Shown here one piece after another: positions 1 through 64,000 of a stretch of 64,000 bases of DNA (position 1 is its first letter; each line of letters begins with the position of its first letter). The translations under genes and the position numbers were made by a program. Location: assembly GCF_012927165.1 (NCBI RefSeq), contig NZ_JABBGA010000016.1, forward strand, positions 1 through 64,000, in the 5' to 3' direction. Under the pieces are notes generated by a model. That model ran no database searches, was not told the origin of the DNA, and saw only the letters and a program-made list of their open reading frames with translations. Source of the stretch: Zoogloea dura. GTDB lineage: Bacteria > Pseudomonadota > Gammaproteobacteria > Burkholderiales > Rhodocyclaceae.

Positions 1-233
1 CAGGCGCTCTTGCCGGCCTCGTCCATCGCCGCCGTAGTGATCACCGCTTCGAGTCGAGCGCGCGCAGTCCAGGCCCGCCCTCGGGCGGGCCTGGACTGCG
101 CATCCTCACGCCATCGTTCCAATGTCTGCACCGAAACCCCAATCTCTTGTGATACCACGCCCACTTGGGCGCTCTCCGGCGGCAACAACCGCGCCACCGC
201 TCTGTTCCTGAATGCTTCTCCGTACCGAGCCAT
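1..233 (-). CDS. IS3-family transposase OrfA, partial
   Basis: Reading the minus strand from the ATG at 233 gives an open frame of 77 residues that runs off the left edge. It begins MARYGEAFRNRAVARLLPPE and continues with EIGVSVQTLERWRED, a helix-turn-helix of the IS3/IS911 OrfA type, which binds the terminal repeats of the element. The C-terminal part (leucine zipper and the frameshift into OrfB) is outside the window. The alternative frame starting at 240 on the same strand has no family resemblance. The family identification comes from recognising the N-terminal sequence, not from an alignment. Confidence 0.75.
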   Translation of the reverse strand, partial: MARYGEAFRNRAVARLLPPESAQVGVVSQEIGVSVQTLERWREDAQSRPARGRAWTARARLEAVITTAAMDEAGKSA

Positions 234-280
234 CTCTCATCCTTGTCGCCCCCAGGTTCAACATCATAGAGAGGCGACAA
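1..280 (-). mobile_element. Left end of an IS3-like insertion sequence
   Basis: The minus strand from about 280 to the window edge carries the start of a transposase orfA preceded by a short leader. In the leader, TTGTCGCC at 243-250 and GGCGACAA at 273-280 form an 8-bp inverted repeat. The element interrupts lysA: the lysA frame stops matching the family at about 290-297 and runs 10 codons into foreign sequence. The exact IS tip cannot be placed because the far end and the target duplication lie outside the window. Assignment to the IS3 group rests on the orfA protein only. Confidence 0.6.
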
Positions 281-1406
281 CTATTCTGACGCGGGGGGCG
301 TGCAACACCAGCAAATCGCCCACCTGCGCCTGCGGCAAGGACCGGTGCAACACCACGCCACCGTCTCCCTGCGTAAACACATCTCCCGACTCGCACAGAG
401 GTCCGGCAACCACCGTGTCAAACTGCAGGCCATTAACCGCTGTGCCATCAGAGTGGATCAACTCCATGCCGTGGTAGGCGCCGTATAGGGCCGGGCGAAC
501 CAGATCACTGAAGCCGGCGTCCACCATCATAAAATGGTTGGCGCCCTGTTGCTTCGTGGCGCGTACCTCGGTGACCAGCACGCCGGACTCGGCCATTAAA
601 TAGCGGCCCGGTTCTATTTCCAGTTTCACTGGGTGCTCCAGCAGTTGTTCCACGGCAAGGCGCGCTGCATCCCATAACGAAAAGTAGTGCGCCGTATCCG
701 TCGTGGGTTCCCCGGCCTGGTAGGGAACGGACAGACCGCCGCCCGCGGAGATGGCGTGCAGGTCCAAACCCTGCGCATTTACTACCTCTACCAGCTTCAG
801 CATGGCACCGCACACTTTCTGCAAGTGCGCGTAGTCCACGCCTGAGCCGATGTGCATGTGCAGGCCCTGCAAGGCCAGGCCGTTGGACTTGATCTTTTCG
901 CAGGCGCGTACCAGGTCGCCATGCCAGATGCCATGCTTGCTATGCTCGCCACCGGTATTTGTTTTTTTGGAATGGCCATGCCCGAAACCTGGGTTGATGC
1001 GTAGCCACACCGGGTGCCCCGGGTTGACCGCACCCAATTGGTCCAGCATGTCCATGGAGCCGCAATTCACGGGAATATTGAGTTCCACCACGCGCGCAAG
1101 CGTAGCGCGGTCCAGAAGGTCGGCCGTGAACACGATGTCTGCGTGCCCGTTGTGCAAGCCCGGCGTAAAACCACTAGCCAACGCGCGTTCGATTTCGCCC
1201 AAAGACACCGAGTCCACCACTGCGCCCTGTCGCTTCATGAGGCGAAGGATGTGTGTATTGGAGTTGGCTTTCTGAGCGAAACGCACTACGTCAAACAAGC
1301 GCAGCGCGGCAATCTGGCGCGTAATGGTGTCGGCATCATAGATCCACAGCGGGGTACCGAACTGCTGGGCCAAAGGAGCAATGGTAGCGGGAGTAAAAGG
1401 GTTCAT
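264..1406 (-). pseudogene. lysA: Diaminopimelate decarboxylase, 3' end replaced by an IS
   Basis: The 380-residue frame matches PLP-dependent diaminopimelate decarboxylase, the last step of lysine synthesis. It shows the PLP-lysine region (VVRFAQKANSN), HMHIGSGVD, the glycine-rich SAGGGLSVP, EPGRYLMAESG and the active-site GPLCESGDV. E. coli LysA has about 420 residues and continues after 'VLH' with a D-x-GAYG segment that carries an active-site tyrosine. Here VLH is followed by ten unrelated residues (APRVRIVVASL) and a stop, next to a transposase start. So about 40-50 C-terminal residues are lost, and the product is probably inactive or unstable. The gene is divergent from lysR, as in enteric bacteria. 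ATG at 1406 is preceded by a GGGGA ribosome site. Its composition is less G+C-rich than the genes right of 8.5 kb; the host presumably has another lysA elsewhere. Confidence 0.85.
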
Positions 1407-1462
1407 GGGCGGATGTTCCCCTCCATAGTCAATTCAATCAATGCTATTCTTTTTGTCTAGCC

Positions 1463-1481
1463 ATTCAATATTGATATGAAT
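1463..1481. promoter_or_regulatory. Candidate LysR binding site at the lysR start
   Basis: ATTCA at 1463-1467 and TGAAT at 1477-1481 are separated by 9 bases, giving the T-N11-A geometry of LysR-type operators. The dyad overlaps the lysR start codon (1476), which would fit autorepression. The 69-bp lysA-lysR gap is A+T-rich. This is a pattern match only. Confidence 0.35.
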
Positions 1482-2384
1482 TTAACTCATCGCCAGCTGA
1501 CGATGTTTCGCGCCATCATGCTGCACGGCAGCCTGGGGCGTGCAGCTGACGCGTGCGCGTCAAGCCAGCCCACTTTGAGTCGCGAGCTGGGTCGCCTGGA
1601 GCAGTTGCTGGGGTTTAAGCTTTTTGACCGGGTGCGGGGCCGATTACGACCTACCGTGCGGGCACTTGCGCTGATGCAGGAGGTAGAACGCTCGTTTATA
1701 GGCTTGGAACAGATCGCAGCGCGCGCCAGCGAATTGCGCACGCAAGCGACAGGTCGCTTGCGCATTGCGTGTTTGCCGGCATTGGCCCATGCCTTGGTAC
1801 CCCGCGCACTGGTATATCTCTCACATGCACATCCTGAACTAGGCGTCAGCGTGCATCCCTTAGAGTCACCCTGGCTGGAACAAGCCATGAGTGAACAGCG
1901 TTTTGACCTGGGGCTGAGTGAAACCCAAGAGGCACCTGCTGGAGTTGCCTTGCAGCCCTTACTGAAAGTCAATGAAGTGGCTGTTTTGCCACGTGATCAC
2001 AACCTGTGCCGCAAGGCGCGACTGCAACCACGCGACTTTACAGGCGAGCGCTTTATCAGTCTCGCGGTTGGCGACCCGTATCGAACCGCCATTGATGCGA
2101 TGTTCGAGGACGCTAAAGTACATCGCGCAACCCTGTTTGAAACCACGAGCGCGGTGGCCGTCTGCGCCATGGTGCGTCAGGGCCTGGGCGTTGCCATCGT
2201 AAACCCGTTCACTGCACTGGAACTCAGCGGACCGGACCTAGTCGTGCGGCCGCTTACCGTTGCCATCGCTTACCAGGTGAATATCCTTCTTCCGGAAATC
2301 GCAGCTCCGCACCCCCTGCAGGGCGTTCTCGCAGACACCGTCCGCAAAGCCTGTGCCGCCTTGAACCACCATCACACGCTATGA
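1476..2384 (+). CDS. lysR: LysR-type activator of lysA
   Basis: A 302-residue LysR-family regulator with an N-terminal winged helix-turn-helix (residues about 1-65, containing ASSQPTLSRELGRLEQLLG) and a periplasmic-binding-protein-like effector domain. Its sequence closely follows E. coli LysR itself: 'KLFDRVRGRLRPTV', the CLP motif near residue 100, 'DLGLSETQEAPAG' and 'VCAMVRQGLGVAIVNP'. It stands head to head with lysA, the classical arrangement in which LysR with diaminopimelate activates lysA. Because its target gene is truncated here, the regulator may have lost its local function. It lies in the lower-G+C left island. Confidence 0.88.
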   Translation: MNLTHRQLTMFRAIMLHGSLGRAADACASSQPTLSRELGRLEQLLGFKLFDRVRGRLRPTVRALALMQEVERSFIGLEQIAARASELRTQATGRLRIACLPALAHALVPRALVYLSHAHPELGVSVHPLESPWLEQAMSEQRFDLGLSETQEAPAGVALQPLLKVNEVAVLPRDHNLCRKARLQPRDFTGERFISLAVGDPYRTAIDAMFEDAKVHRATLFETTSAVAVCAMVRQGLGVAIVNPFTALELSGPDLVVRPLTVAIAYQVNILLPEIAAPHPLQGVLADTVRKACAALNHHHTL

Positions 2385-2693
2385 GTTCCATAGGCATGTC
2401 CGGGATTTTGTGTAAAGCTGCCATCGGCGGCTCTTCCACCAGATGGCCGCTTTGGCTGAGGAGCCGCCACTGAGCTGAAGGGCTCGTCTTCGGCCTGAGC
2501 GGACCTTGAGCCCACAACCTTGGACAGTCGGCAGTGTGTCGCTTACCTGCCGTTGTTACCACGCCGTTTGGTCTCAAAAACCACTCCCATCACATTTTCC
2601 GCTTTCGTATAAAATCTCAAGGACTTCCAAAAAGCATTTTTTTTGCCATTTTCATGTTCTGCCCAGCAGCAGGCCACTTCCGGACGATGCGCC
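2385..2693. other. Intergenic stretch before rdrA
   Basis: There is no convincing gene here. GGCGGCTC at 2426-2433 and GAGCCGCC at 2461-2468 could pair as a hairpin behind lysR, but with a long loop and no T-tract. The right third (2560-2693) is A/T-rich, as expected for a promoter region. A 107-codon minus-strand frame through the stretch overlaps lysR and has no recognisable features. Confidence 0.5.
2608..2615 (+). promoter_or_regulatory. Possible -10 element for rdrA
   Basis: TATAAAAT at 2608-2615 lies 79 bp upstream of the chosen rdrA ATG in an A/T-rich stretch. No good -35 hexamer is seen at the usual distance, so this is a weak call. Confidence 0.3.
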
Positions 2694-5437
2694 ATGACCA
2701 CTGAAAACAGCAATATCTTCATCCCGCTGGATCAGGATGAAAGTGCCAAGCACTTCAATATCGATACGCTGCTCCCTCAGAGAATTTATAAAGAACTTGG
2801 GAAATTCGTCAGCAATGCTCTGACTACAGCAAGTCAGGTTCATCAGTCGACAAATCCTTATGACCCGGACGATCATCGCTCGCACAACGCCATTCTAGTT
2901 GCCGGCTCACGCGGCACTGGCAAAAGTTCAGTCCTAGTAAATCTAGCAGCCTATCTAAGCAATAAAGACAAAGCGGGGACAAGTGAACATGACTTCAAGG
3001 ACGTACATATCCTGAAGCCGGTCGATCCGACCCTTCTGGATGATCATGATAGTCTTTTCCTCAATGTCATCGTTGCAGCGGTACTTTCTGATCCCTGTGT
3101 GATTGAGAGACAGGAACGCCATCCGGAGAAATGCCGAGAACTGCACCAGGCCCTTTACGAACTTGGCGCCGCACTGGACAACTCCGAGTCGTACAAGATG
3201 AACAAGGGCATCGACAAGCTGCGCAATTTTGTCGGCAAAGCGCAAGTGCTGCATAAGGTACATCAATTTTTTGCAGCGGTACTGAAAGTTCTCGGTAAAA
3301 AACTCCTGGTCATAACCATTGACGACGTCGACACCTCGTTGAACCAGGCTTTCGAAAACCTTGAAGTCGTGCGGCGCTATCTGATGACGCCTTACGTGTT
3401 GCCGATCATCAGCGGCGATCTCGATCTCTATCACGATATCACCTGTCGCGACTTCCATGGCCGCCTGGTCGCTGATTCAAGCTACCAGCGAAACGCTGCC
3501 TGGGAGCGTGCCGACGATCTGGCCCGAGAATACCTTCGTAAGTTGCTCCCTTTTCCTCGTCGGTTGGACATGCCAGAAGTCAGCGAGTATTTGGAAGACA
3601 AGGACATCAAGCTTCATGAAAGTGAAGGCAATAATGGCTCACAATGGTGGTCGTTGGCATGCTTCCATGCTTGGCTCACGGCACTGCACTCTGGCCCGGT
3701 TAATGGCTTGGAAAACAGTCGCCTGACCTTGCCGATACCCAGCGTGCGCGCACTGGCCCAAATCATCGGGCGGTTTGCCAATCTGGACCAACATCTCTGG
3801 TTTCGTGCGCAAGCAGCGGACACAATGAACGAGATCAGGAAGCTTAATCGGCCAATCGATGCAGCCCGCAGCTGGCAAATGCGTGGCCTTGACTCAGCCA
3901 TCGAACATTTTAGCCAGGAGTATGAACAGGAAAGTCATCGGAACAAGCGCGGCTACGGGAGTGCCTACCGTACTTTTGTCAAAGCGCTTGACGAAACACC
4001 TTCTTCCCGTCCTTTGCCTTGGCTCAACCCGGCACTGTTTTCTCTTAGAATAGGCCTGAAGGAACACTGGAAAAGTGAACCGAAAGGAGGTGCCTGCTAC
4101 CTGATTCTGCAAGCGCAGGAGCATTGGAAGGGCAGTAGCTTTAATCCTGTCTTAAAAACTCCCTTGTTCGATCCCCTTAGCCAACAAGGTCCAGAGTTTG
4201 GTGCTTTCGTTGGCCATAGAGTTTTTCTCGATTGGCCGAAAAAGCTAGCCCTGTACATGCCGGAGGAGTGGTTGGAGCGGCTGCCAAGCAAAGCCATCCT
4301 GCCTTACCCCGTTCCGGAAGTAGGCAGCAAGGTAGCGTTGTCATGGAAATTCTGGTCTGCCGATGAAGGAAAGCAAGAGAGGAGACGGAGCCTGTTGCTG
4401 GCCTTGTTGCATCATCGCAATTTCTACGACAACGCTAAACGTTCTGGTCTCATTTGTATCGGGCGCATTGTCGAGCTGACGATTACCAGTCTGATCCGGG
4501 ATGTCTTGTCGTCGGATATTAAAGAGCTCCTGCTACGCCCGCCGTACTACTCAACTGCAGACCTCGCTCCGACCAAAACACAAAAGGATGACGCCAAAGA
4601 CGAGAGTAAAGACGCTTCCAGCGAGAATGCACAGGAGGAGTCAGGCATTGCCGAACTGCTTGAGCATCTCAGCGAAGAGATTGAGGAGTTAGCCATTGCA
4701 ATCGGCGCTTGGCGCCAAGGCAACCGCATTCCATGTCTGTCGCCCTGGCTGGTCTATAACGTGCTGAACAAAACCTTTAATCAAGCATGGATATTTAATC
4801 CACGGACGCCGAATAGTCATCCTAAAGAACCCGATGCAGTGGCCTGGATCGCAAGGCAAGCCTATTACAGCTTGTGGGCAGCCTTTGGCAGCTTTGAAAA
4901 GGGAGCGCTGTTTGGTCTGCCATCTATCGTGGCAACGACGAATATCGGTGACGGAAAAGTTTTTGAAAAAAGCGATTTGTTCAAATTAAACATTGCCCCA
5001 TTTTGGAGGGGGGCGATAACAATGACCACGTCAGAAGATTCGGTAGAGAAACTCGCTCCATCACTTATTTACTTGGCGAACACCCTTTACGTGAGTGGGT
5101 CGAGTCACTGACCTTTTCTTCCGAGAAACCAGAGATTTCACCACCAGCAGACAATAACATTGAGTTTAGCTCTCCGAAAGAACGTGCGGCAATGCAGCAG
5201 CTTTATAAAAAGATGGGAGGCAAAGGGCTGCTTCTGCTGGGCAAAGGTATGGTCTATCCCACAGAGCGTCGAGCAAGTCTTTATTTCAAAAGATCAGGCG
5301 AGGATCATGCGCGCGCTGTTGTCGATGAATTTAACGAACTTTTCCCGGGAACGGAAACAGCTGCGCGCTTCGCAAGGCTATTTTCGGAGTATTTTAATAA
5401 TCTGCCAAAAATAGACGCTCCGTCGAAACCAGCATGA
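2694..5437 (+). CDS. rdrA: RADAR anti-phage ATPase RdrA, with a frame break in a G6 run
   Basis: RdrA is the large P-loop ATPase of the RADAR defence system and works with the deaminase RdrB during phage infection. From ATG 2694 the protein starts MTTENSNIFIPLDQDESAKH. It has a Walker A (GSRGTGKS, residues 71-78) and a Walker B (LLVITIDDVD, residues 204-213). An in-frame TTG at 2643 would add 17 residues but has no better ribosome site. As written, the frame ends at 5111. In the -1 frame, from the G run at 5008-5013 on, an open frame continues to 5437 and ends in an ATGA overlap with rdrB. A single base slip there gives about 914 residues, close to the roughly 900 known for RdrA. I read both parts as one gene. 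Composition is clearly lower in G+C than in the rest of the window, which suggests transfer. Family assignment rests on the ATPase plus giant-deaminase pairing and motifs, not on a search. Confidence 0.85.
5008..5013 (+). other. rdrA: Homopolymer (six G) at the rdrA frame break
   Basis: The zero frame reads AGG GGG GCG across the run and stops at 5109-5111. Re-reading G5012 (a -1 shift) continues as GGC GAT AAC into a frame open to 5437. Loss of one G from an original run of seven, a base-calling error, or -1 slippage of a GGG-decoding tRNA would all look like this. No clear downstream stem-loop stimulator was identified. Confidence 0.6.
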
Positions 5438-8199
5438 TCCGCCGCTCTCTCTACGAAACCACGATCGGTGCTCTCCTTTCCGGGCAGGGGATTGCCAGCG
5501 TTTTTCGGGAATTTTTGCAGCAGCGGTACGGAGAGAGTTTCGCTATTTTCTGTGATGGAAAACAGCTGCTATCCCGTTGCCGTGAACAACTGGAGGAAGA
5601 GGTCGACCGCAGAGCCGGTCGTCAGTTTCGGTTAGGCGACATTGAGCGCCTTGTCGCTCTACTCTGGAATGACGACCTTCTCGGGCGAGGTCGCATGCCC
5701 GTTTTGGATCAACTTTTCCAGCAACTCATGCTGCGCAACGGTGATTTCATTCACTATCGTGACACCCAGGTTGATGCCTATGCCCGGCTCGCTACCGAGA
5801 TTGACCCTGCCTTGGTGGTTGGCTGGCATCTGGCTGGCTGGCTGGATGAAATGCCTTCGCCCCGACAGCATGATATTCAACGCATCATCGGCCAGCAGAC
5901 AGCGTTTTTTGCTCCGCCACCGGGTGGGCAGAAGTCTTATGCGGAAGGCCATGTCCACCTCGGTGGCATCGCTTACGACGGTCTGATTCTTGCCCATTTT
6001 CTGCTGGCTTCTGACGTTCAGGACGATGCCACCACGCGCTCTTTTCGTCACATGCGCGGCGTACTGCTCGCTTTGCTGCAGCGGGAACTATGGACGCCTC
6101 AAGAAGGTTGCGGAGAAATAGAACCTTGGCAGTCTGCCCTGAGTAAGGCGCTGACTGAGGAGCCAGAAAAAACGCGTTTCGACTGGGAAACCCTGTTTAA
6201 GCTCAGTTGCTATAGTAACCTTGCGATTCGCGATGTGCCTTTGCATGAACTGCTGCGCGAAATGAAATCTGCTTCGCCTAAACTGAGCCAAGCTTGGTTA
6301 TGGCTACAAGTCTGGTTGTGGCAGCGCTTCCGGCAGAGCGATACCGTGCTAGAAGTTCGCGTCGCGATACTCTGGCTGCAAATCGAACTAATGAGCCTGC
6401 GTCACCGACTGGTGATGGATGGACAAGGGCTAACGCGCTTTGCCCGTACGTACTTTCGCGAGAGTTTACGGCAAAAAGCGAAGAAAAATAGCAATAGCGA
6501 ACTGTTGGATAGCATCACCCGAATTATGGCCGGCCAAAACGACCTAGCAGAAATAAAGCTGGGAACGGGTGGTTTCTTGCCGTCAAAAATTGCATCACTT
6601 GCACGCGCAGCCATCACCGTGCAAAGACTGCCGCTCCCCAAATCAGGCGGCGCGTTTGGCATCATCAGTGCCCTGCCAGAAAGCCCGCAGCAGCAAGCAC
6701 AACTCGACGCATTGGAACGTTGGCATCTCTGTGCGCACTTTAGTCGTGCTGGTACCCCGCGTGGTAGCTCTGGCAAACTCACCACATTACCCCAGCATGA
6801 TGCGGAAAAATGCTGGAAGGAAGCGCGCCAACTGTGTAGCGACCTGATGACAGAAAGCGGCTGGAGCGATCCGGTCTTTCTCGGCGGGATGCTGAATCAG
6901 GATCATTGTTTTCAGCCCGCCCGCTGGCTACGGGGCCTAGATGTTGCCGGCGACGAAAACCGCCTAGGCATCGAGTGGTTTGCGCCGGTGCTGCGCTGGT
7001 TGCGTCGGGGTTTGGTCGGGCGGCCCTTGAGCGACAGCGCCGCTTCAACAAGCTTTCACTTGAGCATTCACGCTGGCGAAGACTATGCTCACCCGCTTTC
7101 CGGTCTGCGGCATGTTGATGAAACCGTGCGCTTTTGCGAGATGCGCGAAGGTGACCGTCTTGGACACGCGCTGGCGCTGGGGATTTCTCCTGCGTACTGG
7201 GCTGAGCGACATGGCGACATGCTGGTGCCGGTTGATGAGCATTTTGACAATCTAGTCTGGGTCTGGCATTACGCAACCGAGCTCAGCCCGTGCTTGCCGC
7301 TGGCCGCACGAATTTTGCCGCGACTAGAGCGGCGCATAGCCCATTTTGCGCGCAGGGTGGAATGGCTGGATGCCGACACCGTCCCTGATCTTTTGCTCCC
7401 GATCGGCAGCAAAAGAAAGAGGAAGGCCCACACTCAGGCCGAGATCAACTCACCGGAGAGATTGTTTCAGGCTTGGCTGCTACGTCGAAATTGTCATTTC
7501 CAGTTTCAGAAAAATGCGGACACGCCTATTTATGACGATATCTTTATGGCGGCCGTCCCGGATTTTGCACAGCTGCAGCAAGCACAAAAACTAGTTCTCA
7601 ACGGTGAAATAGATACGGGCGATGCCGCTGGCCTGTACCTGCAGCGCCAACGCTGGCAAAGGCTGAACAAGTTCGATCGGCGGATTAAGGTCTTGATCCG
7701 TTATGGCGAAGAAGCGTATGAGCGTGATAACAGGGCATTTGTCGACGAGCAGCAGATGCAGCTTGAACGCGACTGGGAAACAGCAGAAGAGCATGAATTC
7801 ATGCACGCGCTGCAGGATTACCTGCTCGACCGCTACGACCGCCTGGGGCTCATTATCGAGACCAATCCGACGTCAAACGTGTATATCGCACGTTTGGAAC
7901 AACATCGAGAGCACCCGATTTTCCGCTGGAATCCGCCCGATGCCGAAACGCTGTTGCCCGGCAATGAGCACAACCGCCACAGCCTACGCCGTGGCCCGAA
8001 CCGCGTGCTAGTCAATACCGACGATCCAGGAATCATGCCAACGAGTTTACGTACCGAGTATGCGCTGCTGCGTGAAGCAGCGATCAAGCGCGGCGTCTCG
8101 CGAACCATAGCCGAAGACTGGTTGGAGCGACTTCGGGTGTATGGCATCGAGCAATTTCACCGCAATCATTTGCCGGTATTCTCTCGCCGCCACTACTGA
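5434..8199 (+). CDS. rdrB: RADAR adenosine deaminase RdrB
   Basis: A 921-residue, greatly enlarged member of the metal-dependent adenosine deaminase superfamily. The full active-site set is visible: HVH at 173-175 (zinc ligands), HAGE at 546-549 (ligand His and catalytic Glu), GHA with H578, TNPTSN at 810-815, and NTDDPG with D863/D864. Ordinary adenosine deaminases have about 350 residues. The long insertions and N-terminal domain are typical of RdrB, which in known RADAR systems forms large shells with RdrA and deaminates adenosine in RNA or nucleotides during infection. The ATG at 5434 overlaps the upstream rdrA stop by four bases (ATGA), so the pair should be translationally coupled. No third accessory gene (membrane protein of the rdrD/Csx27 type) follows; the next genes are on the other strand and have host-like composition. 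Confidence 0.92.
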   Translation: MIRRSLYETTIGALLSGQGIASVFREFLQQRYGESFAIFCDGKQLLSRCREQLEEEVDRRAGRQFRLGDIERLVALLWNDDLLGRGRMPVLDQLFQQLMLRNGDFIHYRDTQVDAYARLATEIDPALVVGWHLAGWLDEMPSPRQHDIQRIIGQQTAFFAPPPGGQKSYAEGHVHLGGIAYDGLILAHFLLASDVQDDATTRSFRHMRGVLLALLQRELWTPQEGCGEIEPWQSALSKALTEEPEKTRFDWETLFKLSCYSNLAIRDVPLHELLREMKSASPKLSQAWLWLQVWLWQRFRQSDTVLEVRVAILWLQIELMSLRHRLVMDGQGLTRFARTYFRESLRQKAKKNSNSELLDSITRIMAGQNDLAEIKLGTGGFLPSKIASLARAAITVQRLPLPKSGGAFGIISALPESPQQQAQLDALERWHLCAHFSRAGTPRGSSGKLTTLPQHDAEKCWKEARQLCSDLMTESGWSDPVFLGGMLNQDHCFQPARWLRGLDVAGDENRLGIEWFAPVLRWLRRGLVGRPLSDSAASTSFHLSIHAGEDYAHPLSGLRHVDETVRFCEMREGDRLGHALALGISPAYWAERHGDMLVPVDEHFDNLVWVWHYATELSPCLPLAARILPRLERRIAHFARRVEWLDADTVPDLLLPIGSKRKRKAHTQAEINSPERLFQAWLLRRNCHFQFQKNADTPIYDDIFMAAVPDFAQLQQAQKLVLNGEIDTGDAAGLYLQRQRWQRLNKFDRRIKVLIRYGEEAYERDNRAFVDEQQMQLERDWETAEEHEFMHALQDYLLDRYDRLGLIIETNPTSNVYIARLEQHREHPIFRWNPPDAETLLPGNEHNRHSLRRGPNRVLVNTDDPGIMPTSLRTEYALLREAAIKRGVSRTIAEDWLERLRVYGIEQFHRNHLPVFSRRHY

Positions 8200-8481
8200 G
8201 ATCAAAGCGCGCACCATTCTTGCCTAAATTTTCAGTCGACCGAAGAATCCGTGCAAAACTATTCATGCAGATTTCTGCACCAGATCGATGCATTAGTTTG
8301 GACGCGCCAAGAACGGCAGGTAATCGACGCGTTGCCGCCCGATTTTGGCCAGAAGCCCAAGGCCTACTTAGGCCGACACCCTGTCAGACGTAACAGACCT
8401 CCGCTCAGTCAAAGCAAACAATGACCCGCATTGCGCGCACGACAGCTGCGCAGCGGTGGTCGCCGATGGCGCGACCCATCC
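8200..8481. other. Right border region of the island
   Basis: There is no supported gene between rdrB and the YeeE pair. A 57-codon frame with a GTG start (8251-8424, plus strand) is open but unrecognisable. Composition changes from island-like to host-like across this stretch, so the recombination border probably lies here. No direct repeat matching the left side was found by eye. Confidence 0.45.
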
Positions 8482-8889
8482 TCATTCCGCGCTCCATTCA
8501 CACACCTTCATGCCGGCCACCATCGCCACGGTGAAGACGACGCCCGGCAGATAGCCCGCCCCCAGGCTCACGATGCCCGGCCCGGGGCAGAATCCGGAGA
8601 GTCCCCAGCCCACGCCAAATACGGCGCTGCCGGCGATGAGGCTGCGATCGATCGTCTGGAGCGGCGTTGGGGGCATGGGGTGGCCGAGCCATGAGCGGGG
8701 CTGTTTGAGGGCCCAGGCGAAGGGCAGGCGTGCCACGCCGATGGCGCCCGCCATCACGAGGGCGAGGGATGGATCCCAGCTTCCGGCCAGATCGAGGAAG
8801 CCCAGCACCTTGGCCGGATCGCTCATTCCGGAGGCGATCAGGCCGACTCCAAAGATCAGGCCGCTGAGCAGTGCGAGTAGGGGTGTCAT
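8482..8889 (-). CDS. YeeE/YedE half permease (DUF6691 type)
   Basis: A 135-residue hydrophobic protein with about four membrane segments, starting MTPLLALLSGLIFGVGLIAS. It contains the signature GFCPGPG near residue 100, which places the conserved cysteine of the YeeE/YedE (sulfur transport, pfam04143) family in the membrane. Full-length YeeE proteins fuse two such halves; here the halves are separate genes with a 26-bp gap, this being the second. The family is linked to uptake of thiosulfate or other reduced sulfur compounds, so a role in sulfur handling is likely but the substrate is inferred. The ATG at 8889 was chosen because the longer upstream reading is arginine-rich and runs back into the preceding gene. 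Confidence 0.8.
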   Translation of the reverse strand: MTPLLALLSGLIFGVGLIASGMSDPAKVLGFLDLAGSWDPSLALVMAGAIGVARLPFAWALKQPRSWLGHPMPPTPLQTIDRSLIAGSAVFGVGWGLSGFCPGPGIVSLGAGYLPGVVFTVAMVAGMKVCEWSAE

Positions 8890-8915
8890 GTGCGTAAGCG
8901 CCGAGCGTGTTTCGG

Positions 8916-9368
8916 TTAGTTGCCAAGCGCATGTCTGGCAAGAAAGACGGTGGCAAAGCCGGACGCCATGAATACGAGCACTGCTGCCAGTGAGCGGCGG
9001 GACAGGCGTGCCAGCCCGCACACGCCGTGGCCGCTGGTACAGCCGTTGGCCAGGCGGGTGCCGAAGCCGACGAGCAGGCCTCCGACGCACAGCACGGCCC
9101 AGTCTGCCGGCCTGCTCACGGCCAGGCGCGAAACCGGCAGACCACCCGGCGCCGCGAGTGCCCAGAGGGTGGGGGCGGCGAGGAGGCCCAGGACGAAGCT
9201 GGTCTGCCAGCGCCGGTTACTGTCCGCCGGCCCCAGTAGCCCGCTGAGGATGCCGCTGATTCCGGCTATCCGTCCGTTTGCCAGCAGCAGTAATGAGGCG
9301 GCCAGCCCGATCAGGGCTCCGCCGATGAGGGCGCTCCAGGGCGAAAAATGTGTCCAGTCGATGCTCAC
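8916..9368 (-). CDS. YeeE/YedE half permease, first half
   Basis: A 150-residue membrane protein with about four hydrophobic segments. It carries the family motif NGCTSGHGVCGL (near residues 110-121), with the conserved cysteine that relays the sulfur compound in characterised YeeE thiosulfate channels. It is followed by the second half protein, so the two presumably assemble into one channel. No rhodanese, TusA-like or SoxR-type gene sits beside them; the next gene upstream is a FadL-type porin in the same direction. The specific substrate is not evident from sequence. Confidence 0.82.
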   Translation of the reverse strand: MSIDWTHFSPWSALIGGALIGLAASLLLLANGRIAGISGILSGLLGPADSNRRWQTSFVLGLLAAPTLWALAAPGGLPVSRLAVSRPADWAVLCVGGLLVGFGTRLANGCTSGHGVCGLARLSRRSLAAVLVFMASGFATVFLARHALGN

Positions 9369-9398
9369 CCGATCTCTCCTGCCGGTGTGTTCCGGGTG

Positions 9399-10682
9399 TC
9401 AGTACTTCCAGCCGTAGGCAATGGCGAAGATGTCTTCAAACATGTGCAGGTTGGCTTCGCCACCCCCAAAGCCGCCGGCAAGCGGTGAGCCCGGCGGAAT
9501 CGAGCCGCTGCCGTTAACCGTCGTCTTGAAGGCATGGGTGTAGGCAATGCTCAGTTCGCCGTCCTTGCCCTGTTTCAAGCTGGCGCCCAGGCTCAGGTGG
9601 TCCTGCACGATGCCGGGGGCCAGGATATTGAAGAAGGTCTGGCTGGACGGCACCGGCTGGGTTGCATGGCTGTAGCCGCCGCGGATTGTCCAGTCGTCGG
9701 TCAGGTCATAGGCGGCGCCGATCTTGACGACCGTTACGTCGCGCCAGCCGAAGCCGCCGCCGTTCGAGCTGCCGAGCGGGTTGCCTGCCAGCAGGTTGGC
9801 GATGGGGTTGCCAACGGATTTGATGTCGCTCAGCTCAATGCGCTGGACATCGGCGGCCAGGGTCAGGGCCTTGCTCGCCTGCCAGGCGAGACCGATACCG
9901 AAATTGGCGGGAACATCAAAGCCGCCGTCCTCGGCAAACAGGCCCTTGTACTTGTCCAAGTTGCCCATCCGGGTCTTGGTGGCGTAGGTTGCGCCGACGG
10001 TGAGTGCAGGGGTCAGCTTGCCGGTGTAGCCAATGCGCGCACCCCAGCCGGTGGAGGAGTCGGTGCCGCGATTCGTGACATTGCCTGGTGACGCCGAGGC
10101 CTGCGTGAAGGGCTGTATGCCCTTGGCCTCAAAGCGCTGGTAGGCAAGATTCAAGGCCAGGCCGATGGCATGGCTGTCGTTCAGTTTGTAGGCCAGCGAC
10201 GGTGACACGAAGAGTTGTTCGAGGTTGATGCCTGCGGGGCCTGTTCCACCGAGTCTGGCAAAAGGGTTGTTGCCGTAGTCGGTATTCATGCCGCCGTTGC
10301 CGTATACCGCGACGCCGGCCGCCCATTGCGGACCCAACTGTTTGACGTAGCCGAGTTCGGGGATGATGAAGTTCCGGGTGCCATTGCCGTCGTAATGCCC
10401 GTCGAGGCTGCCGTAGGGCCCCAGGTCGTTGCCCTTGATCTCGGCACCGCGGTTGGGCCGGAACCAGGTCACGCCAACGTCGGCGCGGTCGCCGATCCAG
10501 GCGGTTCCGGCTGGATTGGTCGCTGCGGCCAGGCCGTCCTGGGGCAGGGCGATGCCGATTCCGGCGATTCCCTGTGATTTGACCCCGTAGCCGTGGCTGA
10601 AGTAGCCATTCGTGGCAAGCGCCAGGCCGGGCGAGCAAAGACCGAGGAGCAGCATGGCAGGGGCGAGGTTTCGGCGCTTCAT
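9399..10682 (-). CDS. FadL/TodX-family outer membrane channel
   Basis: A 427-residue outer membrane beta-barrel protein of the OmpP1/FadL/TodX family, which lets hydrophobic substrates such as fatty acids or aromatic hydrocarbons cross the outer membrane. A signal peptide (MKRRNLAPAMLLLGLCSPGL) ends at ALA, followed by the family's mature N-terminus TNGYFSHGYGVKSQGIAG, which forms the plug. NPAGTAW and many alternating beta strands follow, and the chain ends with aromatic residues (IAYGWKY), as expected for barrel assembly. The ATG at 10682 is preferred over one 42 bases upstream because it starts the signal peptide and has GAGAGG upstream. The substrate is not deducible. It is transcribed toward the YeeE pair with a 30-bp gap, possibly as one operon. 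Confidence 0.88.
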   Translation of the reverse strand: MKRRNLAPAMLLLGLCSPGLALATNGYFSHGYGVKSQGIAGIGIALPQDGLAAATNPAGTAWIGDRADVGVTWFRPNRGAEIKGNDLGPYGSLDGHYDGNGTRNFIIPELGYVKQLGPQWAAGVAVYGNGGMNTDYGNNPFARLGGTGPAGINLEQLFVSPSLAYKLNDSHAIGLALNLAYQRFEAKGIQPFTQASASPGNVTNRGTDSSTGWGARIGYTGKLTPALTVGATYATKTRMGNLDKYKGLFAEDGGFDVPANFGIGLAWQASKALTLAADVQRIELSDIKSVGNPIANLLAGNPLGSSNGGGFGWRDVTVVKIGAAYDLTDDWTIRGGYSHATQPVPSSQTFFNILAPGIVQDHLSLGASLKQGKDGELSIAYTHAFKTTVNGSGSIPPGSPLAGGFGGGEANLHMFEDIFAIAYGWKY

Positions 10683-10949
10683 CTTGAGGATTGCCTCTCT
10701 TGGCGGATATGGGGGCTGGAGCAAAGAGGCTAACCGTCAGCAAAACCGAAACGAACCAACATATTTGACTTTGCTTATGAGTCGCTGGCCAAGGCGTGCT
10801 GCCGGAGGGGGCCAGGCTTGCGAGGCAGGCAGCCCGACCATCATCCGGATCGGCAGATGCGGGCGGGTTGATTCAGAGGCTGGGTTAAGAAAGCCTTAAG
10901 CCGGAGTCGAGAGAATAAGAAAATTCTTCTCGATCATGGGAGCCTGGGC

Positions 10950-11657
10950 ATGAAGCGCACGTCATTGTTTTTATTGCTGTTGAACGGCTTTGCAGTGCCG
11001 GCTGCAATGGCCTCTCCCAACCTGATTTCCAATGGCGATTTCTCGTCCTATTACTCCGCCTCGCAGGGGGGATGGACCAATTACGGGATTCCCACCGGAT
11101 GGTCGGGTATCACGGGGCAGATCGATAACGCCACCGTGTACCAGGGGGCCATGCTGTTTGCGACGAGTGGCCCGCGAAATCCGACGCGGGACAAGTTCTA
11201 CATCTTCCAGAGCTTCACGGTTGCCGATGCAGGCAGCTACCAGCTGACGTTTGATTTTCGGCTGAACAATGTCTCCACCGGGACGAGCTTCAACGGGGCG
11301 AAGATCTACCTGGACAACATGTATGGTTCCGCGCCGGGTGTAACGCCCGTTGTGGTGCCGAACACGGTGTTCTCACGAACCTATGCTGACGAGTACCAGG
11401 CCATCCTGCGCAACGGCCTGGCGCCCAATGTGTGGCACCTCGCCCAGTCCGTGATGCTGGACCTCACCGCGGGTCAGCACGTGCTCTATCTCTCCTCGGG
11501 AGGGATGGACATGGCTGCGAGCAGCGCGACGGTGTCTTTCGACAATGTCGTGCTGGCGCAGGCCGGCGGTACGGTGCCCGAGCCGGACTCCACCGTCCTG
11601 CTGGCGTCGGGGCTGGTTCTTGCAGTGGTGATGCGCGGGCGCTTTCCGGGGCGCTAG
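10950..11657 (+). CDS. PEP-CTERM sorting domain protein
   Basis: A 235-residue exported protein. It has an N-terminal signal peptide (MKRTSLFLLLLNGFAVPAAM, cleavage near ASPN). A beta-rich body begins NLISNGDFSSYYS and resembles the carbohydrate-binding-like, jelly-roll modules common in this class. The C-terminus has the tripartite sorting signal: VPEP, a hydrophobic segment, then RGRFPGR. PEP-CTERM proteins are cleaved and sorted by an exosortase (EpsH/XrtA type), usually in exopolysaccharide-producing Gram-negative bacteria. The exosortase itself is not in the window. The 267-bp gap upstream separates it from the divergent FadL-type gene. Its function is unknown. Confidence 0.85.
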   Translation: MKRTSLFLLLLNGFAVPAAMASPNLISNGDFSSYYSASQGGWTNYGIPTGWSGITGQIDNATVYQGAMLFATSGPRNPTRDKFYIFQSFTVADAGSYQLTFDFRLNNVSTGTSFNGAKIYLDNMYGSAPGVTPVVVPNTVFSRTYADEYQAILRNGLAPNVWHLAQSVMLDLTAGQHVLYLSSGGMDMAASSATVSFDNVVLAQAGGTVPEPDSTVLLASGLVLAVVMRGRFPGR

Positions 11658-11719
11658 GGTGATCTGAACGGCACGCCGCCCGCCGTGCATTGAGGCGTTG
11701 GCTCGTCCGGGGCACTGAG

Positions 11720-11739
11720 CCGGGGCACCAAGGCCCCGG
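11720..11739. terminator. G+C hairpin between PEP-CTERM gene and tal
   Basis: CCGGGGC at 11720-11726 pairs with GCCCCGG at 11733-11739 across a 6-nt loop. It sits between convergent genes and may serve either strand. There is no T-tract. Confidence 0.45.
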
Positions 11740-11757
11740 AGCCCCCGGGCCAGGCGC

Positions 11758-12837
11758 TCAGGCCGTCAGTTCCAGCAGCTTGCCGAAGGCGGTGGCGAAC
11801 TGGGCCAGGCCGTCCTGCTGCAGGCGTTCGCCGAGGGTGTCGAGATCGATGCCGAGGCTGGCCAGGGCGGCGAGCTGGGCGGTGGTGGCTTCCGGATCGG
11901 CGCCGATGCTGCCGGGCCGGACCTGGCCGTGGTCGAGGAAGGCGGCGAGGGTGGCGTCGGGCAGGGTGTTGACGGTTTCCTGGCCGATCAGCGGCTCCAC
12001 GTACATGAGGTCGGGGTAGGCGGGGTTCTTGGTGCCGGTGCTGGCCCACAGCATGCTCTGCGGGCGGGCGCCGTGGGCTGCCAGGGCGGCGAAGCCTTCG
12101 CCGTGGAAGCGCGCCAGGTAGCGCTGGTAGGCCTGGCGGGCGAGGGCCACGCCGGTCTTGCCGCGCAGGGCCAGGGCGGCTTCGCTGCCGTTCTCTTCGA
12201 GGAGCTTGTCCACCAGGGCGTCCCAGCGCGACAGGAAGACGCTGGCCACCGAGCGCACCTTGCCCAGGTTGCCACCGGCGGCGGCGAGCTTCTCGAGGCC
12301 GCGCTGGTAGGCGCCGGCCACGGCGTCCACGTGCTTGAGGGAGAACATCAGGGTGACGTTGAGGCTGAGGCCTTCGCCGATGAGGGTCTCGATGGCGCGC
12401 ACGCCGGCCGCGGTGGCGGGGATCTTGACCAGCAGGTTGTCGCGGGCCACGGCGGCGCGCAGGCGGCGGGCGGCGGCCACGGTGCCGGCCTCGTCGTCGG
12501 CGAGGGCGGGGGAGACTTCCAGGCTCACGTAGCCGGCGTCGCCCTGGCTGGCCTCGAAGACCGGGCGGATCACATCGCAGGCGCGCTGCACGTCCTCGAT
12601 CACCAGGCGCTCGTAGCGGCCTTCCGCGCTCAGGTTCTCGCTGCGCAGGGCGTCGAGGGCGGGGCGGTAGTCCTGGCCTTCGGCGATGGCCTTGTGGAAG
12701 ATCGCCGGGTTGGTGGTGACGCCGGCCACGCCCTTGTCGATGTGGCGGGCCAGGTGGCCTTCGTTGATCAGGGCGCGGGACAGGTTGTCGAGCCAGACTT
12801 GCTGGCCGGCGGCGCGGGCGGCTTGGATCGGATTCAT
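11758..12837 (-). CDS. tal: Transaldolase
   Basis: A 359-residue transaldolase of the longer TalB-like subfamily found in many proteobacteria and actinobacteria. It moves a three-carbon ketol unit between sedoheptulose-7-phosphate and glyceraldehyde-3-phosphate in the pentose phosphate pathway. The sequence begins MNPIQAARAAGQQVWLDNLS and shows GVTTNPAIFHKAI, VSLEVSP, LLVKIPATAAGVRAIE (Schiff-base lysine region), NVTLMFSL and LWASTGTKNPAYPD. The ATG at 12837 is the conserved family start; an open frame runs further upstream on the minus strand but is a shadow of gspN. It lies 97 bp downstream of gspN on the same strand and could be read through from the secretion operon, though a functional link is not expected. 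Confidence 0.93.
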   Translation of the reverse strand: MNPIQAARAAGQQVWLDNLSRALINEGHLARHIDKGVAGVTTNPAIFHKAIAEGQDYRPALDALRSENLSAEGRYERLVIEDVQRACDVIRPVFEASQGDAGYVSLEVSPALADDEAGTVAAARRLRAAVARDNLLVKIPATAAGVRAIETLIGEGLSLNVTLMFSLKHVDAVAGAYQRGLEKLAAAGGNLGKVRSVASVFLSRWDALVDKLLEENGSEAALALRGKTGVALARQAYQRYLARFHGEGFAALAAHGARPQSMLWASTGTKNPAYPDLMYVEPLIGQETVNTLPDATLAAFLDHGQVRPGSIGADPEATTAQLAALASLGIDLDTLGERLQQDGLAQFATAFGKLLELTA

Positions 12838-12934
12838 GGACGAGACCTTGCTGCGAGGTGGGTTGTCGGAAGTGCTGTCTGATGGTGGCCTGCCATTCTG
12901 GACGAATCGGCAGGTGGATGAAAGGCGCGCGGCA

Positions 12935-13687
12935 TCAGCGGGGCGGCCAGTGGATCTCGAAGTGGCCGGGCTGGCCGGTGGGGCGGGCGGCGCCGGCGGC
13001 GATGGAGGGCAGGCGCTTGAGGAATTCCGGGTCGCCCGACAGTTGGCCGTCGAAGCTGGGCATGCCGCCGGGGGCCAGCTCGCCGCTGCCCTGGGCGCGG
13101 ACTTCGCCGGCCAGGGTCTGCAGGCTGTAGTGGAGGTGGCCGTCCTTGGCCTGCAGGTGGATCTCGTAATCGCCGAAGTTGCGGCCGGGGAACAGGGCGG
13201 CGCGGGCCCCACGCCACAGCAGGCGGGCCTCGCCGCTGCAGCGGCCGTCCGGCGGGCAGTGCCAGGCGGGCGCGTCGATGCTCAGGTCGCCCTGCCAGCC
13301 GGCCCGCGCGGCGGGGTGGGGCAGCGGCGATACGGCGGCATCCACCGGGGCGTGGAGGGCCAGGTGTTTGACGCTCAGGCCTTGCGGGCCGGCTTCCACC
13401 TGGCCCAGCGGAGTGCCGGCGCTGTCGAGGCTCCAGCCCAGGGACAGGCGGGCCAGGGCGGTGTTGTCGAAGTGCCAGCCGAGGGGCAGCCAGGGCGTCA
13501 GGCTGCGCCCGTCGGCGGCCCGGCTGGCGAGCACGCCGCGGCCGTGCCACAGGCTGCCTTCGGCCTGCTGCAGGCGCAGGCCGCCCTCGGTGAAATGGGC
13601 GAGCAGGCTGTCGAGCAGGCTGGCGGGGGCCTTGGCGACGATGAAGGCGAGGCTGAGGGCAAGCAGCAGCAGGAGTTTCTTGAACAT
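12935..13687 (-). CDS. gspN: Type II secretion protein GspN
   Basis: A 250-residue protein with one N-terminal membrane helix (MFKKLLLLLALSLAFIVAKA) and a periplasmic beta-rich body, matching the GspN/PulN family. GspN is the least conserved component of type II secretion systems, absent from some, with an undefined accessory role. As is usual, it is the last gene of the gsp operon, six bases after gspM. Segments such as EGSLWHGRG and PLGWHFD are typical of the family. Position in the operon adds to the sequence match. Confidence 0.88.
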   Translation of the reverse strand: MFKKLLLLLALSLAFIVAKAPASLLDSLLAHFTEGGLRLQQAEGSLWHGRGVLASRAADGRSLTPWLPLGWHFDNTALARLSLGWSLDSAGTPLGQVEAGPQGLSVKHLALHAPVDAAVSPLPHPAARAGWQGDLSIDAPAWHCPPDGRCSGEARLLWRGARAALFPGRNFGDYEIHLQAKDGHLHYSLQTLAGEVRAQGSGELAPGGMPSFDGQLSGDPEFLKRLPSIAAGAARPTGQPGHFEIHWPPR

Positions 13688-13693
13688 TCGGCC

Positions 13694-14233
13694 TCAGGCG
13701 CCGTCGGGGCCGACGAGCAGCGCGTCGATGCCGGCCTGCTCGCCCTGCGGCTGGATCTCCATGCGCCGCACGCGCAGGCCCTGGTCTTTCTGCAGAGTGG
13801 CGAGCCAGCCCATCAGGGCGTCGAAATCGGCCTGGCCCTTGATCTGGATGCCTTCGCCGCCGGCCTGGGCCACCAGCGCCAGGCCACGCGCCTTGGCGCT
13901 GGCCTGCACGGCTTCGAGCAGGGCCGGGCCGGTGGGGCGGGCCGGTGGGGTGACGGTGCGCAGGCGGGCGATCTCGGTGGCGGCTTCCTGGACCTGTTCG
14001 AGTTGGGCCTCGGCGCGGGGCAGGCTGCGCTCCAGGCGGGCGTGCTCGGCCTGGCTCCAGTCGAACAGGCCGACCACCGCGGCAATGCCCAGCACGCCGC
14101 CGGCCAGGCTCACCAGGCGCTGCTCGCGCGGGCTGATGGCGTGCCAGGCGCTGCGCAGGCGGGCGCTTGCTTGCGCGATGGGGCTGGCGGTGGAGGTTGG
14201 GGCGGAAATCGGGGCAGAAGTGGGGGCGCTCAT
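13694..14233 (-). CDS. gspM: Type II secretion inner-membrane protein GspM
   Basis: A 179-residue bitopic inner-membrane protein. It has a short proline/serine-rich cytoplasmic tail, the WHAISPREQRLVSLAG segment typical of GspM, one membrane helix at about residues 40-60, a coiled stretch, and a ferredoxin-like periplasmic domain. GspM binds GspL and helps form the assembly platform that couples the GspE ATPase to pseudopilus growth. Its start overlaps the gspL stop by four bases. The N-terminal region is an unusual repeat of SAPTSAPISAPTS type. Confidence 0.88.
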   Translation of the reverse strand: MSAPTSAPISAPTSTASPIAQASARLRSAWHAISPREQRLVSLAGGVLGIAAVVGLFDWSQAEHARLERSLPRAEAQLEQVQEAATEIARLRTVTPPARPTGPALLEAVQASAKARGLALVAQAGGEGIQIKGQADFDALMGWLATLQKDQGLRVRRMEIQPQGEQAGIDALLVGPDGA

Positions 14234-15444
14234 TGCAGGGTCTCCGGGCGCAGCAGCAGGTGCAGGGTGGCGCCGTCGCGGCGCAGGTCGGCCAGCACGC
14301 CACGGCTGGCCAGCAGGCCGACCACGGCTTCGGCGCGGGCGGCGCCCTGGCCGCTGAGGGTCAGGTCGAGGCGGCCTTCCTCGTAGCGCAGCGCGGCCAC
14401 GCTGCCGGCGGCGTCGTTGCCCAGGGCCTCGGTGGCACGGGCCAGCAGGGCCAATGCGTCGTCGTCACGCAGCAGGCCGTGGCGGGCCCGCTCCAGGTTG
14501 AGCTGCTGGCGCATCTGGGCCGCCGGGGCGACGGCGGGGGCGTTGGGGAAGCTGCTGCGGTAGACCCGCTCGATGCGCTCTCCGATGCCCGACAGGCTGT
14601 GCTTGAGCCACAACACCTCGCCCACCGTGGCGGCCAGCCAGATGCCGAGGGCGGCGCCGGCCAGGGCCAGCGGCTTGCCGATGGCGGCCAGCCGGCTGGT
14701 GCTGCTGCGCGGTGCGAAGTCACCATTGAGGAGGTTGGCGGCCTTGCCGCTGGCGCCCTGCCACCATTGGTAGGGTGCGCCGGAGCGGGTGGGCAGGCCG
14801 CTGTCGGCTTCGAGGGCCGGCAGGTCGGGCAGGGGCAGGCCGGGGGCGGCGTGCAGCTCCAGGCCGGCCGGGGCCCGGTTGGCGGCCCGCGCGGCGGCGG
14901 CCTGGCCGGCCACCAGGGGCGACAGGATGTCGGTGTCGAGGGCCAGGCCGCCATGGGCATCACAGCGCAGGATGGCGCCGGCCGGGCCCAGGCTGAGCTG
15001 CCAGCTGTCGCCGCCGGCCGGCGCGGTCTGCACTTCGGCCATCACGCGGCGCGGGCTGCGGCCGATGGCGGTGAGCTGGGCCACCAGGTTGCGCAGGCGC
15101 TCGCGGGCGATCACCAGCACGCCGGCCAGGTCCTTGTCGGCCTCGTCGGCCGGGCGCCGGTGGGTGAGGGTGAGGTGCTGGGTGTCCGGGTCCTTGAGCA
15201 GCCGGTCCTCGAGGGCGTAGGCCAGCAGGCGCGGCAGGTCGCGGCGGGCGGCGCGGGGCAGCAGCACTTCCAGCCACAGGCACTGGGCGCCGGTGAGGAC
15301 GACTTCGCATTCGGCGGCAGCCGGCCAGTGGCGGGGTTCGGAATGGCCTTCGGAGACAGGCTGGCCGTCCGGCCCGAGGAGCACCCAGGGGCAGTCCGGC
15401 CGGGTGGGCCATTGCTCGTCGAGGGCGAGGAGGAGACGGGTCAT
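14230..15444 (-). CDS. gspL: Type II secretion protein GspL
   Basis: A 404-residue GspL. The N-terminal cytoplasmic actin-like domain (residues about 1-230) binds GspE. One membrane helix follows at about 265-285 (region LALAGAALGIWLAATVGEVL), then a periplasmic ferredoxin-like domain contacts GspM. The product recruits the secretion ATPase to the inner membrane. Its ATG at 15444 overlaps the gspK stop. The length agrees with the family (about 380-410). Like its neighbours it is very G+C-rich, which produces long antisense open frames. Confidence 0.9.
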   Translation of the reverse strand: MTRLLLALDEQWPTRPDCPWVLLGPDGQPVSEGHSEPRHWPAAAECEVVLTGAQCLWLEVLLPRAARRDLPRLLAYALEDRLLKDPDTQHLTLTHRRPADEADKDLAGVLVIARERLRNLVAQLTAIGRSPRRVMAEVQTAPAGGDSWQLSLGPAGAILRCDAHGGLALDTDILSPLVAGQAAAARAANRAPAGLELHAAPGLPLPDLPALEADSGLPTRSGAPYQWWQGASGKAANLLNGDFAPRSSTSRLAAIGKPLALAGAALGIWLAATVGEVLWLKHSLSGIGERIERVYRSSFPNAPAVAPAAQMRQQLNLERARHGLLRDDDALALLARATEALGNDAAGSVAALRYEEGRLDLTLSGQGAARAEAVVGLLASRGVLADLRRDGATLHLLLRPETLQ

Positions 15445-16409
15445 AGGAGTTTCTGCCAGACAATGACGGGCCAGGCGCTGCCCTGGCCGGTGGGTCGATC
15501 GAGGAGGACTTCCATGCGGACCATGGAGACGCCGTACTGGGCACGCCCGGTGGCGAGGAAATAGCGGCTGCGCACGTCGAAGCGTTCGGCCGTGCTTTCA
15601 ATCTGCCGGTCGCGCAGGCGGGCCTTGAAGTCGGCGATGTCCTTGTACCAGGCGCGGCCGCGCTCGGCCACCAGCACCCGGGCGGTGTCCAGGCTGAGGC
15701 CTTCGACGGCGGCGGCGAGCACTTCCGGCGGGGCGGTGTTGGCGTTGATGGCGCTGTCGGCGTCGGGCAGCGCCGCCACGAAGGGGCTCAGGCGCGCCAC
15801 CAGGGTGGGGGTGAAGCCGCGGATCTGCAGCAGTTCGCTGACCGCCACCAGGGGGCCGTTGGCGGGGCGCCGGGGGGGCTGCTGGGCGGCGTACCAGTCG
15901 ATCTCGGCGCCGCCGGGCAGGCTGGGGGTGCTGTCGGCGTCGAGCCAGTCGGTGAGGGCATTGCGCAGGGCCAGGGCCTCCTGCTGGCTGACGCCGGCCT
16001 GCTCGAGCAGGCGCAGGAAGGTGTCGCCGGCCAAGGGGTTGCTGCCGCTCACACCGTTGGCCAGGCTGTTGAGGTTGAAGCGCCCGGACATGTCCTGCAG
16101 TTCGCCGCTGACCTCGCCCTCCTCGACCGGGGTGGGCGGGATGCGGGTGGCCCAGGCTTCGCCCAGGTGGTCCACCTCGGCGTTGTTGCGGCGGTCGTCG
16201 GCCAGCACGTTGCGCGCCCAGTCCACCGCACCGCGGGCCAGCTGGCGGGCCTGGGCCTGGTCGTGGCGGCCCTGCACCTGGTCCATGGCGACGCCCAGGT
16301 CGCCCACCGTGGCAGCGGCAATGCCGGCCACCAGGGCCACCGTGAGCAGGGCCAGGATGACGGCGGCGCCGCGCTGGCGGGGGCGGGGGCTGGTGTGGCG
16401 TGGCTTCAT
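15441..16409 (-). CDS. gspK: Type II secretion minor pseudopilin GspK
   Basis: A 322-residue GspK, the largest minor pseudopilin, which caps the pseudopilus tip together with GspI and GspJ. The N-terminus MKPRHTSPRPRQRGAAVILA is a prepilin leader: cleavage falls at RG/AAVILALLTVALV, before the hydrophobic helix. GspK lacks the usual glutamate at position 5 of the mature chain, and that is so here. The large helical domain contains DMSGRFNLNSL (residues about 110-120) and the segment INANTAPPEVL near the C-terminal domain. The ATG at 16409 is chosen because it starts the leader peptide and overlaps the gspJ stop (16406). Confidence 0.92.
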   Translation of the reverse strand: MKPRHTSPRPRQRGAAVILALLTVALVAGIAAATVGDLGVAMDQVQGRHDQAQARQLARGAVDWARNVLADDRRNNAEVDHLGEAWATRIPPTPVEEGEVSGELQDMSGRFNLNSLANGVSGSNPLAGDTFLRLLEQAGVSQQEALALRNALTDWLDADSTPSLPGGAEIDWYAAQQPPRRPANGPLVAVSELLQIRGFTPTLVARLSPFVAALPDADSAINANTAPPEVLAAAVEGLSLDTARVLVAERGRAWYKDIADFKARLRDRQIESTAERFDVRSRYFLATGRAQYGVSMVRMEVLLDRPTGQGSAWPVIVWQKLL

Positions 16410-16990
16410 CGCAGCGAGATGACCCGGGTGATGACGCCCTGGTCGGGCAGCTCGAGCTCCAGCACCAGGCCGTCGGGCAGGGCCACGCGGCCATCGGCCG
16501 GCGGCCAGGCGGCGAGCCGTCCGTTGTTGTACAGGAAGCTCCAGGTGACGTTGCGGACCTTGTCGAGCAGGGGCTCGACGATCGGCTCGCCGATGGCGTC
16601 GCGGCCGTTCCAGCGCAGCCATTCGAGGCGCCCGTCGCGCAGGCGGTAGGCGACCCGGCGCAGGCCGCGGGTTTCGTCGAGACGCAGGAACTGCAGCTCC
16701 GGCCCGCCCCCGTCGGCACTGCGGCCGAGGACCAGGGCGGCGCTGCGCACCACGCTGCCGGGCACCTGGCCGGCACCGGGGGCCACCGCTTGCAGCAGGT
16801 CGGTGTCGATGCGCTGTACGCAGCGGCCGATGGCGCGCCAGCGCTCGAAGCCTTCCTCGAGGCGGGCCTGGCTGTGGCTGACCTCGGCCAGGCCGCGGTA
16901 GGAGAGCACGCCGAGCACGGCGAAGATGGCCAGGGCCACCATCAGCTCGATGAGGGTCAGGCCGCCCTGCCGGATGTGCTGCCGCGTCAT
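16406..16990 (-). CDS. gspJ: Type II secretion minor pseudopilin GspJ
   Basis: A 194-residue minor pseudopilin. The leader MTRQHIRQGG is cleaved at G/LTLIELMVALAIFAVLGVLS; the mature +5 glutamate is present. The C-terminal domain includes ELQFLRLDETRGLRRVAYRL, typical of GspJ, which forms the tip complex with GspI and GspK. The ATG at 16990 overlaps the gspI stop. The length agrees with the family. A prepilin peptidase (GspO/PilD), needed to process it, is not encoded in this window and is presumably shared with type IV pili. Confidence 0.92.
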   Translation of the reverse strand: MTRQHIRQGGLTLIELMVALAIFAVLGVLSYRGLAEVSHSQARLEEGFERWRAIGRCVQRIDTDLLQAVAPGAGQVPGSVVRSAALVLGRSADGGGPELQFLRLDETRGLRRVAYRLRDGRLEWLRWNGRDAIGEPIVEPLLDKVRNVTWSFLYNNGRLAAWPPADGRVALPDGLVLELELPDQGVITRVISLR

Positions 16991-17370
16991 TGCAGGGCCT
17001 TGGCCACGTAGCCGCTGAGCCGGGCGATGGTGTGGCTGTCGGATTCCGGCGCGTAGACGCTCACGTCCACCCGGCGGAACAGGGGGTTGGCGGTGTTCTT
17101 GACCTCTTCGCGCCAGCGGTAGCTGCGGCCGGCCTGATCCACCGTGCCTTCGCTGCTGCCGGGGGCCGGCCAGGCCTGGGTGGCGCGCAGCTCGGCCAGG
17201 CGGTTCTCGGCGATCCAGTCGCCCACCAGGCGTTCGCGCAGCTCGCCGGACGATTGGGCCGCCACGCCCATGGCGCGGAAGGCGGCGCTCAGGGCGATGG
17301 CCAGGATGGCCAGGGCCACCAGGGTTTCGAGCAGGGTGAAGCCGGCGTTGCCGCCGCGGACCCGGCTCAT
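16987..17370 (-). CDS. gspI: Type II secretion minor pseudopilin GspI
   Basis: A 127-residue minor pseudopilin with a prepilin leader cleaved at G/FTLLETLVALAILAIALSA; glutamate +5 is present. The globular domain contains the family's WIAENRLAELR motif. It nucleates the pseudopilus tip with GspJ and GspK. It overlaps gspH upstream and gspJ downstream by four bases each. Confidence 0.93.
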   Translation of the reverse strand: MSRVRGGNAGFTLLETLVALAILAIALSAAFRAMGVAAQSSGELRERLVGDWIAENRLAELRATQAWPAPGSSEGTVDQAGRSYRWREEVKNTANPLFRRVDVSVYAPESDSHTIARLSGYVAKALQ

Positions 17371-17858
17371 GAGCTGCGGCCCGGCAGCTGCAGCACCACC
17401 TCCCCGTTGGCCTTGCCGGTGAGGAGGGCTTCGCCGGAGGGGGTGGCGAGGCGCAGTTCGTATTCGGGCGGCTGGGTGCCGAACTGCAGGCGGGTGCTGT
17501 CGGCCTGGCCCTGGCCGTCGAGGCGCAGGCCGCGCCAGGCCAGGCCGGTGGGCAGGGTCTTCTCGGTGAAGACGGGTGGGTCGTTGAGGGGGCGCCAGTT
17601 GTCGTCTGCGTCGAGGGCCGAGAAGCGGTAGCCGTCGGGCAGCAGCTCAAGGGCGATCGGGCGGCCGCGCACCGAGGCCCGGTCGGCGGTGGCCTCCATC
17701 ACCAGGCGCAGGCGGCGCAGGGCCTGGTCCACATCGCGCCCGCGCAGGCTGTCGAGGCCGAGGGTCAGGCTGGTGGCGACCAGGCCCATGATGACCAGCA
17801 CCACCATGACCTCGATCAGGGTGAAGCCCCGGCTCGGATGGGCCGCCCGCAGGGGCAT
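17367..17858 (-). CDS. gspH: Type II secretion minor pseudopilin GspH
   Basis: A 163-residue pseudopilin with leader MPLRAAHPSRG cleaved at G/FTLIEVMVVLVIMGLVATS. The C-terminal domain contains PIALELLPDGYRF and FGTQPPEYEL, as in GspH/FimT-like proteins. GspH links the minor tip complex to the major pseudopilin GspG. The start at 17858 was selected over a longer open frame because it begins the leader peptide; it just touches the gspG stop. Confidence 0.9.
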   Translation of the reverse strand: MPLRAAHPSRGFTLIEVMVVLVIMGLVATSLTLGLDSLRGRDVDQALRRLRLVMEATADRASVRGRPIALELLPDGYRFSALDADDNWRPLNDPPVFTEKTLPTGLAWRGLRLDGQGQADSTRLQFGTQPPEYELRLATPSGEALLTGKANGEVVLQLPGRSS

Positions 17859-18286
17859 CAGAGGTTCCAGGAGCCGATGTCGGCGTCGAAGCCTTCGCCG
17901 CCGGACAGGCCGTCGGCGCCGAAGCTCATCACGTCCACCTCGCCCTTGAGGCCGGGCAGCACGTACTGGTAGGGCTTGCCCCACGGGTCCATGGGCAGCT
18001 TGTCGAGGTAGGACTTCCAGTTGTCGGGCACCGGCGCGGTGGTGGGCTTGGCGACCAGCGCGGCGAGGCCCTGGTCGGCGCTGGGGTAGCGGCGGTTGTC
18101 GAGCTTGTAGAGCTTGAGGGCCTGCATGATGGCGGAGATGTCCTGGCGGGCGGCGACCACGCGGGCCTCGTCGGGGCGGCTCATCACCTTGGGCACCACC
18201 AGGGCGGCGAGCACACCGAGGATGACGATGACGACCATCACTTCGATCAGGGTGAAGCCGCGGCTGCGGCGCAGGGTCTTGAGCAT
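17858..18286 (-). CDS. gspG: Type II secretion major pseudopilin GspG
   Basis: A 142-residue major pseudopilin, the subunit of the piston-like pseudopilus. The leader MLKTLRRSRG is cleaved at G/FTLIEVMVVIVILGVLAAL. The calcium-binding, glycine-rich C-terminal domain shows YKLDNRRYPSADQGLAAL, PMDPWGKPYQYV and a final GADGLSGGEGFDADIGSWNL, all standard for GspG. It lies ten bases after gspF. Confidence 0.96.
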   Translation of the reverse strand: MLKTLRRSRGFTLIEVMVVIVILGVLAALVVPKVMSRPDEARVVAARQDISAIMQALKLYKLDNRRYPSADQGLAALVAKPTTAPVPDNWKSYLDKLPMDPWGKPYQYVLPGLKGEVDVMSFGADGLSGGEGFDADIGSWNL

Positions 18287-18296
18287 GGTGGGGTCC

Positions 18297-19502
18297 TTAC
18301 TTCATCAGGGTGTTGATTTCGATGATGGGTTGCATCACGGCCATCACGATGAGCAGCACGAAGCCGCCCATGGCCAGCAGCAGCACCGGCTCGAGCAGGG
18401 CGGTGAGGGTGGCGGTGCGGTTCTCGAGTTCGGCCTGCTGCAGGCGGGCGGCCCGGTCGAGGAGTTCGTCGATGCGGCCGGTGGCCTCGCCGTTGGCCAG
18501 CATGTGGATGAGCAGCGGCGGAAACTGGCGGCTGGCGCCCAGCGCGCGGGACAGGGGCTGGCCTTCGCGGACCCGCTCGGCGGCGAGCCCGACGGCGTCG
18601 GCCAGGGGCAGCCGCGTGATCACCTGGCGGCCGGCCTCGAGGGCGGCCAGCAGGGGCACGCCGCTGCCGGCGAGGATGGACAGGGTGCTGGCGAAGCGGG
18701 TGGCGTCGAGGGTGCGCAGGTGCCGGCCGAGCATCGGCAGGCGCAGCAGCCAGGCGTCCCAGCGGCGCTTGACGGTGGTGTCGCGCAGGGCGGTGCGGGC
18801 GGCCAGCACGGCGCCGATGATGGCCAGCACGAGCAGCCAGCCCCATTCGCGCAGCAGGGCGCTGGCCACGATCAGGCTGCGGGTGAGGAGGGGCAGGGCC
18901 TGCTTGCTCTGCTGGAAGACGGACACCACCTGGGGCACCACGTAGGTCATCAGGCCGACGATGACGAGCAGGGCCACGCTGGCCACGATGGCCGGGTAGA
19001 GCAGGGCCTGCAGGGTCTTGGTGCGCAGGGCGTGGCTGCGGTCGAGGTAGTCGGCCAGCTGGTTCATGACCCGCGCCAGCTCGCCGGATTTCTCGCCGGC
19101 CGCCACCGAGGCCCGGTAGAGGGTCGAGAAGGCCTGGGGATAGCGGTCGAGGGCGGCGCGCAGGCTGTAGCCGCCGAGGATCTCGGAGCGCACGCCGGCC
19201 AGCAGCTGGCGGGTGGCTTCGGTCTCGGCCTGTTCGATGAGGGCGGCGAGGGCCTGCTCGACGGTCAGGCCGGAGGCCAGCAGGGTGGCCCACTGGCGGG
19301 TCAGCAGGGTCAGGTCGGCGTCGCGCAGCTTGCGCCGCACCGACTTGCTGCCGGCGCCGCCCTGGCTGACCGAGGCCACCTCGAGGGGAAACAGGCCGCG
19401 CTCGCGCAGCAGCCCGCGGGCAGCCTTGCCGGTGTCGGCTTCGATGACGCCGGCGGCTTCGTGGCCGGCGGTGTCGAGGGCGCGGTAGCGGAAGGCGGTC
19501 AT
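18297..19502 (-). CDS. gspF: Type II secretion inner-membrane platform protein GspF
   Basis: A 401-residue polytopic inner-membrane protein starting [20 protein letters not shown], the usual GspF N-terminus. Two homologous cytoplasmic helical domains (residues about 70-190 and 270-390) alternate with three membrane helices. Motifs [19 protein letters not shown] and [17 protein letters not shown] mark the repeated T2SSF domains, and the chain ends [10 protein letters not shown]. It converts ATP-driven motion of GspE into pseudopilin insertion. It overlaps gspE by four bases. Confidence 0.95.
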
Positions 19503-20965
19503 TCGCGGGTCACGCGGAGCAGCTCCTCCGCGGAGGTGAGGCCGTCGGCGAGCAGGCGCAGGCCGTCGTCACGCAGGCTGCGGCAGCCATGGGCGAGGGC
19601 GTGGGCGCGCAGGGCGGCCTCTTCGGCGCCGGTGTGGATGAGGCGCTGGAAGGCTTCATCGGCGACGATCAGTTCGTAGATGCCGGTGCGGCCGGCGTAG
19701 CCGCTGCGGGTGCATTCGGGGCAGCCGGGGGCATGCCAGAGCTGGGCCGGGGTGTCGGGGCCGAGCAGTTCCCGGTCGGCCGGGCTGGCCGGCTGGGGGC
19801 TGCGGCACACCGGGCAGAGCTTGCGCACCAGGCGCTGGGCCAGCACGCCGCGCAGGGTGGAGGCGAGCAGGAAGGGCTCGACGCCCATGTCCACCAGGCG
19901 GGTGACCGCCGAGGCGGCGTCGTTGGTGTGCAGGGTGGCCAGCACGAGGTGGCCGGTGAGGCTGGCCTGCACGGCGATCTGGGCGGTCTCCAGGTCGCGG
20001 ATCTCGCCGATCATGATGACGTCCGGGTCCTGGCGCAGGATGGCGCGCAGGGCGCGGGCGAAGGACAGCTCGATCTTGCTGTTGACCTGGATCTGGCCGA
20101 CGCCGGGGAGGTCGTATTCGACCGGGTCTTCCACGGTGACGATGTTGCGGCTGCGGGCGTCCATGCCCTGCAGCGCGGCGTACAGGGTGGTGCTCTTGCC
20201 GGAGCCGGTGGGGCCGGTGACGAGCAGGATGCCGTGGGGTTCGCCGAGCAGGCGCGAGAAGGGGGCCACGGTGTCGGCGGCCATGCCCAGGCTGTCGAGG
20301 CCGCGCTGGCCGCTGCCCTTGTCGAGCAGGCGCAGCACGATGCGCTCGCCGTGGGTGGTGGGCAGGGTGGATACCCGCACGTCCACCTGGCGGCCGGCCA
20401 GGCGCAGGGCGATGCGGCCGTCCTGGGGCAGGCGCTTTTCGGCGATGTCCAGGCTGGCCATGATCTTGATCCGCGAGGCCATTGCAGCGTGCAGGGCGCG
20501 GTGGGGCTGGGCCACGTCCACCAATACGCCGTCGCGGCGGAAGCGCACCACTGAATGGCGCTCGTAGGGCTCGATGTGGATGTCGCTGGCGGCCTGGCGC
20601 ACGGCCTGGGTGAGCAGCGCATTGATCATGCGGATGATGGGCGCGTCGTCCTGGCTCTCGAGCAGGTCTTCGACCGTCGGCAGCTCGGTCATCAGCTGGG
20701 TGAGGTCCACCTCCTGGCCCACGTCGGCGACCACTTCGGCGGCGTTGCCGTCGGCGCCGGAATAGGCTTCGGACAGGCGCGCCTCGAAAGCGGCGCGGGA
20801 GATGCTCTCGATCTGCAGGGGCAGGCCCAGGCTGCGCCGGACTTCGGCGAGGGCGGCCAGGTCGGCGCCCTCGCGCAGGATCAGCTGGGCGTGCTCGGGC
20901 CCCTGGTTGGCGACCAGGATGCCGTGGGCCTTGGCGAAGGCATAGGGCAGGGCCGGGGCGCTCAT
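19499..20965 (-). CDS. gspE: Type II secretion ATPase GspE
   Basis: A 488-residue secretion ATPase. The N-terminal domain contacts GspL. The catalytic domain has Walker [17 protein letters not shown], the Asp box, Walker B ([12 protein letters not shown]), the His box LATLHTNDA, and a tetracysteine zinc motif (CPVCRSPQ ... [17 protein letters not shown]). It powers pseudopilus assembly at the inner membrane. It overlaps gspD (upstream) and gspF (downstream) by four bases. Confidence 0.96.
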
Positions 20966-23220
20966 TGGGCTTGGGCAGGGCGGGCGTCGGCGCTGGGGGC
21001 CACGGCAGGCGGCGTTTGCGGACGGTTGTAGGGCACGGCCGGCGGCGGGCTGCCCGGCGGCGGCAGCTGGGGCGGGTTGGGCTCGCCGCGCATAAGCGCC
21101 TCGGCCCGGTCGTTGGCCAGCTGCTGGTCGATCACGTAGCTGTAGCGGTCGGCCGAGATGTCCTTGAGGCTGGCGGCGTCACGCAGGATCACCGGGCGCA
21201 GGAAGACGATCAGGTTGGTCTTGGCACGCTTGCGGCTGTCGTAGCGGAAGAACTGGCCCAGGTAGGGAATGTCGCCGAGCACCGGCACCTTTTCGACGCC
21301 GCCGCTGTAGGTGTCCTCCACCAGGCCGCCGAGGGCGATCATGGAGCCGTCGTCCACCAGCACGGTGGATTCGATGGAGCGCTTGGTGGTGGTGGGGCCG
21401 GTCACGCTGGTGGCGGTGGATTCGATCACCGAGGAGGCTTCCTGGTAGATCTGCAGGCGCACGGTGCCGCCTTCGGAGATCTGCGGCTTGACCTTGAGGG
21501 TCAGGCCCACGTCACGCCGCTCGACGGTGGTGAAGGGGTTGGCGGTGGCGGTGGTGCCGGTGGTGGCATAGGTGCCGGTGACGAAGGGCACGTTGCGGCC
21601 GACCACGATCTTGGCTTCCTCGTTGTCGAGGGTGATCAGGTTTGGCGTGGACAGGATGTTGGCCCGGGTGTCCGACTCCAGGAAGCGCGCCAGCATGTTG
21701 AGGTTGGCGATCTCGCGGCCCCCCACGGTGATGGTGCCGCCGCCCAGCAGCAGGTTGAGGCCGTTGCCGGGCAGGGTGGTGGAGCTGGCGCTGGCCAGGC
21801 TGCCCGCCAGGTTGAGGATGTTGTTGCCGCTGCTGTTGAAGCTGGTGCCGCCGAACACCGAGGTGGAGCCGAGCTTGCCGGCCTGCCACTGGATGCCGAT
21901 CTCGGCGGCCTTCTCGGTGCTGACCTCGGTGATCAGGGCCTCGACGTAGACCTGGGCACGGCGCCGGTCGAGCTGGTCGATGACCTTGCGCACGTTGTTG
22001 TAGATGGCCTCGGGCGCGGTGATGATCAGCGCATTGCTCATCGGGTCGGCCTGCACCATGCCGCCACCGGTACCGCTGCCGCTGCTGGAGGTTCCGCTCT
22101 GGTTGTTGCTGAAGGAGGGCGTGCTGCCCAGGCCGCTGCCGGTGTTGCTGCTGCTGGTGCTGGACATGGCCGTGCTCGTCGGGGCGAAGCTGCTGCCGGA
22201 CGAGGAGGTGCTGGTGCTGGAGGTCTGGCTGGTGGTGCCGGATTCGCCGGACAGCACCGCGCGGAGGGTCTGGGCGACCTTGGCCGCCTCGGCGTTCTTC
22301 AGGTACACCACGTGGATGTTGCCGGCCGCGCCGGGCTGGTCCAGGTTGGCCACCAGCTGGCGCACGGCGTTGAGCTTGGAGGGGTTCTCGGAGCGTACCA
22401 GCAGGCTGTTGGTACGCGGGTCGCCGATCACCGAGACGCGCTGGCTGGGGTCGCCGGAGGCCACCCCGCCGGCCATGGCCGTGCCGGCGCCGCTGTCGGA
22501 GAGCAGGCGATTGACGGTCTGGGCCAGGTCGAGGGCCGAGGCGTGCTTGAGCGGCATGACCCGCATGTCGCCCTGGGGCACGTCGATGGATTCGACGATC
22601 TGGGCGATGCGGCCGATGTTCTCGGCGTAGTCGGTGACGATCAGGGTGTTGTTGCCCGGGTAGGCGGTGACGGTGTTGTTGGGCGACACCAGCGGGCGGA
22701 TCACCGGCACCAGCTGGGTGGCGGATTCATGCTTGAGGGTGAACACCTGGGTGGTCAGGCGGTCGCCGCCGCCAGCGCCCTGGCCCTTGCCGACGGGCAC
22801 CGCGTGCAGCTTGGCGTCTGCCTCCGGGACGATCTTGGTGACACCCTGGCCCTCGATGGCCGCGTAGCCCTGCAGGCGCAGGGCCGACAGCAGGATCGAG
22901 TAGCTCAGGTGGCGGGGAACCGGCTTGGCGGTGACGATGTTGAGGGTGCCCTTGACCCGCGGGTCCACCACGAAGTTGCGTCCGGAGATCTTGGAGATCG
23001 CCTGGATCACCGCGCCGATGTCGGCGTTGACGAAGTTCAGGGAGACCGGGTCGCCCGTGCTGTCCGGTGCGCCGGCGTTCCTGTGGGTGTCCCGGACGGC
23101 GCCCTTGCCCGCAGCCGTGGCCGGCAGGGGGGCCAGCAGGGCAGGGGTGGCGAAGGCGATGGCGAGGCAGGCGGCAAGATGCCGGCGGGCGGACCCGGGG
23201 CTGCGGCGGGCTGATTTCAT
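20962..23220 (-). CDS. gspD: Type II secretion outer-membrane secretin GspD
   Basis: A 752-residue secretin, the outer-membrane pore. A signal peptide precedes the N0 domain ([20 protein letters not shown]). N1-N3 domains follow, with repeated '[17 protein letters not shown]' and '[18 protein letters not shown]' units, then the C-terminal secretin domain ([50 protein letters not shown]). Between the repeats lies a serine/threonine/glycine-rich stretch of about 65 residues (coded around 22060-22245) that is much longer than in model GspD proteins. The C-terminus is a proline-rich tail after the S-domain-like region. It overlaps gspC and gspE by four bases. Confidence 0.95.
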
Positions 23221-23858
23221 TGGTTGGGCGCGGTCTGGGTCGGAAAGCCGGGCGGCAGGGCACGCGGGCCGGAATCCGGGATCTCGGTGGGGGTGTCGGA
23301 ACTGCCGGCGGCCTGGAGCGTGGGCAGGGTGTTGATGACATTGACGGCGGGCGGCTGGCCGGCTGGCAGCGGGACAGCCCCCGGGCCGGCGTTGCCGCGG
23401 GAGCTCAGCGGCACACTCTGGCTGGTACCGCCGACGGACAGTTCGACCCGGTCTGCGAAGACGCGGGCGAGGGTGATGCCGGGCTGGAATTCCTGCCCCT
23501 CGACAACCCCGGCCTGGGGCCCGCCGTCGGCGGACAGAACGGCCCAGCCGGGACGGCCGTCGCCGCCCGTGACCACGGCCTGGAGGGTGTAGCGGGCGGC
23601 GACCGGCGCGGCCGTCGGCGCGCCGCTGCGGCCCAGCCCCATGGGGTGGCGGCTGGCGATGGCATCGGCGGCTGCCTGGGGCTCGGCGAGGCCACCCGGG
23701 GGCAGGGCCGGGCGGGCGGGCGCGCTGAAGCGCCAGAACAGGTCGGCAGCCACCCAGGCGGTGACGGACAGGGCGAGCGCCCAGGCCAGCACCGGGCCGA
23801 TGCGGGCGGCGCGCTGCCAGGCGGGGCGGGAAAGGTCGAAGCGGTCGGAAAAATTCAT
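23217..23858 (-). CDS. gspC: Type II secretion protein GspC
   Basis: A 213-residue bitopic inner-membrane protein and the first gene of the gsp operon. One membrane helix (about residues 20-40) leads into a proline-rich linker and the periplasmic HR domain (YTLQAVVTGGDGRPGWAVLS ... VEGQEFQPGITLARVFADRV). The HR domain binds the N0 domain of GspD. No PDZ or coiled-coil domain follows, so this is a short GspC; the tail is proline-rich. The ATG at 23858 is preferred to one 15 bases upstream, since MNFSDRFDLSRPAWQ is the more usual start. No ribosome site is strong. Confidence 0.88.
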   Translation of the reverse strand: MNFSDRFDLSRPAWQRAARIGPVLAWALALSVTAWVAADLFWRFSAPARPALPPGGLAEPQAAADAIASRHPMGLGRSGAPTAAPVAARYTLQAVVTGGDGRPGWAVLSADGGPQAGVVEGQEFQPGITLARVFADRVELSVGGTSQSVPLSSRGNAGPGAVPLPAGQPPAVNVINTLPTLQAAGSSDTPTEIPDSGPRALPPGFPTQTAPNQ

Positions 23859-23970
23859 GGGGACTGAACGCAAGTAACCGCGAATCTTAGCCGGCCTGTG
23901 TTACGGGTGAAAGCGCTTCGATGCCGCAGCCCGTTTTTTTTCCGATCGCCCCGCCGGATCGGGGGAATCG

Positions 23971-24819
23971 TCAGGCGCTTATGCCGACGACAAGCGAGGC
24001 GCTGTAGCCCGTGGTGGTGTTGCCGCTGAGGGTGGCCATCTGCAGGTTGGTGCCGTCGCTGAAGACGTTGTCGCTGGCAAAACTGATGCCCGCCAGGTTG
24101 GCGGCGCTGTTGCCGTAGCCGCTGGTGGCATACACCTCCTGGCAGGCGGCGCTGGGCAGGGCGATCTGCGAGGTCTTCACCTTGTTGCCGGCGCCGGTGG
24201 CCGCGGCCAGCGTGGGGTAGATCTCGAAATGGATGTGCGGCATGCGCCCGGCGTAGCAGCCCGGGAAAATGGTCAGGAAGCTGAGCTTGCCGCCGCTGTC
24301 GCTGACCTGCACGCCACGCAGGAAGTTCTCGCCGGTGACGCCGCTGCTGTACAGCGAGTACAGCCCGTCGCGGGTGCAGTGCCACAGGTAGACGGCATAG
24401 CCGGCCAGGTTGGCGCAGCTGCTGGCGGTGTTGACCAGCTGCAGGGTGAAGGTCAGCGGAATGCCGGCCGCCACGCCGCTGGCGCCGGCGATGCTGCTGC
24501 GGATGTCGCTGCGCACGATACCGCTCAGGCTGAGGGCATTGGCGATGCCGTTGCTGTTGGAGTTGGAGCCATCGGCGGGATAGGGGCCGGCGGTTTCCTC
24601 GGGGATGAGCGAACAGCTGCTCACCGTGGTGGTGTCCGTGGAGGATGAGCTGCCGGTGGACGTGCCGATGCCGCCGACGCTGATCTCCGCACCGCCGCCG
24701 CAGCCGGCCAGGGGCGCCGCGGCGCCGGCGAGCAGCCAGCGCAGGGCCTGGCGGCGATCGGGGGCGGTGCGCAGCAGCGTGGCGAGGTCGTGGGCGAGGC
24801 CCTGGGGATGGTCGTGCAT
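23971..24819 (-). CDS. Exported intradiol dioxygenase-like lipoprotein
   Basis: A 282-residue protein of the intradiol ring-cleavage dioxygenase family (catechol/protocatechuate dioxygenase fold). The non-haem Fe(III) ligand pattern can be read: Tyr in GYAVYLWHC, Tyr in FPGCYAGRMPHIHFEIY, and the two histidines of HIH. The motif EETAGPYP is also typical. Unlike cytoplasmic enzymes it has a twin-arginine-like signal (DRRQALRWLLAGAAAPL) ending in a lipobox, LAGC, then a Gly/Ser/Thr-rich linker, so it should be anchored outside the inner membrane. It lies directly before gspC on the same strand (112-bp gap). The substrate is unknown; catalytic competence is likely but untested. Confidence 0.82.
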   Translation of the reverse strand: MHDHPQGLAHDLATLLRTAPDRRQALRWLLAGAAAPLAGCGGGAEISVGGIGTSTGSSSSTDTTTVSSCSLIPEETAGPYPADGSNSNSNGIANALSLSGIVRSDIRSSIAGASGVAAGIPLTFTLQLVNTASSCANLAGYAVYLWHCTRDGLYSLYSSGVTGENFLRGVQVSDSGGKLSFLTIFPGCYAGRMPHIHFEIYPTLAAATGAGNKVKTSQIALPSAACQEVYATSGYGNSAANLAGISFASDNVFSDGTNLQMATLSGNTTTGYSASLVVGISA

Positions 24820-24914
24820 GGGGGGGCTCCGGGTTGTGGTTTGCTCCGGAGTCTAGGGATGGATGGTGTTAAGGCGGGTTATCGCCGGGTAAAGAGAAGT
24901 TAAGGGCGGGGACC

Positions 24915-25655
24915 TCAAGGGCGCGTGTCGGGGCCGGGCGCCGCGTCCTGCCAGCCGAGGGCGGCCAGCACCCTCGCGAAGTCGTCGTCGGGCGGCGCCT
25001 GGATGTCCAGGGGGGTGCCGTCGGGGTGCTGCAGTTGCAGGCGGGTGCACGCCAGTAGCATGCGGGCACTGCCGAACAGGTCCTGGAACAGGCGGTTGTG
25101 GCGCCCCTTGCCGAAGGTGGCGTCACCGATGATGGGGTGGGAGATGTGCTTGAGATGACGCCGTAGCTGGTGGCGCCGTCCGGTCTGCGGGTAGAGCTCG
25201 ACCAGGGCGTAGCGGCTGGTGGGGTAGCGGTCCACCGCGTGGGGTAGCTCGCAGGTGGCGAGGCGGCGGAAGTCGGTGACGGCGGGCCGGGCCTCGTCAG
25301 AGGCGTCCTTGCCGACCCACTCGGCGTCGTCCCGGCGGCGGCTCAGGGCGTGGTCGATGTGGCCGCTTTCCGCCGGGTGGCCGCGCACCACGGCGAGGTA
25401 GGTCTTGGCCACCTCCTGCCGCTCGAACTGGCCGCCGACCATGCGGGCGGTGTCCCGATCGAGGGCGAAGAGCAGCACCCCAGAGGTGCCCCGGTCGAGG
25501 CGGTGGGCTGGATAGACGTGGCGACCGAGCTGGTCGCGCAGCAGTTGCACGGCGAAGCGGGTCTCGTGGCGGTCGAGCTCGCTGCGATGGACGAGCAGGC
25601 CCGAGGGCTTGTGGATGGCGACCAGGCGGTCGTCCTGGAAGAGGATGGGCAGCAT
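24915..25655 (-). CDS. truC: tRNA pseudouridine synthase TruC-like
   Basis: A 246-residue RluA-family pseudouridine synthase. The catalytic motif HRLDRGTSG (Asp is the nucleophile) is at about residues 50-58. LYPQTGRRHQLRRHLKHISH and HPIIGDATFGKGRHNR follow, the latter characteristic of TruC, which modifies U65 in some tRNAs. There is no S4 RNA-binding domain, consistent with TruC. The start at 25655 (MLPILFQDDRLVAIHKPSG) fits the family; a longer frame upstream overlaps the divergent gene's promoter region. Substrate assignment within the RluA family is by resemblance. Confidence 0.82.
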   Translation of the reverse strand: MLPILFQDDRLVAIHKPSGLLVHRSELDRHETRFAVQLLRDQLGRHVYPAHRLDRGTSGVLLFALDRDTARMVGGQFERQEVAKTYLAVVRGHPAESGHIDHALSRRRDDAEWVGKDASDEARPAVTDFRRLATCELPHAVDRYPTSRYALVELYPQTGRRHQLRRHLKHISHPIIGDATFGKGRHNRLFQDLFGSARMLLACTRLQLQHPDGTPLDIQAPPDDDFARVLAALGWQDAAPGPDTRP

Positions 25656-25747
25656 GGGGAGGATGGTACCCGCCCGGCGCCGGATCCGGGATCGGCAGCC
25701 TTGCGCTCCACGAACCAAATATCGACGTGCTTGGTCATACTTCGCCT

Positions 25748-27844
25748 ATGCAAAAAGAACCCATTTTTCTCCCCGAAGCGCTGCTCGACTGCATCCGCGC
25801 GGTGCTGCCGGCCCAGCGGCAGGGTCAGCGCGATCTGCCGCGGTTGGCCCGGCGCCTGCATGACCTGATCGCGGCCGACCAGCTGCCTGACCGGCTGGAT
25901 GCCTGGCGGGCGCTCAATACATGGCTGGCCGGCGGCGCGCTGTGGAACGATGTCTATATTGATTCCGCTGATGTACATGGCTCTGCCACCCAGCGCTTTG
26001 CGGTGCTGATGGATGTGCTGGCGGCCCATCCCGATCTGGCGGCGGCCGTGCGTGCGGCCTTGCGCCGGATGCTCGATGAGACCGAAGGGGGCAATCTCTT
26101 CGGTGAGGTAGGCATCCCCAGTGACCGGGGCTTTCTTTCCGAGTTCGGGGACAGGTTCACCGCGAAGCTGATTCCCTCGCCCCGCGATGACCACGATCTG
26201 GGCCGGCTGATGGGCCGCAGCTACGAGCGCCGGCGTGACCTGACCCTGATCCGCGGGCTGCAGCCTTCCACCCTGCAGCGGGCGGTGGACCTGCTGTTCC
26301 CGGCGGACGAGCCGGAGATGACGGCGGCGCTCGGGCGCGCCATGGCCGACGGTTTCCGGCTGCTGCTGGCGCGCCTGCAGGGGCAGGGGCTGTCGCTCAA
26401 GCTGAGGGCACGCAGCCAGTCCGGTCCGGTGGCCCGCTCGCCTTTCCGACGGCTTGCTGCCAGCGGCGAGAACCTGTTGTGCGCCTGGGAGCAGGGCCGC
26501 CTGTCCGGACCGCTGCTGGACACCTGGAAAACCGATGTGGAGTCGTGCCGCGAGGAGATGCACCTGATCTCGACCCGCCTGGAGTCCGAGGGCATCAGTG
26601 TGGATATCGTCTATGGGCTGGATGTGCTCGATCGCTGCCTGGGTCGCATGGAGGCCATCGTCGCCGTGATGGCGGCCGGGCGCGAGTCGCCGGGGCCGGT
26701 GCTGGCTCTGCTGCAGCAACTGGCTTATGCAGCCCACGATAGCACCAGCCTGCGCCACCTGGTGCGCAGCAACCTGCAGCGCCTGCAGCGGCGCATCGTC
26801 GACCGGGCCGGCAAGACGGGTGAGCACTACATCGCGGAGACGCCGGCCGACTATCGCCACATCTGGGTGGCTGCGGCTGGCGGTGGCCTGCTCACGGTGG
26901 GTACGGCGGCCATGAAGATGGCGATTGCCGGGGCCGGGCTGGCGCTGTTCCTCGAAGGCCTGGGCTCGGGCCTCAACTACGCGGTGAGCTTCCTGATCCT
27001 GCAGGCCCTCGGGCTGATCCTCGCCACCAAGCAGCCGGCCATGACGGCGGCGGCCTTCGCGGCGATCATCCGTGACCGCAAGGGGAACGAGCGCCTCGAC
27101 GTGATCGTCGATTCGGCCGCGGCGATCTGCCACTCGCAACTGGCGGCGACCATCGCCAACGTGGTGGTGGTGGCCACCGGTGCCTACGCCTTCGATGCGG
27201 TGTGGCAGTGGATCACCGGCCATTCCTATCTCAGCACGGCGGAGGCGACCTATGTCTTCCATGCCCTCAGCCCGGTGGACAGCGGCACCGTCTTCTATGC
27301 GGCGCTGACCGGCTGCATCCTGTACCTGGCGGCTCTGGTCGGCGGCTGGGTCGATAACTGGGCGGTCTATCACCGCCTGCCCCAGGCCATCGCCGAGCAT
27401 CGCCTCGGCCTGCGTTTCGGGCAGCTGCGCATGATCCGGCTGGCCGGCATCGTGTCCCGCAACATGTCGGGCTGGGCCACCAACATCTCGCTGGGCCTGA
27501 TGCTCGGCATGACGCCGGTGCTGGGCAAGTTCTTTGGCCTGCCCCTGGACGTGCGCCATGTGACCCTCAATTCGGGGATCCTCAGCCTCGCCACCTCGTC
27601 CCTCGAGGTGGAGTGGATCGGCACCGGCCTGCTGACCCTGGCGGTGCTTGGCGTGGCGGTGATGTTCGTGCTCAACCTGGGGGTCAGCTTCGTTCTGTCG
27701 CTGCTCACTGCGGTGCGTGCCTATGATCTGTCGGGCGACGACCTGAAGGAGCTGCGCCGGCGCCTGTGGCAGCGTCTGCGCACGCGCCCGCGGGATTTCC
27801 TGATGCCGCCGCGCCGCCTGGCGCCGGCACCCGGGGCCCGCTGA
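25748..27844 (+). CDS. COG4389 membrane protein ('site-specific recombinase' Gcr family)
   Basis: A 698-residue protein. Its first half is a soluble, helix-rich region with many Arg/Leu heptads. The second half contains at least five hydrophobic segments (from about residue 375 on, e.g. the region around KMAIAGAGLALFLEGLGSG). It belongs to the COG4389 family, labelled 'site-specific recombinase' after a gonococcal protein. Nothing here resembles a serine or tyrosine recombinase active site, and the membrane segments argue against that role. I therefore regard the function as unknown. The ATG at 25748 (MQKEPIFLPE) is favoured over a TTG 21 bases upstream. It is divergent from truC. Confidence 0.75.
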   Translation: MQKEPIFLPEALLDCIRAVLPAQRQGQRDLPRLARRLHDLIAADQLPDRLDAWRALNTWLAGGALWNDVYIDSADVHGSATQRFAVLMDVLAAHPDLAAAVRAALRRMLDETEGGNLFGEVGIPSDRGFLSEFGDRFTAKLIPSPRDDHDLGRLMGRSYERRRDLTLIRGLQPSTLQRAVDLLFPADEPEMTAALGRAMADGFRLLLARLQGQGLSLKLRARSQSGPVARSPFRRLAASGENLLCAWEQGRLSGPLLDTWKTDVESCREEMHLISTRLESEGISVDIVYGLDVLDRCLGRMEAIVAVMAAGRESPGPVLALLQQLAYAAHDSTSLRHLVRSNLQRLQRRIVDRAGKTGEHYIAETPADYRHIWVAAAGGGLLTVGTAAMKMAIAGAGLALFLEGLGSGLNYAVSFLILQALGLILATKQPAMTAAAFAAIIRDRKGNERLDVIVDSAAAICHSQLAATIANVVVVATGAYAFDAVWQWITGHSYLSTAEATYVFHALSPVDSGTVFYAALTGCILYLAALVGGWVDNWAVYHRLPQAIAEHRLGLRFGQLRMIRLAGIVSRNMSGWATNISLGLMLGMTPVLGKFFGLPLDVRHVTLNSGILSLATSSLEVEWIGTGLLTLAVLGVAVMFVLNLGVSFVLSLLTAVRAYDLSGDDLKELRRRLWQRLRTRPRDFLMPPRRLAPAPGAR

Positions 27845-28043
27845 GCGCCCTGCCTTGCAGGGCTGAATAGGGCTTGAGGGGGGCTTGAAGGGGCCTCAAG
27901 CTTGGCGGCGCTTCGCCGTTAAGCCTCGCAGCCATCAAGGCCTGCGCCGCTTCGCGGGGTGGGCCCATGATGCCTGCAAACGCCAGCCGTCAATGCTTGC
28001 CGTCAATGATTCCCACTGCGGCCCATGCCGCCCGAGAGTCCCC

Positions 28044-28667
28044 ATGAACGCGCCTCAACCCAATCTGCACGTCAAGGCCCGCGGTTCCAGCGAACTGGCC
28101 CGCATCGTTCGCGTGAACGAGGAGATCAAGGCCATCGTGGCCACGGCCTTCCGCATCAACCTGATGGCCCTCAACGCCATCTTCCTGGCCAAGCGGGCAG
28201 GCAATGCGGCCCTCGGCTTCGGTGTACTGTCCAATGAGCTGCGCCGTTTTGCCCAGGATCTGACCCGCAACATGTCATCCCTGCGGGACATGACCTCCGG
28301 CTCCGTGGGCAGCGTCACCGGCGTGGTCCAGTACCAGCGCAATTCATCGATCCTGGCCGAGGCCATCCGGCTCAGCGGCGATGGGGTGCCCGGTGCACGG
28401 GAGGCCCGCCGCCGTGGCGCGGCGCGCCTGGCGGCCCAGCAGGCCAAGTTGCGCGCGCTCGACATCCGCCTGCGCTCCGCCGTGGAGGAGACCCAGCAGC
28501 TCGTCGAGCTGGGCGGGGTGCTGGCGCGGTCGGCCAAGATCGAGGCGGCCTACGGCGGTACGTTCAGCCCGGCGCTGATGCAGGTATCGACCGATTTTGC
28601 GGAAGTGATCGCCCAGATCAAGCGTTCACTGGAAATTCTCGGCAAGGAACGCCTCGTTAAGGACTAG
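28044..28667 (+). CDS. Soluble chemoreceptor-tip-like protein
   Basis: A 207-residue helical protein without membrane segments. Residues about 35-72 (INLMALNAIFLAKRAGNAAL and the following GFGVLSNELRRFA) imitate the hairpin tip of methyl-accepting chemotaxis proteins, where the usual sequence is [25 protein letters not shown]. The tip glutamates and some CheA/CheW contact residues are replaced. It has no HAMP, sensor or long methylation helices. The stop is 8 bases before the next gene, a di-iron sensor-like protein, so the two are probably an operon. A likely role is signalling or scaffolding for that sensor. The start at 28044 follows GAGAG; a longer upstream frame is not convincing. Confidence 0.7.
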   Translation: MNAPQPNLHVKARGSSELARIVRVNEEIKAIVATAFRINLMALNAIFLAKRAGNAALGFGVLSNELRRFAQDLTRNMSSLRDMTSGSVGSVTGVVQYQRNSSILAEAIRLSGDGVPGAREARRRGAARLAAQQAKLRALDIRLRSAVEETQQLVELGGVLARSAKIEAAYGGTFSPALMQVSTDFAEVIAQIKRSLEILGKERLVKD

Positions 28668-28675
28668 GACAGACC

Positions 28676-29416
28676 ATGAAGCAGGCCCACTGCATTTTTG
28701 AAGAAGACGATCACCGCTGGCTGGCGATTGCCCGCGACCCGAGCAAGCCCGGCCACATCATCGACACCAATGAGTACGTTGTGGTCAAGGGCAAGGAGGC
28801 GCTGCTCTGCGACCCGGGCGGCATCGAGATCTTCCCGTCGGTGTTCTCAGCCCTCTCGGCGGAGTGTGATCCGACCCGCCTGGCGGGGATCTTCTCGTCT
28901 CACCAGGATCCGGACATCATCTCCTCGCTGGCCCTGTGGCTGGAGTTCAAGCCGGAGTTGAAGTGCTACATCAGCTGGTTGTGGCAGTCCTTCCTGCCCC
29001 ACTTCGGTGGCGAGGAAAGCACCTTCGTGCCCATCCCCGATCCCGGCATGACGATCCTTCTGGGCGGCATCGAGTTGCAGGCCATTCCGGCCCATTACCT
29101 GCATTCATCGGGCAATTTCCACCTTTATGACCCGAAGGCGAAGATCCTCTTTTCGGGCGACGTGGGCGCGGCCCTGCTGCCGGCAGACCACAACGGGCTC
29201 TACGTGGAGGATTTCGGCCGCCACATCCGCCATGCCGAGGCTTTCCACAAGCGCTGGATGGGCTCGGACAAGGCCAAGCGCGACTGGTGCGAGCGGGTCT
29301 CCCGCCTGGAGATCGACATGATGGTGCCGCAGCACGGGGCGATCTACCGCGGCGCCGACGTGCAGCGTTTCATCAACTGGTTCTCGGCACTGGAAGTCGG
29401 CGTCCTGCGCAGCTAA
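28676..29416 (+). CDS. Flavodiiron-like di-iron protein (ODP type), no flavodoxin domain
   Basis: A 246-residue metallo-beta-lactamase-fold protein closest to the di-iron domain of flavodiiron proteins. The ligand set reads H76-x-D78-x-D80, H143, D162 and H220 (SSHQDPDI, YLHSSGNFH, LFSGDVG, PQHG), matching the H-x-E-x-D / H / D / H pattern with Glu replaced by Asp. Absence of the FMN-binding flavodoxin domain is a feature of ODP, an oxygen/iron-sensing protein known from Treponema chemotaxis. It follows the receptor-tip-like gene by 8 bp. I infer an O2- or redox-sensing role; a hydrolase role cannot be excluded. Confidence 0.75.
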   Translation: MKQAHCIFEEDDHRWLAIARDPSKPGHIIDTNEYVVVKGKEALLCDPGGIEIFPSVFSALSAECDPTRLAGIFSSHQDPDIISSLALWLEFKPELKCYISWLWQSFLPHFGGEESTFVPIPDPGMTILLGGIELQAIPAHYLHSSGNFHLYDPKAKILFSGDVGAALLPADHNGLYVEDFGRHIRHAEAFHKRWMGSDKAKRDWCERVSRLEIDMMVPQHGAIYRGADVQRFINWFSALEVGVLRS

Positions 29417-29421
29417 AGTCT

Positions 29422-29445
29422 CGGGTCCCGCCCTGGCGGGGCCCG
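29422..29445 (+). terminator. Hairpin behind the ODP gene
   Basis: A 10-bp stem (29422-29431 with 29436-29445, one G-U pair) with a 4-nt loop lies 6 bp after the stop codon. There is no T-tract, so its strength is uncertain. Confidence 0.5.
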
Positions 29446-29489
29446 GTGCCGCATCCTGCTGTCGCCGGGTTTGGCTGACTCGAGGCGAC

Positions 29490-29888
29490 ATGTACCTGGT
29501 TCTCAAGCATTTTCACGTCACCTGCGTCGCGCTCAGCGGTGCGGGTTTTCTTTTGCGCGGGATCTGGTCGCTCAGTGGTTCGCCGCTGCTGCGGGCCCGG
29601 TTGACCCGCGTGCTGCCCCATATCGTCGATTCATGCCTGCTGGCCAGCGCCATCGGCCTGGCCTGGATGGCCGGGCAGGCGCCCTTCGTGCACGGCTGGC
29701 TCACCGCCAAGGTGCTGGGCCTGCTGGCCTATATCGGGCTGGGCATGGTGGCGCTCAAGCCGACCCGCCCGCGGGGCGTGCGGATGCTGGCATTTGCCGC
29801 GGCGCTGGCGGCCTTTGCCTACATCGTGTCGGTGGCACTGACCAAGAACCCGCTGGGCTGGCTGGCAGCCCTGGGCGTGGCGGGCTGA
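29490..29888 (+). CDS. SirB2-family membrane protein
   Basis: A 132-residue protein with four predicted membrane helices, starting MYLVLKHFHVTCVALSGAGF. The H-x-H near the N-terminus and PHIVDSCLLASAIGLAW are hallmarks of the SirB2 family (pfam04247). The family is widespread in proteobacteria but its biochemical role is not established; the histidines may bind a metal or cofactor. It ends 4 bases before the fnr stop on the opposite strand. Confidence 0.85.
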   Translation: MYLVLKHFHVTCVALSGAGFLLRGIWSLSGSPLLRARLTRVLPHIVDSCLLASAIGLAWMAGQAPFVHGWLTAKVLGLLAYIGLGMVALKPTRPRGVRMLAFAAALAAFAYIVSVALTKNPLGWLAALGVAG

Positions 29889-29892
29889 GTGT

Positions 29893-30630
29893 TCAGCTGC
29901 TGGCGTGGTGGTTGAGGATGCGCTTGAGGCCCGGCGTGTCGAGGATGCGGATGTGCTTCTGCTGCACCGCCACCAGGCCTTCGTCCTGGAAGCGAGAGAA
30001 GGCCCGGGACACGGTCTCGAGCTTGAGCCCCAGGTAGGAGCCGATCTCGTCGCGGGTCATGCGCAGGTGGAACTCGGACGGGGAGAAGCCCCGTGCCGTG
30101 AAGCGCTGCGACAGGTTGAGCAGGAAGGCTGCCAGGCGTTCCTCGGCGCGCATGGAGCCGAGCAGCATCATCACGCCGTGGTCGCGCACGATCTCGCGGC
30201 TCATGATCTTGTGGAACTGGTGCTGCAGGCTCTCGACCTGGCGGGACAGCTCCTCCAGGCGAACGAAGGGGATGACGCAGACTTCGCTGTCTTCGAGGGC
30301 GATGGCATTGCACGAGTGGTGCTCGCTGCTGATGCCGTCCAGGCCCAGCACTTCGCCGGTCATCTGGAAGCCGGTCACCTGGTCGCGGCCGTCCTCGAGG
30401 ATCACGTCGGTCTTGAAGGAGCCGGCGCGGATCGCGTAGATCGCCTCGAAAGGGTCGCCTGAACGATAGAGATGCTGCTGGCGCTTGATCTTGCGGCGGC
30501 TGCCGACCAGTTCGTCGAGCTGGTCCACCTCACGCGGATCGAGGCCGAAAGGAAGGCACAGTTCCCGCAGGTTGCACTGGGAACAGGCCGTCTTGATCTC
30601 CATCACCGTTGCCGGAACTGCCGATTTCAT
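29893..30630 (-). CDS. fnr: FNR-type oxygen-sensing regulator
   Basis: A 245-residue Crp/Fnr regulator. The [4Fe-4S] ligands are all present: C16, C19 and C25 in ACSQCNLREL followed by C, and C107 in HHSCNAIALED. A cyclic-nucleotide-like beta roll, a long dimer helix and a C-terminal helix-turn-helix (IGSYLGLKLETVSRAFSRFQ, with the E--SR recognition contacts of FNR) follow. It should activate anaerobic genes, such as the divergent hemN, when oxygen is absent. The ATG at 30630 is preferred to a TTG 12 bases upstream. It may autoregulate through the shared intergenic region. Confidence 0.93.
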   Translation of the reverse strand: MKSAVPATVMEIKTACSQCNLRELCLPFGLDPREVDQLDELVGSRRKIKRQQHLYRSGDPFEAIYAIRAGSFKTDVILEDGRDQVTGFQMTGEVLGLDGISSEHHSCNAIALEDSEVCVIPFVRLEELSRQVESLQHQFHKIMSREIVRDHGVMMLLGSMRAEERLAAFLLNLSQRFTARGFSPSEFHLRMTRDEIGSYLGLKLETVSRAFSRFQDEGLVAVQQKHIRILDTPGLKRILNHHASS

Positions 30631-30659
30631 CTGCACGCGCAATCACCTGAACAGGGGCT

Positions 30660-30690
30660 GTGGATCAACGTTTGGACGCCTTTGATCCAC
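30660..30690. repeat. 9-bp inverted repeat in the fnr-hemN gap
   Basis: GTGGATCAA at 30660-30668 and TTGATCCAC at 30682-30690 are perfect inverted copies with 13 bases between them. The right arm shares its TTGAT with the FNR box. The arms could be two half-sites for FNR-like dimers on the fnr side and the hemN side. Confidence 0.6.
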
Positions 30691-30695
30691 GTCAA
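30682..30695 (+). promoter_or_regulatory. FNR box
   Basis: TTGATCCACGTCAA matches the FNR consensus TTGAT-N4-ATCAA in nine of ten defined bases. It is 54 bp upstream of the hemN start codon and 52 bp from the fnr start, so it could activate hemN and influence fnr. Confidence 0.75.
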
Positions 30696-30749
30696 TACGA
30701 TTTTTGGACGATTCTGCGATTGTTCGACGCAACCCACAGAAGCGCACCC

Positions 30750-32144
30750 ATGAACACAATTCAAAAAGACCTGATTTTCGATCCGGAACTCATTCGCAAG
30801 TTCGATGTGAATGGACCCCGGTATACGTCCTATCCGACTGCGGACCGCTTCGTCGAGGCCTTCAACTCCGAAGCGTTGAGGGACTGGCTCGGCAAGAGGA
30901 CCATTGGCGGAATCGGCAAACCGCTCTCATTATACTTCCACATCCCCTTCTGCAATACGATCTGCTACTACTGCGCCTGCAACAAGATCATCACCAAGGA
31001 TCACGGGCGCTCGGCCAAGTACCTGAATTACCTTGAGAAGGAAGTGGATCTGCAGGTGGCCAGCCTGGAAGGTCCGCGGGAAGTGCTGCAGCTTCACCTG
31101 GGCGGTGGGACACCCACCTTCCTGTCCCACGATGAGCTGCGCCAGCTCATGGCGATCGTGCGCAAGCACTTCACCCTGGTGCCGGACGGCGAGTACTCGA
31201 TCGAGGTGGACCCCCGCAAGGTGGATGAGCCCACCGTGGCGCTGCTCGCCGAGCTCGGTTTCAACCGCATGAGCGTGGGCATCCAGGACTTCAACCCGGA
31301 TGTGCAGAAGGCAGTGAACCGGGTTCAGAGTGAGGAAGAGACCCGCCTGGTGATCGATGCCGCACGGGCGCATGGTTTCAAGTCGATCAGTGTGGACCTG
31401 ATCTATGGTTTGCCCAAGCAGAATGTGATCAGCTTCAACCGTACCCTCGAGCAGATCCTGAGCCTGTCACCGGACCGCCTGTCGATCTACAACTATGCGC
31501 ACCTGCCGAGCCTGTTCAAGCCGCAGCGGCGCATCATGGATGCCCAACTGCCCTCCGGAGAGACCAAGCTGCAGATCCTGCAGCTGGCGATCCGCCGCCT
31601 GACCGAGGCAGGGTATGTGTATATCGGCATGGACCACTTCGCCAAGCCGACCGACGAGCTCACCACGGCCCAGCGCCAGGGGCGGCTGCATCGCAACTTC
31701 CAGGGTTATTCCACCTACGCGGAATGCGACCTGATGGCTTTCGGCGTGTCGGCCATCGGCAAGGTCGGCCCCACCTACGCCCAGAACGTCAAGACCCTGG
31801 ACGAGTACTACGACATCCTCGACACCGGCCGCCTGCCGGTGCTGCGGGGCATCGAGCTGACCCCCGACGACCTGCTGCGGCGGGCCATCATCCAGGCCCT
31901 GATGTGCCATTTCGAGCTGTCCATCGAGTCCATCGAGATCGCCCACCTGATCGACTTCAAGAAGTACTTCGCGGCCGAGCTTGGCGATCTGCGCGAGATG
32001 GAGAAGGGCGGCCTGCTGCGCATCGACGACCAGTGGATCTCCGTGCTGCCCGCCGGGCGCATGCTGGTACGGGCGATCGCCATGGTGTTCGACCGCTATC
32101 TGCGCTCCGACCGGGAACGCACCCGCTACTCCAAGGTCATCTGA
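30750..32144 (+). CDS. hemN: Oxygen-independent coproporphyrinogen III oxidase
   Basis: A 464-residue radical SAM enzyme that converts coproporphyrinogen III to protoporphyrinogen IX without oxygen. The cluster motif is C68-x3-C72-x2-C75 (FCNTICYYCACNK). HLGGGTPTFL (SAM-binding), NRMSVGIQDFN, VDLIYGLPKQN and the C-terminal HemN domain (LMAFGVSAIGKVG) follow. The length and the N-terminal KFDVNGPRYTSYPTADRF agree with true HemN, not with the shorter HemW. It is divergent from fnr and preceded by an FNR box, which fits induction under anaerobiosis. The ATG at 30750 is the family start. Confidence 0.96.
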   Translation: MNTIQKDLIFDPELIRKFDVNGPRYTSYPTADRFVEAFNSEALRDWLGKRTIGGIGKPLSLYFHIPFCNTICYYCACNKIITKDHGRSAKYLNYLEKEVDLQVASLEGPREVLQLHLGGGTPTFLSHDELRQLMAIVRKHFTLVPDGEYSIEVDPRKVDEPTVALLAELGFNRMSVGIQDFNPDVQKAVNRVQSEEETRLVIDAARAHGFKSISVDLIYGLPKQNVISFNRTLEQILSLSPDRLSIYNYAHLPSLFKPQRRIMDAQLPSGETKLQILQLAIRRLTEAGYVYIGMDHFAKPTDELTTAQRQGRLHRNFQGYSTYAECDLMAFGVSAIGKVGPTYAQNVKTLDEYYDILDTGRLPVLRGIELTPDDLLRRAIIQALMCHFELSIESIEIAHLIDFKKYFAAELGDLREMEKGGLLRIDDQWISVLPAGRMLVRAIAMVFDRYLRSDRERTRYSKVI

Positions 32145-32256
32145 AGGTGCGCCGCCGGCCGGTCAGCCTCGCACCGGGCTAGAATGGCGGCCGAAACGGT
32201 ATTGTCCGCGCCCCGCGATTCCGTGGGGCGCTTTGCTTTTTGCAGGTCCTGACTCC

Positions 32257-32964
32257 ATGCCCGAAACCGGCTACCTCGCAGTCTTCCTCATCGGCCTCCT
32301 TGGCGGCACCCACTGCGTGGGCATGTGCGGGGGCATCGTCAGTGCCCTCACCGTGCAGATGCCCGGACAGAAGCGCCGCGAGTGGCCGCTGCACCTGGCC
32401 TACAACATCGGCCGCATCACCAGCTACACGGCGGCCGGGGCGGCAATGGGGGCGATCGGCACGGTGGGCATGCTGTTCAACGATCTCTTGCCGATCCAGA
32501 TGGGGCTTTACGTGGCCGCCAACCTCATGCTGGTGGCCCTGGGCCTGTACCTCACCGGGTTCACCCGCGCCCTGGCGCCGGTGGAGCGCATGGGGCAGCA
32601 CTTGTGGTCGCGAATCCAGCCCCTGACCCGGCGCTTCCTGCCCGCCCGCACGGTGGCGCAGGCCTTGCCTCTCGGCATGCTGTGGGGCTTCCTGCCCTGT
32701 GGCCTGGTGTACAGCGTGCTGGCCACCGCCCTGGTCACCGGTGCGGCCGAGCGGGGCGCCGGCCTGATGCTGGCCTTCGGCCTGGGCACCCTGCCCAACC
32801 TGATGCTGGCCGGCCTGCTCCTCAAGCGCCTGCGCGACGTGGTGCGGAACCAAGCGGTGCGCACCGGGTCTGGTCTGGTGGTGCTGGGTTTCGGTGTTTA
32901 TGGCCTGGTCACCACGCCGACCCTGGGCAGCAATCTCTGGAATGGCGTGGTGTGCCATTTCTGA
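32257..32964 (+). CDS. TauE/SafE (UreH-type) membrane protein
   Basis: A 235-residue protein with six or more membrane helices, of the 'sulfite exporter TauE/SafE / UreH domain' type. The signature LIGLLGGTHCVGMCGGIVSA is near the N-terminus and GMLWGFLPCGLVYSVLATAL near the middle; the conserved His and Cys residues suggest metal handling. In many proteobacteria this protein lies with a Cu-ATPase and the cytochrome cbb3 assembly genes; here copA starts 13 bp later, so a role in copper or metal supply to the respiratory oxidase is likely. Actual transport of sulfite is not supported. No ccoNOP genes are in the window. Confidence 0.82.
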   Translation: MPETGYLAVFLIGLLGGTHCVGMCGGIVSALTVQMPGQKRREWPLHLAYNIGRITSYTAAGAAMGAIGTVGMLFNDLLPIQMGLYVAANLMLVALGLYLTGFTRALAPVERMGQHLWSRIQPLTRRFLPARTVAQALPLGMLWGFLPCGLVYSVLATALVTGAAERGAGLMLAFGLGTLPNLMLAGLLLKRLRDVVRNQAVRTGSGLVVLGFGVYGLVTTPTLGSNLWNGVVCHF

Positions 32965-32977
32965 GGGTGATACGAGG

Positions 32978-35386
32978 ATGGGCGCAGTGGCAGGGCCAGA
33001 AGGGGCGAGACGCTACGACCTGCCGGTGACGGGGATGAGCTGTGCCGCCTGTGCGGTGCGCCTCGAAAAAGTGCTCAATCGCCTGCCCGGCGTGCAGGCC
33101 GAAGTCAATTTCGCCACCGCCAAGGCGCGGCTGGGTACAGGCCCCGAGGCGGCCCCGGCGGCCGACATCCTGGCGGCGATCCGCAAGGCCGGATTTGATG
33201 TGGCCCCCGACACCCTGGCGCTGAGCCTGGGTGGAATGAGCTGCGCAGCCTGCGCGGCGCGCATCGAGAAGGTCCTGAACCGCCTGCCGGGAGTCGAAGC
33301 GAGCGTCAATTTTGCGGCCGAGACGGCCCGGGTGAGCTACACCCCGGGGCTGGCCGATCCGGCCGCCATCGTGGCGGCGGTGGTCCGCGCCGGTTTCAGC
33401 GCCACGCCCATCGCCGGACGCGACCGGGAGGCCGACAAGGCCCGCAAGGCTGCGGCACTCAAGGCGGAAGCCCGCTGGTTCCTGATCTCTGCGCTGCTCA
33501 CGCTGCCCTTCCTGGCCCAGATGGTCTGGATGTTCGCCGGCGACGCGGGGGCTCATCACGACGAGCTGCTGCCACGCTGGCTGCAGTGCCTGCTGGCCAC
33601 CCCGGTGCAGTTCTGGATCGGTCGCCGCTTCTACACGGGGGCCTGGTCGTCCCTGCGCGGTGGCGGCGCCAACATGGACGTGCTGGTGGCCCTGGGCACC
33701 AGCGTGGCCTATTTCTTCAGCCTGGCGGTGGTGGTGCTGGGCCGCCATGATCTGCATGTGTATTTCGAGGCGTCGGCCAGCATCATCACATTGGTGCTGC
33801 TCGGCAAGCTCCTCGAGGCCCGCGCCAAGGCCGGCACCTCGGCGGCCATCGAGGCCTTGCTGCGCCTGCAGCCTGCCACCGCCCGCATCGAGCGGGACGG
33901 CCAGTGGCTTGAGGTGCCGGTGGAGCAGGTGGTGGCCGGCATGGTCTTCATGCTGCGCCCCGGCGATGCGGTGCCGGTGGATGGCGAGGTCCTGGAGGGC
34001 GAGTCCTCCGCCGACGAGGCCATGCTGACCGGCGAGAGCGTGCCGGTCGCCAAGCATCCCGGTGAAAAGGTCTTTGCGGCAACCGTGAATGGCGACGGGG
34101 TGCTGCGCTGCCGGGCCACCGGGGTGGGCGCGGAGACCCTGCTGGCCGGTATCGTGCGCCTGGTCGAGCAGGCCCAGGGCGGCAAGCCGGCGGTGCAGCG
34201 GCTGGCCGACCGGATCGCCGCGGTGTTCGTGCCGGTGGTGGTGGGGATCGCCGTGCTGACGTTTGGTGCCTGGTGGTGGTTGGGGGGCGAGCTGGCGCCT
34301 GCGCTGGTCAATGGCGTGGCGGTGCTGGTCATCGCCTGCCCCTGTGCCCTCGGCCTGGCTACGCCCACGGCGGTGATGGTCGGCACCGGGCAGGGCGCGC
34401 GGGCCGGCATCCTGGTGCGCAATGCGGAGGCGCTGGAGCTGGCCGAGAAGATTGCGGTGTTGGTGGTGGACAAGACCGGCACCCTGACCGAGGGCCACCC
34501 GGCGGTGCTGGAAGTGCGCACGGCCGCCGGTGTCGAGCGCGACACCCTGCTGCGCCTGGCCGCCAGCCTGGAGCAGACCAGTCATCACCCCCTGGCCCGG
34601 GCGGTGGTGGATATCGCCAGTGCTGGCGGGCAGGCTCTGCCGGCCGCCGCAGCCGTACGTGCGGTGGCCGGGCGTGGGGTGAGCGGCAGCGTGGAAGGGC
34701 GTGCGGTGCTGGTCGGCTCGCCGGAGTTCCTGGTGGAAGAGGGTGTGGCGGTGCCGCCCGAGCTGCTGGAGCCCCTGCTGGCCAGCGGGCTGACGCCGGT
34801 GGCGGTGGCGGCCGATGGCGCGGTGCTGGGCGTCCTCGGCATCGCCGACCCCTTGCGTCCGACCTCGAAGGCGGCGGTGGCGCGCCTGAAGGCCCTCGGC
34901 GTGCGGGTGGTGATGCTGACGGGCGATCACCCGGCAGCGGCGGCGCGCATTGCCGCGGAGGCCGGCATCGACGAATTCCGCGCCCGTGTGATGCCCGAGG
35001 GCAAGGCCGCGGCGGTGGAGGCGCTGCGCCGCGAAGGCCGGGTGGCGATGGTGGGGGACGGCATCAACGACGCGCCGGCCTTGGCCGCGGCGGACGTGTC
35101 CTTTGCCATCGGCGCGGGTTCCGACGTGGCCATCGAGGCGGCCGACCTGACCCTGGTGCGCAACGACCTGGCCAGCGTGGCGGATGCCATCTCCCTGTCC
35201 CGGGCGACCCTCGGCAAGATCCGCCAGAACCTGTTCTTTGCCTTCATCTACAACATCCTCGGCATTCCGGCGGCGGCCCTCGGCCTGCTCAACCCGGTGA
35301 TCGCCGGGGCGGCGATGGCCATGAGCTCGGTATCGGTGGTCAGCAATTCCCTGCTGCTCAGGCGCTGGCGCGCCGGCAGAGATTGA
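32978..35386 (+). CDS. copA: Copper-translocating P1B-type ATPase
   Basis: An 802-residue heavy-metal P-type ATPase. It has two N-terminal HMA domains, each with MSCAAC (first Cys pair at residues 22 and 25). Membrane helices follow, the membrane metal site CPC in IACPCALGL, the phosphatase TGES, the phosphorylation motif DKTGTLT, HP in SHHPLARAVV, and GDGINDAPAL with the late-helix residues MSSVSVVSNSLLL. These mark a Cu(I) pump (CopA or the related CcoI). Efflux for detoxification and delivery to cytochrome oxidase are both possible; the TauE/SafE neighbour favours some link to the latter. copZ follows 21 bp later. Confidence 0.93.
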   Translation: MGAVAGPEGARRYDLPVTGMSCAACAVRLEKVLNRLPGVQAEVNFATAKARLGTGPEAAPAADILAAIRKAGFDVAPDTLALSLGGMSCAACAARIEKVLNRLPGVEASVNFAAETARVSYTPGLADPAAIVAAVVRAGFSATPIAGRDREADKARKAAALKAEARWFLISALLTLPFLAQMVWMFAGDAGAHHDELLPRWLQCLLATPVQFWIGRRFYTGAWSSLRGGGANMDVLVALGTSVAYFFSLAVVVLGRHDLHVYFEASASIITLVLLGKLLEARAKAGTSAAIEALLRLQPATARIERDGQWLEVPVEQVVAGMVFMLRPGDAVPVDGEVLEGESSADEAMLTGESVPVAKHPGEKVFAATVNGDGVLRCRATGVGAETLLAGIVRLVEQAQGGKPAVQRLADRIAAVFVPVVVGIAVLTFGAWWWLGGELAPALVNGVAVLVIACPCALGLATPTAVMVGTGQGARAGILVRNAEALELAEKIAVLVVDKTGTLTEGHPAVLEVRTAAGVERDTLLRLAASLEQTSHHPLARAVVDIASAGGQALPAAAAVRAVAGRGVSGSVEGRAVLVGSPEFLVEEGVAVPPELLEPLLASGLTPVAVAADGAVLGVLGIADPLRPTSKAAVARLKALGVRVVMLTGDHPAAAARIAAEAGIDEFRARVMPEGKAAAVEALRREGRVAMVGDGINDAPALAAADVSFAIGAGSDVAIEAADLTLVRNDLASVADAISLSRATLGKIRQNLFFAFIYNILGIPAAALGLLNPVIAGAAMAMSSVSVVSNSLLLRRWRAGRD

Positions 35387-35407
35387 GTTTTTCAGACGAA
35401 AGGACGA

Positions 35408-35617
35408 ATGATGGACGAGGTGGTGATCAAGGTCGGCGGCATGAGCTGCCAGGGCTGCGTGAAGAACGTCACCGGAGCCCTGTCGGGCACGCCGGGCGTG
35501 GGGACGGTCCAGGTGTCCCTCGAGCAGGGTGAGGCGCGAGTCAGCTACGATCCAGCCAGGGTGTCGGCCAACGCTCTGCGTGCGGTGATCGAGGAGGCCG
35601 GTTTCGACGCGGAATGA
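35408..35617 (+). CDS. copZ: Copper chaperone CopZ
   Basis: A 69-residue single HMA-domain protein with the metal motif GGMSCQGCVKNV near its start and the beta-alpha fold ending VIEEAGFDAE. It carries Cu(I) to the HMA domains or the membrane site of CopA. It starts MM; the second ATG is equally possible. It follows copA by 21 bp, with an AAAGGA ribosome site. Confidence 0.92.
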   Translation: MMDEVVIKVGGMSCQGCVKNVTGALSGTPGVGTVQVSLEQGEARVSYDPARVSANALRAVIEEAGFDAE

Positions 35618-35662
35618 GCACATGCGGGCTGCGGGTTTTATCCGGGAGTCACGCAGCTCCAC

Positions 35663-35668
35663 TATAAT
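35663..35668 (+). promoter_or_regulatory. -10 element for ppa
   Basis: A perfect TATAAT lies 39 bp upstream of the ppa start, and GGGAGG at 35694-35699 is the ribosome site. The -35 region is not conserved. Confidence 0.6.
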
Positions 35669-35706
35669 GGCGCGCTGTCTTATATCTAATAACGGGAGGT
35701 AGTGAT

Positions 35707-36237
35707 ATGGGTTTCGATCAGGTCAAGGCCGGCAAGGACGTTCCGAACGACATCAACGTGATCATCGAGATCTCCGCTCAGGGCGATCCGATCAAGTTTG
35801 AAGTGGACAAGGACAGCGGCGCAGTCTTCGTTGACCGCTTCATGGGCACCTCCATGCGCTACCCGCTGAACTACGGCTACGTGCCCCACACCATCGCTGG
35901 TGACGGCGACCCGGTGGACGTGCTGGTCGTGACCCCCTTCCCGCTGCAGCCGGGCGTGGTGATCCGCTGCCGCCCCGTGGGCGTCCTGAAGATGGAAGAC
36001 GACGGCGGTGTGGATGCCAAGGTCGTGGCCGTGCCGGTGTCCAAGCTGACCCCGCTGTACGACAAGGTGCAGACCACCGAAGACCTGCCCGAGCTGCTGA
36101 TGAAGCAGACCGTGCACTTCTTCGAGCACTACAAGGATCTGGAACCCGGCAAGTGGGTCAAGATCCTGGGCTGGGGCACCGTCGAAGATGCCAAGCAGGA
36201 AATCCTGAATGGCCTGGCCGCTGCCGCCGGCAAGTAA
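35707..36237 (+). CDS. ppa: Inorganic pyrophosphatase
   Basis: A 176-residue soluble family I pyrophosphatase, which splits pyrophosphate to phosphate and so drives biosynthetic reactions. Conserved signatures: [27 protein letters not shown], and DGDPVDVLV with the metal-binding aspartates. The E. coli enzyme has the same length. It has its own promoter (TATAAT at 35663) and is closed by a strong terminator, so it is probably a single-gene unit. Confidence 0.97.
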
Positions 36238-36258
36238 GCCGCTGCACCGCAGGACATC

Positions 36259-36283
36259 AAAGGCCCGCCTCGTGCGGGCCTTT
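36259..36283 (+). terminator. Intrinsic terminator of ppa
   Basis: AAAGGCCCGC pairs with GCGGGCCTTT across a CTCGT loop (stem 36259-36268 with 36274-36283). The right arm ends in TTT and runs on as GTCTT, giving a usable T-rich tail. Confidence 0.85.
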
Positions 36284-36309
36284 GTCTTGGTGGCGTCCGG
36301 CAGGGCGCG

Positions 36310-37533
36310 TCAGGCCGCCTGGCCGGCAGCGTGCCCGGAAGCCCAGGCCCACTGAAAGTTGAAGCCGCCCAGGTGGCCGGTCACGTCCATCACCTCGCCG
36401 ACAAAGAACAGCCCGGGTTGCTTGCGTGCCTCCATGGTCTTGGAGGACAGCTCGCGGGTGTCGACGCCGCCCAGGGTGACCTCGGCCTTGGCGTAGCCCA
36501 GGGTGCCGTTGGGCGTGATGGCCCAGCCCGACAGGGCCTCGGCGATGGCGTCCAGCTCCTTGCCGTTGAACTGGTGGGTGGGCTTGTTCCAGCCCCGCTG
36601 GTCGCAGAAGGCCTGGGCGAAGCGCTTGGGCAGGCGCTCGGTGAGCAGGTTGGCGAGGAGGCTCTTGCTGCGCGCACGCTCTTCCAGCCAGGCGCGCACA
36701 TCTTCGGCCGGGAAGAGGTTCACGGTGACCTGGTTGCCGCCGTCAGCGCCACCATAGTCACGGGCCTGCCAGTAGGACGAGACCTGCAGGATCACCGGGC
36801 CGGACAGGCCCCGATGGGTGAACAGCAGGTTCTCGCGGAAGCGCCCGCTGCCGCATTCGGCCACCGCATCGAAGGCCATGCCGGCGAGCTCCTTGTAGAT
36901 CGCCAGCTCTTCCGGTGGCAGGGTCAGCGGCACGAGGGCCGGCTTGGGCGCCACCATGGCCAGGCCGAACTGCTCGGCGATCTTGTAGCCCAGCGGCGAG
37001 GCGCCGATCTTGGGGATCGACAGGCCGCCGGTGGCCACCACCAGGCTGGCGCATTCGAAGCGGCCATGGCTGGTGTCGAGCACGAAGCGGGCCTCTGGAT
37101 CATCGCCGGCCGTCACGGCCTGGAGGGCGCAGGGCATGGCCCAGGCCACCCGGCCGTCCTCACATTCGGCGCGCAGCATGTCGATGATGTCCTGGGCCGA
37201 GTCGTCGCAGAACAGCTGGCCGTGCTCCCTTTCGTGCCAGGCAATGCCGTGGCGGCCGATCAGTTCCAGGAAGTGGCCGGGGGTATAGCGCGCGAGGGCC
37301 GAGCGGCAGAACTGGGGGTTGCGGGACAGGTAATTGCCCATGCCCACATCCAGGTTGGTGAAGTTGCAGCGCCCGCCGCCGGAGATGCGGATCTTCTCGG
37401 CCAGCTTGTCGGCGTGGTCGAGGATCAGCACGCTGCGGCCCCGCTGGCCGGCCTGGGCGGCGCACATCATGCCGGCGGCGCCGGCGCCGATCACGATGAC
37501 GTCGTAGCGGGAGGGGCGGGGGAGGTGAGTCAT
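36310..37533 (-). CDS. BaiN/HI0933-family flavoprotein
   Basis: A 407-residue FAD-dependent oxidoreductase of the HI0933/BaiN family. The Rossmann motif VIVIGAGAAGMMCAAQAG is near the N-terminus, followed by KIRISGGGRCNFTN and, at the C-terminus, MDVTGHLGGFNFQWAWASG. The family's reaction is not well established; members are annotated as NAD(P)/FAD-dependent oxidoreductases, and BaiN is implicated in bile-acid dehydroxylation in gut clostridia, which would not apply here. The ATG at 37533 gives the conserved start MTHLPRPSRYDVIVIG. It stands alone between ppa and the divergent DUF748 gene. Confidence 0.85.
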   Translation of the reverse strand: MTHLPRPSRYDVIVIGAGAAGMMCAAQAGQRGRSVLILDHADKLAEKIRISGGGRCNFTNLDVGMGNYLSRNPQFCRSALARYTPGHFLELIGRHGIAWHEREHGQLFCDDSAQDIIDMLRAECEDGRVAWAMPCALQAVTAGDDPEARFVLDTSHGRFECASLVVATGGLSIPKIGASPLGYKIAEQFGLAMVAPKPALVPLTLPPEELAIYKELAGMAFDAVAECGSGRFRENLLFTHRGLSGPVILQVSSYWQARDYGGADGGNQVTVNLFPAEDVRAWLEERARSKSLLANLLTERLPKRFAQAFCDQRGWNKPTHQFNGKELDAIAEALSGWAITPNGTLGYAKAEVTLGGVDTRELSSKTMEARKQPGLFFVGEVMDVTGHLGGFNFQWAWASGHAAGQAA

Positions 37534-37712
37534 GGGGCGCGGGGAAGGGCAGAACAAGGGGCCGGAGGATAGACCGATGCGCCCGCGACGGCAAACCTGG
37601 CACATCCTGTTGCAACCCGTCATTTCCAGGTCACGTCTCCCCTGCTAGGCTTCCGGGATATAAGGAATGCTCGCCCGCGCAGCCGGCGCGGAGAAAAAGG
37701 GACACGAACAAA

Positions 37713-40700
37713 ATGGGTCAGAAAACGCGCGTCACCGGTCGTGCCGCCAAGTGGGCCATCGGAGGCGCGCTGGCCTTCGGGCTGGTCGGCGTGGCGGGCT
37801 TCCTGGTGGCGCCTCCCCTCGCCAAGTCGCTGGCGGAGCGCCAGCTCGGCGAGATGTTTCACCGCCCCGTCAGCATCGACGGAATCTCCATCAACCCCTA
37901 TGCCCTGTCTGCCGAGGTGCGCGGTTTCCGCATGCAGGAAAGGGAGGGGGGGCAGACCGCACTCGGCTTCGCGTCGCTGTACGCCAACGTGCAGCTGGAG
38001 TCCCTCTTCCGTGGCGGCGCGGTGGTGTCGGAAGTGCGCCTGGTTGAGCCGGTGGTCCGGGTGGTGCGCGAGGATGGGCTGCGCTTCAACTGGTCCGACG
38101 TGATCGACGAGATGCTGGCCAAGCCGGATGACGGCAGCCAGAGCTACTTCGCGGTGCATAACATCCGCATCGAGAAGGGCCGGATCGACTTCGACGACAA
38201 GCCTGCCGGCAAGCAGCACGTCATCGCCGACCTGGAACTGGGCGTTCCCTTCGTGTCCAACCTGCCGACCCAGGTCGAGACCTTCGTCGAGCCACTGCTG
38301 TCCATGAAGGTGAATGACGCGCCCTTCGAGATCCGCGGCAAGGCCAGGCCTTTTGCGCCGGACCGGGAGTCGGTGGTCGACCTCAAGTTTGCCGCCTTCG
38401 ACCTGGGTCGCTACGTGGACTACCTGCCGGTGGCCAAGACCTTCCGGCTGGCCTCTGCCCGCCTGTCCTCCGATCTGCAACTGTCCTTCGCCCAGCCACC
38501 GGGTGGTACGCCTGACGTGGTGGTGAAGGGGGATCTCGGCCTTGAGGACGTGGATCTGCGCCATGCCGACGATCGCCCGGCCCTGCGCCTGGCCAGCCTC
38601 AAGCTGGGGGTGGAGCGTCTCGCGCCCCTGGCCCGGGAGATCGCCATCGGCACCCTGGTCATCGACAAGCCCGAGGCCGTCGTCGCGCGTGACGGCGCAG
38701 GCCGCTTGAGCCTGCTCGACCTCCTGCCTGCCCGCCAGGTCGCTCCCGAAGCGGCGGAGAAGCCTGCCGCTACCACGTCGGCCAAGCCCCTGGTCCTGAC
38801 CTTCGGTGAAGTGCGCCTGAGCGGAGGCCAGGTGGATTTTACCGATGCACTGGCCGGCGGCCCTTTCCGCCGCCGCCTGCAGGACATCCATGTGACCCTG
38901 CGCAAGTTCAGCCTCACCGGAAGCGGATCGGCCGAACTGGAAGCCGGGCTGGTCACCGATGCGGGGGAAAAGCTGGCCCACAAGGGCACGCTGACCCTGG
39001 CACCGCTCAAGCTGGCCGGCACGGTGCGCCTGGAAGGGCTTGACCTGGTCACTCCCAGGCCTTATTACGCCCCTTTCCTGCCCCAGGGCGAGATCCAGTC
39101 GGGGCGGGCCGATGCGGGCTTTGGCTATGTCTTCGAGCAGGGGGCGGCCGGGGAACCCTTGCTGCGTGTCGAGGGGGCATCCCTGACCCTGCGCGATCTA
39201 GGGCTGCAACTCAAGGGTGACAAGGCCCCGCTGGCGCGTATTGGCCTGCTCGAAGTCAAGGATGCTGGGCTCGACCTGGCTACCCGCCGGGTGGTGGTCG
39301 GCAGTGTCGCCGGCAAGGCGACCCGTTTTGCGCTGGTGCGTGACAAGGATGGGGCTTTCAACGTCGGGAAGCTCGCCGGCGGGCCGGAGCAGGCTCCTGC
39401 GCCCGCAGCCAAAGCCGCCCCGCGGCCTGCGGCCATGGCCAGGCCGGCAGCTGCGCCCGGCCCGGACTGGCAGGTGGACGTGAAGCACCTGGCCCTGGAT
39501 GACTGGGGCTTGCGGCTGGAGGATCGGACGCTGGCGCCCGCCGTGGTGCTCAATGTGGAGCCCCTCGGCCTGAGCGCTGACGGCCTGTCCACGGCCCGCG
39601 GCAGCAAGGCCACGCTCAAGCTGCAGGCTGCCGTCAACAAGCGCGGCCGTATCGGAGTGGCGGGCACTGTAGGGCTGGCGCCCCTCGCTGCGACCCTAGA
39701 CGTGGATCTGAAGGCGGTCGACCTGGCCATGCTGCAGCCCTATGTCACCGAACAGGTGAACATCGCCATCACCCGCGGCAATACGAGTGCCCGTGGCCGG
39801 CTGGTATTTGAACTGCCACCGGCAGGTGGGCCGAAGGCCAGTTACAAGGGGAGCTTCACGATCGCCGACTTCGCTTCGGTGGATAAGCTCAATGCGGCCG
39901 ACTTCCTGAAATGGAAGTCCCTCAACTTCGCCGGAATGGATGTGCGCCTGTCGCCGCTGTCCGTGAGCATCGACGAGATCGCCCTGGCCGATTTCTACAC
40001 CCGTCTCATCCTCAATGCCCAGGGGGGCCTGAACCTCCGGGAAATCACCGCCCAGCAGGCGAAGGAAGCCAAGGACAGGCAGCTTGCAGAGGCGCGCAGC
40101 AACGGCGGCAAGGCGCCGCCCGAAGAGGGGGCGACGGCACAGATCCCCGCCACCGAGCCGGCTGTGCCCCTCCCGCCCATCCTGGTCAAGCGGGTCACCG
40201 TGCAGGGCGGCAACATCGCCTACAGTGACCGCTTCGTGCGGCCCAACTACGATGTCAATCTGACCGGTATGGGTGGCAGCCTGACCGGCCTGTCCTCCGA
40301 CCCATCGACCATTGCCAGCCTCGACCTGCGGGGCAGGGTGGACGATTCGGCCCCGGTGACGGTGGCCGGCAGCTTCAATCCCTTCCGTCAGGACAAGGCC
40401 CTCGACATCCGTGCCGCAATCAAGGATTTCGAGCTCTCCGGTGTGTCCACCTACTCGGCCAAGTATGTGGGCTACAGCATCGAGAAGGGCAAGCTGTCGG
40501 CCGAGCTGAACTACAAGGTGGTCGACCGGCGGCTCACTGCGACCAACCAGGTCTTCCTTGATCAACTGACCTTCGGGGAAGCCGTCGAAAGCCCCGATGC
40601 TCTCAAGCTGCCGGTGACGCTGGCGGTCTCCCTGCTGAAGAACAGCCGTGGCGAAATCGACCTGAACCTGCCCATCGGCGGTTCCCTGGATGATCCGGAG

Positions 40701-41369
40701 TTCAGCGTGGGCGGGCTGGTCTTCAAGGTCATCGTCAATCTGCTGACCAAGGCCATCACCTCGCCATTTGCTCTGATGGGCTCGCTCTTTGGCGGCAATG
40801 CCGAGGAGTTGTCCTGGCTGGACTTCGAGCCGGGCTTTGCCCGCCTGCCCGACGGTGCCGAGACCAAGCTGGCGGCCATTGCCAAGGCCCTCAAGGACAG
40901 GCCCGCCCTCAAGCTGGAGATTGCCGGCCGGATGGATCCCGCCCACGACCCCGAAGGGCTCAAGCGGGCCGTGCTGGAGGGCAAGGTCGAGGCGCTCAAG
41001 GTCAAGGACATGGCCCGCAAGGGCGAGTCCGTTGAAGAAGGGGGCGAAGTCCGCGTCACTTCGGCTGAATACCCGGCGCTGTTGACCCGGGTTTACAAGA
41101 GCGAGGACTTCCCCAAGCCGCGCAACCTGATAGGCCTGGTCAAGGACCTGCCCGTGGCCGAGATGGAAAAGCTGATCCTCGCCAACACCAGCGTGGATGC
41201 CGACGATGTACGCCTGCTGGCCCAGCAGCGCGCCCAGGCGGTCAGGACTTGGCTACGGGACAAGGGGCAGGTGCCTGCCGAGCGTATCTTCATCCTCGTG
41301 CCCAGGGAGGCGGATGGCAGCGCACATGCCAAGGCCAAGCCCAGCCGGGTGGATTTCTCCCTCCGCTGA
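37713..41369 (+). CDS. DUF748 giant envelope protein (AsmA-like)
   Basis: A 1218-residue protein with one N-terminal membrane helix (GALAFGLVGVAGFLVAPPLA, residues about 18-37). A very long periplasmic part contains repeats of the DUF748/AsmA-like type (VRLVEPVVRVVREDG, VQGGNIAYSDRFVRPNYDVN, LSGGQVDFTD). The C-terminal 150 residues include a short OmpA-like stretch (KLEIAGRMDP, QRAQAVRTWLRDKGQVPAER) that in related proteins follows the DUF748 region. AsmA-superfamily proteins bridge the two membranes and are linked to lipid transport or envelope assembly; that role is inferred by analogy. Ala/Pro/Lys-rich linkers occur near residues 570 and 800. Confidence 0.8.
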   Translation: MGQKTRVTGRAAKWAIGGALAFGLVGVAGFLVAPPLAKSLAERQLGEMFHRPVSIDGISINPYALSAEVRGFRMQEREGGQTALGFASLYANVQLESLFRGGAVVSEVRLVEPVVRVVREDGLRFNWSDVIDEMLAKPDDGSQSYFAVHNIRIEKGRIDFDDKPAGKQHVIADLELGVPFVSNLPTQVETFVEPLLSMKVNDAPFEIRGKARPFAPDRESVVDLKFAAFDLGRYVDYLPVAKTFRLASARLSSDLQLSFAQPPGGTPDVVVKGDLGLEDVDLRHADDRPALRLASLKLGVERLAPLAREIAIGTLVIDKPEAVVARDGAGRLSLLDLLPARQVAPEAAEKPAATTSAKPLVLTFGEVRLSGGQVDFTDALAGGPFRRRLQDIHVTLRKFSLTGSGSAELEAGLVTDAGEKLAHKGTLTLAPLKLAGTVRLEGLDLVTPRPYYAPFLPQGEIQSGRADAGFGYVFEQGAAGEPLLRVEGASLTLRDLGLQLKGDKAPLARIGLLEVKDAGLDLATRRVVVGSVAGKATRFALVRDKDGAFNVGKLAGGPEQAPAPAAKAAPRPAAMARPAAAPGPDWQVDVKHLALDDWGLRLEDRTLAPAVVLNVEPLGLSADGLSTARGSKATLKLQAAVNKRGRIGVAGTVGLAPLAATLDVDLKAVDLAMLQPYVTEQVNIAITRGNTSARGRLVFELPPAGGPKASYKGSFTIADFASVDKLNAADFLKWKSLNFAGMDVRLSPLSVSIDEIALADFYTRLILNAQGGLNLREITAQQAKEAKDRQLAEARSNGGKAPPEEGATAQIPATEPAVPLPPILVKRVTVQGGNIAYSDRFVRPNYDVNLTGMGGSLTGLSSDPSTIASLDLRGRVDDSAPVTVAGSFNPFRQDKALDIRAAIKDFELSGVSTYSAKYVGYSIEKGKLSAELNYKVVDRRLTATNQVFLDQLTFGEAVESPDALKLPVTLAVSLLKNSRGEIDLNLPIGGSLDDPEFSVGGLVFKVIVNLLTKAITSPFALMGSLFGGNAEELSWLDFEPGFARLPDGAETKLAAIAKALKDRPALKLEIAGRMDPAHDPEGLKRAVLEGKVEALKVKDMARKGESVEEGGEVRVTSAEYPALLTRVYKSEDFPKPRNLIGLVKDLPVAEMEKLILANTSVDADDVRLLAQQRAQAVRTWLRDKGQVPAERIFILVPREADGSAHAKAKPSRVDFSLR

Positions 41370-41387
41370 TTCGAAAGGAGCCCCGTC

Positions 41388-41684
41388 ATGCGTCCTGAAA
41401 AACTCGATGAAGCCGGCCGTCGCGCCGGACTGGCCGGCCTCGACGGCTGGCAGGAGACACCCGGCCGTGAGGCCATCGCCAAGACATTCCGCTTCAAGGA
41501 CTTCAATGCCGCCTTCGCCTGGATGACGCGGGTCGCCCTGATGGCCGAGAAGCTTGATCACCACCCGGAATGGTTCAACGTGTACAACCGCGTCGAGGTA
41601 ACCCTGAGCACCCATGACGCGGGTGGCTTGACCGAGCTCGACCTGAGCCTGGCCCGTTTCATGGATCTGGCGGCAGGCGCTTAG
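41388..41684 (+). CDS. phhB: Pterin-4a-carbinolamine dehydratase
   Basis: A 98-residue 4a-hydroxytetrahydrobiopterin dehydratase, which recycles the pterin cofactor of aromatic amino acid hydroxylases. The active-site histidines lie in [20 protein letters not shown] and STHDAGGLT, as in all family members. No phenylalanine hydroxylase gene is nearby, and the protein is common as a stand-alone gene in betaproteobacteria. It begins 18 bp after the DUF748 gene, with a ribosome site AAAGGAG. Confidence 0.92.
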
Positions 41685-41699
41685 TCCGGTCTTTGCGGC

Positions 41700-41722
41700 G
41701 TTGCGGAATGCTTGTCCGCAAC
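41700..41722 (+). terminator. Hairpin behind phhB
   Basis: GTTGCGGA (41700-41707) pairs with TCCGCAAC (41715-41722) across a 7-nt loop, 15 bp after the phhB stop. There is no T-tract. Confidence 0.4.
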
Positions 41723-41824
41723 GACGGTGCTAATCTTCTCCGGCCGGGAGCCCTGTATCTCCCGGCTCCGCCGTGCGGAGACAAGACAAGGGGCGGACGG
41801 TTTGCCCACTGGAGAACACAGCCT

Positions 41825-42754
41825 ATGCATCTGACGTTTGACTGGGGAGGCGCCTTCCGTCGCTCACGCCAGTCCGGAGGGCCCGCAGGGAGCGACCAGG
41901 CCAGCCGGAGGCGTAGCTGGAAGCGTTTTCCGTACGGCGACCGGATCTACCGCTATGGTGGCACGGCGCTCAAGAGCAACTGGGCGCGCCTGCATCGGGG
42001 TGACCGGGAGGCCTATCCCAGCGCCGAAAGCCTGGATGCCCTGCTCGCGGCCAATCCGGCCTTGCTCCCCAGTCTTCCACCGGTGGCCGTCGTTGTGCCA
42101 CTTCTCGAGGACGCCTGGCGGGCCTATCACGCCGGCGATTTCGCCGATGCCGTTGATCGCGGGTTGGCGGCAGGGCCGGTGGGCCTGGTGGTGTCGGCCC
42201 GCGCGGCGGCGGTGTATGCGGCCCATCTGGAGGAGGACGAATCCCGGCGCCTGGAGATCCTCCGGGATGTGGTGGAGTCCTGCTCTTCCCTGGTTCAGCT
42301 GGCCCCCAACTGGGCCAATGCCTGGTACGTATATGGGCTGGCGCTGGGCCGCTTCAGCCAGAACATCTCGGTGGTTCATGCGCTGGCACGGGGCTTCGGC
42401 GGACGGGTGCGGGAAGTCCTGCAGCGGGCCATCGACCTTGAGCCCGCCCATGCCGATGCCCATGTCGGTCTCGGCGTCTATCACGCCGAGGTCATCGACA
42501 AGGTGGGGGTGATGATGGCGGCCCTGACCTATGGCGCGCGCCGGGATGCCGTGGCGGAACATTTCGAAGCGGCCCGGGCGCTGCATCCCCAGTCGCCGGT
42601 GGTGCTGGCCGAATACGCCCGGTCCACCCTGCTGGCCTTCGGGCTGGCCGAACTGGGCAAGGCCCATCGCATCTTCGACGAGGCCGCGGCCTGCCAGCCG
42701 GCCGATGCGCTGGAGCGCCTCGACGTGGAGTGGGCGCTAGGCGAGACCGAGTAG
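41825..42754 (+). CDS. TPR-like helical repeat protein
   Basis: A 309-residue predicted soluble protein. It starts MHLTFDWGGAFRRSRQSGGP; the middle and C-terminal parts are amphipathic helix pairs in TPR style (AWYVYGLALGRFSQN, AIDLEPAHADAHVGLGVYHA, HFEAARALHPQSPVVLAEYA). No signal peptide or enzyme motif is seen. I do not recognise a named family; similar TPR proteins occur in Rhodocyclales. ATG 41825 has GGAGAA upstream; the longer frame from 41693 crosses the hairpin behind phhB and is less likely. It is convergent with smpB. Confidence 0.7.
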   Translation: MHLTFDWGGAFRRSRQSGGPAGSDQASRRRSWKRFPYGDRIYRYGGTALKSNWARLHRGDREAYPSAESLDALLAANPALLPSLPPVAVVVPLLEDAWRAYHAGDFADAVDRGLAAGPVGLVVSARAAAVYAAHLEEDESRRLEILRDVVESCSSLVQLAPNWANAWYVYGLALGRFSQNISVVHALARGFGGRVREVLQRAIDLEPAHADAHVGLGVYHAEVIDKVGVMMAALTYGARRDAVAEHFEAARALHPQSPVVLAEYARSTLLAFGLAELGKAHRIFDEAAACQPADALERLDVEWALGETE

Positions 42755-42756
42755 CT

Positions 42757-42773
42757 CCGGGGCAGGGCCCCGG
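42757..42773. terminator. Compact hairpin between convergent genes
   Basis: CCGGGGC and GCCCCGG form a 7-bp stem with a 3-base loop just after the TPR-like gene's stop, followed by CGGTCTTC. It could serve both that gene and smpB. Confidence 0.5.
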
Positions 42774-42779
42774 CGGTCT

Positions 42780-43226
42780 TCAGTTCTTGACGCGGACCAA
42801 GCGTGCCTTCTCGCGCTCCCAGTCCCTTTCCTTCTCGGTTTCCCGCTTGTCGTACTGCTTCTTGCCCTTGGCTAGGCCGATGGTGGCCTTCACCCGACCC
42901 TTGGTGTAGTGCAGGTCGAGCGTGATCAGGGCGTAGCCCGCCCGCTCCACCTTGCCGATCAGCTTGTCGATTTGCTCCGCGTGCAGCAGCAGCTTGCGCG
43001 TGCGGGTCGGATCGGGGTTGATGTGGGTGGAGGCGGACTCCAGCGGGGTGATGTGCATGCCGACGATGAAGATCTCGGCGCCGCGGATCACCACGTAGCT
43101 TTCCTTGATGTTGGCGCGCCCTTCGCGGATGGCCTTGACCTCCCATCCTTGCAGCACCAGGCCGGCTTCGTACTTGTCCTCGATGAAGTAATCGTGGAAG
43201 GCCTTGCGGTTGTCGATGATGCTCAT
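42780..43226 (-). CDS. smpB: SsrA-binding protein SmpB
   Basis: A 148-residue SmpB, partner of tmRNA in rescuing stalled ribosomes. It begins [20 protein letters not shown] and carries [30 protein letters not shown], the tRNA-mimicking core and the basic C-terminal tail ([20 protein letters not shown]), which becomes helical in the ribosomal mRNA channel. The start at 43226 is the family start. The tmRNA gene (ssrA) is not seen in the window. It is divergent from ratA, as is common in proteobacteria. Confidence 0.97.
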
Positions 43227-43293
43227 TGGCGTAGGTTTGATACGGCGCGTAAAATCGTTCATTTTAACAGCTCGGTAGTCTGCCCGCGCCCCG

Positions 43294-43731
43294 ATGGCAA
43301 CCGTCAAGAAAATTGTCCTGATCGAGTTCACGCCGGCCCAGATGTTCGATCTGGTGGACCGCTGCGAGGATTACCCCAAGTTCCTGCCCTGGTGTGGTGG
43401 CAGCGAAGTGCACGGCCGTGACGAGAAGGTCACCCAGGCCACGCTGCACATCAACTACCACGGCATCAAGTCGCACTTCAGCACCGAAAACGACAAGGAC
43501 TACCCGCGTCGCATGCACATCCGCCTCACCGACGGGCCCTTCACCCACCTGGATGGCAGCTGGGATTTCATTCCCCTCGGCGATGCCGCCTGCAAGGTGG
43601 AGTTCAACCTGCACTACGAGTTCTCCAGCCGCCTCATCGAGAAGGCGGTTGGGCCGGTGTTCAGCCATATCGCCAACACCTTCGTGGACTCGTTTGTGAA
43701 GCGCGCCGGCCAGGTCTATGGGAAGGCCTGA
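43294..43731 (+). CDS. ratA: RatA/Coq10-like START-domain protein
   Basis: A 145-residue protein of the Coq10/RatA family (START-like fold with a hydrophobic pocket). It starts [20 protein letters not shown] and contains [17 protein letters not shown] and [20 protein letters not shown], all typical. In E. coli the relative RatA was reported to inhibit 70S assembly, but the family's general function is more likely ubiquinone binding in respiration. The smpB-ratA-rnfH arrangement is conserved in many proteobacteria. It ends one base before the rnfH start codon. Confidence 0.9.
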
Positions 43732-43732
43732 G

Positions 43733-44062
43733 ATGTCCGACTCCATCCATGTCGAGGTCTGCTACGCCTTGCGTGATAGGCAGGAAATCGTGCAATTGCG
43801 CCTGCCGGCGGGCAGCACCGTGCAGCGCGCGGTTGAGGCCTCCGGCCTGCTCCAGAAGCACCCGGAGATCGATCTGGCCAAGGCCAACAAGCTGGGCGTC
43901 TTCGCCAAGCTGGTGAAGGCCGATGCCGTGCTGCGCGACAAGGACCGGGTGGAGATCTACCGGCCGCTGATCGCCGACCCCAAGGAGGTCCGCCGCAAGC
44001 GGGCCGAGGAGGGCAAGGTCATGAAGAAGGGCGGCGGCCCGGCGGAGGATGCCGCCGGCTGA
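43733..44062 (+). CDS. rnfH: RnfH/RatB-family ubiquitin-like protein
   Basis: A 109-residue protein with a beta-grasp, ubiquitin-like fold (pfam03658), starting MSDSIHVEVCYALRDRQEIV and containing GVFAKLVKADAVLRDKDRVEIYRPLIADPK. The family name comes from an rnf electron-transport cluster, but the function is unknown. The C-terminal tail is lysine/glycine-rich (KKGGGP). It lies directly behind ratA, with which it is co-transcribed. Confidence 0.9.
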   Translation: MSDSIHVEVCYALRDRQEIVQLRLPAGSTVQRAVEASGLLQKHPEIDLAKANKLGVFAKLVKADAVLRDKDRVEIYRPLIADPKEVRRKRAEEGKVMKKGGGPAEDAAG

Positions 44063-46078
<2,016 letters not shown>

Positions 46079-46098
46079 TCCACCGTCCCCGCGGTGTG

Positions 46099-46125
46099 CA
46101 AGGGCAGCCCGAAAGGCTGCCCTTG
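46099..46125 (+). terminator. Intrinsic terminator of guaB
   Basis: An 11-bp perfect stem (46099-46109 with 46115-46125) with loop CGAAA, followed by TCCGTTT. It ends the guaB transcript. Confidence 0.85.
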
Positions 46126-46245
46126 TCCGTTTACGGTCCCGGTTCGCTCCCGGCCTCATCGAGCAGGCTTCATCTTCGGCGACGAAAATCGGACATGGAA
46201 CGGCGGCTCGCTGAACCTATCCCGGTAAATCGACTCCACTCTCCC

Positions 46246-46959
46246 ATGCTGACCCGAACCCATACCGATTCCAGCTCCGCCGCCGCCGCTCTCGATCCGG
46301 TGGTGGAGGTGCATGCCTTGTCCCGTGCCGTGTCCGTCGATGGCGGCAACGAACTGCGCATCCTCGACGACGTCTCCTTCCGCATCCTGGCTGGTGAGGC
46401 GGTGGCCATCGTCGGTGCCTCCGGCTCTGGCAAGTCCACCCTCCTCGGCCTGCTGGCCGGGCTGGATGCGCCCAGCAGTGGTACGGTGCGCATCCGCGGG
46501 CAGGATCTGTTTGCGCTTGACGAGGATGGCCGGGCGGCCCTGCGCGGGGCCTGCGTCGGTTTCGTGTTCCAGTCCTTCCAGCTGCTGCCGGCACTGACCG
46601 CACTCGAGAATGTGATGCTGCCCCTCGAGCTGGCCGGCCGGGCCGATGCCCGCAAGGAGGCCGAGACCTGGCTCGGTCGTGTGGGGCTGGGGGGCCGGCT
46701 CGGGCATTACCCGCGCCAGTTGTCGGGTGGCGAGCAGCAACGGGTGGCCGTGGCCCGGGCTTTTGCCCCGCGTCCGGCCCTGGTGCTGGCCGACGAGCCC
46801 ACGGGCAACCTGGATGTGGCCACCGGCGAGGCAGTCATCGAGCTGATGTTCTCCCTGAATGCCGAGTCGGGGACCACCCTGGTGCTGGTGACCCACGACA
46901 ACGCCCTGGCGGCCCGTTGCGGGCGAAGCCTGCGGCTTGCCTCAGGGCGCCTGGTCTAG
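46246..46959 (+). CDS. ABC transporter ATP-binding protein (LolD/YbbA type), without permease
   Basis: A 237-residue ATPase of the MacB/LolD/YbbA family. Walker A GASGSGKST, Q-loop (FVFQSFQLLPALTALENV), signature LSGGEQQRVAVARA, Walker B LVLADEPTGNLD and the H-loop in LVTHD are intact. Such ATPases pair with FtsX-like permeases and commonly sit opposite a tesA-type esterase gene, but here there is neither permease nor esterase nearby; the next genes are the hpn cluster on the other strand. It may work with a permease elsewhere. The ATG at 46246 is preferred; an in-frame ATG at 46195 would add 17 residues. Confidence 0.85.
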   Translation: MLTRTHTDSSSAAAALDPVVEVHALSRAVSVDGGNELRILDDVSFRILAGEAVAIVGASGSGKSTLLGLLAGLDAPSSGTVRIRGQDLFALDEDGRAALRGACVGFVFQSFQLLPALTALENVMLPLELAGRADARKEAETWLGRVGLGGRLGHYPRQLSGGEQQRVAVARAFAPRPALVLADEPTGNLDVATGEAVIELMFSLNAESGTTLVLVTHDNALAARCGRSLRLASGRLV

Positions 46960-46972
46960 CTGGGCATGGCTG

Positions 46973-48304
46973 TCACAAGTCCAGGAAGCCGGCTTCCTTC
47001 AGGCCGCAGCGTTTGAGGATGCTGCGGGCCGCGACGATGCCGCTGCGTACGGCGGATTCCAGGGTGGCGGGGTAGTCCGAGGCGACATAGTCACCGGCGA
47101 GCCACACCCTTGGTTCGGCCGTGTTGGTGGTCGGGCGGACCAGCCCCGGGGTGCACGCAAAGGTGGCCCGCTTCTCGGTGATGATCTGTGACCACTTGAG
47201 GGCCGGCAGGCGCCCGAGGGCGCCCTGCAGTTCCTCCAGCAGGGCGATCTCCAGGGCCTCGCGGCTGATCTCCTGGTGGGCGCCGCGGGCGCTGATGACC
47301 ACGCTGACCAGGCCTTCCGGTCCGCCCAGGGCGGCACGGTCGAAGGCCCACTGGCCGTAGCCGCCGGCCAGGCCGATCATCGGTTCGGGGAAATGCACCG
47401 GGCCATCGAAGGCCAACCAGGCGGTGACGATGGGCTCGTGCTTCAGCGCGGCGACCTGTGCGGCCAGCGGCGCCAGGGCCGGCACGGACTGCAGCAGCGG
47501 AACGGCGTGATAGGGCGCGGTGGCGATCACGACGTGGTCGTGCAGGTTCTGCCAGGGGTCGCCGTCCAGGCGGTAGCCCTTGCCGTCCTCGTCCCACTGG
47601 ATCGATGCGATGGCCTCGGTGGTGCGCACCTGGTGGCCGCGCATGGCCAGCCAGCGGGAAGCCGGCACCGGGAACAGCTCGGACAGGTCCACCTTCGGGA
47701 TCAGCAGGTCGGACGCCGAGGCGGAGGCCGCCAGGCTGTCGCGCAGCACGTTGGCAAAGACCTGGGCTGAGGCGCTGGCCACGGGGGTGTTGAGGGCGGC
47801 GACGCAGAGGGGCTCCCAGATCAGCCGGGACAGCCTTTCGGTCTGGCCGGTCTCTGCCAGCAGCTCTGCCACGCTGCGGTCGGGCTCGACCCGGAAACGC
47901 AGCTTCTTGAGATGGCTCATCAGCCGCGCCATGGCCCGCTTGTCTGACCAATCCAGACCCTTGGCGGTGAGCAGCCCGACCGCCAGATGCAAGGGGGCGG
48001 GCAGGGCGGCGGCCTTGAGGCTGCACAGGCCGGGGTAGACCAGGGCCAGCCTGCGGGTTTCGAGGACGCCGGGCTTCACGCCCACCAGGCGCAGCATGCG
48101 CAGTGTCTCCTCGTAGGCGCCGAGAAGGATGTGCTGGCCGTTGTCGAGACGATGCTCGTCCTTCTCGACGACCCGGGCGCGACCGCCCAGGGTGCGCGAG
48201 GATTCGTACAGAAAGACCCGGGCGCCACCGCGGGCGAGGGTCACGGCGGCGGCAAAGCCGGCATAGCCGCCGCCGATGATGCCGACCTGGACAGGCAGGC
48301 TCAT
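46973..48304 (-). CDS. hpnE: Hydroxysqualene dehydroxylase HpnE
   Basis: A 443-residue FAD-dependent amine-oxidase-like protein, HpnE, which removes the hydroxyl group from hydroxysqualene to give squalene, the precursor of hopanoids. The dinucleotide-binding motif GIIGGGYAGFAAAVTLARGG is at the start; LGGRARV, DNGQHILLGAY, and near the end WLAGDYVASDYPATLESAVRSG are typical of phytoene desaturase-like enzymes of this group. It is the last gene of hpnC-hpnD-hpnE. A squalene-hopene cyclase (hpnF/shc) is not in the window. Confidence 0.93.
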   Translation of the reverse strand: MSLPVQVGIIGGGYAGFAAAVTLARGGARVFLYESSRTLGGRARVVEKDEHRLDNGQHILLGAYEETLRMLRLVGVKPGVLETRRLALVYPGLCSLKAAALPAPLHLAVGLLTAKGLDWSDKRAMARLMSHLKKLRFRVEPDRSVAELLAETGQTERLSRLIWEPLCVAALNTPVASASAQVFANVLRDSLAASASASDLLIPKVDLSELFPVPASRWLAMRGHQVRTTEAIASIQWDEDGKGYRLDGDPWQNLHDHVVIATAPYHAVPLLQSVPALAPLAAQVAALKHEPIVTAWLAFDGPVHFPEPMIGLAGGYGQWAFDRAALGGPEGLVSVVISARGAHQEISREALEIALLEELQGALGRLPALKWSQIITEKRATFACTPGLVRPTTNTAEPRVWLAGDYVASDYPATLESAVRSGIVAARSILKRCGLKEAGFLDL

Positions 48305-48353
48305 CGGGCTGCCTCTCGCGCCTTGCCGTGAGCGTGGGTCAGCGGCACGGTAC

Positions 48354-49190
48354 TCATCCCAGGAACCAGGTACGACCGGCGATCCAGATCTTGCGCAGGG
48401 GCGTCAGCGAGGTGCGGCGGTCGAGCACCTGGAAGCCGTCTGCCTCGATCTCGTCGAGCAGGGTGCGGTAGATGGCGGCCATGATCAGGCCCGGGCGCTG
48501 GGCCTTGCGGTCTTCGGCCGGCAGCTGGGCGAAGGCCTGGTCGTAGAGCTGGCGCGCCCGCGAGGCCTGGAAGGCCATCAGCTGGCGGAAGTTGTCGTCG
48601 TACTTGCCGTCGAGGATCTGGCGCGCCGGAACGTTGAACTTCTGCAACTCGTCGATGGGCAGGTAGATACGGCCGCGGCGGGCGTCCTCCCCCACATCGC
48701 GGATGATGTTGGTGAGCTGGAAGGCCAGCCCCAGATCGTGGGCGTACTTGAGGGTCTGGCGGTTGGTGTAGCCGAAGATCTCGGCCGACAGCAGGCCGAC
48801 CACGCTGGCCACCCGGTAGCAGTAGAGATGCAGGGCCTTCCAGTCCAGGTAGCGGGTCTGCTGGAGGTCCATCTGCATGCCGTCGATGATCTCCAGCAGC
48901 TGCTCGCGGGGCAGGCTGAAGCGCGTGGACACGTCCTTCAGGGCCAGGCCCACCGGGTGGCTGGGGTTGCCATCGACGATCTGCCGGACTTCATTGCGCC
49001 ACCAGTCCAGCTTGGTCTGGGCGATCTGCATGTCGTGGCATTCGTCCACCACGTCGTCCACCTCGCGGCAGAAGGCGTACAGCGCTGTGATGGCCTGGCG
49101 CCGTTCGGGGGGCAGGAACATGAAGCTGTAGTAGAAGCTGGAGCCGCTGCTGGCGGCTTTTTCCTGGCAGTAGGCGTGGGGATCGGTCAT
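48354..49190 (-). CDS. hpnD: Presqualene diphosphate synthase HpnD
   Basis: A 278-residue squalene/phytoene synthase-family enzyme that joins two farnesyl diphosphates to presqualene diphosphate. The aspartate-rich motifs are visible as FCREVDDVVDE (first DxxxD) and QLTNIIRDVGEDARRGRIYLP (second). The start MTDPHAYCQEKAASSGSSFY at 49190 is typical of HpnD. It is five bases after hpnC and 49 bases before hpnE, so the three are one operon. Confidence 0.94.
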   Translation of the reverse strand: MTDPHAYCQEKAASSGSSFYYSFMFLPPERRQAITALYAFCREVDDVVDECHDMQIAQTKLDWWRNEVRQIVDGNPSHPVGLALKDVSTRFSLPREQLLEIIDGMQMDLQQTRYLDWKALHLYCYRVASVVGLLSAEIFGYTNRQTLKYAHDLGLAFQLTNIIRDVGEDARRGRIYLPIDELQKFNVPARQILDGKYDDNFRQLMAFQASRARQLYDQAFAQLPAEDRKAQRPGLIMAAIYRTLLDEIEADGFQVLDRRTSLTPLRKIWIAGRTWFLG

Positions 49191-49195
49191 GGGGG

Positions 49196-50017
49196 CTACC
49201 GGGTCGCGGCGCGCCAGGCGAGGCGCAGCCAGTCTGTCTTGCCGAGGGCCGGACGGCGGCGGAACACGTCGTAACCGTTGGCCTCGATCTTGTCGAGCAC
49301 GGCCAGCCCGCCCTGCACCACCAGGCGCAGTTCCCAGCCCAGGCGGCCGGGCAGGCGGCGGGTCAGGGGGGCGCCGTTCAGCATCATGCAGCGGGCCCGC
49401 TGGATCTGGAAGTCCATCAGGGCCGTGAATTCGTGGGTGACCTGGCCCCGGGCAATGCAGTCCTCGCTGACCCCGAAGCGGGTCATGTCGGCCAGGGGCA
49501 GGTAGATGCGCTGCTTCTGCCAGTCCACCGCCACGTCCTGCCAGAAGTTGATCAGCTGCAGGCTGGTGCAGATCTGGTCGGACATGACGAGATTGTCCGG
49601 CGTGTCGGCCTTGTAGAGGTGCAGCAGCAGACGGCCCACCGGATTGGCGGAGCGCCGGCAGTAGTCGAGCAGCTCGTCGAAATCCGCGTAGCGGGTCTTG
49701 CCCACGTCCTGGCTGAAGGCGTCGAGCAGGTCGCGGAACAGCCCCAGCGGCAACTTGTGGGTGCGGATGTTGCGGCCCAGGCGCTCGAAGATGGGTACCA
49801 GGCTCGGGTCGTCGAAGGAGCGGCCCTGCTCGATGGCGATCAGGGCGCGCCGGTAGTCGTTGAGGCGGGCCAGGCGAATGATCGGCTCGGCATCGCCTTC
49901 GTCGGCAATGTCGTCGGCGCTGCGCGCAAAGGCATAGATGGCCTCCACCGGCTCGCGCAGGTGCGCGGGCAGCAGGAAGGACGCTACCGGGAAGTTCTCG
50001 TAATGGTCGACGGGCAT
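49196..50017 (-). CDS. hpnC: Hydroxysqualene synthase HpnC
   Basis: A 273-residue member of the squalene/phytoene synthase family, the partner of HpnD, converting presqualene diphosphate to hydroxysqualene. It begins MPVDHYENFPVASFLLPAHL. The first motif is FARSADDIADEGD and the second LINFWQDVAVDWQKQRIYLP. It is the first gene of the hpn operon, divergent from an ABC transporter operon with 65 bp between the start codons. Confidence 0.94.
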   Translation of the reverse strand: MPVDHYENFPVASFLLPAHLREPVEAIYAFARSADDIADEGDAEPIIRLARLNDYRRALIAIEQGRSFDDPSLVPIFERLGRNIRTHKLPLGLFRDLLDAFSQDVGKTRYADFDELLDYCRRSANPVGRLLLHLYKADTPDNLVMSDQICTSLQLINFWQDVAVDWQKQRIYLPLADMTRFGVSEDCIARGQVTHEFTALMDFQIQRARCMMLNGAPLTRRLPGRLGWELRLVVQGGLAVLDKIEANGYDVFRRRPALGKTDWLRLAWRAATR

Positions 50018-50082
50018 GGGCGCGCGGAGTATACCCTGCGCACGCTACGGAACCGACGCTGTAAAGCCTGCTCTGACTGCCC

Positions 50083-50736
50083 ATGCTCGAAATAGAAAAC
50101 CTGTCCCGCCATTTCAACGGCCGTCCGGTGCTGGATGGCCTGTCCCTGCACCTTTCGCCCGGTGAGTATGTGGCCATCGTCGGGGAGTCGGGCGTCGGCA
50201 AGTCCACCCTGCTCAACCTGATCGCCGGCCTCGACCGGCCCGATGGCGGTCGCCTGTGCCTGGAGGGCACCGACTACTCCACCCTCGACGAGGATGCCCT
50301 GACCGTGCTGCGCCGCGACCGCCTGGGCTTCGTGTTCCAGGCCTTTCATGTGCTGCCCCACCTGACGGTCGCCCAGAACGTGGCACTGCCCTTGTGGCTG
50401 CAGGGCCAGGATGCGCGTGCCGCGGAGGCGCCGGCGCTGCGCCTGCTCGAGGCGGTGGGGCTGGGCGGGCGGGCGGCGAGCTGGCCGCGGGAGCTGTCCG
50501 GCGGCGAGATGCAGCGGGTGGCCATTGCCCGGGCCCTGGTGCACCGGCCGCGCCTGGTACTGGCCGATGAGCCCACCGGCAACCTCGACCCCGCCAATGC
50601 CCGGCGGGTGCTCGAGTTACTGGCCGGGCGCATCCGTGAGGCCGGCGCCATCGGCATCCTGGTGACCCACTCGCTGGAGGCCGCCGCCACTGCCGACCGG
50701 GTGCTGCGCCTGACTTCGCAAGGCCTGCAGGCATGA
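50083..50736 (+). CDS. ABC transporter ATP-binding protein
   Basis: A 217-residue ATPase of the MacB/LolD family. Walker A GESGVGKST, QAFHVLPHLTVAQNV (Q-loop), signature LSGGEMQRVAIARA, Walker B LVLADEPTGNLD and a downstream H-loop (LVTHS) are present. It overlaps the start of the FtsX-type permease gene by four bases (ATGA), so the two form one transporter. The operon is divergent from hpnC, close enough to share regulation. Confidence 0.9.
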   Translation: MLEIENLSRHFNGRPVLDGLSLHLSPGEYVAIVGESGVGKSTLLNLIAGLDRPDGGRLCLEGTDYSTLDEDALTVLRRDRLGFVFQAFHVLPHLTVAQNVALPLWLQGQDARAAEAPALRLLEAVGLGGRAASWPRELSGGEMQRVAIARALVHRPRLVLADEPTGNLDPANARRVLELLAGRIREAGAIGILVTHSLEAAATADRVLRLTSQGLQA

Positions 50737-53276
50737 GCGGAGGCCGTCCGTCCGCAGGGCGCGCAGCCTCCCGTCGGGAGGGGCCTGTTCTGGCTCCGGT
50801 CTTCCTGGGTTCGCTGGCCCGTCGGCGCATGGCGACCTTGTTCTCGCTGGCCGCCATCGTGCTCGGCGTGGCCCTGGGCATGGCCGTGCAGGTGGTGCAT
50901 GAATCGGCCCTGGGCGAGTTCGGCCGTGGCCTGCGCACCTTGTCGGGCCAGGCCGACCTGCAGGTGGTCGGGCCGCGCGGGGGCTTCGACGAGGCCTTGT
51001 ACGCCCGCCTGGCCACGCGTCCGGAGATCGCCGCGGCCAGCCCGGTGCTGGAGATCGAGGCGCGCCTGACGGGGCGGGACGACAGCCTGACCTTGCTGGG
51101 TGTGGATATCTTTACCCTCGCGCAGGTCAGCCCGCGCCTGCTGCCCCGCGCAGCCGATGGGGGGGATCGCTTTGCCGCGCTGGCCGACGACGCGGTGTTC
51201 CTTGGAGAGGGGGCCAGCCAGGCCCTGGGCCTGCGTGCGGGCGATCGGCTGCGCGTGCAGGCCGGCAGTGAGCCGCTGGCCTTGCGGGTGGCCGGCGACC
51301 TGCCTGGGCTGGAGGCCGGACGGCGGCTGGCGGTGATGGATATTGCCGGCGCCCAGTGGCATTTTGGCTGGCTGGGGCGCCTGACCCGCATCGACCTGCG
51401 CCTGCGCGAGGGTGTGCCTGCCGACGCGGTGAGGGCGGCGCTGCAGGCCGACCTGCCGGCCGGCGTGCTGGTCCAGGTGCCGGCGGCGGCCGAGGACGAG
51501 GCGGCCAACCTGTCCCGTGCCTACCGGGTCAACCTGACCCTGCTGGCGGCCATCGCCCTGCTCACCGGCGGCTTCCTGGTGTTTTCGGCCCAGGCCTTGT
51601 CGGTGGTGCGGCGGCGTACCGAGTTTGCCTTCCTGCGTGCCTTGGGGCTGGCCCGGGCCACCTTGTTCCGCTGGTTGCTGGCCGAGGGCGTGGTGGTGGG
51701 GCTGGTCGGTGGTGTGCTGGGCGTCGGCCTCGGCCACGCCCTGGCCTGGGGGGCGTTGAGCCTGCTCGGCGGTGATCTGGGGGCGGGGTATTTCTCTGGT
51801 CTGAGCCCCCGGCTGCAGTTCGAGGCGGGCACCAGCGCGATCTACGTGCTGCTCGGCGGTCTGGCCGGCCTGGCTGGTGCCTGGCTGCCGGCCAGAGAGG
51901 CGGCCACGGTCTCTCCGGCGCGGGCCCTAAAGGCCGGCGATGAGGCGGCCCTCGGCGACGGACGAGGCCATCCGCGCCTGGGTGTGGCGGTGCTGCTGGC
52001 CAGCCTGCCGGCCTGCCTGATCCCGCCGCTGGCCGGGCTGCCCCTGGGGGGCTACCTGGCGGTGGCCTGCATCCTGGCCGGTGCGGTGCTGTTGTTGCCG
52101 GCGCTGGCCGCGGGGCTGGTGCGCCTGCTGCCGCTGGACGGACCTGTGTCGGCGCGTCTGGCCGTGGCCCGCCTTGCCGCGGCGCCCGGGCATGCGGTGA
52201 CGGCGGCGGCCGGGGTGTTGACCAGTGTGGCCCTGGCGGCGGCGATGGCCATCATGGTGGCGTCCTTCCGCGACTCGGTGGATCAGTGGCTTGCCCAGAT
52301 CCTGCCCGCCGATCTGTATGTGCGCGGTGGCAAGGCCAGCGGCAGCGCCTACCTGGACGAGGCCTTGCAGGCCCGCCTGGCCGGTGTCCCCGGTGTCGCC
52401 AGGGTGGATTTCATCCGCCATGACAGCCTGCGCCTGGCCGAGGGGCGGCCGCCGGTGGCGCTGATTGCCCGGCCCCTGGCGGCGGACGGCAGCGACCTGC
52501 CCCTGGTGGGGCGCAGCGTGGCCGGCGAGGGGGCATCGCAGGTATGGATCTCGGAGGCCATGCAGGATCTGTATGGCGGGTCGCCCGGGCAGAGCATCGA
52601 GCTGCCCCTGGCCGGGCGCCCGGTGGCGCTGCGGGTGGCCGGCGTGTGGCGCGATTACGCCCGCCAGACCGGTGCGGTGATGCTGGATCTGGCGGCCTAC
52701 CGGCACCTCACCGGGGACCGCCTGGCCAATGATGCGGCGATCCACCTGGCGCCCGGGGCGTCCGCCGATGCAGTCGCCGAAGCGCTGACCGGGCTCGTCG
52801 CGCCCGGGGTGCTGGAGATCGCCCGGCCCGGCGAGATCCGCGCGCTCAGCCTGCGTATCTTCGATCGCACCTTTGCGGTGACCTACCTGCTCGAGGCGGT
52901 GGCCGTGGCGATCGGTCTGGCCGGCGTGGCGGCCAGCTTTGCGGCGCTGGCGGCGGCCCGCCGGCGGGAGTTCGGCATGCTCCGCCACCTGGGGCTGACC
53001 CGCCGCCAGATCGGCGCGATGCTGGCCCGGGAGGGCGCCCTGACCGCCGGGGTCGGGGTTGTCGGCGGCCTGCTTGCCGGCGGGGCGATCGGCCTGGTGC
53101 TGATCGAGGTGGTGAATCGCCAGAGCTTCCACTGGAGCATGGACCTGCATGTGCCCTGGCTGTCCCTGCTGCTCTTCGGTGGCGGCCTGGTGGCGCTGGC
53201 GGCCCTGGCTGCCGTGGTGGCGGGCCGCCAGGCCATGGCCCGGAGCGCGGTGCTGGCCGTGCGGGAGGACTGGTGA
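50733..53276 (+). CDS. FtsX-type ABC permease
   Basis: An 847-residue permease with about ten membrane helices in two halves, each carrying an FtsX domain: the first ends around residue 395 (RRTEFAFLRALGLARATLFR, LPAREAATVSPARALKAGD), the second at the C-terminus (RRREFGMLRHLGLTRRQIGA). A large periplasmic domain (residues about 60-240) follows the first helix. Proteins of this YbbP/MacB class often work in lipoprotein or lipid movement at the inner membrane, not in ordinary substrate import. The ATPase upstream and the AttH-type lipocalin downstream suggest transport or insertion of a lipid-like molecule. Confidence 0.88.
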   Translation: MSGGRPSAGRAASRREGPVLAPVFLGSLARRRMATLFSLAAIVLGVALGMAVQVVHESALGEFGRGLRTLSGQADLQVVGPRGGFDEALYARLATRPEIAAASPVLEIEARLTGRDDSLTLLGVDIFTLAQVSPRLLPRAADGGDRFAALADDAVFLGEGASQALGLRAGDRLRVQAGSEPLALRVAGDLPGLEAGRRLAVMDIAGAQWHFGWLGRLTRIDLRLREGVPADAVRAALQADLPAGVLVQVPAAAEDEAANLSRAYRVNLTLLAAIALLTGGFLVFSAQALSVVRRRTEFAFLRALGLARATLFRWLLAEGVVVGLVGGVLGVGLGHALAWGALSLLGGDLGAGYFSGLSPRLQFEAGTSAIYVLLGGLAGLAGAWLPAREAATVSPARALKAGDEAALGDGRGHPRLGVAVLLASLPACLIPPLAGLPLGGYLAVACILAGAVLLLPALAAGLVRLLPLDGPVSARLAVARLAAAPGHAVTAAAGVLTSVALAAAMAIMVASFRDSVDQWLAQILPADLYVRGGKASGSAYLDEALQARLAGVPGVARVDFIRHDSLRLAEGRPPVALIARPLAADGSDLPLVGRSVAGEGASQVWISEAMQDLYGGSPGQSIELPLAGRPVALRVAGVWRDYARQTGAVMLDLAAYRHLTGDRLANDAAIHLAPGASADAVAEALTGLVAPGVLEIARPGEIRALSLRIFDRTFAVTYLLEAVAVAIGLAGVAASFAALAAARRREFGMLRHLGLTRRQIGAMLAREGALTAGVGVVGGLLAGGAIGLVLIEVVNRQSFHWSMDLHVPWLSLLLFGGGLVALAALAAVVAGRQAMARSAVLAVREDW

Positions 53277-54349
53277 TGCAGCGGCGCCGTTTTCTCCTGA
53301 CGCTGCCGGTGCTGGCCGCAGGCCCGGCCGTGGCCGTGGATTTCGCGCCCGTGCTGCCGGGCCGGGCCCTGGTCTTTCCTGCAGATCATGGTGCTCATCC
53401 GGCGTTCCGGACCGAGTGGTGGTATGCGACGGGCTGGCTGGCGCTGCCGGACGGGCAGCCGCTGGGTTTCCAGGTCACCTTCTTTCGGGTGCGTACCGGG
53501 ATCGGTGAAGGGAATCCCAGCGCCTTCGCACCGCGTCAGCTGATCCTGGCCCATGCGGCCATCGCCGATCCGCGTCTCGGCCGCCTGCGCCCCGACGAGC
53601 GCTCGGCCCGCGTCGGGGTGGGGCCGGCCGGCTTCGACACCGCCACCACCCGGGTCTGGGTGGGGGATTGGCGTTTCGAGCTGCGGGGTGACCGCTACCA
53701 GGCGGAGGTGACTGCCGCTGATTTTGCCTACCGGCTCGAGATGGTGCCCGATGCTCCGCCCCTGCTGCAGGGGCAGGGGGGATTCAGCCGCAAGGCGGCC
53801 GACCCGCGCCACGCCAGTTATTACTACAGCCGCCCCCAGTTGCGGGTGAGCGGTGAGCTGAGCCTGGATGGCCGGCGCCAGCCCGTCTCCGGGCAGGCCT
53901 GGCTGGATCACGAGTGGTCCAGCGAGTTGTTGCCGGAAGGGGCCCAGGGCTGGGACTGGGTGGGGCTGAACCTGGACGATGGTAGCGGGCTGATGGCCTT
54001 CCGCCTGCGCGATGCAGCGGGCAAGGCCTTGTGGTCGGCGGGGACCCTGCGCCCGGCGGGCCCCTCTGGAAAGGCGCAGCCGATGGCGCCGGAGGACATC
54101 GTTTTCACGCCGCTACGGGTGTGGCAGTCTCCCCGTTCCGGCATCGGCTGGCCGGTGGAATGGCAGTTGCAGCTTGGGAGCCGCACCTTGCTGCTCCGGC
54201 CTCTTATGGACGATCAGGAACTGGATAGCCGGCGTTCCACCGGGGCCATCTACTGGGAAGGGGCCGTGCGGGTCTTCGAGGGCGCGCGCGAGGTCGGACG
54301 CGGTTACCTGGAGCTGACCGGCTACGGCAAGCGGATCCGGGTGGGTTGA
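53276..54349 (+). CDS. AttH/CrtC-type lipocalin-like exported protein
   Basis: A 357-residue protein with a signal peptide (MQRRRFLLTLPVLAAGPAVA) and two lipocalin-like halves of the AttH/CrtC family (pfam07143 and pfam17186). Motifs PAFRTEWWYATGWL, GFQVTFFRVRTG, SGQAWLDHEWSSELLPEGAQ (with following GWDWVGLNL) and YLELTGYGKRIRVG are hallmarks. The fold binds hydrophobic molecules; CrtC hydrates carotenoids, but most homologues beside FtsX/LolD-like transporters have no known reaction. The start ATG overlaps the permease stop (TGATG), so it is the third gene of the operon. It ends six bases from the convergent binding-protein gene. Confidence 0.85.
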   Translation: MQRRRFLLTLPVLAAGPAVAVDFAPVLPGRALVFPADHGAHPAFRTEWWYATGWLALPDGQPLGFQVTFFRVRTGIGEGNPSAFAPRQLILAHAAIADPRLGRLRPDERSARVGVGPAGFDTATTRVWVGDWRFELRGDRYQAEVTAADFAYRLEMVPDAPPLLQGQGGFSRKAADPRHASYYYSRPQLRVSGELSLDGRRQPVSGQAWLDHEWSSELLPEGAQGWDWVGLNLDDGSGLMAFRLRDAAGKALWSAGTLRPAGPSGKAQPMAPEDIVFTPLRVWQSPRSGIGWPVEWQLQLGSRTLLLRPLMDDQELDSRRSTGAIYWEGAVRVFEGAREVGRGYLELTGYGKRIRVG

Positions 54350-54355
54350 AGCACC

Positions 54356-55501
54356 TCAGAACATCAGCCTGCAGCCCCGCCCTACGATGCTGATGTCCAC
54401 ATAGTGGGAGCCGGCATGACGGGCCGCCGAGTACTCCACCGGAAAGCCGCCCAGGTCGAACTTCTTCATGCCTTCCAGGGCCTGGGCCAGCTTGGCCCGG
54501 GTAGGCGCCGGGCCGGCGAGGCGCAGGCCCTCCAGCACCACCCGGGTGGTGGCATAGGCCTCCAGGTGGAAGACGGTCGGCTGCACGCCGGCGTCGGCGT
54601 ACTTGCGGAAGTCGTCCTGGAAGCGCCTGACCAGCGGGATGGCCGCGTTGTTCAGGTTCGGCATCACCTGCGCGATCACGATGCCGCGAGTGGCATCCTC
54701 CCCGGCGATCTGGCACAGGCTCTCCGCATTGCCGTAGGACGGCGTGGCCAGTTGGGCGGTGATGCCCTTGCTGCGGTAGGCCTTCACGAACTCACCCGCA
54801 AGCTGGGACGGGCTGACCAGGTAGACGATGTCGGGCTGTGCCGCGCCCAGGGCCTGCACTGCGCCGACCAGCTGCTCGGCCTTGCTGCCCACCGGCAGGG
54901 CCGCCTTGGCTACGAGCTGCTCGGTCTTGCCTTTGAAGAGGGCTTCCAGGGTTGCCAGTCCGGCATGCCCGAAGGGCACGTCGGCATAGGCCACGGCGAT
55001 GCGCTTGAGGCCGGTGCTGGTGGCGTGCTCGGCCAGCTTGCGGTATTGCTCCTGATCACTGGCGCGGACATGGAACACATAGGGGTTGAGCGGCTCGCGC
55101 AGGGGTTGGGCACCCGGGACGACGCCGATCACGGGAAACGCCCGGGTTTCCGGCAGTCGCTCCTTGAGGATCCGGCTGAAGGTCAGGGAACCTACCGGCA
55201 TCAGCGCGGCGAGGGCCTCGGAACTGGCGGCCTCGTTGAAGCGGGCGAGGGCTTTCTCCGGCTTATATTCGTCGTCCAGATCCTGGAGGACCAACTGCCG
55301 GCCATGGATGCCGCCGGCGGCGTTGGCGGCCTTCAGGGCCACACGGATGCCGAGGTTGTACTCCACTGCCTCCTTGGAGACGGGGCCGGTCAGCGGAGCC
55401 ACATGGGCGAGAGTAAGTTCTCCGGCGGCCATGAGGGCGCCGGGCAGCAAGGTCGCGACCAAGGCGGCGAGGCCCAGGCCGTGCAGGCGGAAAAAGGGCA
55501 T
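54356..55501 (-). CDS. LivJ-type periplasmic binding protein (paralog 1)
   Basis: A 381-residue periplasmic ligand-binding protein of the branched-chain amino acid/urea receptor class (type I fold), with a signal peptide (MPFFRLHGLGLAALVATLLP) cleaved near AMAAG. The mature protein has LTLAHVAPLTGPVSKEAVEY, ANAAGGIHGRQLVLQDLDDE and ends DISIVGRGCRLMF. It is clearly paralogous to the next gene. No permease or ATPase genes are nearby, so it may serve a distant transporter or act as a sensor. The ATG at 55501 is chosen to begin the signal peptide. Confidence 0.88.
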   Translation of the reverse strand: MPFFRLHGLGLAALVATLLPGALMAAGELTLAHVAPLTGPVSKEAVEYNLGIRVALKAANAAGGIHGRQLVLQDLDDEYKPEKALARFNEAASSEALAALMPVGSLTFSRILKERLPETRAFPVIGVVPGAQPLREPLNPYVFHVRASDQEQYRKLAEHATSTGLKRIAVAYADVPFGHAGLATLEALFKGKTEQLVAKAALPVGSKAEQLVGAVQALGAAQPDIVYLVSPSQLAGEFVKAYRSKGITAQLATPSYGNAESLCQIAGEDATRGIVIAQVMPNLNNAAIPLVRRFQDDFRKYADAGVQPTVFHLEAYATTRVVLEGLRLAGPAPTRAKLAQALEGMKKFDLGGFPVEYSAARHAGSHYVDISIVGRGCRLMF

Positions 55502-55603
55502 GGACTGTTGTCTCCCGGGGATGCCGCCGCCATCAGGGGCGCGCGGAGAGGTCCATGCCTGGCGGACCTCCGTCAAATCCCGCTATTGTTGTAAGAGGCC
55601 TGA

Positions 55604-55633
55604 ATCATACTTGCGACAGTCCCATTTGCGTAT
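55604..55633 (-). promoter_or_regulatory. Shared upstream element of paralog 1
   Basis: On the minus strand ATACGCAAATG (55633-55623), 13 bases, then TATGAT (55609-55604) as a possible -10. The same two blocks with the same 13-base gap occur upstream of paralog 2. It is about 103 bp upstream of the paralog 1 start. Confidence 0.55.
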
Positions 55634-55723
55634 GCAGCACATCCCGGTTAACAACGCCTCGTCGGCAAGGATCGGTCTCACGCCCGGCCCGCTTGCCTGA
55701 AAACGGTGAGGCATAGCCTGTGT

Positions 55724-56893
55724 CTAGAACATCAGCCGGCAGCCGCGCCCGACGATGCTGATGTCCACGAAGTCGGAGCCTGTGTGCCTGGCGGGCGAGA
55801 AGTCTGCGCTGAAGCCGCCCAGGTCGAACTTCTTGAGACCGTCGAGGGCCTGGGCCAGCTTGATCCGGGTCGGGGCCGGGCCGGCGCGGCGCAGGCCTTC
55901 CAGCACGATGCGGGTGGTCGCATAGGCTTCCAGGTGGAAGATGCTGGGCTGCACGCCGGCTTCGCCGAACTTGCGGAAATCTTCCTGGAACTTGCGGACC
56001 AGGGGGATCGAGGTGTTACCGGGGTTGGGCATCACCTGGGCGATGATGACGCCCCGCGCCGCGTCCTCGCCGGCCACCTGGCACAGGGTTTCGGCGCTGC
56101 CATAGGACACGGTTGCGAGCTGGGCGGGCAGGTTCCTGCCCCGGTAGACCTTGACGAACTCGCCGGCCAGCTGGGCCGGAATCACCATGAAGACGATGTC
56201 TGGCCGGGCCGTGGCGAGGGTATTCACCGCCGTCGGCAGGTCTGCCTTGCCACCCATCGGCAGGGCGACCCTGGCGACGATCTCCTGCGACTTGCCGCGG
56301 AACAGGGCCTCCAGGGCAGCCAGACCGGCGTTGCCGAAGGGGATGTCGGCATAGACCACCGCAATGCGCTGCTGGCCGGTGGTGCTGGCGTGCTCGGCGA
56401 GCTTGCGGTACTGATCCAGGTCGCCGGCCCGCACGTGGAATACATAGGGGTTGAGCGAGGCGCGCAGGGGCTGGGCGCCGGGGATCACGCCGACGATGGG
56501 GAGTTTCTGGGTTTCCGGCAGGCGCTCCTTCAGCACCCGCGTCATGGCCTGCGAGCCGACCGGCATCAGCGCTGCCAGGGCGTCGGAGGCGGCCGCCTCG
56601 TTGAAGCGGGCAAGGGATTTGTCGGCGTTGTACTCGTCGTCGAGGTTGCGCAGCACGACCTGCTTGCCGTTGATGCCGCCGGCCGCGTTGGCGGCGGCGA
56701 GCGCAACCCGGATGCCGGCGTTGTATTCGTTGGCTTCGCGGGCGACCGGCCCGCTGAGGGGCGCCACGTGGGCCAGCGCGATTTCGCCTGCCGCCCGGGC
56801 CTCAAGAGGAAAACCGATGGGAAAAACAAGGGCGGCAGCCAGACTGGCGGCCGACAGCCGGGCATGCTGCCGGGCCTTGGATTTTATTGTCAT
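55724..56893 (-). CDS. LivJ-type periplasmic binding protein (paralog 2)
   Basis: A 389-residue homologue of the neighbouring binding protein; long stretches are near identical (IALAHVAPLSGPVAREANEY, ANAAGGINGKQVVLRNLDDE, LEAYATTRIVLEGLRRAG, and the same DISIVGRGCRLMF end). The signal peptide begins MTIKSKARQHARLSAASLA and is cleaved near ARAAG. The two paralogs are in tandem, with the same upstream element, so a duplication of gene plus promoter is likely. The ligand is unknown; no transport partner is nearby. Confidence 0.88.
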   Translation of the reverse strand: MTIKSKARQHARLSAASLAAALVFPIGFPLEARAAGEIALAHVAPLSGPVAREANEYNAGIRVALAAANAAGGINGKQVVLRNLDDEYNADKSLARFNEAAASDALAALMPVGSQAMTRVLKERLPETQKLPIVGVIPGAQPLRASLNPYVFHVRAGDLDQYRKLAEHASTTGQQRIAVVYADIPFGNAGLAALEALFRGKSQEIVARVALPMGGKADLPTAVNTLATARPDIVFMVIPAQLAGEFVKVYRGRNLPAQLATVSYGSAETLCQVAGEDAARGVIIAQVMPNPGNTSIPLVRKFQEDFRKFGEAGVQPSIFHLEAYATTRIVLEGLRRAGPAPTRIKLAQALDGLKKFDLGGFSADFSPARHTGSDFVDISIVGRGCRLMF

Positions 56894-57021
56894 TTTTTGT
56901 CTCCTGGAGAGGACGCTCGCGCCTGCCGTCCAATTTGGCCGCCAGATTCCCGTCGGAGCTTCGCGAGCGGCCTGGGGCGGGCGCCTTGGGGTGGTCCCGG
57001 CTCTCGTTCTGAAAGTTCTTC

Positions 57022-57051
57022 ATCATACTTTGCAGAAAGACATTTGCGTAT
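57022..57051 (-). promoter_or_regulatory. Shared upstream element of paralog 2
   Basis: ATACGCAAATG (57051-57041 on the minus strand) and TATGAT (57027-57022), 13 bases apart, as at the neighbouring paralog. It is about 129 bp upstream of the paralog 2 start and lies within the divergent clpB upstream region. Confidence 0.55.
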
Positions 57052-57099
57052 TCCAGCGGCGTGCCCGGATCCGGGCTGGCGGATCGGATGGGGCTCCGA

Positions 57100-57128
57100 C
57101 TTGAAGTCGCCGTTTCGCCCCCCATCTA
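57100..57128 (+). promoter_or_regulatory. Sigma-32 heat-shock promoter of clpB
   Basis: CTTGAAG at 57100-57106 and CCCCATCTA at 57120-57128, 13 bases apart, match the sigma-32 consensus CTTGAAA-N13-15-CCCCATNT closely. It lies 28 bp upstream of the clpB ATG, so the leader is very short. Confidence 0.85.
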
Positions 57129-57155
57129 GGCCCCAGACCAGAATCCGGAGGCCCC

Positions 57156-59735
<2,580 letters not shown>

Positions 59736-59761
59736 GCATCGCCTGACCGTTGCCCCTTCAC

Positions 59762-59785
59762 CGGGCCCGCCGCGAGGTGGGCCCG
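59762..59785. terminator. Bidirectional terminator between clpB and the MFS gene
   Basis: CGGGCCCGCC and GGTGGGCCCG pair over 10 bp (one G-T) around a GCGA loop, followed by TGTCTTTCT on the plus strand. It separates two convergent genes. Confidence 0.75.
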
Positions 59786-59816
59786 TGTCTTTCTGGGCGG
59801 CCTGGAATGCCGACGG

Positions 59817-61025
59817 TCAGGCCAGCGCGACGCGATGCCCGGGCCGGAAGCCATGCGCCCTGGCCGACCACACGATGATCCACCCCAGGAGGGCCAAGGC
59901 CATCAACGCCCAAGGCAGCGACAAGGGCCCTGACCGCTCCAGCAGTACGCCACCCACGATGCCCCCACCTGCGACGGCCAGGTTGAAGATCGTCACCAAC
60001 ATGGATTGCGCCACATCGGCCCCATCCCCTGCGGTATCGGCCAAGGCGGTCTGCAACAGGGTCGGCGCTCCGCCAAAGGTCAGCCCCCAAGCCGCAATGC
60101 CGGCGAGCATCAGCATCGGTGATGTCGTGGACAGCCCCAGCAGCAGGGCCGCAACGGCGAACAGGGCGAGGCTCGACAGCGTCAGCGCGCGCAGCCAGCG
60201 ATCCACCCACAGACCGGTCATCCAGATCCCGACGATGGAAGCCAGGCCGAACAACAGCAAGACCGCATCAATCCGGTGCCCCACTCCAATGGAGGTCAGA
60301 AACGGGGCAATGTAGGTGTAAAGGATGTTGTGCGCCAAGATCCACGCGAACAGTGCGAGCAGCACGGGACGGACGCCCGGCATCGTGGCGATGCGGTGGA
60401 TGGACATGCGCCGCTGCGCCGGCTGTCCCGCAAAATCCGGCACGGCCAGCCGTGTCCAGACACACAGCAGCAGTGACAAGAGCGAGATGATCCAGAACAC
60501 GCCACGCCAATCGACCAGCGTGCCCAACCAGGTCCCCAAGGGCACGCCGATGCAGAGCGCGACGGGCTGACCCACGCCGGCCAGTGCCAGAGCCCTGCCT
60601 TGCAGGTGGGATGGCACCATGCGCCGTGCGTATCCGGCCAGCAGTCCCCACACTACGCCCGCTCCCATGCCGGCGAAAAAGCGTGCTGCCAGCGTCAGCC
60701 CGTAATGGGAGGACATGGCCGTGACCGTGTTGAACACCAGCAGGCAGCCAATGGCAAGCAAGAAGAGGGGGCGTCGGTTCCAGCTGCGGGTGGCGGTGAT
60801 GACCGGGATGGCTGCAAGTACCGATCCGAGGGCGTACGACGTAACAAGTTGGCCGGCCAGCGCCTCCGAAATACCCAGCCCTTGCCCAATCTGCGGCAGC
60901 AGGCCGGCAGGCATGGTTTCGGTCATGATGGCGAGAAAGCCCGCCATGGTGAATGCCAGGAGTTTCCAGACTGGCAGATTCGAATGTTCCGCCGGTCCGG
61001 CCGGCGTGTTTTCATGAGTGCTCAT
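59817..61025 (-). CDS. MFS efflux transporter
   Basis: A 402-residue major facilitator superfamily protein with twelve predicted membrane helices, in the drug/sugar efflux group (DHA1-type). It begins MSTHENTPAGPAEHSNLPVW; the region around AFTMAGFLAIMTETMPAGLL matches the E-T-x-P-A-G-L-L motif of AraJ-like exporters. NRRPLFLLAIGCLLVFN follows as the loop 2-3 signature. It is 21 bp downstream of the oxidoreductase gene and is presumably repressed by the TetR protein. The substrate is unknown. Confidence 0.88.
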   Translation of the reverse strand: MSTHENTPAGPAEHSNLPVWKLLAFTMAGFLAIMTETMPAGLLPQIGQGLGISEALAGQLVTSYALGSVLAAIPVITATRSWNRRPLFLLAIGCLLVFNTVTAMSSHYGLTLAARFFAGMGAGVVWGLLAGYARRMVPSHLQGRALALAGVGQPVALCIGVPLGTWLGTLVDWRGVFWIISLLSLLLCVWTRLAVPDFAGQPAQRRMSIHRIATMPGVRPVLLALFAWILAHNILYTYIAPFLTSIGVGHRIDAVLLLFGLASIVGIWMTGLWVDRWLRALTLSSLALFAVAALLLGLSTTSPMLMLAGIAAWGLTFGGAPTLLQTALADTAGDGADVAQSMLVTIFNLAVAGGGIVGGVLLERSGPLSLPWALMALALLGWIIVWSARAHGFRPGHRVALA

Positions 61026-61046
61026 GGGTGATCGCTCCTGGTGTAT

Positions 61047-61910
61047 TCAGGCAAGGTAGGACGCGGCCATGTCTTTGTCGCCGTGCCCGGCAGCCAAGGC
61101 GCGTTCGAAGCGAGACAGGCCCGCTTGCGCCAGATCCAGCCTCACGCCGGCTTGACTGGCGGCTGCGACTACCAGCCGCGCATCCTTGGTCGCATTGGTA
61201 ATGGAGAAGCTGGTGGCATAGCTGTCGGCCAGGATGGCTGCGGCCTTGGTCTGAAAGTAGCCGTTGTCCATCGGCCCGCCGGTGACCACATCCACCACAA
61301 GTGCCGGATCAATGCCCAGCCCCTTGGCGAGTGCCAGGCTTTCCGCCAGCCCGTGGTTCAGCGCAAACGCCCAGTTGTTGAGTGCAAGCTTCAGACGGCT
61401 GCTGGCGCCCGGCCGCTCCGACACCCAAACGGTGCGCTTGCCGATCGCATCGAAAACAGGCTGCACGCTCTCCCGCCGCGCCAACGGGCCGGATGCCAGA
61501 ACGATCAGTTGTGCCGACTCCGCCGGCTGGCGGGTGCCCTGCACCGGCGCATCGTAGAACGCGAGCCCCCACTGTTCTGCCAGGGCAGCCAGCGTCGCGA
61601 TGGCTTCGATCCCGACCGTGCTCAATTGCAGCCAGATGGCGCCCTGACGCAAGGCGGGTGCAGCGGCCTGCATGGTCTCCTGGACGCTGGTGCCATCCTT
61701 GAGCACCGTCATGATGATGTCCGCATCCTGCACGGCATCCGCCGGGCTGCTGCATGCATGGACACGCCCTGCCGCCGGCGTTTGGGCCTTGGCGGCCGTG
61801 CGATTCCAGGTGCGCACCATAAACCCGCGCTCATGGAGATTGCGTGCAATGGGGGCTCCGATCAATCCGGTGCCAAGAACGGCCACGGTGGCCCCTTTTT
61901 CTATGCTCAT
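61047..61910 (-). CDS. 3-hydroxyisobutyrate dehydrogenase-like NAD(P) oxidoreductase
   Basis: A 287-residue beta-hydroxyacid dehydrogenase. N-terminal Rossmann fold with VAVLGTGLIGAPIARNLHER (GxGxxG), W-N-R in MVRTWNRTAAKAQ, QLSTVGIEA, DAPVQGTRQPAE substrate loop, catalytic-lysine region SRLKLALNNW (the usual G-x-x-x-K-x-x-x-N-x-x). It oxidises a small beta-hydroxyacid or reduces a semialdehyde; the actual substrate is unknown. The ATG at 61910 has AAAGGA at the right distance. First gene of the two-gene operon with the MFS exporter, directly behind a TetR-type operator. Confidence 0.87.
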   Translation of the reverse strand: MSIEKGATVAVLGTGLIGAPIARNLHERGFMVRTWNRTAAKAQTPAAGRVHACSSPADAVQDADIIMTVLKDGTSVQETMQAAAPALRQGAIWLQLSTVGIEAIATLAALAEQWGLAFYDAPVQGTRQPAESAQLIVLASGPLARRESVQPVFDAIGKRTVWVSERPGASSRLKLALNNWAFALNHGLAESLALAKGLGIDPALVVDVVTGGPMDNGYFQTKAAAILADSYATSFSITNATKDARLVVAAASQAGVRLDLAQAGLSRFERALAAGHGDKDMAASYLA

Positions 61911-61930
61911 GGGAATTCCTTTCTGAGTTT

Positions 61931-61950
61931 TTTGGAACGATCGTTCCAAA
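61931..61950. promoter_or_regulatory. TetR operator, perfect 20-bp palindrome
   Basis: TTTGGAACGATCGTTCCAAA is its own reverse complement. It lies 21 bp upstream of the oxidoreductase ATG, in the 96-bp gap between tetR and that gene. A similar dyad precedes tetR itself. Confidence 0.85.
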
Positions 61951-62006
61951 ATTGGGCAAATAAAAACCCGACACCTGCGCATAGGCGCAATGGCTTCGGG
62001 CAAGAA

Positions 62007-62588
62007 TCACAAAGTGCCGAGTGCCACCTCGATCACGTCCATCAGGCACTGGCGGCGCTGCGCTACAGGACTGCCTTTGCCCAGCACCCGCATGCCCTGG
62101 ATCGAGTTTACAAAGAAGCTCGCCAGGGCACGCGGGCTATGGTGCGTGGTGATTTCCCCAGCTTGCAGCCCGCGCTGGATCAGCTTTTCCAGTGCATCCT
62201 GCAATCGCTGGAAGTTGTGAGCAACCAGTTCGGCCACGGCTTTGTCGTGTGCTGCGAGTTCCAGCGAGGCATTCGCCACCAGACAGCCGCGTTGCTGCGG
62301 ATCGCCCAGTTCGCTCTCCGCCACGCGCATCAGCAGTTGGCGGATCAGTTCCTGCGGCAGACCCGGGCCGGACAGCAACTCCACATTGGCAGTCGTTATC
62401 GCCGAATAGCGCCGCAGTGCCTGCTCATACAGTCCCTGCTTGCTCTCGAAAGTGCTGTAAAGGCTGCTGCGCGACAGACCTGTTCCTTTCACCAGATCCT
62501 GCACCGAGGTCGCCGCATAGCCGCGTTGCCAGAACACCTGCATGGCGGCATCAGCAATCTCGTCTGGCTCGAATTCCTTGGTACGCAT
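62007..62588 (-). CDS. TetR-family repressor
   Basis: A 193-residue TetR regulator. The helix-turn-helix is in residues about 10-55 (DAAMQVFWQRGYAATSVQDL and GLSRSSLYSTFESKQGLYEQ), typical of the AcrR/NemR-like group. The C-terminal ligand domain contains RGCLVANASLELA and a cysteine that in NemR-like proteins can sense electrophiles. The operon it precedes (oxidoreductase, MFS exporter) and two operator-like dyads indicate local control and autoregulation. The ligand is unknown. Confidence 0.88.
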   Translation of the reverse strand: MRTKEFEPDEIADAAMQVFWQRGYAATSVQDLVKGTGLSRSSLYSTFESKQGLYEQALRRYSAITTANVELLSGPGLPQELIRQLLMRVAESELGDPQQRGCLVANASLELAAHDKAVAELVAHNFQRLQDALEKLIQRGLQAGEITTHHSPRALASFFVNSIQGMRVLGKGSPVAQRRQCLMDVIEVALGTL

Positions 62589-62601
62589 GGCGGATTACGA
62601 A

Positions 62602-62619
62602 TTGGAATGATCGTTCCGT
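62602..62619. promoter_or_regulatory. Second TetR operator upstream of tetR
   Basis: TTGGAATGATCGTTCCGT resembles the palindrome at 61931-61950 (shared core TTGGAA-GATCGTTCC) with mismatches in one arm. It lies about 14 bp upstream of the tetR start codon, consistent with autorepression. Confidence 0.7.
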
Positions 62620-62718
62620 TAATGTACGCCCGGTATCTTCAAGCCGTCAAGTCAGTGAGAGCGCCATCCAAAGGGCTTGCTGGATGGCGGAGACGACCGC
62701 CTTGCGCCGGGGCCTCTT

Positions 62719-64000
62719 TCAGCCGGTCCTACCCGAGCGCTTGTCGCTGCGGTACTGGAACTGCCCCCGACGCAGCTTGAGCAGTCGCGCTGCGGCGGAC
62801 AGGTTGCCGCCGCTGCGTTCCAGGGCGGCGTCGATGAGCAGGGATTCGACTTCGTCCAGGGACAGCCCGGCATCCAGGATGCCGTCGATGAGGCGTGACG
62901 GCGGTGCCGCCGGAGAGGCCGCGGCGGCTGGCGCCGAACCGTGCGCGGCGGCCGGTGGGTCTGCCGGGGCGAAGGTGTTGGGCACCTGTTCCCCGCCCGA
63001 GAACAGGTGCTCGACATCAATGCTGCCGTGGTCTTCGGCGAGGATGACGGCACGTTCGATGATGTTCTCGAGCTCCCGGATGTTGCCCGGCCAGTCGTAG
63101 GCCCGCAGCTTCTCGCTGGCGTTCTGGGTGAGGCCGGCAATGTGCTTGGCGAAGCGGCCGGCGTAGCGCTTGACGAAGGCGTCCACCAGTAGCGGGATGT
63201 CCTCCAGGCGCTCCCGCAGGGGCGGGATCTTGACCGGGAAGACGTTAAGGCGGAAGAACAGATCCTCGCGGAAGCGCCCGGCCTCGACCTCGCTGCGCAG
63301 ATCCCGGTTGGTGGCGGCGATGATGCGAACATCCACCTGGCGCAGCTGGGTGTCGCCGACCCGCTCCAGTTCGCCTTCCTGCAGGACCCGCAGCAGCTTG
63401 CCCTGGGCGTGCAGGGGCAGGCTGCTGATCTCGTCCAGGAACAGGGTGCCGCCGCTGGCCCGCTCGAAGCGCCCCGGCCGTGACACAGTGGCGCCGGTGA
63501 AGGCACCTTTCTCCACCCCGAACAGCTCCGCCTCGACCAGCTCGTGGGGGATGGCCGCGCAGTTGATCGACACAAAGGGCTTGCCGGTGCGCGGGCCGAT
63601 GGCGTGCAGGGCCTTGGAGAAGCGCTCCTTGCCGACGCCGCTCTCCCCGGTGAGCAGCACCGTGGCGTCGGTGGGGGCGACCCGCTTGATCAGGTAGGCC
63701 ACCGTGTTGAAGCTGCTGGAGGCGCCGATCAGGTCGGGCAGGCTGCGGTTGACCTCCGTGTCGCCGGCCGCGGGGGCGCTGCGCGTCCCGCGCCGCTTGG
63801 GGACGGTGACGAAGTCCTCCACCTGCAGGAAGCGCAGATGGGCCTCCGCGTCATCGCATTCCTCCAGGGGCTGGCCGATGACCCGGCAGCGGGCATGGCC
63901 CATGGCCACGCATTCGATCTCCCGCCACAGGATGGGCCGCCCCATCAGGGCCGTGGTGAAGCCGGTGGCGTAGCCGGTCATCATCCAGCAGGCGGGCGAG
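62719..64000 (-). CDS. Sigma-54-dependent activator with V4R sensor domain, partial
   Basis: The frame runs off the right end; 427 C-terminal residues are seen. The visible start (SPACWMMTGYATGF, residues EIECVAMGHARCRVIG) is the end of a V4R domain, the sensor of XylR/DmpR/TbuT-type regulators of phenol or toluene catabolism. Then a linker, the AAA+ domain with Walker A GESGVGKE, the sigma-54 contact loop GAFTGA, Walker B GGTLFLDEI, an arginine-finger region, and a C-terminal Fis-type helix-turn-helix (NLSAAARLLKLRRGQFQYRS). It should activate an aromatic-degradation operon, which would lie beyond the window. An Ala/Pro-rich linker precedes the DNA-binding domain. Confidence 0.9.
   Translation of the reverse strand, partial: SPACWMMTGYATGFTTALMGRPILWREIECVAMGHARCRVIGQPLEECDDAEAHLRFLQVEDFVTVPKRRGTRSAPAAGDTEVNRSLPDLIGASSSFNTVAYLIKRVAPTDATVLLTGESGVGKERFSKALHAIGPRTGKPFVSINCAAIPHELVEAELFGVEKGAFTGATVSRPGRFERASGGTLFLDEISSLPLHAQGKLLRVLQEGELERVGDTQLRQVDVRIIAATNRDLRSEVEAGRFREDLFFRLNVFPVKIPPLRERLEDIPLLVDAFVKRYAGRFAKHIAGLTQNASEKLRAYDWPGNIRELENIIERAVILAEDHGSIDVEHLFSGGEQVPNTFAPADPPAAAHGSAPAAAASPAAPPSRLIDGILDAGLSLDEVESLLIDAALERSGGNLSAAARLLKLRRGQFQYRSDKRSGRTG

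Follow-up and report, generated by a model that had tools for sequence, protein, structure and literature searches.

In intact RADAR systems, a heptameric ring of the AAA+ protein RdrA docks on a dodecameric shell of RdrB, and upon phage infection RdrA drives RdrB to convert ATP and dATP to ITP and dITP, by which the nucleotide pool is proposed to be poisoned. The portions of PMC9994260 used here describe how RdrA and RdrB assemble and how infection leads to (d)ATP being converted to (d)ITP, report that defence is lost after mutating either active site and that overexpressed RdrB is toxic on its own, and suggest the C-terminal lobe of RdrA as the phage sensor. According to the same portions, RADAR occurs in 270 of about 38,000 genomes (PMC9994260). 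Variants containing an additional SLATT membrane protein or Csx27 are mentioned in the sections of PMC11676413 that we drew on; these sections also mention Accumulibacter, though not together with RADAR but solely in connection with CRISPR-Cas and prophages. Our literature search, which was limited in scope, yielded nothing pointing to RADAR in Rhodocyclaceae.

The window, i.e., the whole stretch of 64,000 nucleotides from Zoogloea dura that was analysed, contains a locus at 2694-8199 which is a RADAR locus, as established by profile matches of both proteins, sequence matches in the PDB, predicted folds and conserved catalytic residues. The features are listed in Table 1. A first-pass annotation made from the sequence had already proposed RADAR here, with a P-loop ATPase gene upstream of a gene for a 921-residue adenosine deaminase, and these parts of the proposal stand: rdrA is located directly 5' of rdrB on the same strand, and the ORF at 5434-8199 contains the deaminase motifs HVH, HAGED, GHA, TNPTSN and TDD. 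The suggested profile search gave strong matches, the PADLOC model for RdrA aligning with the product of 2694-5111 at 1.3e-231 (profile positions 3-767 of 900) and the one for RdrB with the product of 5434-8199 at 1.7e-302 (positions 1-912 of 914). Matches to Pfam families were weak and general, with AAA_16 slightly below the cut-off for RdrA and A_deaminase at 3.8e-04, also below the cut-off, for RdrB.

Table 1. Features of the RADAR locus and its flanks (positions refer to the window).
Feature	Position	Strand	Remarks
rdrA, frame-0 part (AAA+ ATPase domain, most of C-terminal lobe)	2694..5111	+	805 aa
Reading-frame break site in rdrA	5003..5024	+	six-G run at 5008-5013 inside
rdrA, shifted-frame part (C-terminal piece, conserved HPL motif)	5003..5437	+	144 aa
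rdrB, intact, predicted (d)ATP deaminase of RADAR type	5434..8199	+	921 aa
End of left-flank homology to six congeners	2393..2468	.	comparison with congeners
Right flank: YeeE/DUF6691 pair and FadL-type outer membrane gene, outside RADAR	8465..10780	-	81% to G1052

Searching the PDB sequences with limits of 0.001 and 0.1, we found 8fnv/8fnw for RdrB (7e-20) and 8hr7/8fnt for RdrA (about 3e-09), all matching over parts only, and no other entries for either protein at these limits; the shifted piece of rdrA used alone retrieved nothing meaningful. Structures were predicted by AlphaFold2 with mean pLDDT values of 75.8 for the frame-0 part of RdrA and 83.3 for RdrB, and solved RADAR chains accounted for all Foldseek hits at E<=0.001 with either model (20/20 and 8/8, respectively), including the top hits 8hr8_F for RdrA (4.8e-15, TM 0.50, rmsd 14.6) and 8hr7_C for RdrB (4.5e-19, TM 0.58, rmsd 8.1), which represent moderate overlaps. 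The histidine tetrad and the catalytic glutamate of RdrB (H173, H175, H546, E549 and H578) are invariant among 23 aligned RdrB sequences, and the spacings of 3 residues between H546 and E549 and of 32 between H546 and H578 are identical to those of H498, E501 and H530 in the E. coli enzyme, as given in the portions of PMC9994260 consulted. The RdrA residues G76-K77, D210-D211 and D242 are likewise invariant among 22 aligned RdrA sequences and align in the PDB chains with the stretches containing the Walker A, Walker B and sensor 1 residues of E. coli RdrA, which are named in the same portions of PMC9994260.

The proposed two-gene layout holds for the protein families and the gene order, but not for an intact rdrA gene. 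An ATPase of about 914 residues encoded in one frame, as had been claimed, does not exist here: the frame starting with the ATG at 2694 stops at 5111 after 805 codons (an alternative start at 2643 would extend the product to 822 residues with the same end). Because the 2744 bases from 2694 to 5437 are not a multiple of three, there is no frame for a 914-residue ATPase. The reported 4-base overlap with the ATG of rdrB does exist, but the stop codon involved belongs to another frame, which is open from 5003 to 5437. The product of this frame was matched by the PADLOC RdrA model at 1.2e-06 over profile positions 777-882; because the same model matches both pieces consecutively (3-767, then 777-882), they represent one broken gene. 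Homology of the frame-0 product to its relatives extends through the motif FKLNIAPFW, then ends, and resumes in the other frame as GRETRSITYLLGEHPLREW, which places the frame switch within about 5003-5024, around the six G at 5008-5013 and about 84% along rdrA. The last 30 or so residues of the frame-0 product are therefore outside of the ancestral frame, and no single open rdrA frame runs through the C-terminal lobe.

To compare the break with other loci, we used a profile of 849 positions built from 47 rdrA frames and run on the window and 78 other RADAR-type loci. The window was matched in two frames, the first ending at profile position 723 and the second covering 727-839. Among the other loci, 76 were matched and two were not (L062 and L022), and a two-frame match at E<=0.001 was found in none of the 78, a number which exceeds that of the informative loci because it includes at least two duplicates (L017/L087 and L018/L056), some pieces at contig edges and a distant group matched over the ATPase domain only. 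Because rdrA does not consist of one open frame, the apparently intact system becomes either a probably inactive one or the product of an assembly error. No second RADAR copy able to supply RdrA was found in the genome, which contains a single place each for RdrA and RdrB.

Beyond the break, rdrA encodes an HP[LIV] motif close to where the C-terminal lobe ends, and this motif is almost universal in the aligned rows: of those with a letter at the respective position, 60 of 63 contain the histidine and 61 of 63 the proline. The window contains this motif in the shifted frame only. Some RdrA proteins end soon after the HP motif (L064, L076, L081, L084 and L056/L018), and their rdrA profile matches reach only to positions 752-756; in L064, RdrA comprises 775 residues from stop to stop. 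Such naturally short RdrA proteins imply that losing only the far C-terminus is not necessarily fatal. In L056/L018 (Aquaspirillum serpens), a tail-like reading in another frame was noticed by eye at 5640-6000 of L056, and this rdrA gene is possibly a second damaged one.

The junction between the two genes is similarly affected. The alignment-based scan gave 21 loci with an RdrB match starting at residue 1. All of them have their rdrA stop within -8 to +7 bases of the rdrB start, with a one-base overlap in 14. Outside of this set, the junctions of L016, L017, L020, L023 and L024 range between -4 and +7, whereas L018/L056 exhibits a gap of 211 bases from rdrA to rdrB and thus represents an exception to the tight junction. 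In the window, the frame-0 stop is located 322 bases before rdrB, while the stop of the shifted frame overlaps it by 4 bases. Translation of rdrA and rdrB may be coupled; if such coupling holds, the break in rdrA also lowers the amount of RdrB. Scanning for promoters and terminators gave counts not above those in shuffled sequences.

The locus differs from its surroundings in base composition, as noted from the beginning: the G+C content is 50.5% for rdrA and 55.6% for rdrB, compared to 68.2% for positions 8481-64000 of the window. Together with the patchy presence in the genus and a variable site alongside, this lends support to the earlier designation as an acquired region, and the RADAR operon probably entered the genome by horizontal transfer. 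For searching the genome contigs, a single protein query yielded no relative, while the alignment-based scan yielded 70. Within the genus, RdrB occurred in 2 of 23 genomes; among the genomes sampled more widely, it occurred in 3 of 296 from the family and 8 of 399 from the order. Each count includes the genome studied here, which was the only one with RdrB among 369 sampled from the class. This presence is too patchy for a housekeeping role, and we discarded that possibility. The second RdrB of the genus (L138 on G1054:C431) is a fragment at a contig edge with 59% identity; by eye, it is followed by a response-regulator-like gene, not by a YeeE pair.

The left flank of the window is shared with six congeners at 95-97% identity from position 299 to 2393-2468. 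Beyond this point, the six no longer resemble the window and have little in common with one another, except for a piece shared by L045 and L048. The region at 2385-2470, just after the LysR gene, thus constitutes a variable site, at which transposase-like remnants were seen by eye in some congeners. A simple empty site was not found, as the right flank of the window remained unmatched in stretches of 16-18 kb from the six congeners sharing the left flank. The lysA-like gene further upstream (264-1406, minus strand) loses its homology to the six congeners at 299, and its 3' end, as present in L044, appears by eye to be replaced by sequence resembling part of a transposase gene, in which a perfect inverted repeat of 19 bases occurs (62-80/83-101). 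The operon is bracketed by two inverted copies of a diverged repeat of about 70-110 bases (2445-2554 and 8311-8381), and related sequence adjoins the lysA-like gene in G190 and G094 (69-75% identity); this repeat may be the remnant of a mobile element. With regard to possible carriers, 50,697 phage records contained nothing matching RdrB at E<=1e-5, viral contigs gave no match in two pattern-led scans, and seven plasmid records matched without any of them covering 80% of the query. Therefore, these scans gave no direct sign of such a carrier of a close relative.

The scanned flanking genes code for a LysR regulator, a lysA-like decarboxylase, the YeeE/DUF6691 pair and an outer membrane protein, and a PADLOC scan covering the LysR and lysA-like genes gave no match. 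Within this scope, no accessory gene of the SLATT or Csx27 type was recognised among the neighbours, nor any other third gene of the system, in agreement with the first-pass annotation.

Considering all these data, we regard it as probable, with appreciable room for doubt, that the RADAR operon was acquired horizontally, that the break in rdrA is real, and that the operon is probably inactive or much weakened. The operon would have been acquired beside a position occupied by other DNA in congeners. The break would then have removed the final conserved portion of the C-terminal lobe and with it the near-universal HP motif, and translation would stop so far ahead of rdrB that the latter should be poorly translated. 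The catalytic parts are intact, but the end of the putative sensor lobe of RdrA is out of frame. The loss of this part of the lobe together with the 322-base gap leads us to expect an operon which is inactive or much weakened. We infer that the break exists in the organism itself, that it abolishes defence and that the expression of rdrB falls.

The main competitor of a real lesion is a mistake at the G run in the assembly or its consensus, in which case the RADAR operon of the organism would be intact and ordinary. Indel errors classically occur at runs such as these six G, with which the frame switch coincides; moreover, all remaining parts are open and conserved, and the shifted frame yields the expected close junction to rdrB. 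Both rdrA pieces and rdrB are otherwise open, as is expected either for an error or for a very recent lesion, and the evidence for the break comes from one assembly. To judge the quality of the contig, we compared ORFs from four congeners (G190, G1057, G1052 and G212) with it, resulting in 36 comparisons whose spans total 45,959 bases between 8.5 and 66.6 kb, with none in 10.7-18.3 kb, and which detect only breaks with both pieces matching at 1e-15. While 33 comparisons were unflagged, three were flagged and rejected as breaks: one was a 41.7% match judged to lie in a non-coding frame, one a 29.9% match to a neighbouring paralogue, and the one at 46994-49170 followed a frame other than that coding for the squalene/phytoene synthase there, as indicated by Pfam and frame arithmetic. 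Although the window contains 21 runs of six or more G or C, the 36 comparisons thus revealed no broken coding frame elsewhere on the contig, in a test that is rough because some matches are partial and some may lie in non-coding frames. This suggests that the contig is not generally rich in indels and argues for a real lesion, even though a single run can still be wrong. We therefore favour a real and recent lesion over an assembly error, which we regard as less likely but quite possible.

It is very unlikely that the frame change is put to use as a regulatory switch, with ribosomal or transcriptional slippage yielding some full-length RdrA, or with the length of the run turning the system on and off, so that RdrA and, via coupling, RdrB would be adjusted and a costly abortive system kept mostly off. 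The G run is situated exactly at the place of the switch, a glycine tRNA on GGG in the P site could conceivably re-pair one base back, and the downstream frame is conserved, but a canonical X XXY YYZ heptamer is absent from the frame-0 register, the downstream RNA folds no better than shuffled sequences (z 0.03), and none of the relatives scanned showed a two-frame rdrA match. Programmed -1 frameshifting was dropped as the leading view for lack of an in-register heptamer and of unusual downstream structure; for phase variation, six G would be a short run, which counts against switching by run length. Least probable of all is a real break whose 805-residue product still works as a naturally shortened RdrA, as short RdrA proteins do exist and the ATPase motifs are intact here, but the homology ends at profile position 723, before the HP motif kept by the short forms, and residues 790-805 of the frame-0 tail are predicted with pLDDT values under 50.

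These results correct the view of an apparently intact defence system, in that the pair is RADAR while one of its genes cannot be read in the way proposed. A real break would make this locus a natural case of an RdrA protein lacking the end of its C-terminal lobe, the phage sensor proposed in the portions of PMC9994260 cited above. The near-universal HP motif and the mostly tight rdrA-rdrB junction are modest, testable points about RADAR systems. The kind of system is already known and rare, and the present locus adds a member to it that is probably broken.

Among the known systems, the CARF-fused adenosine deaminase Cad1 is similar in that it is reported to be an ITP-making deaminase of antiviral defence, but the CARF_ADA model matches the locus only weakly and over a short part (E 0.031). 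The E. coli-type RADAR systems (8fnt/8fnv/8fnw/8hr7/8hr8) share with it the gene order, the common strand, the profiles, both folds, the Walker and sensor 1 residues and the deaminase histidines and glutamate, whereas RdrB is longer here (921 vs. 798-799 residues) and remote in sequence, and rdrA is broken in the present assembly. The RdrB identities to all 22 aligned relatives range from 35 to 48%, and those to the RADAR branch defined by the PADLOC models PDLC02216/PDLC02219 amount to 45-48%, as determined for loci of Enterobacter (L051), Rahnella (L052), Kosakonia (L053), Chromobacterium (L054) and Pseudoduganella (L065/L067). Unlike in the window, rdrA of this branch is matched in one open frame.
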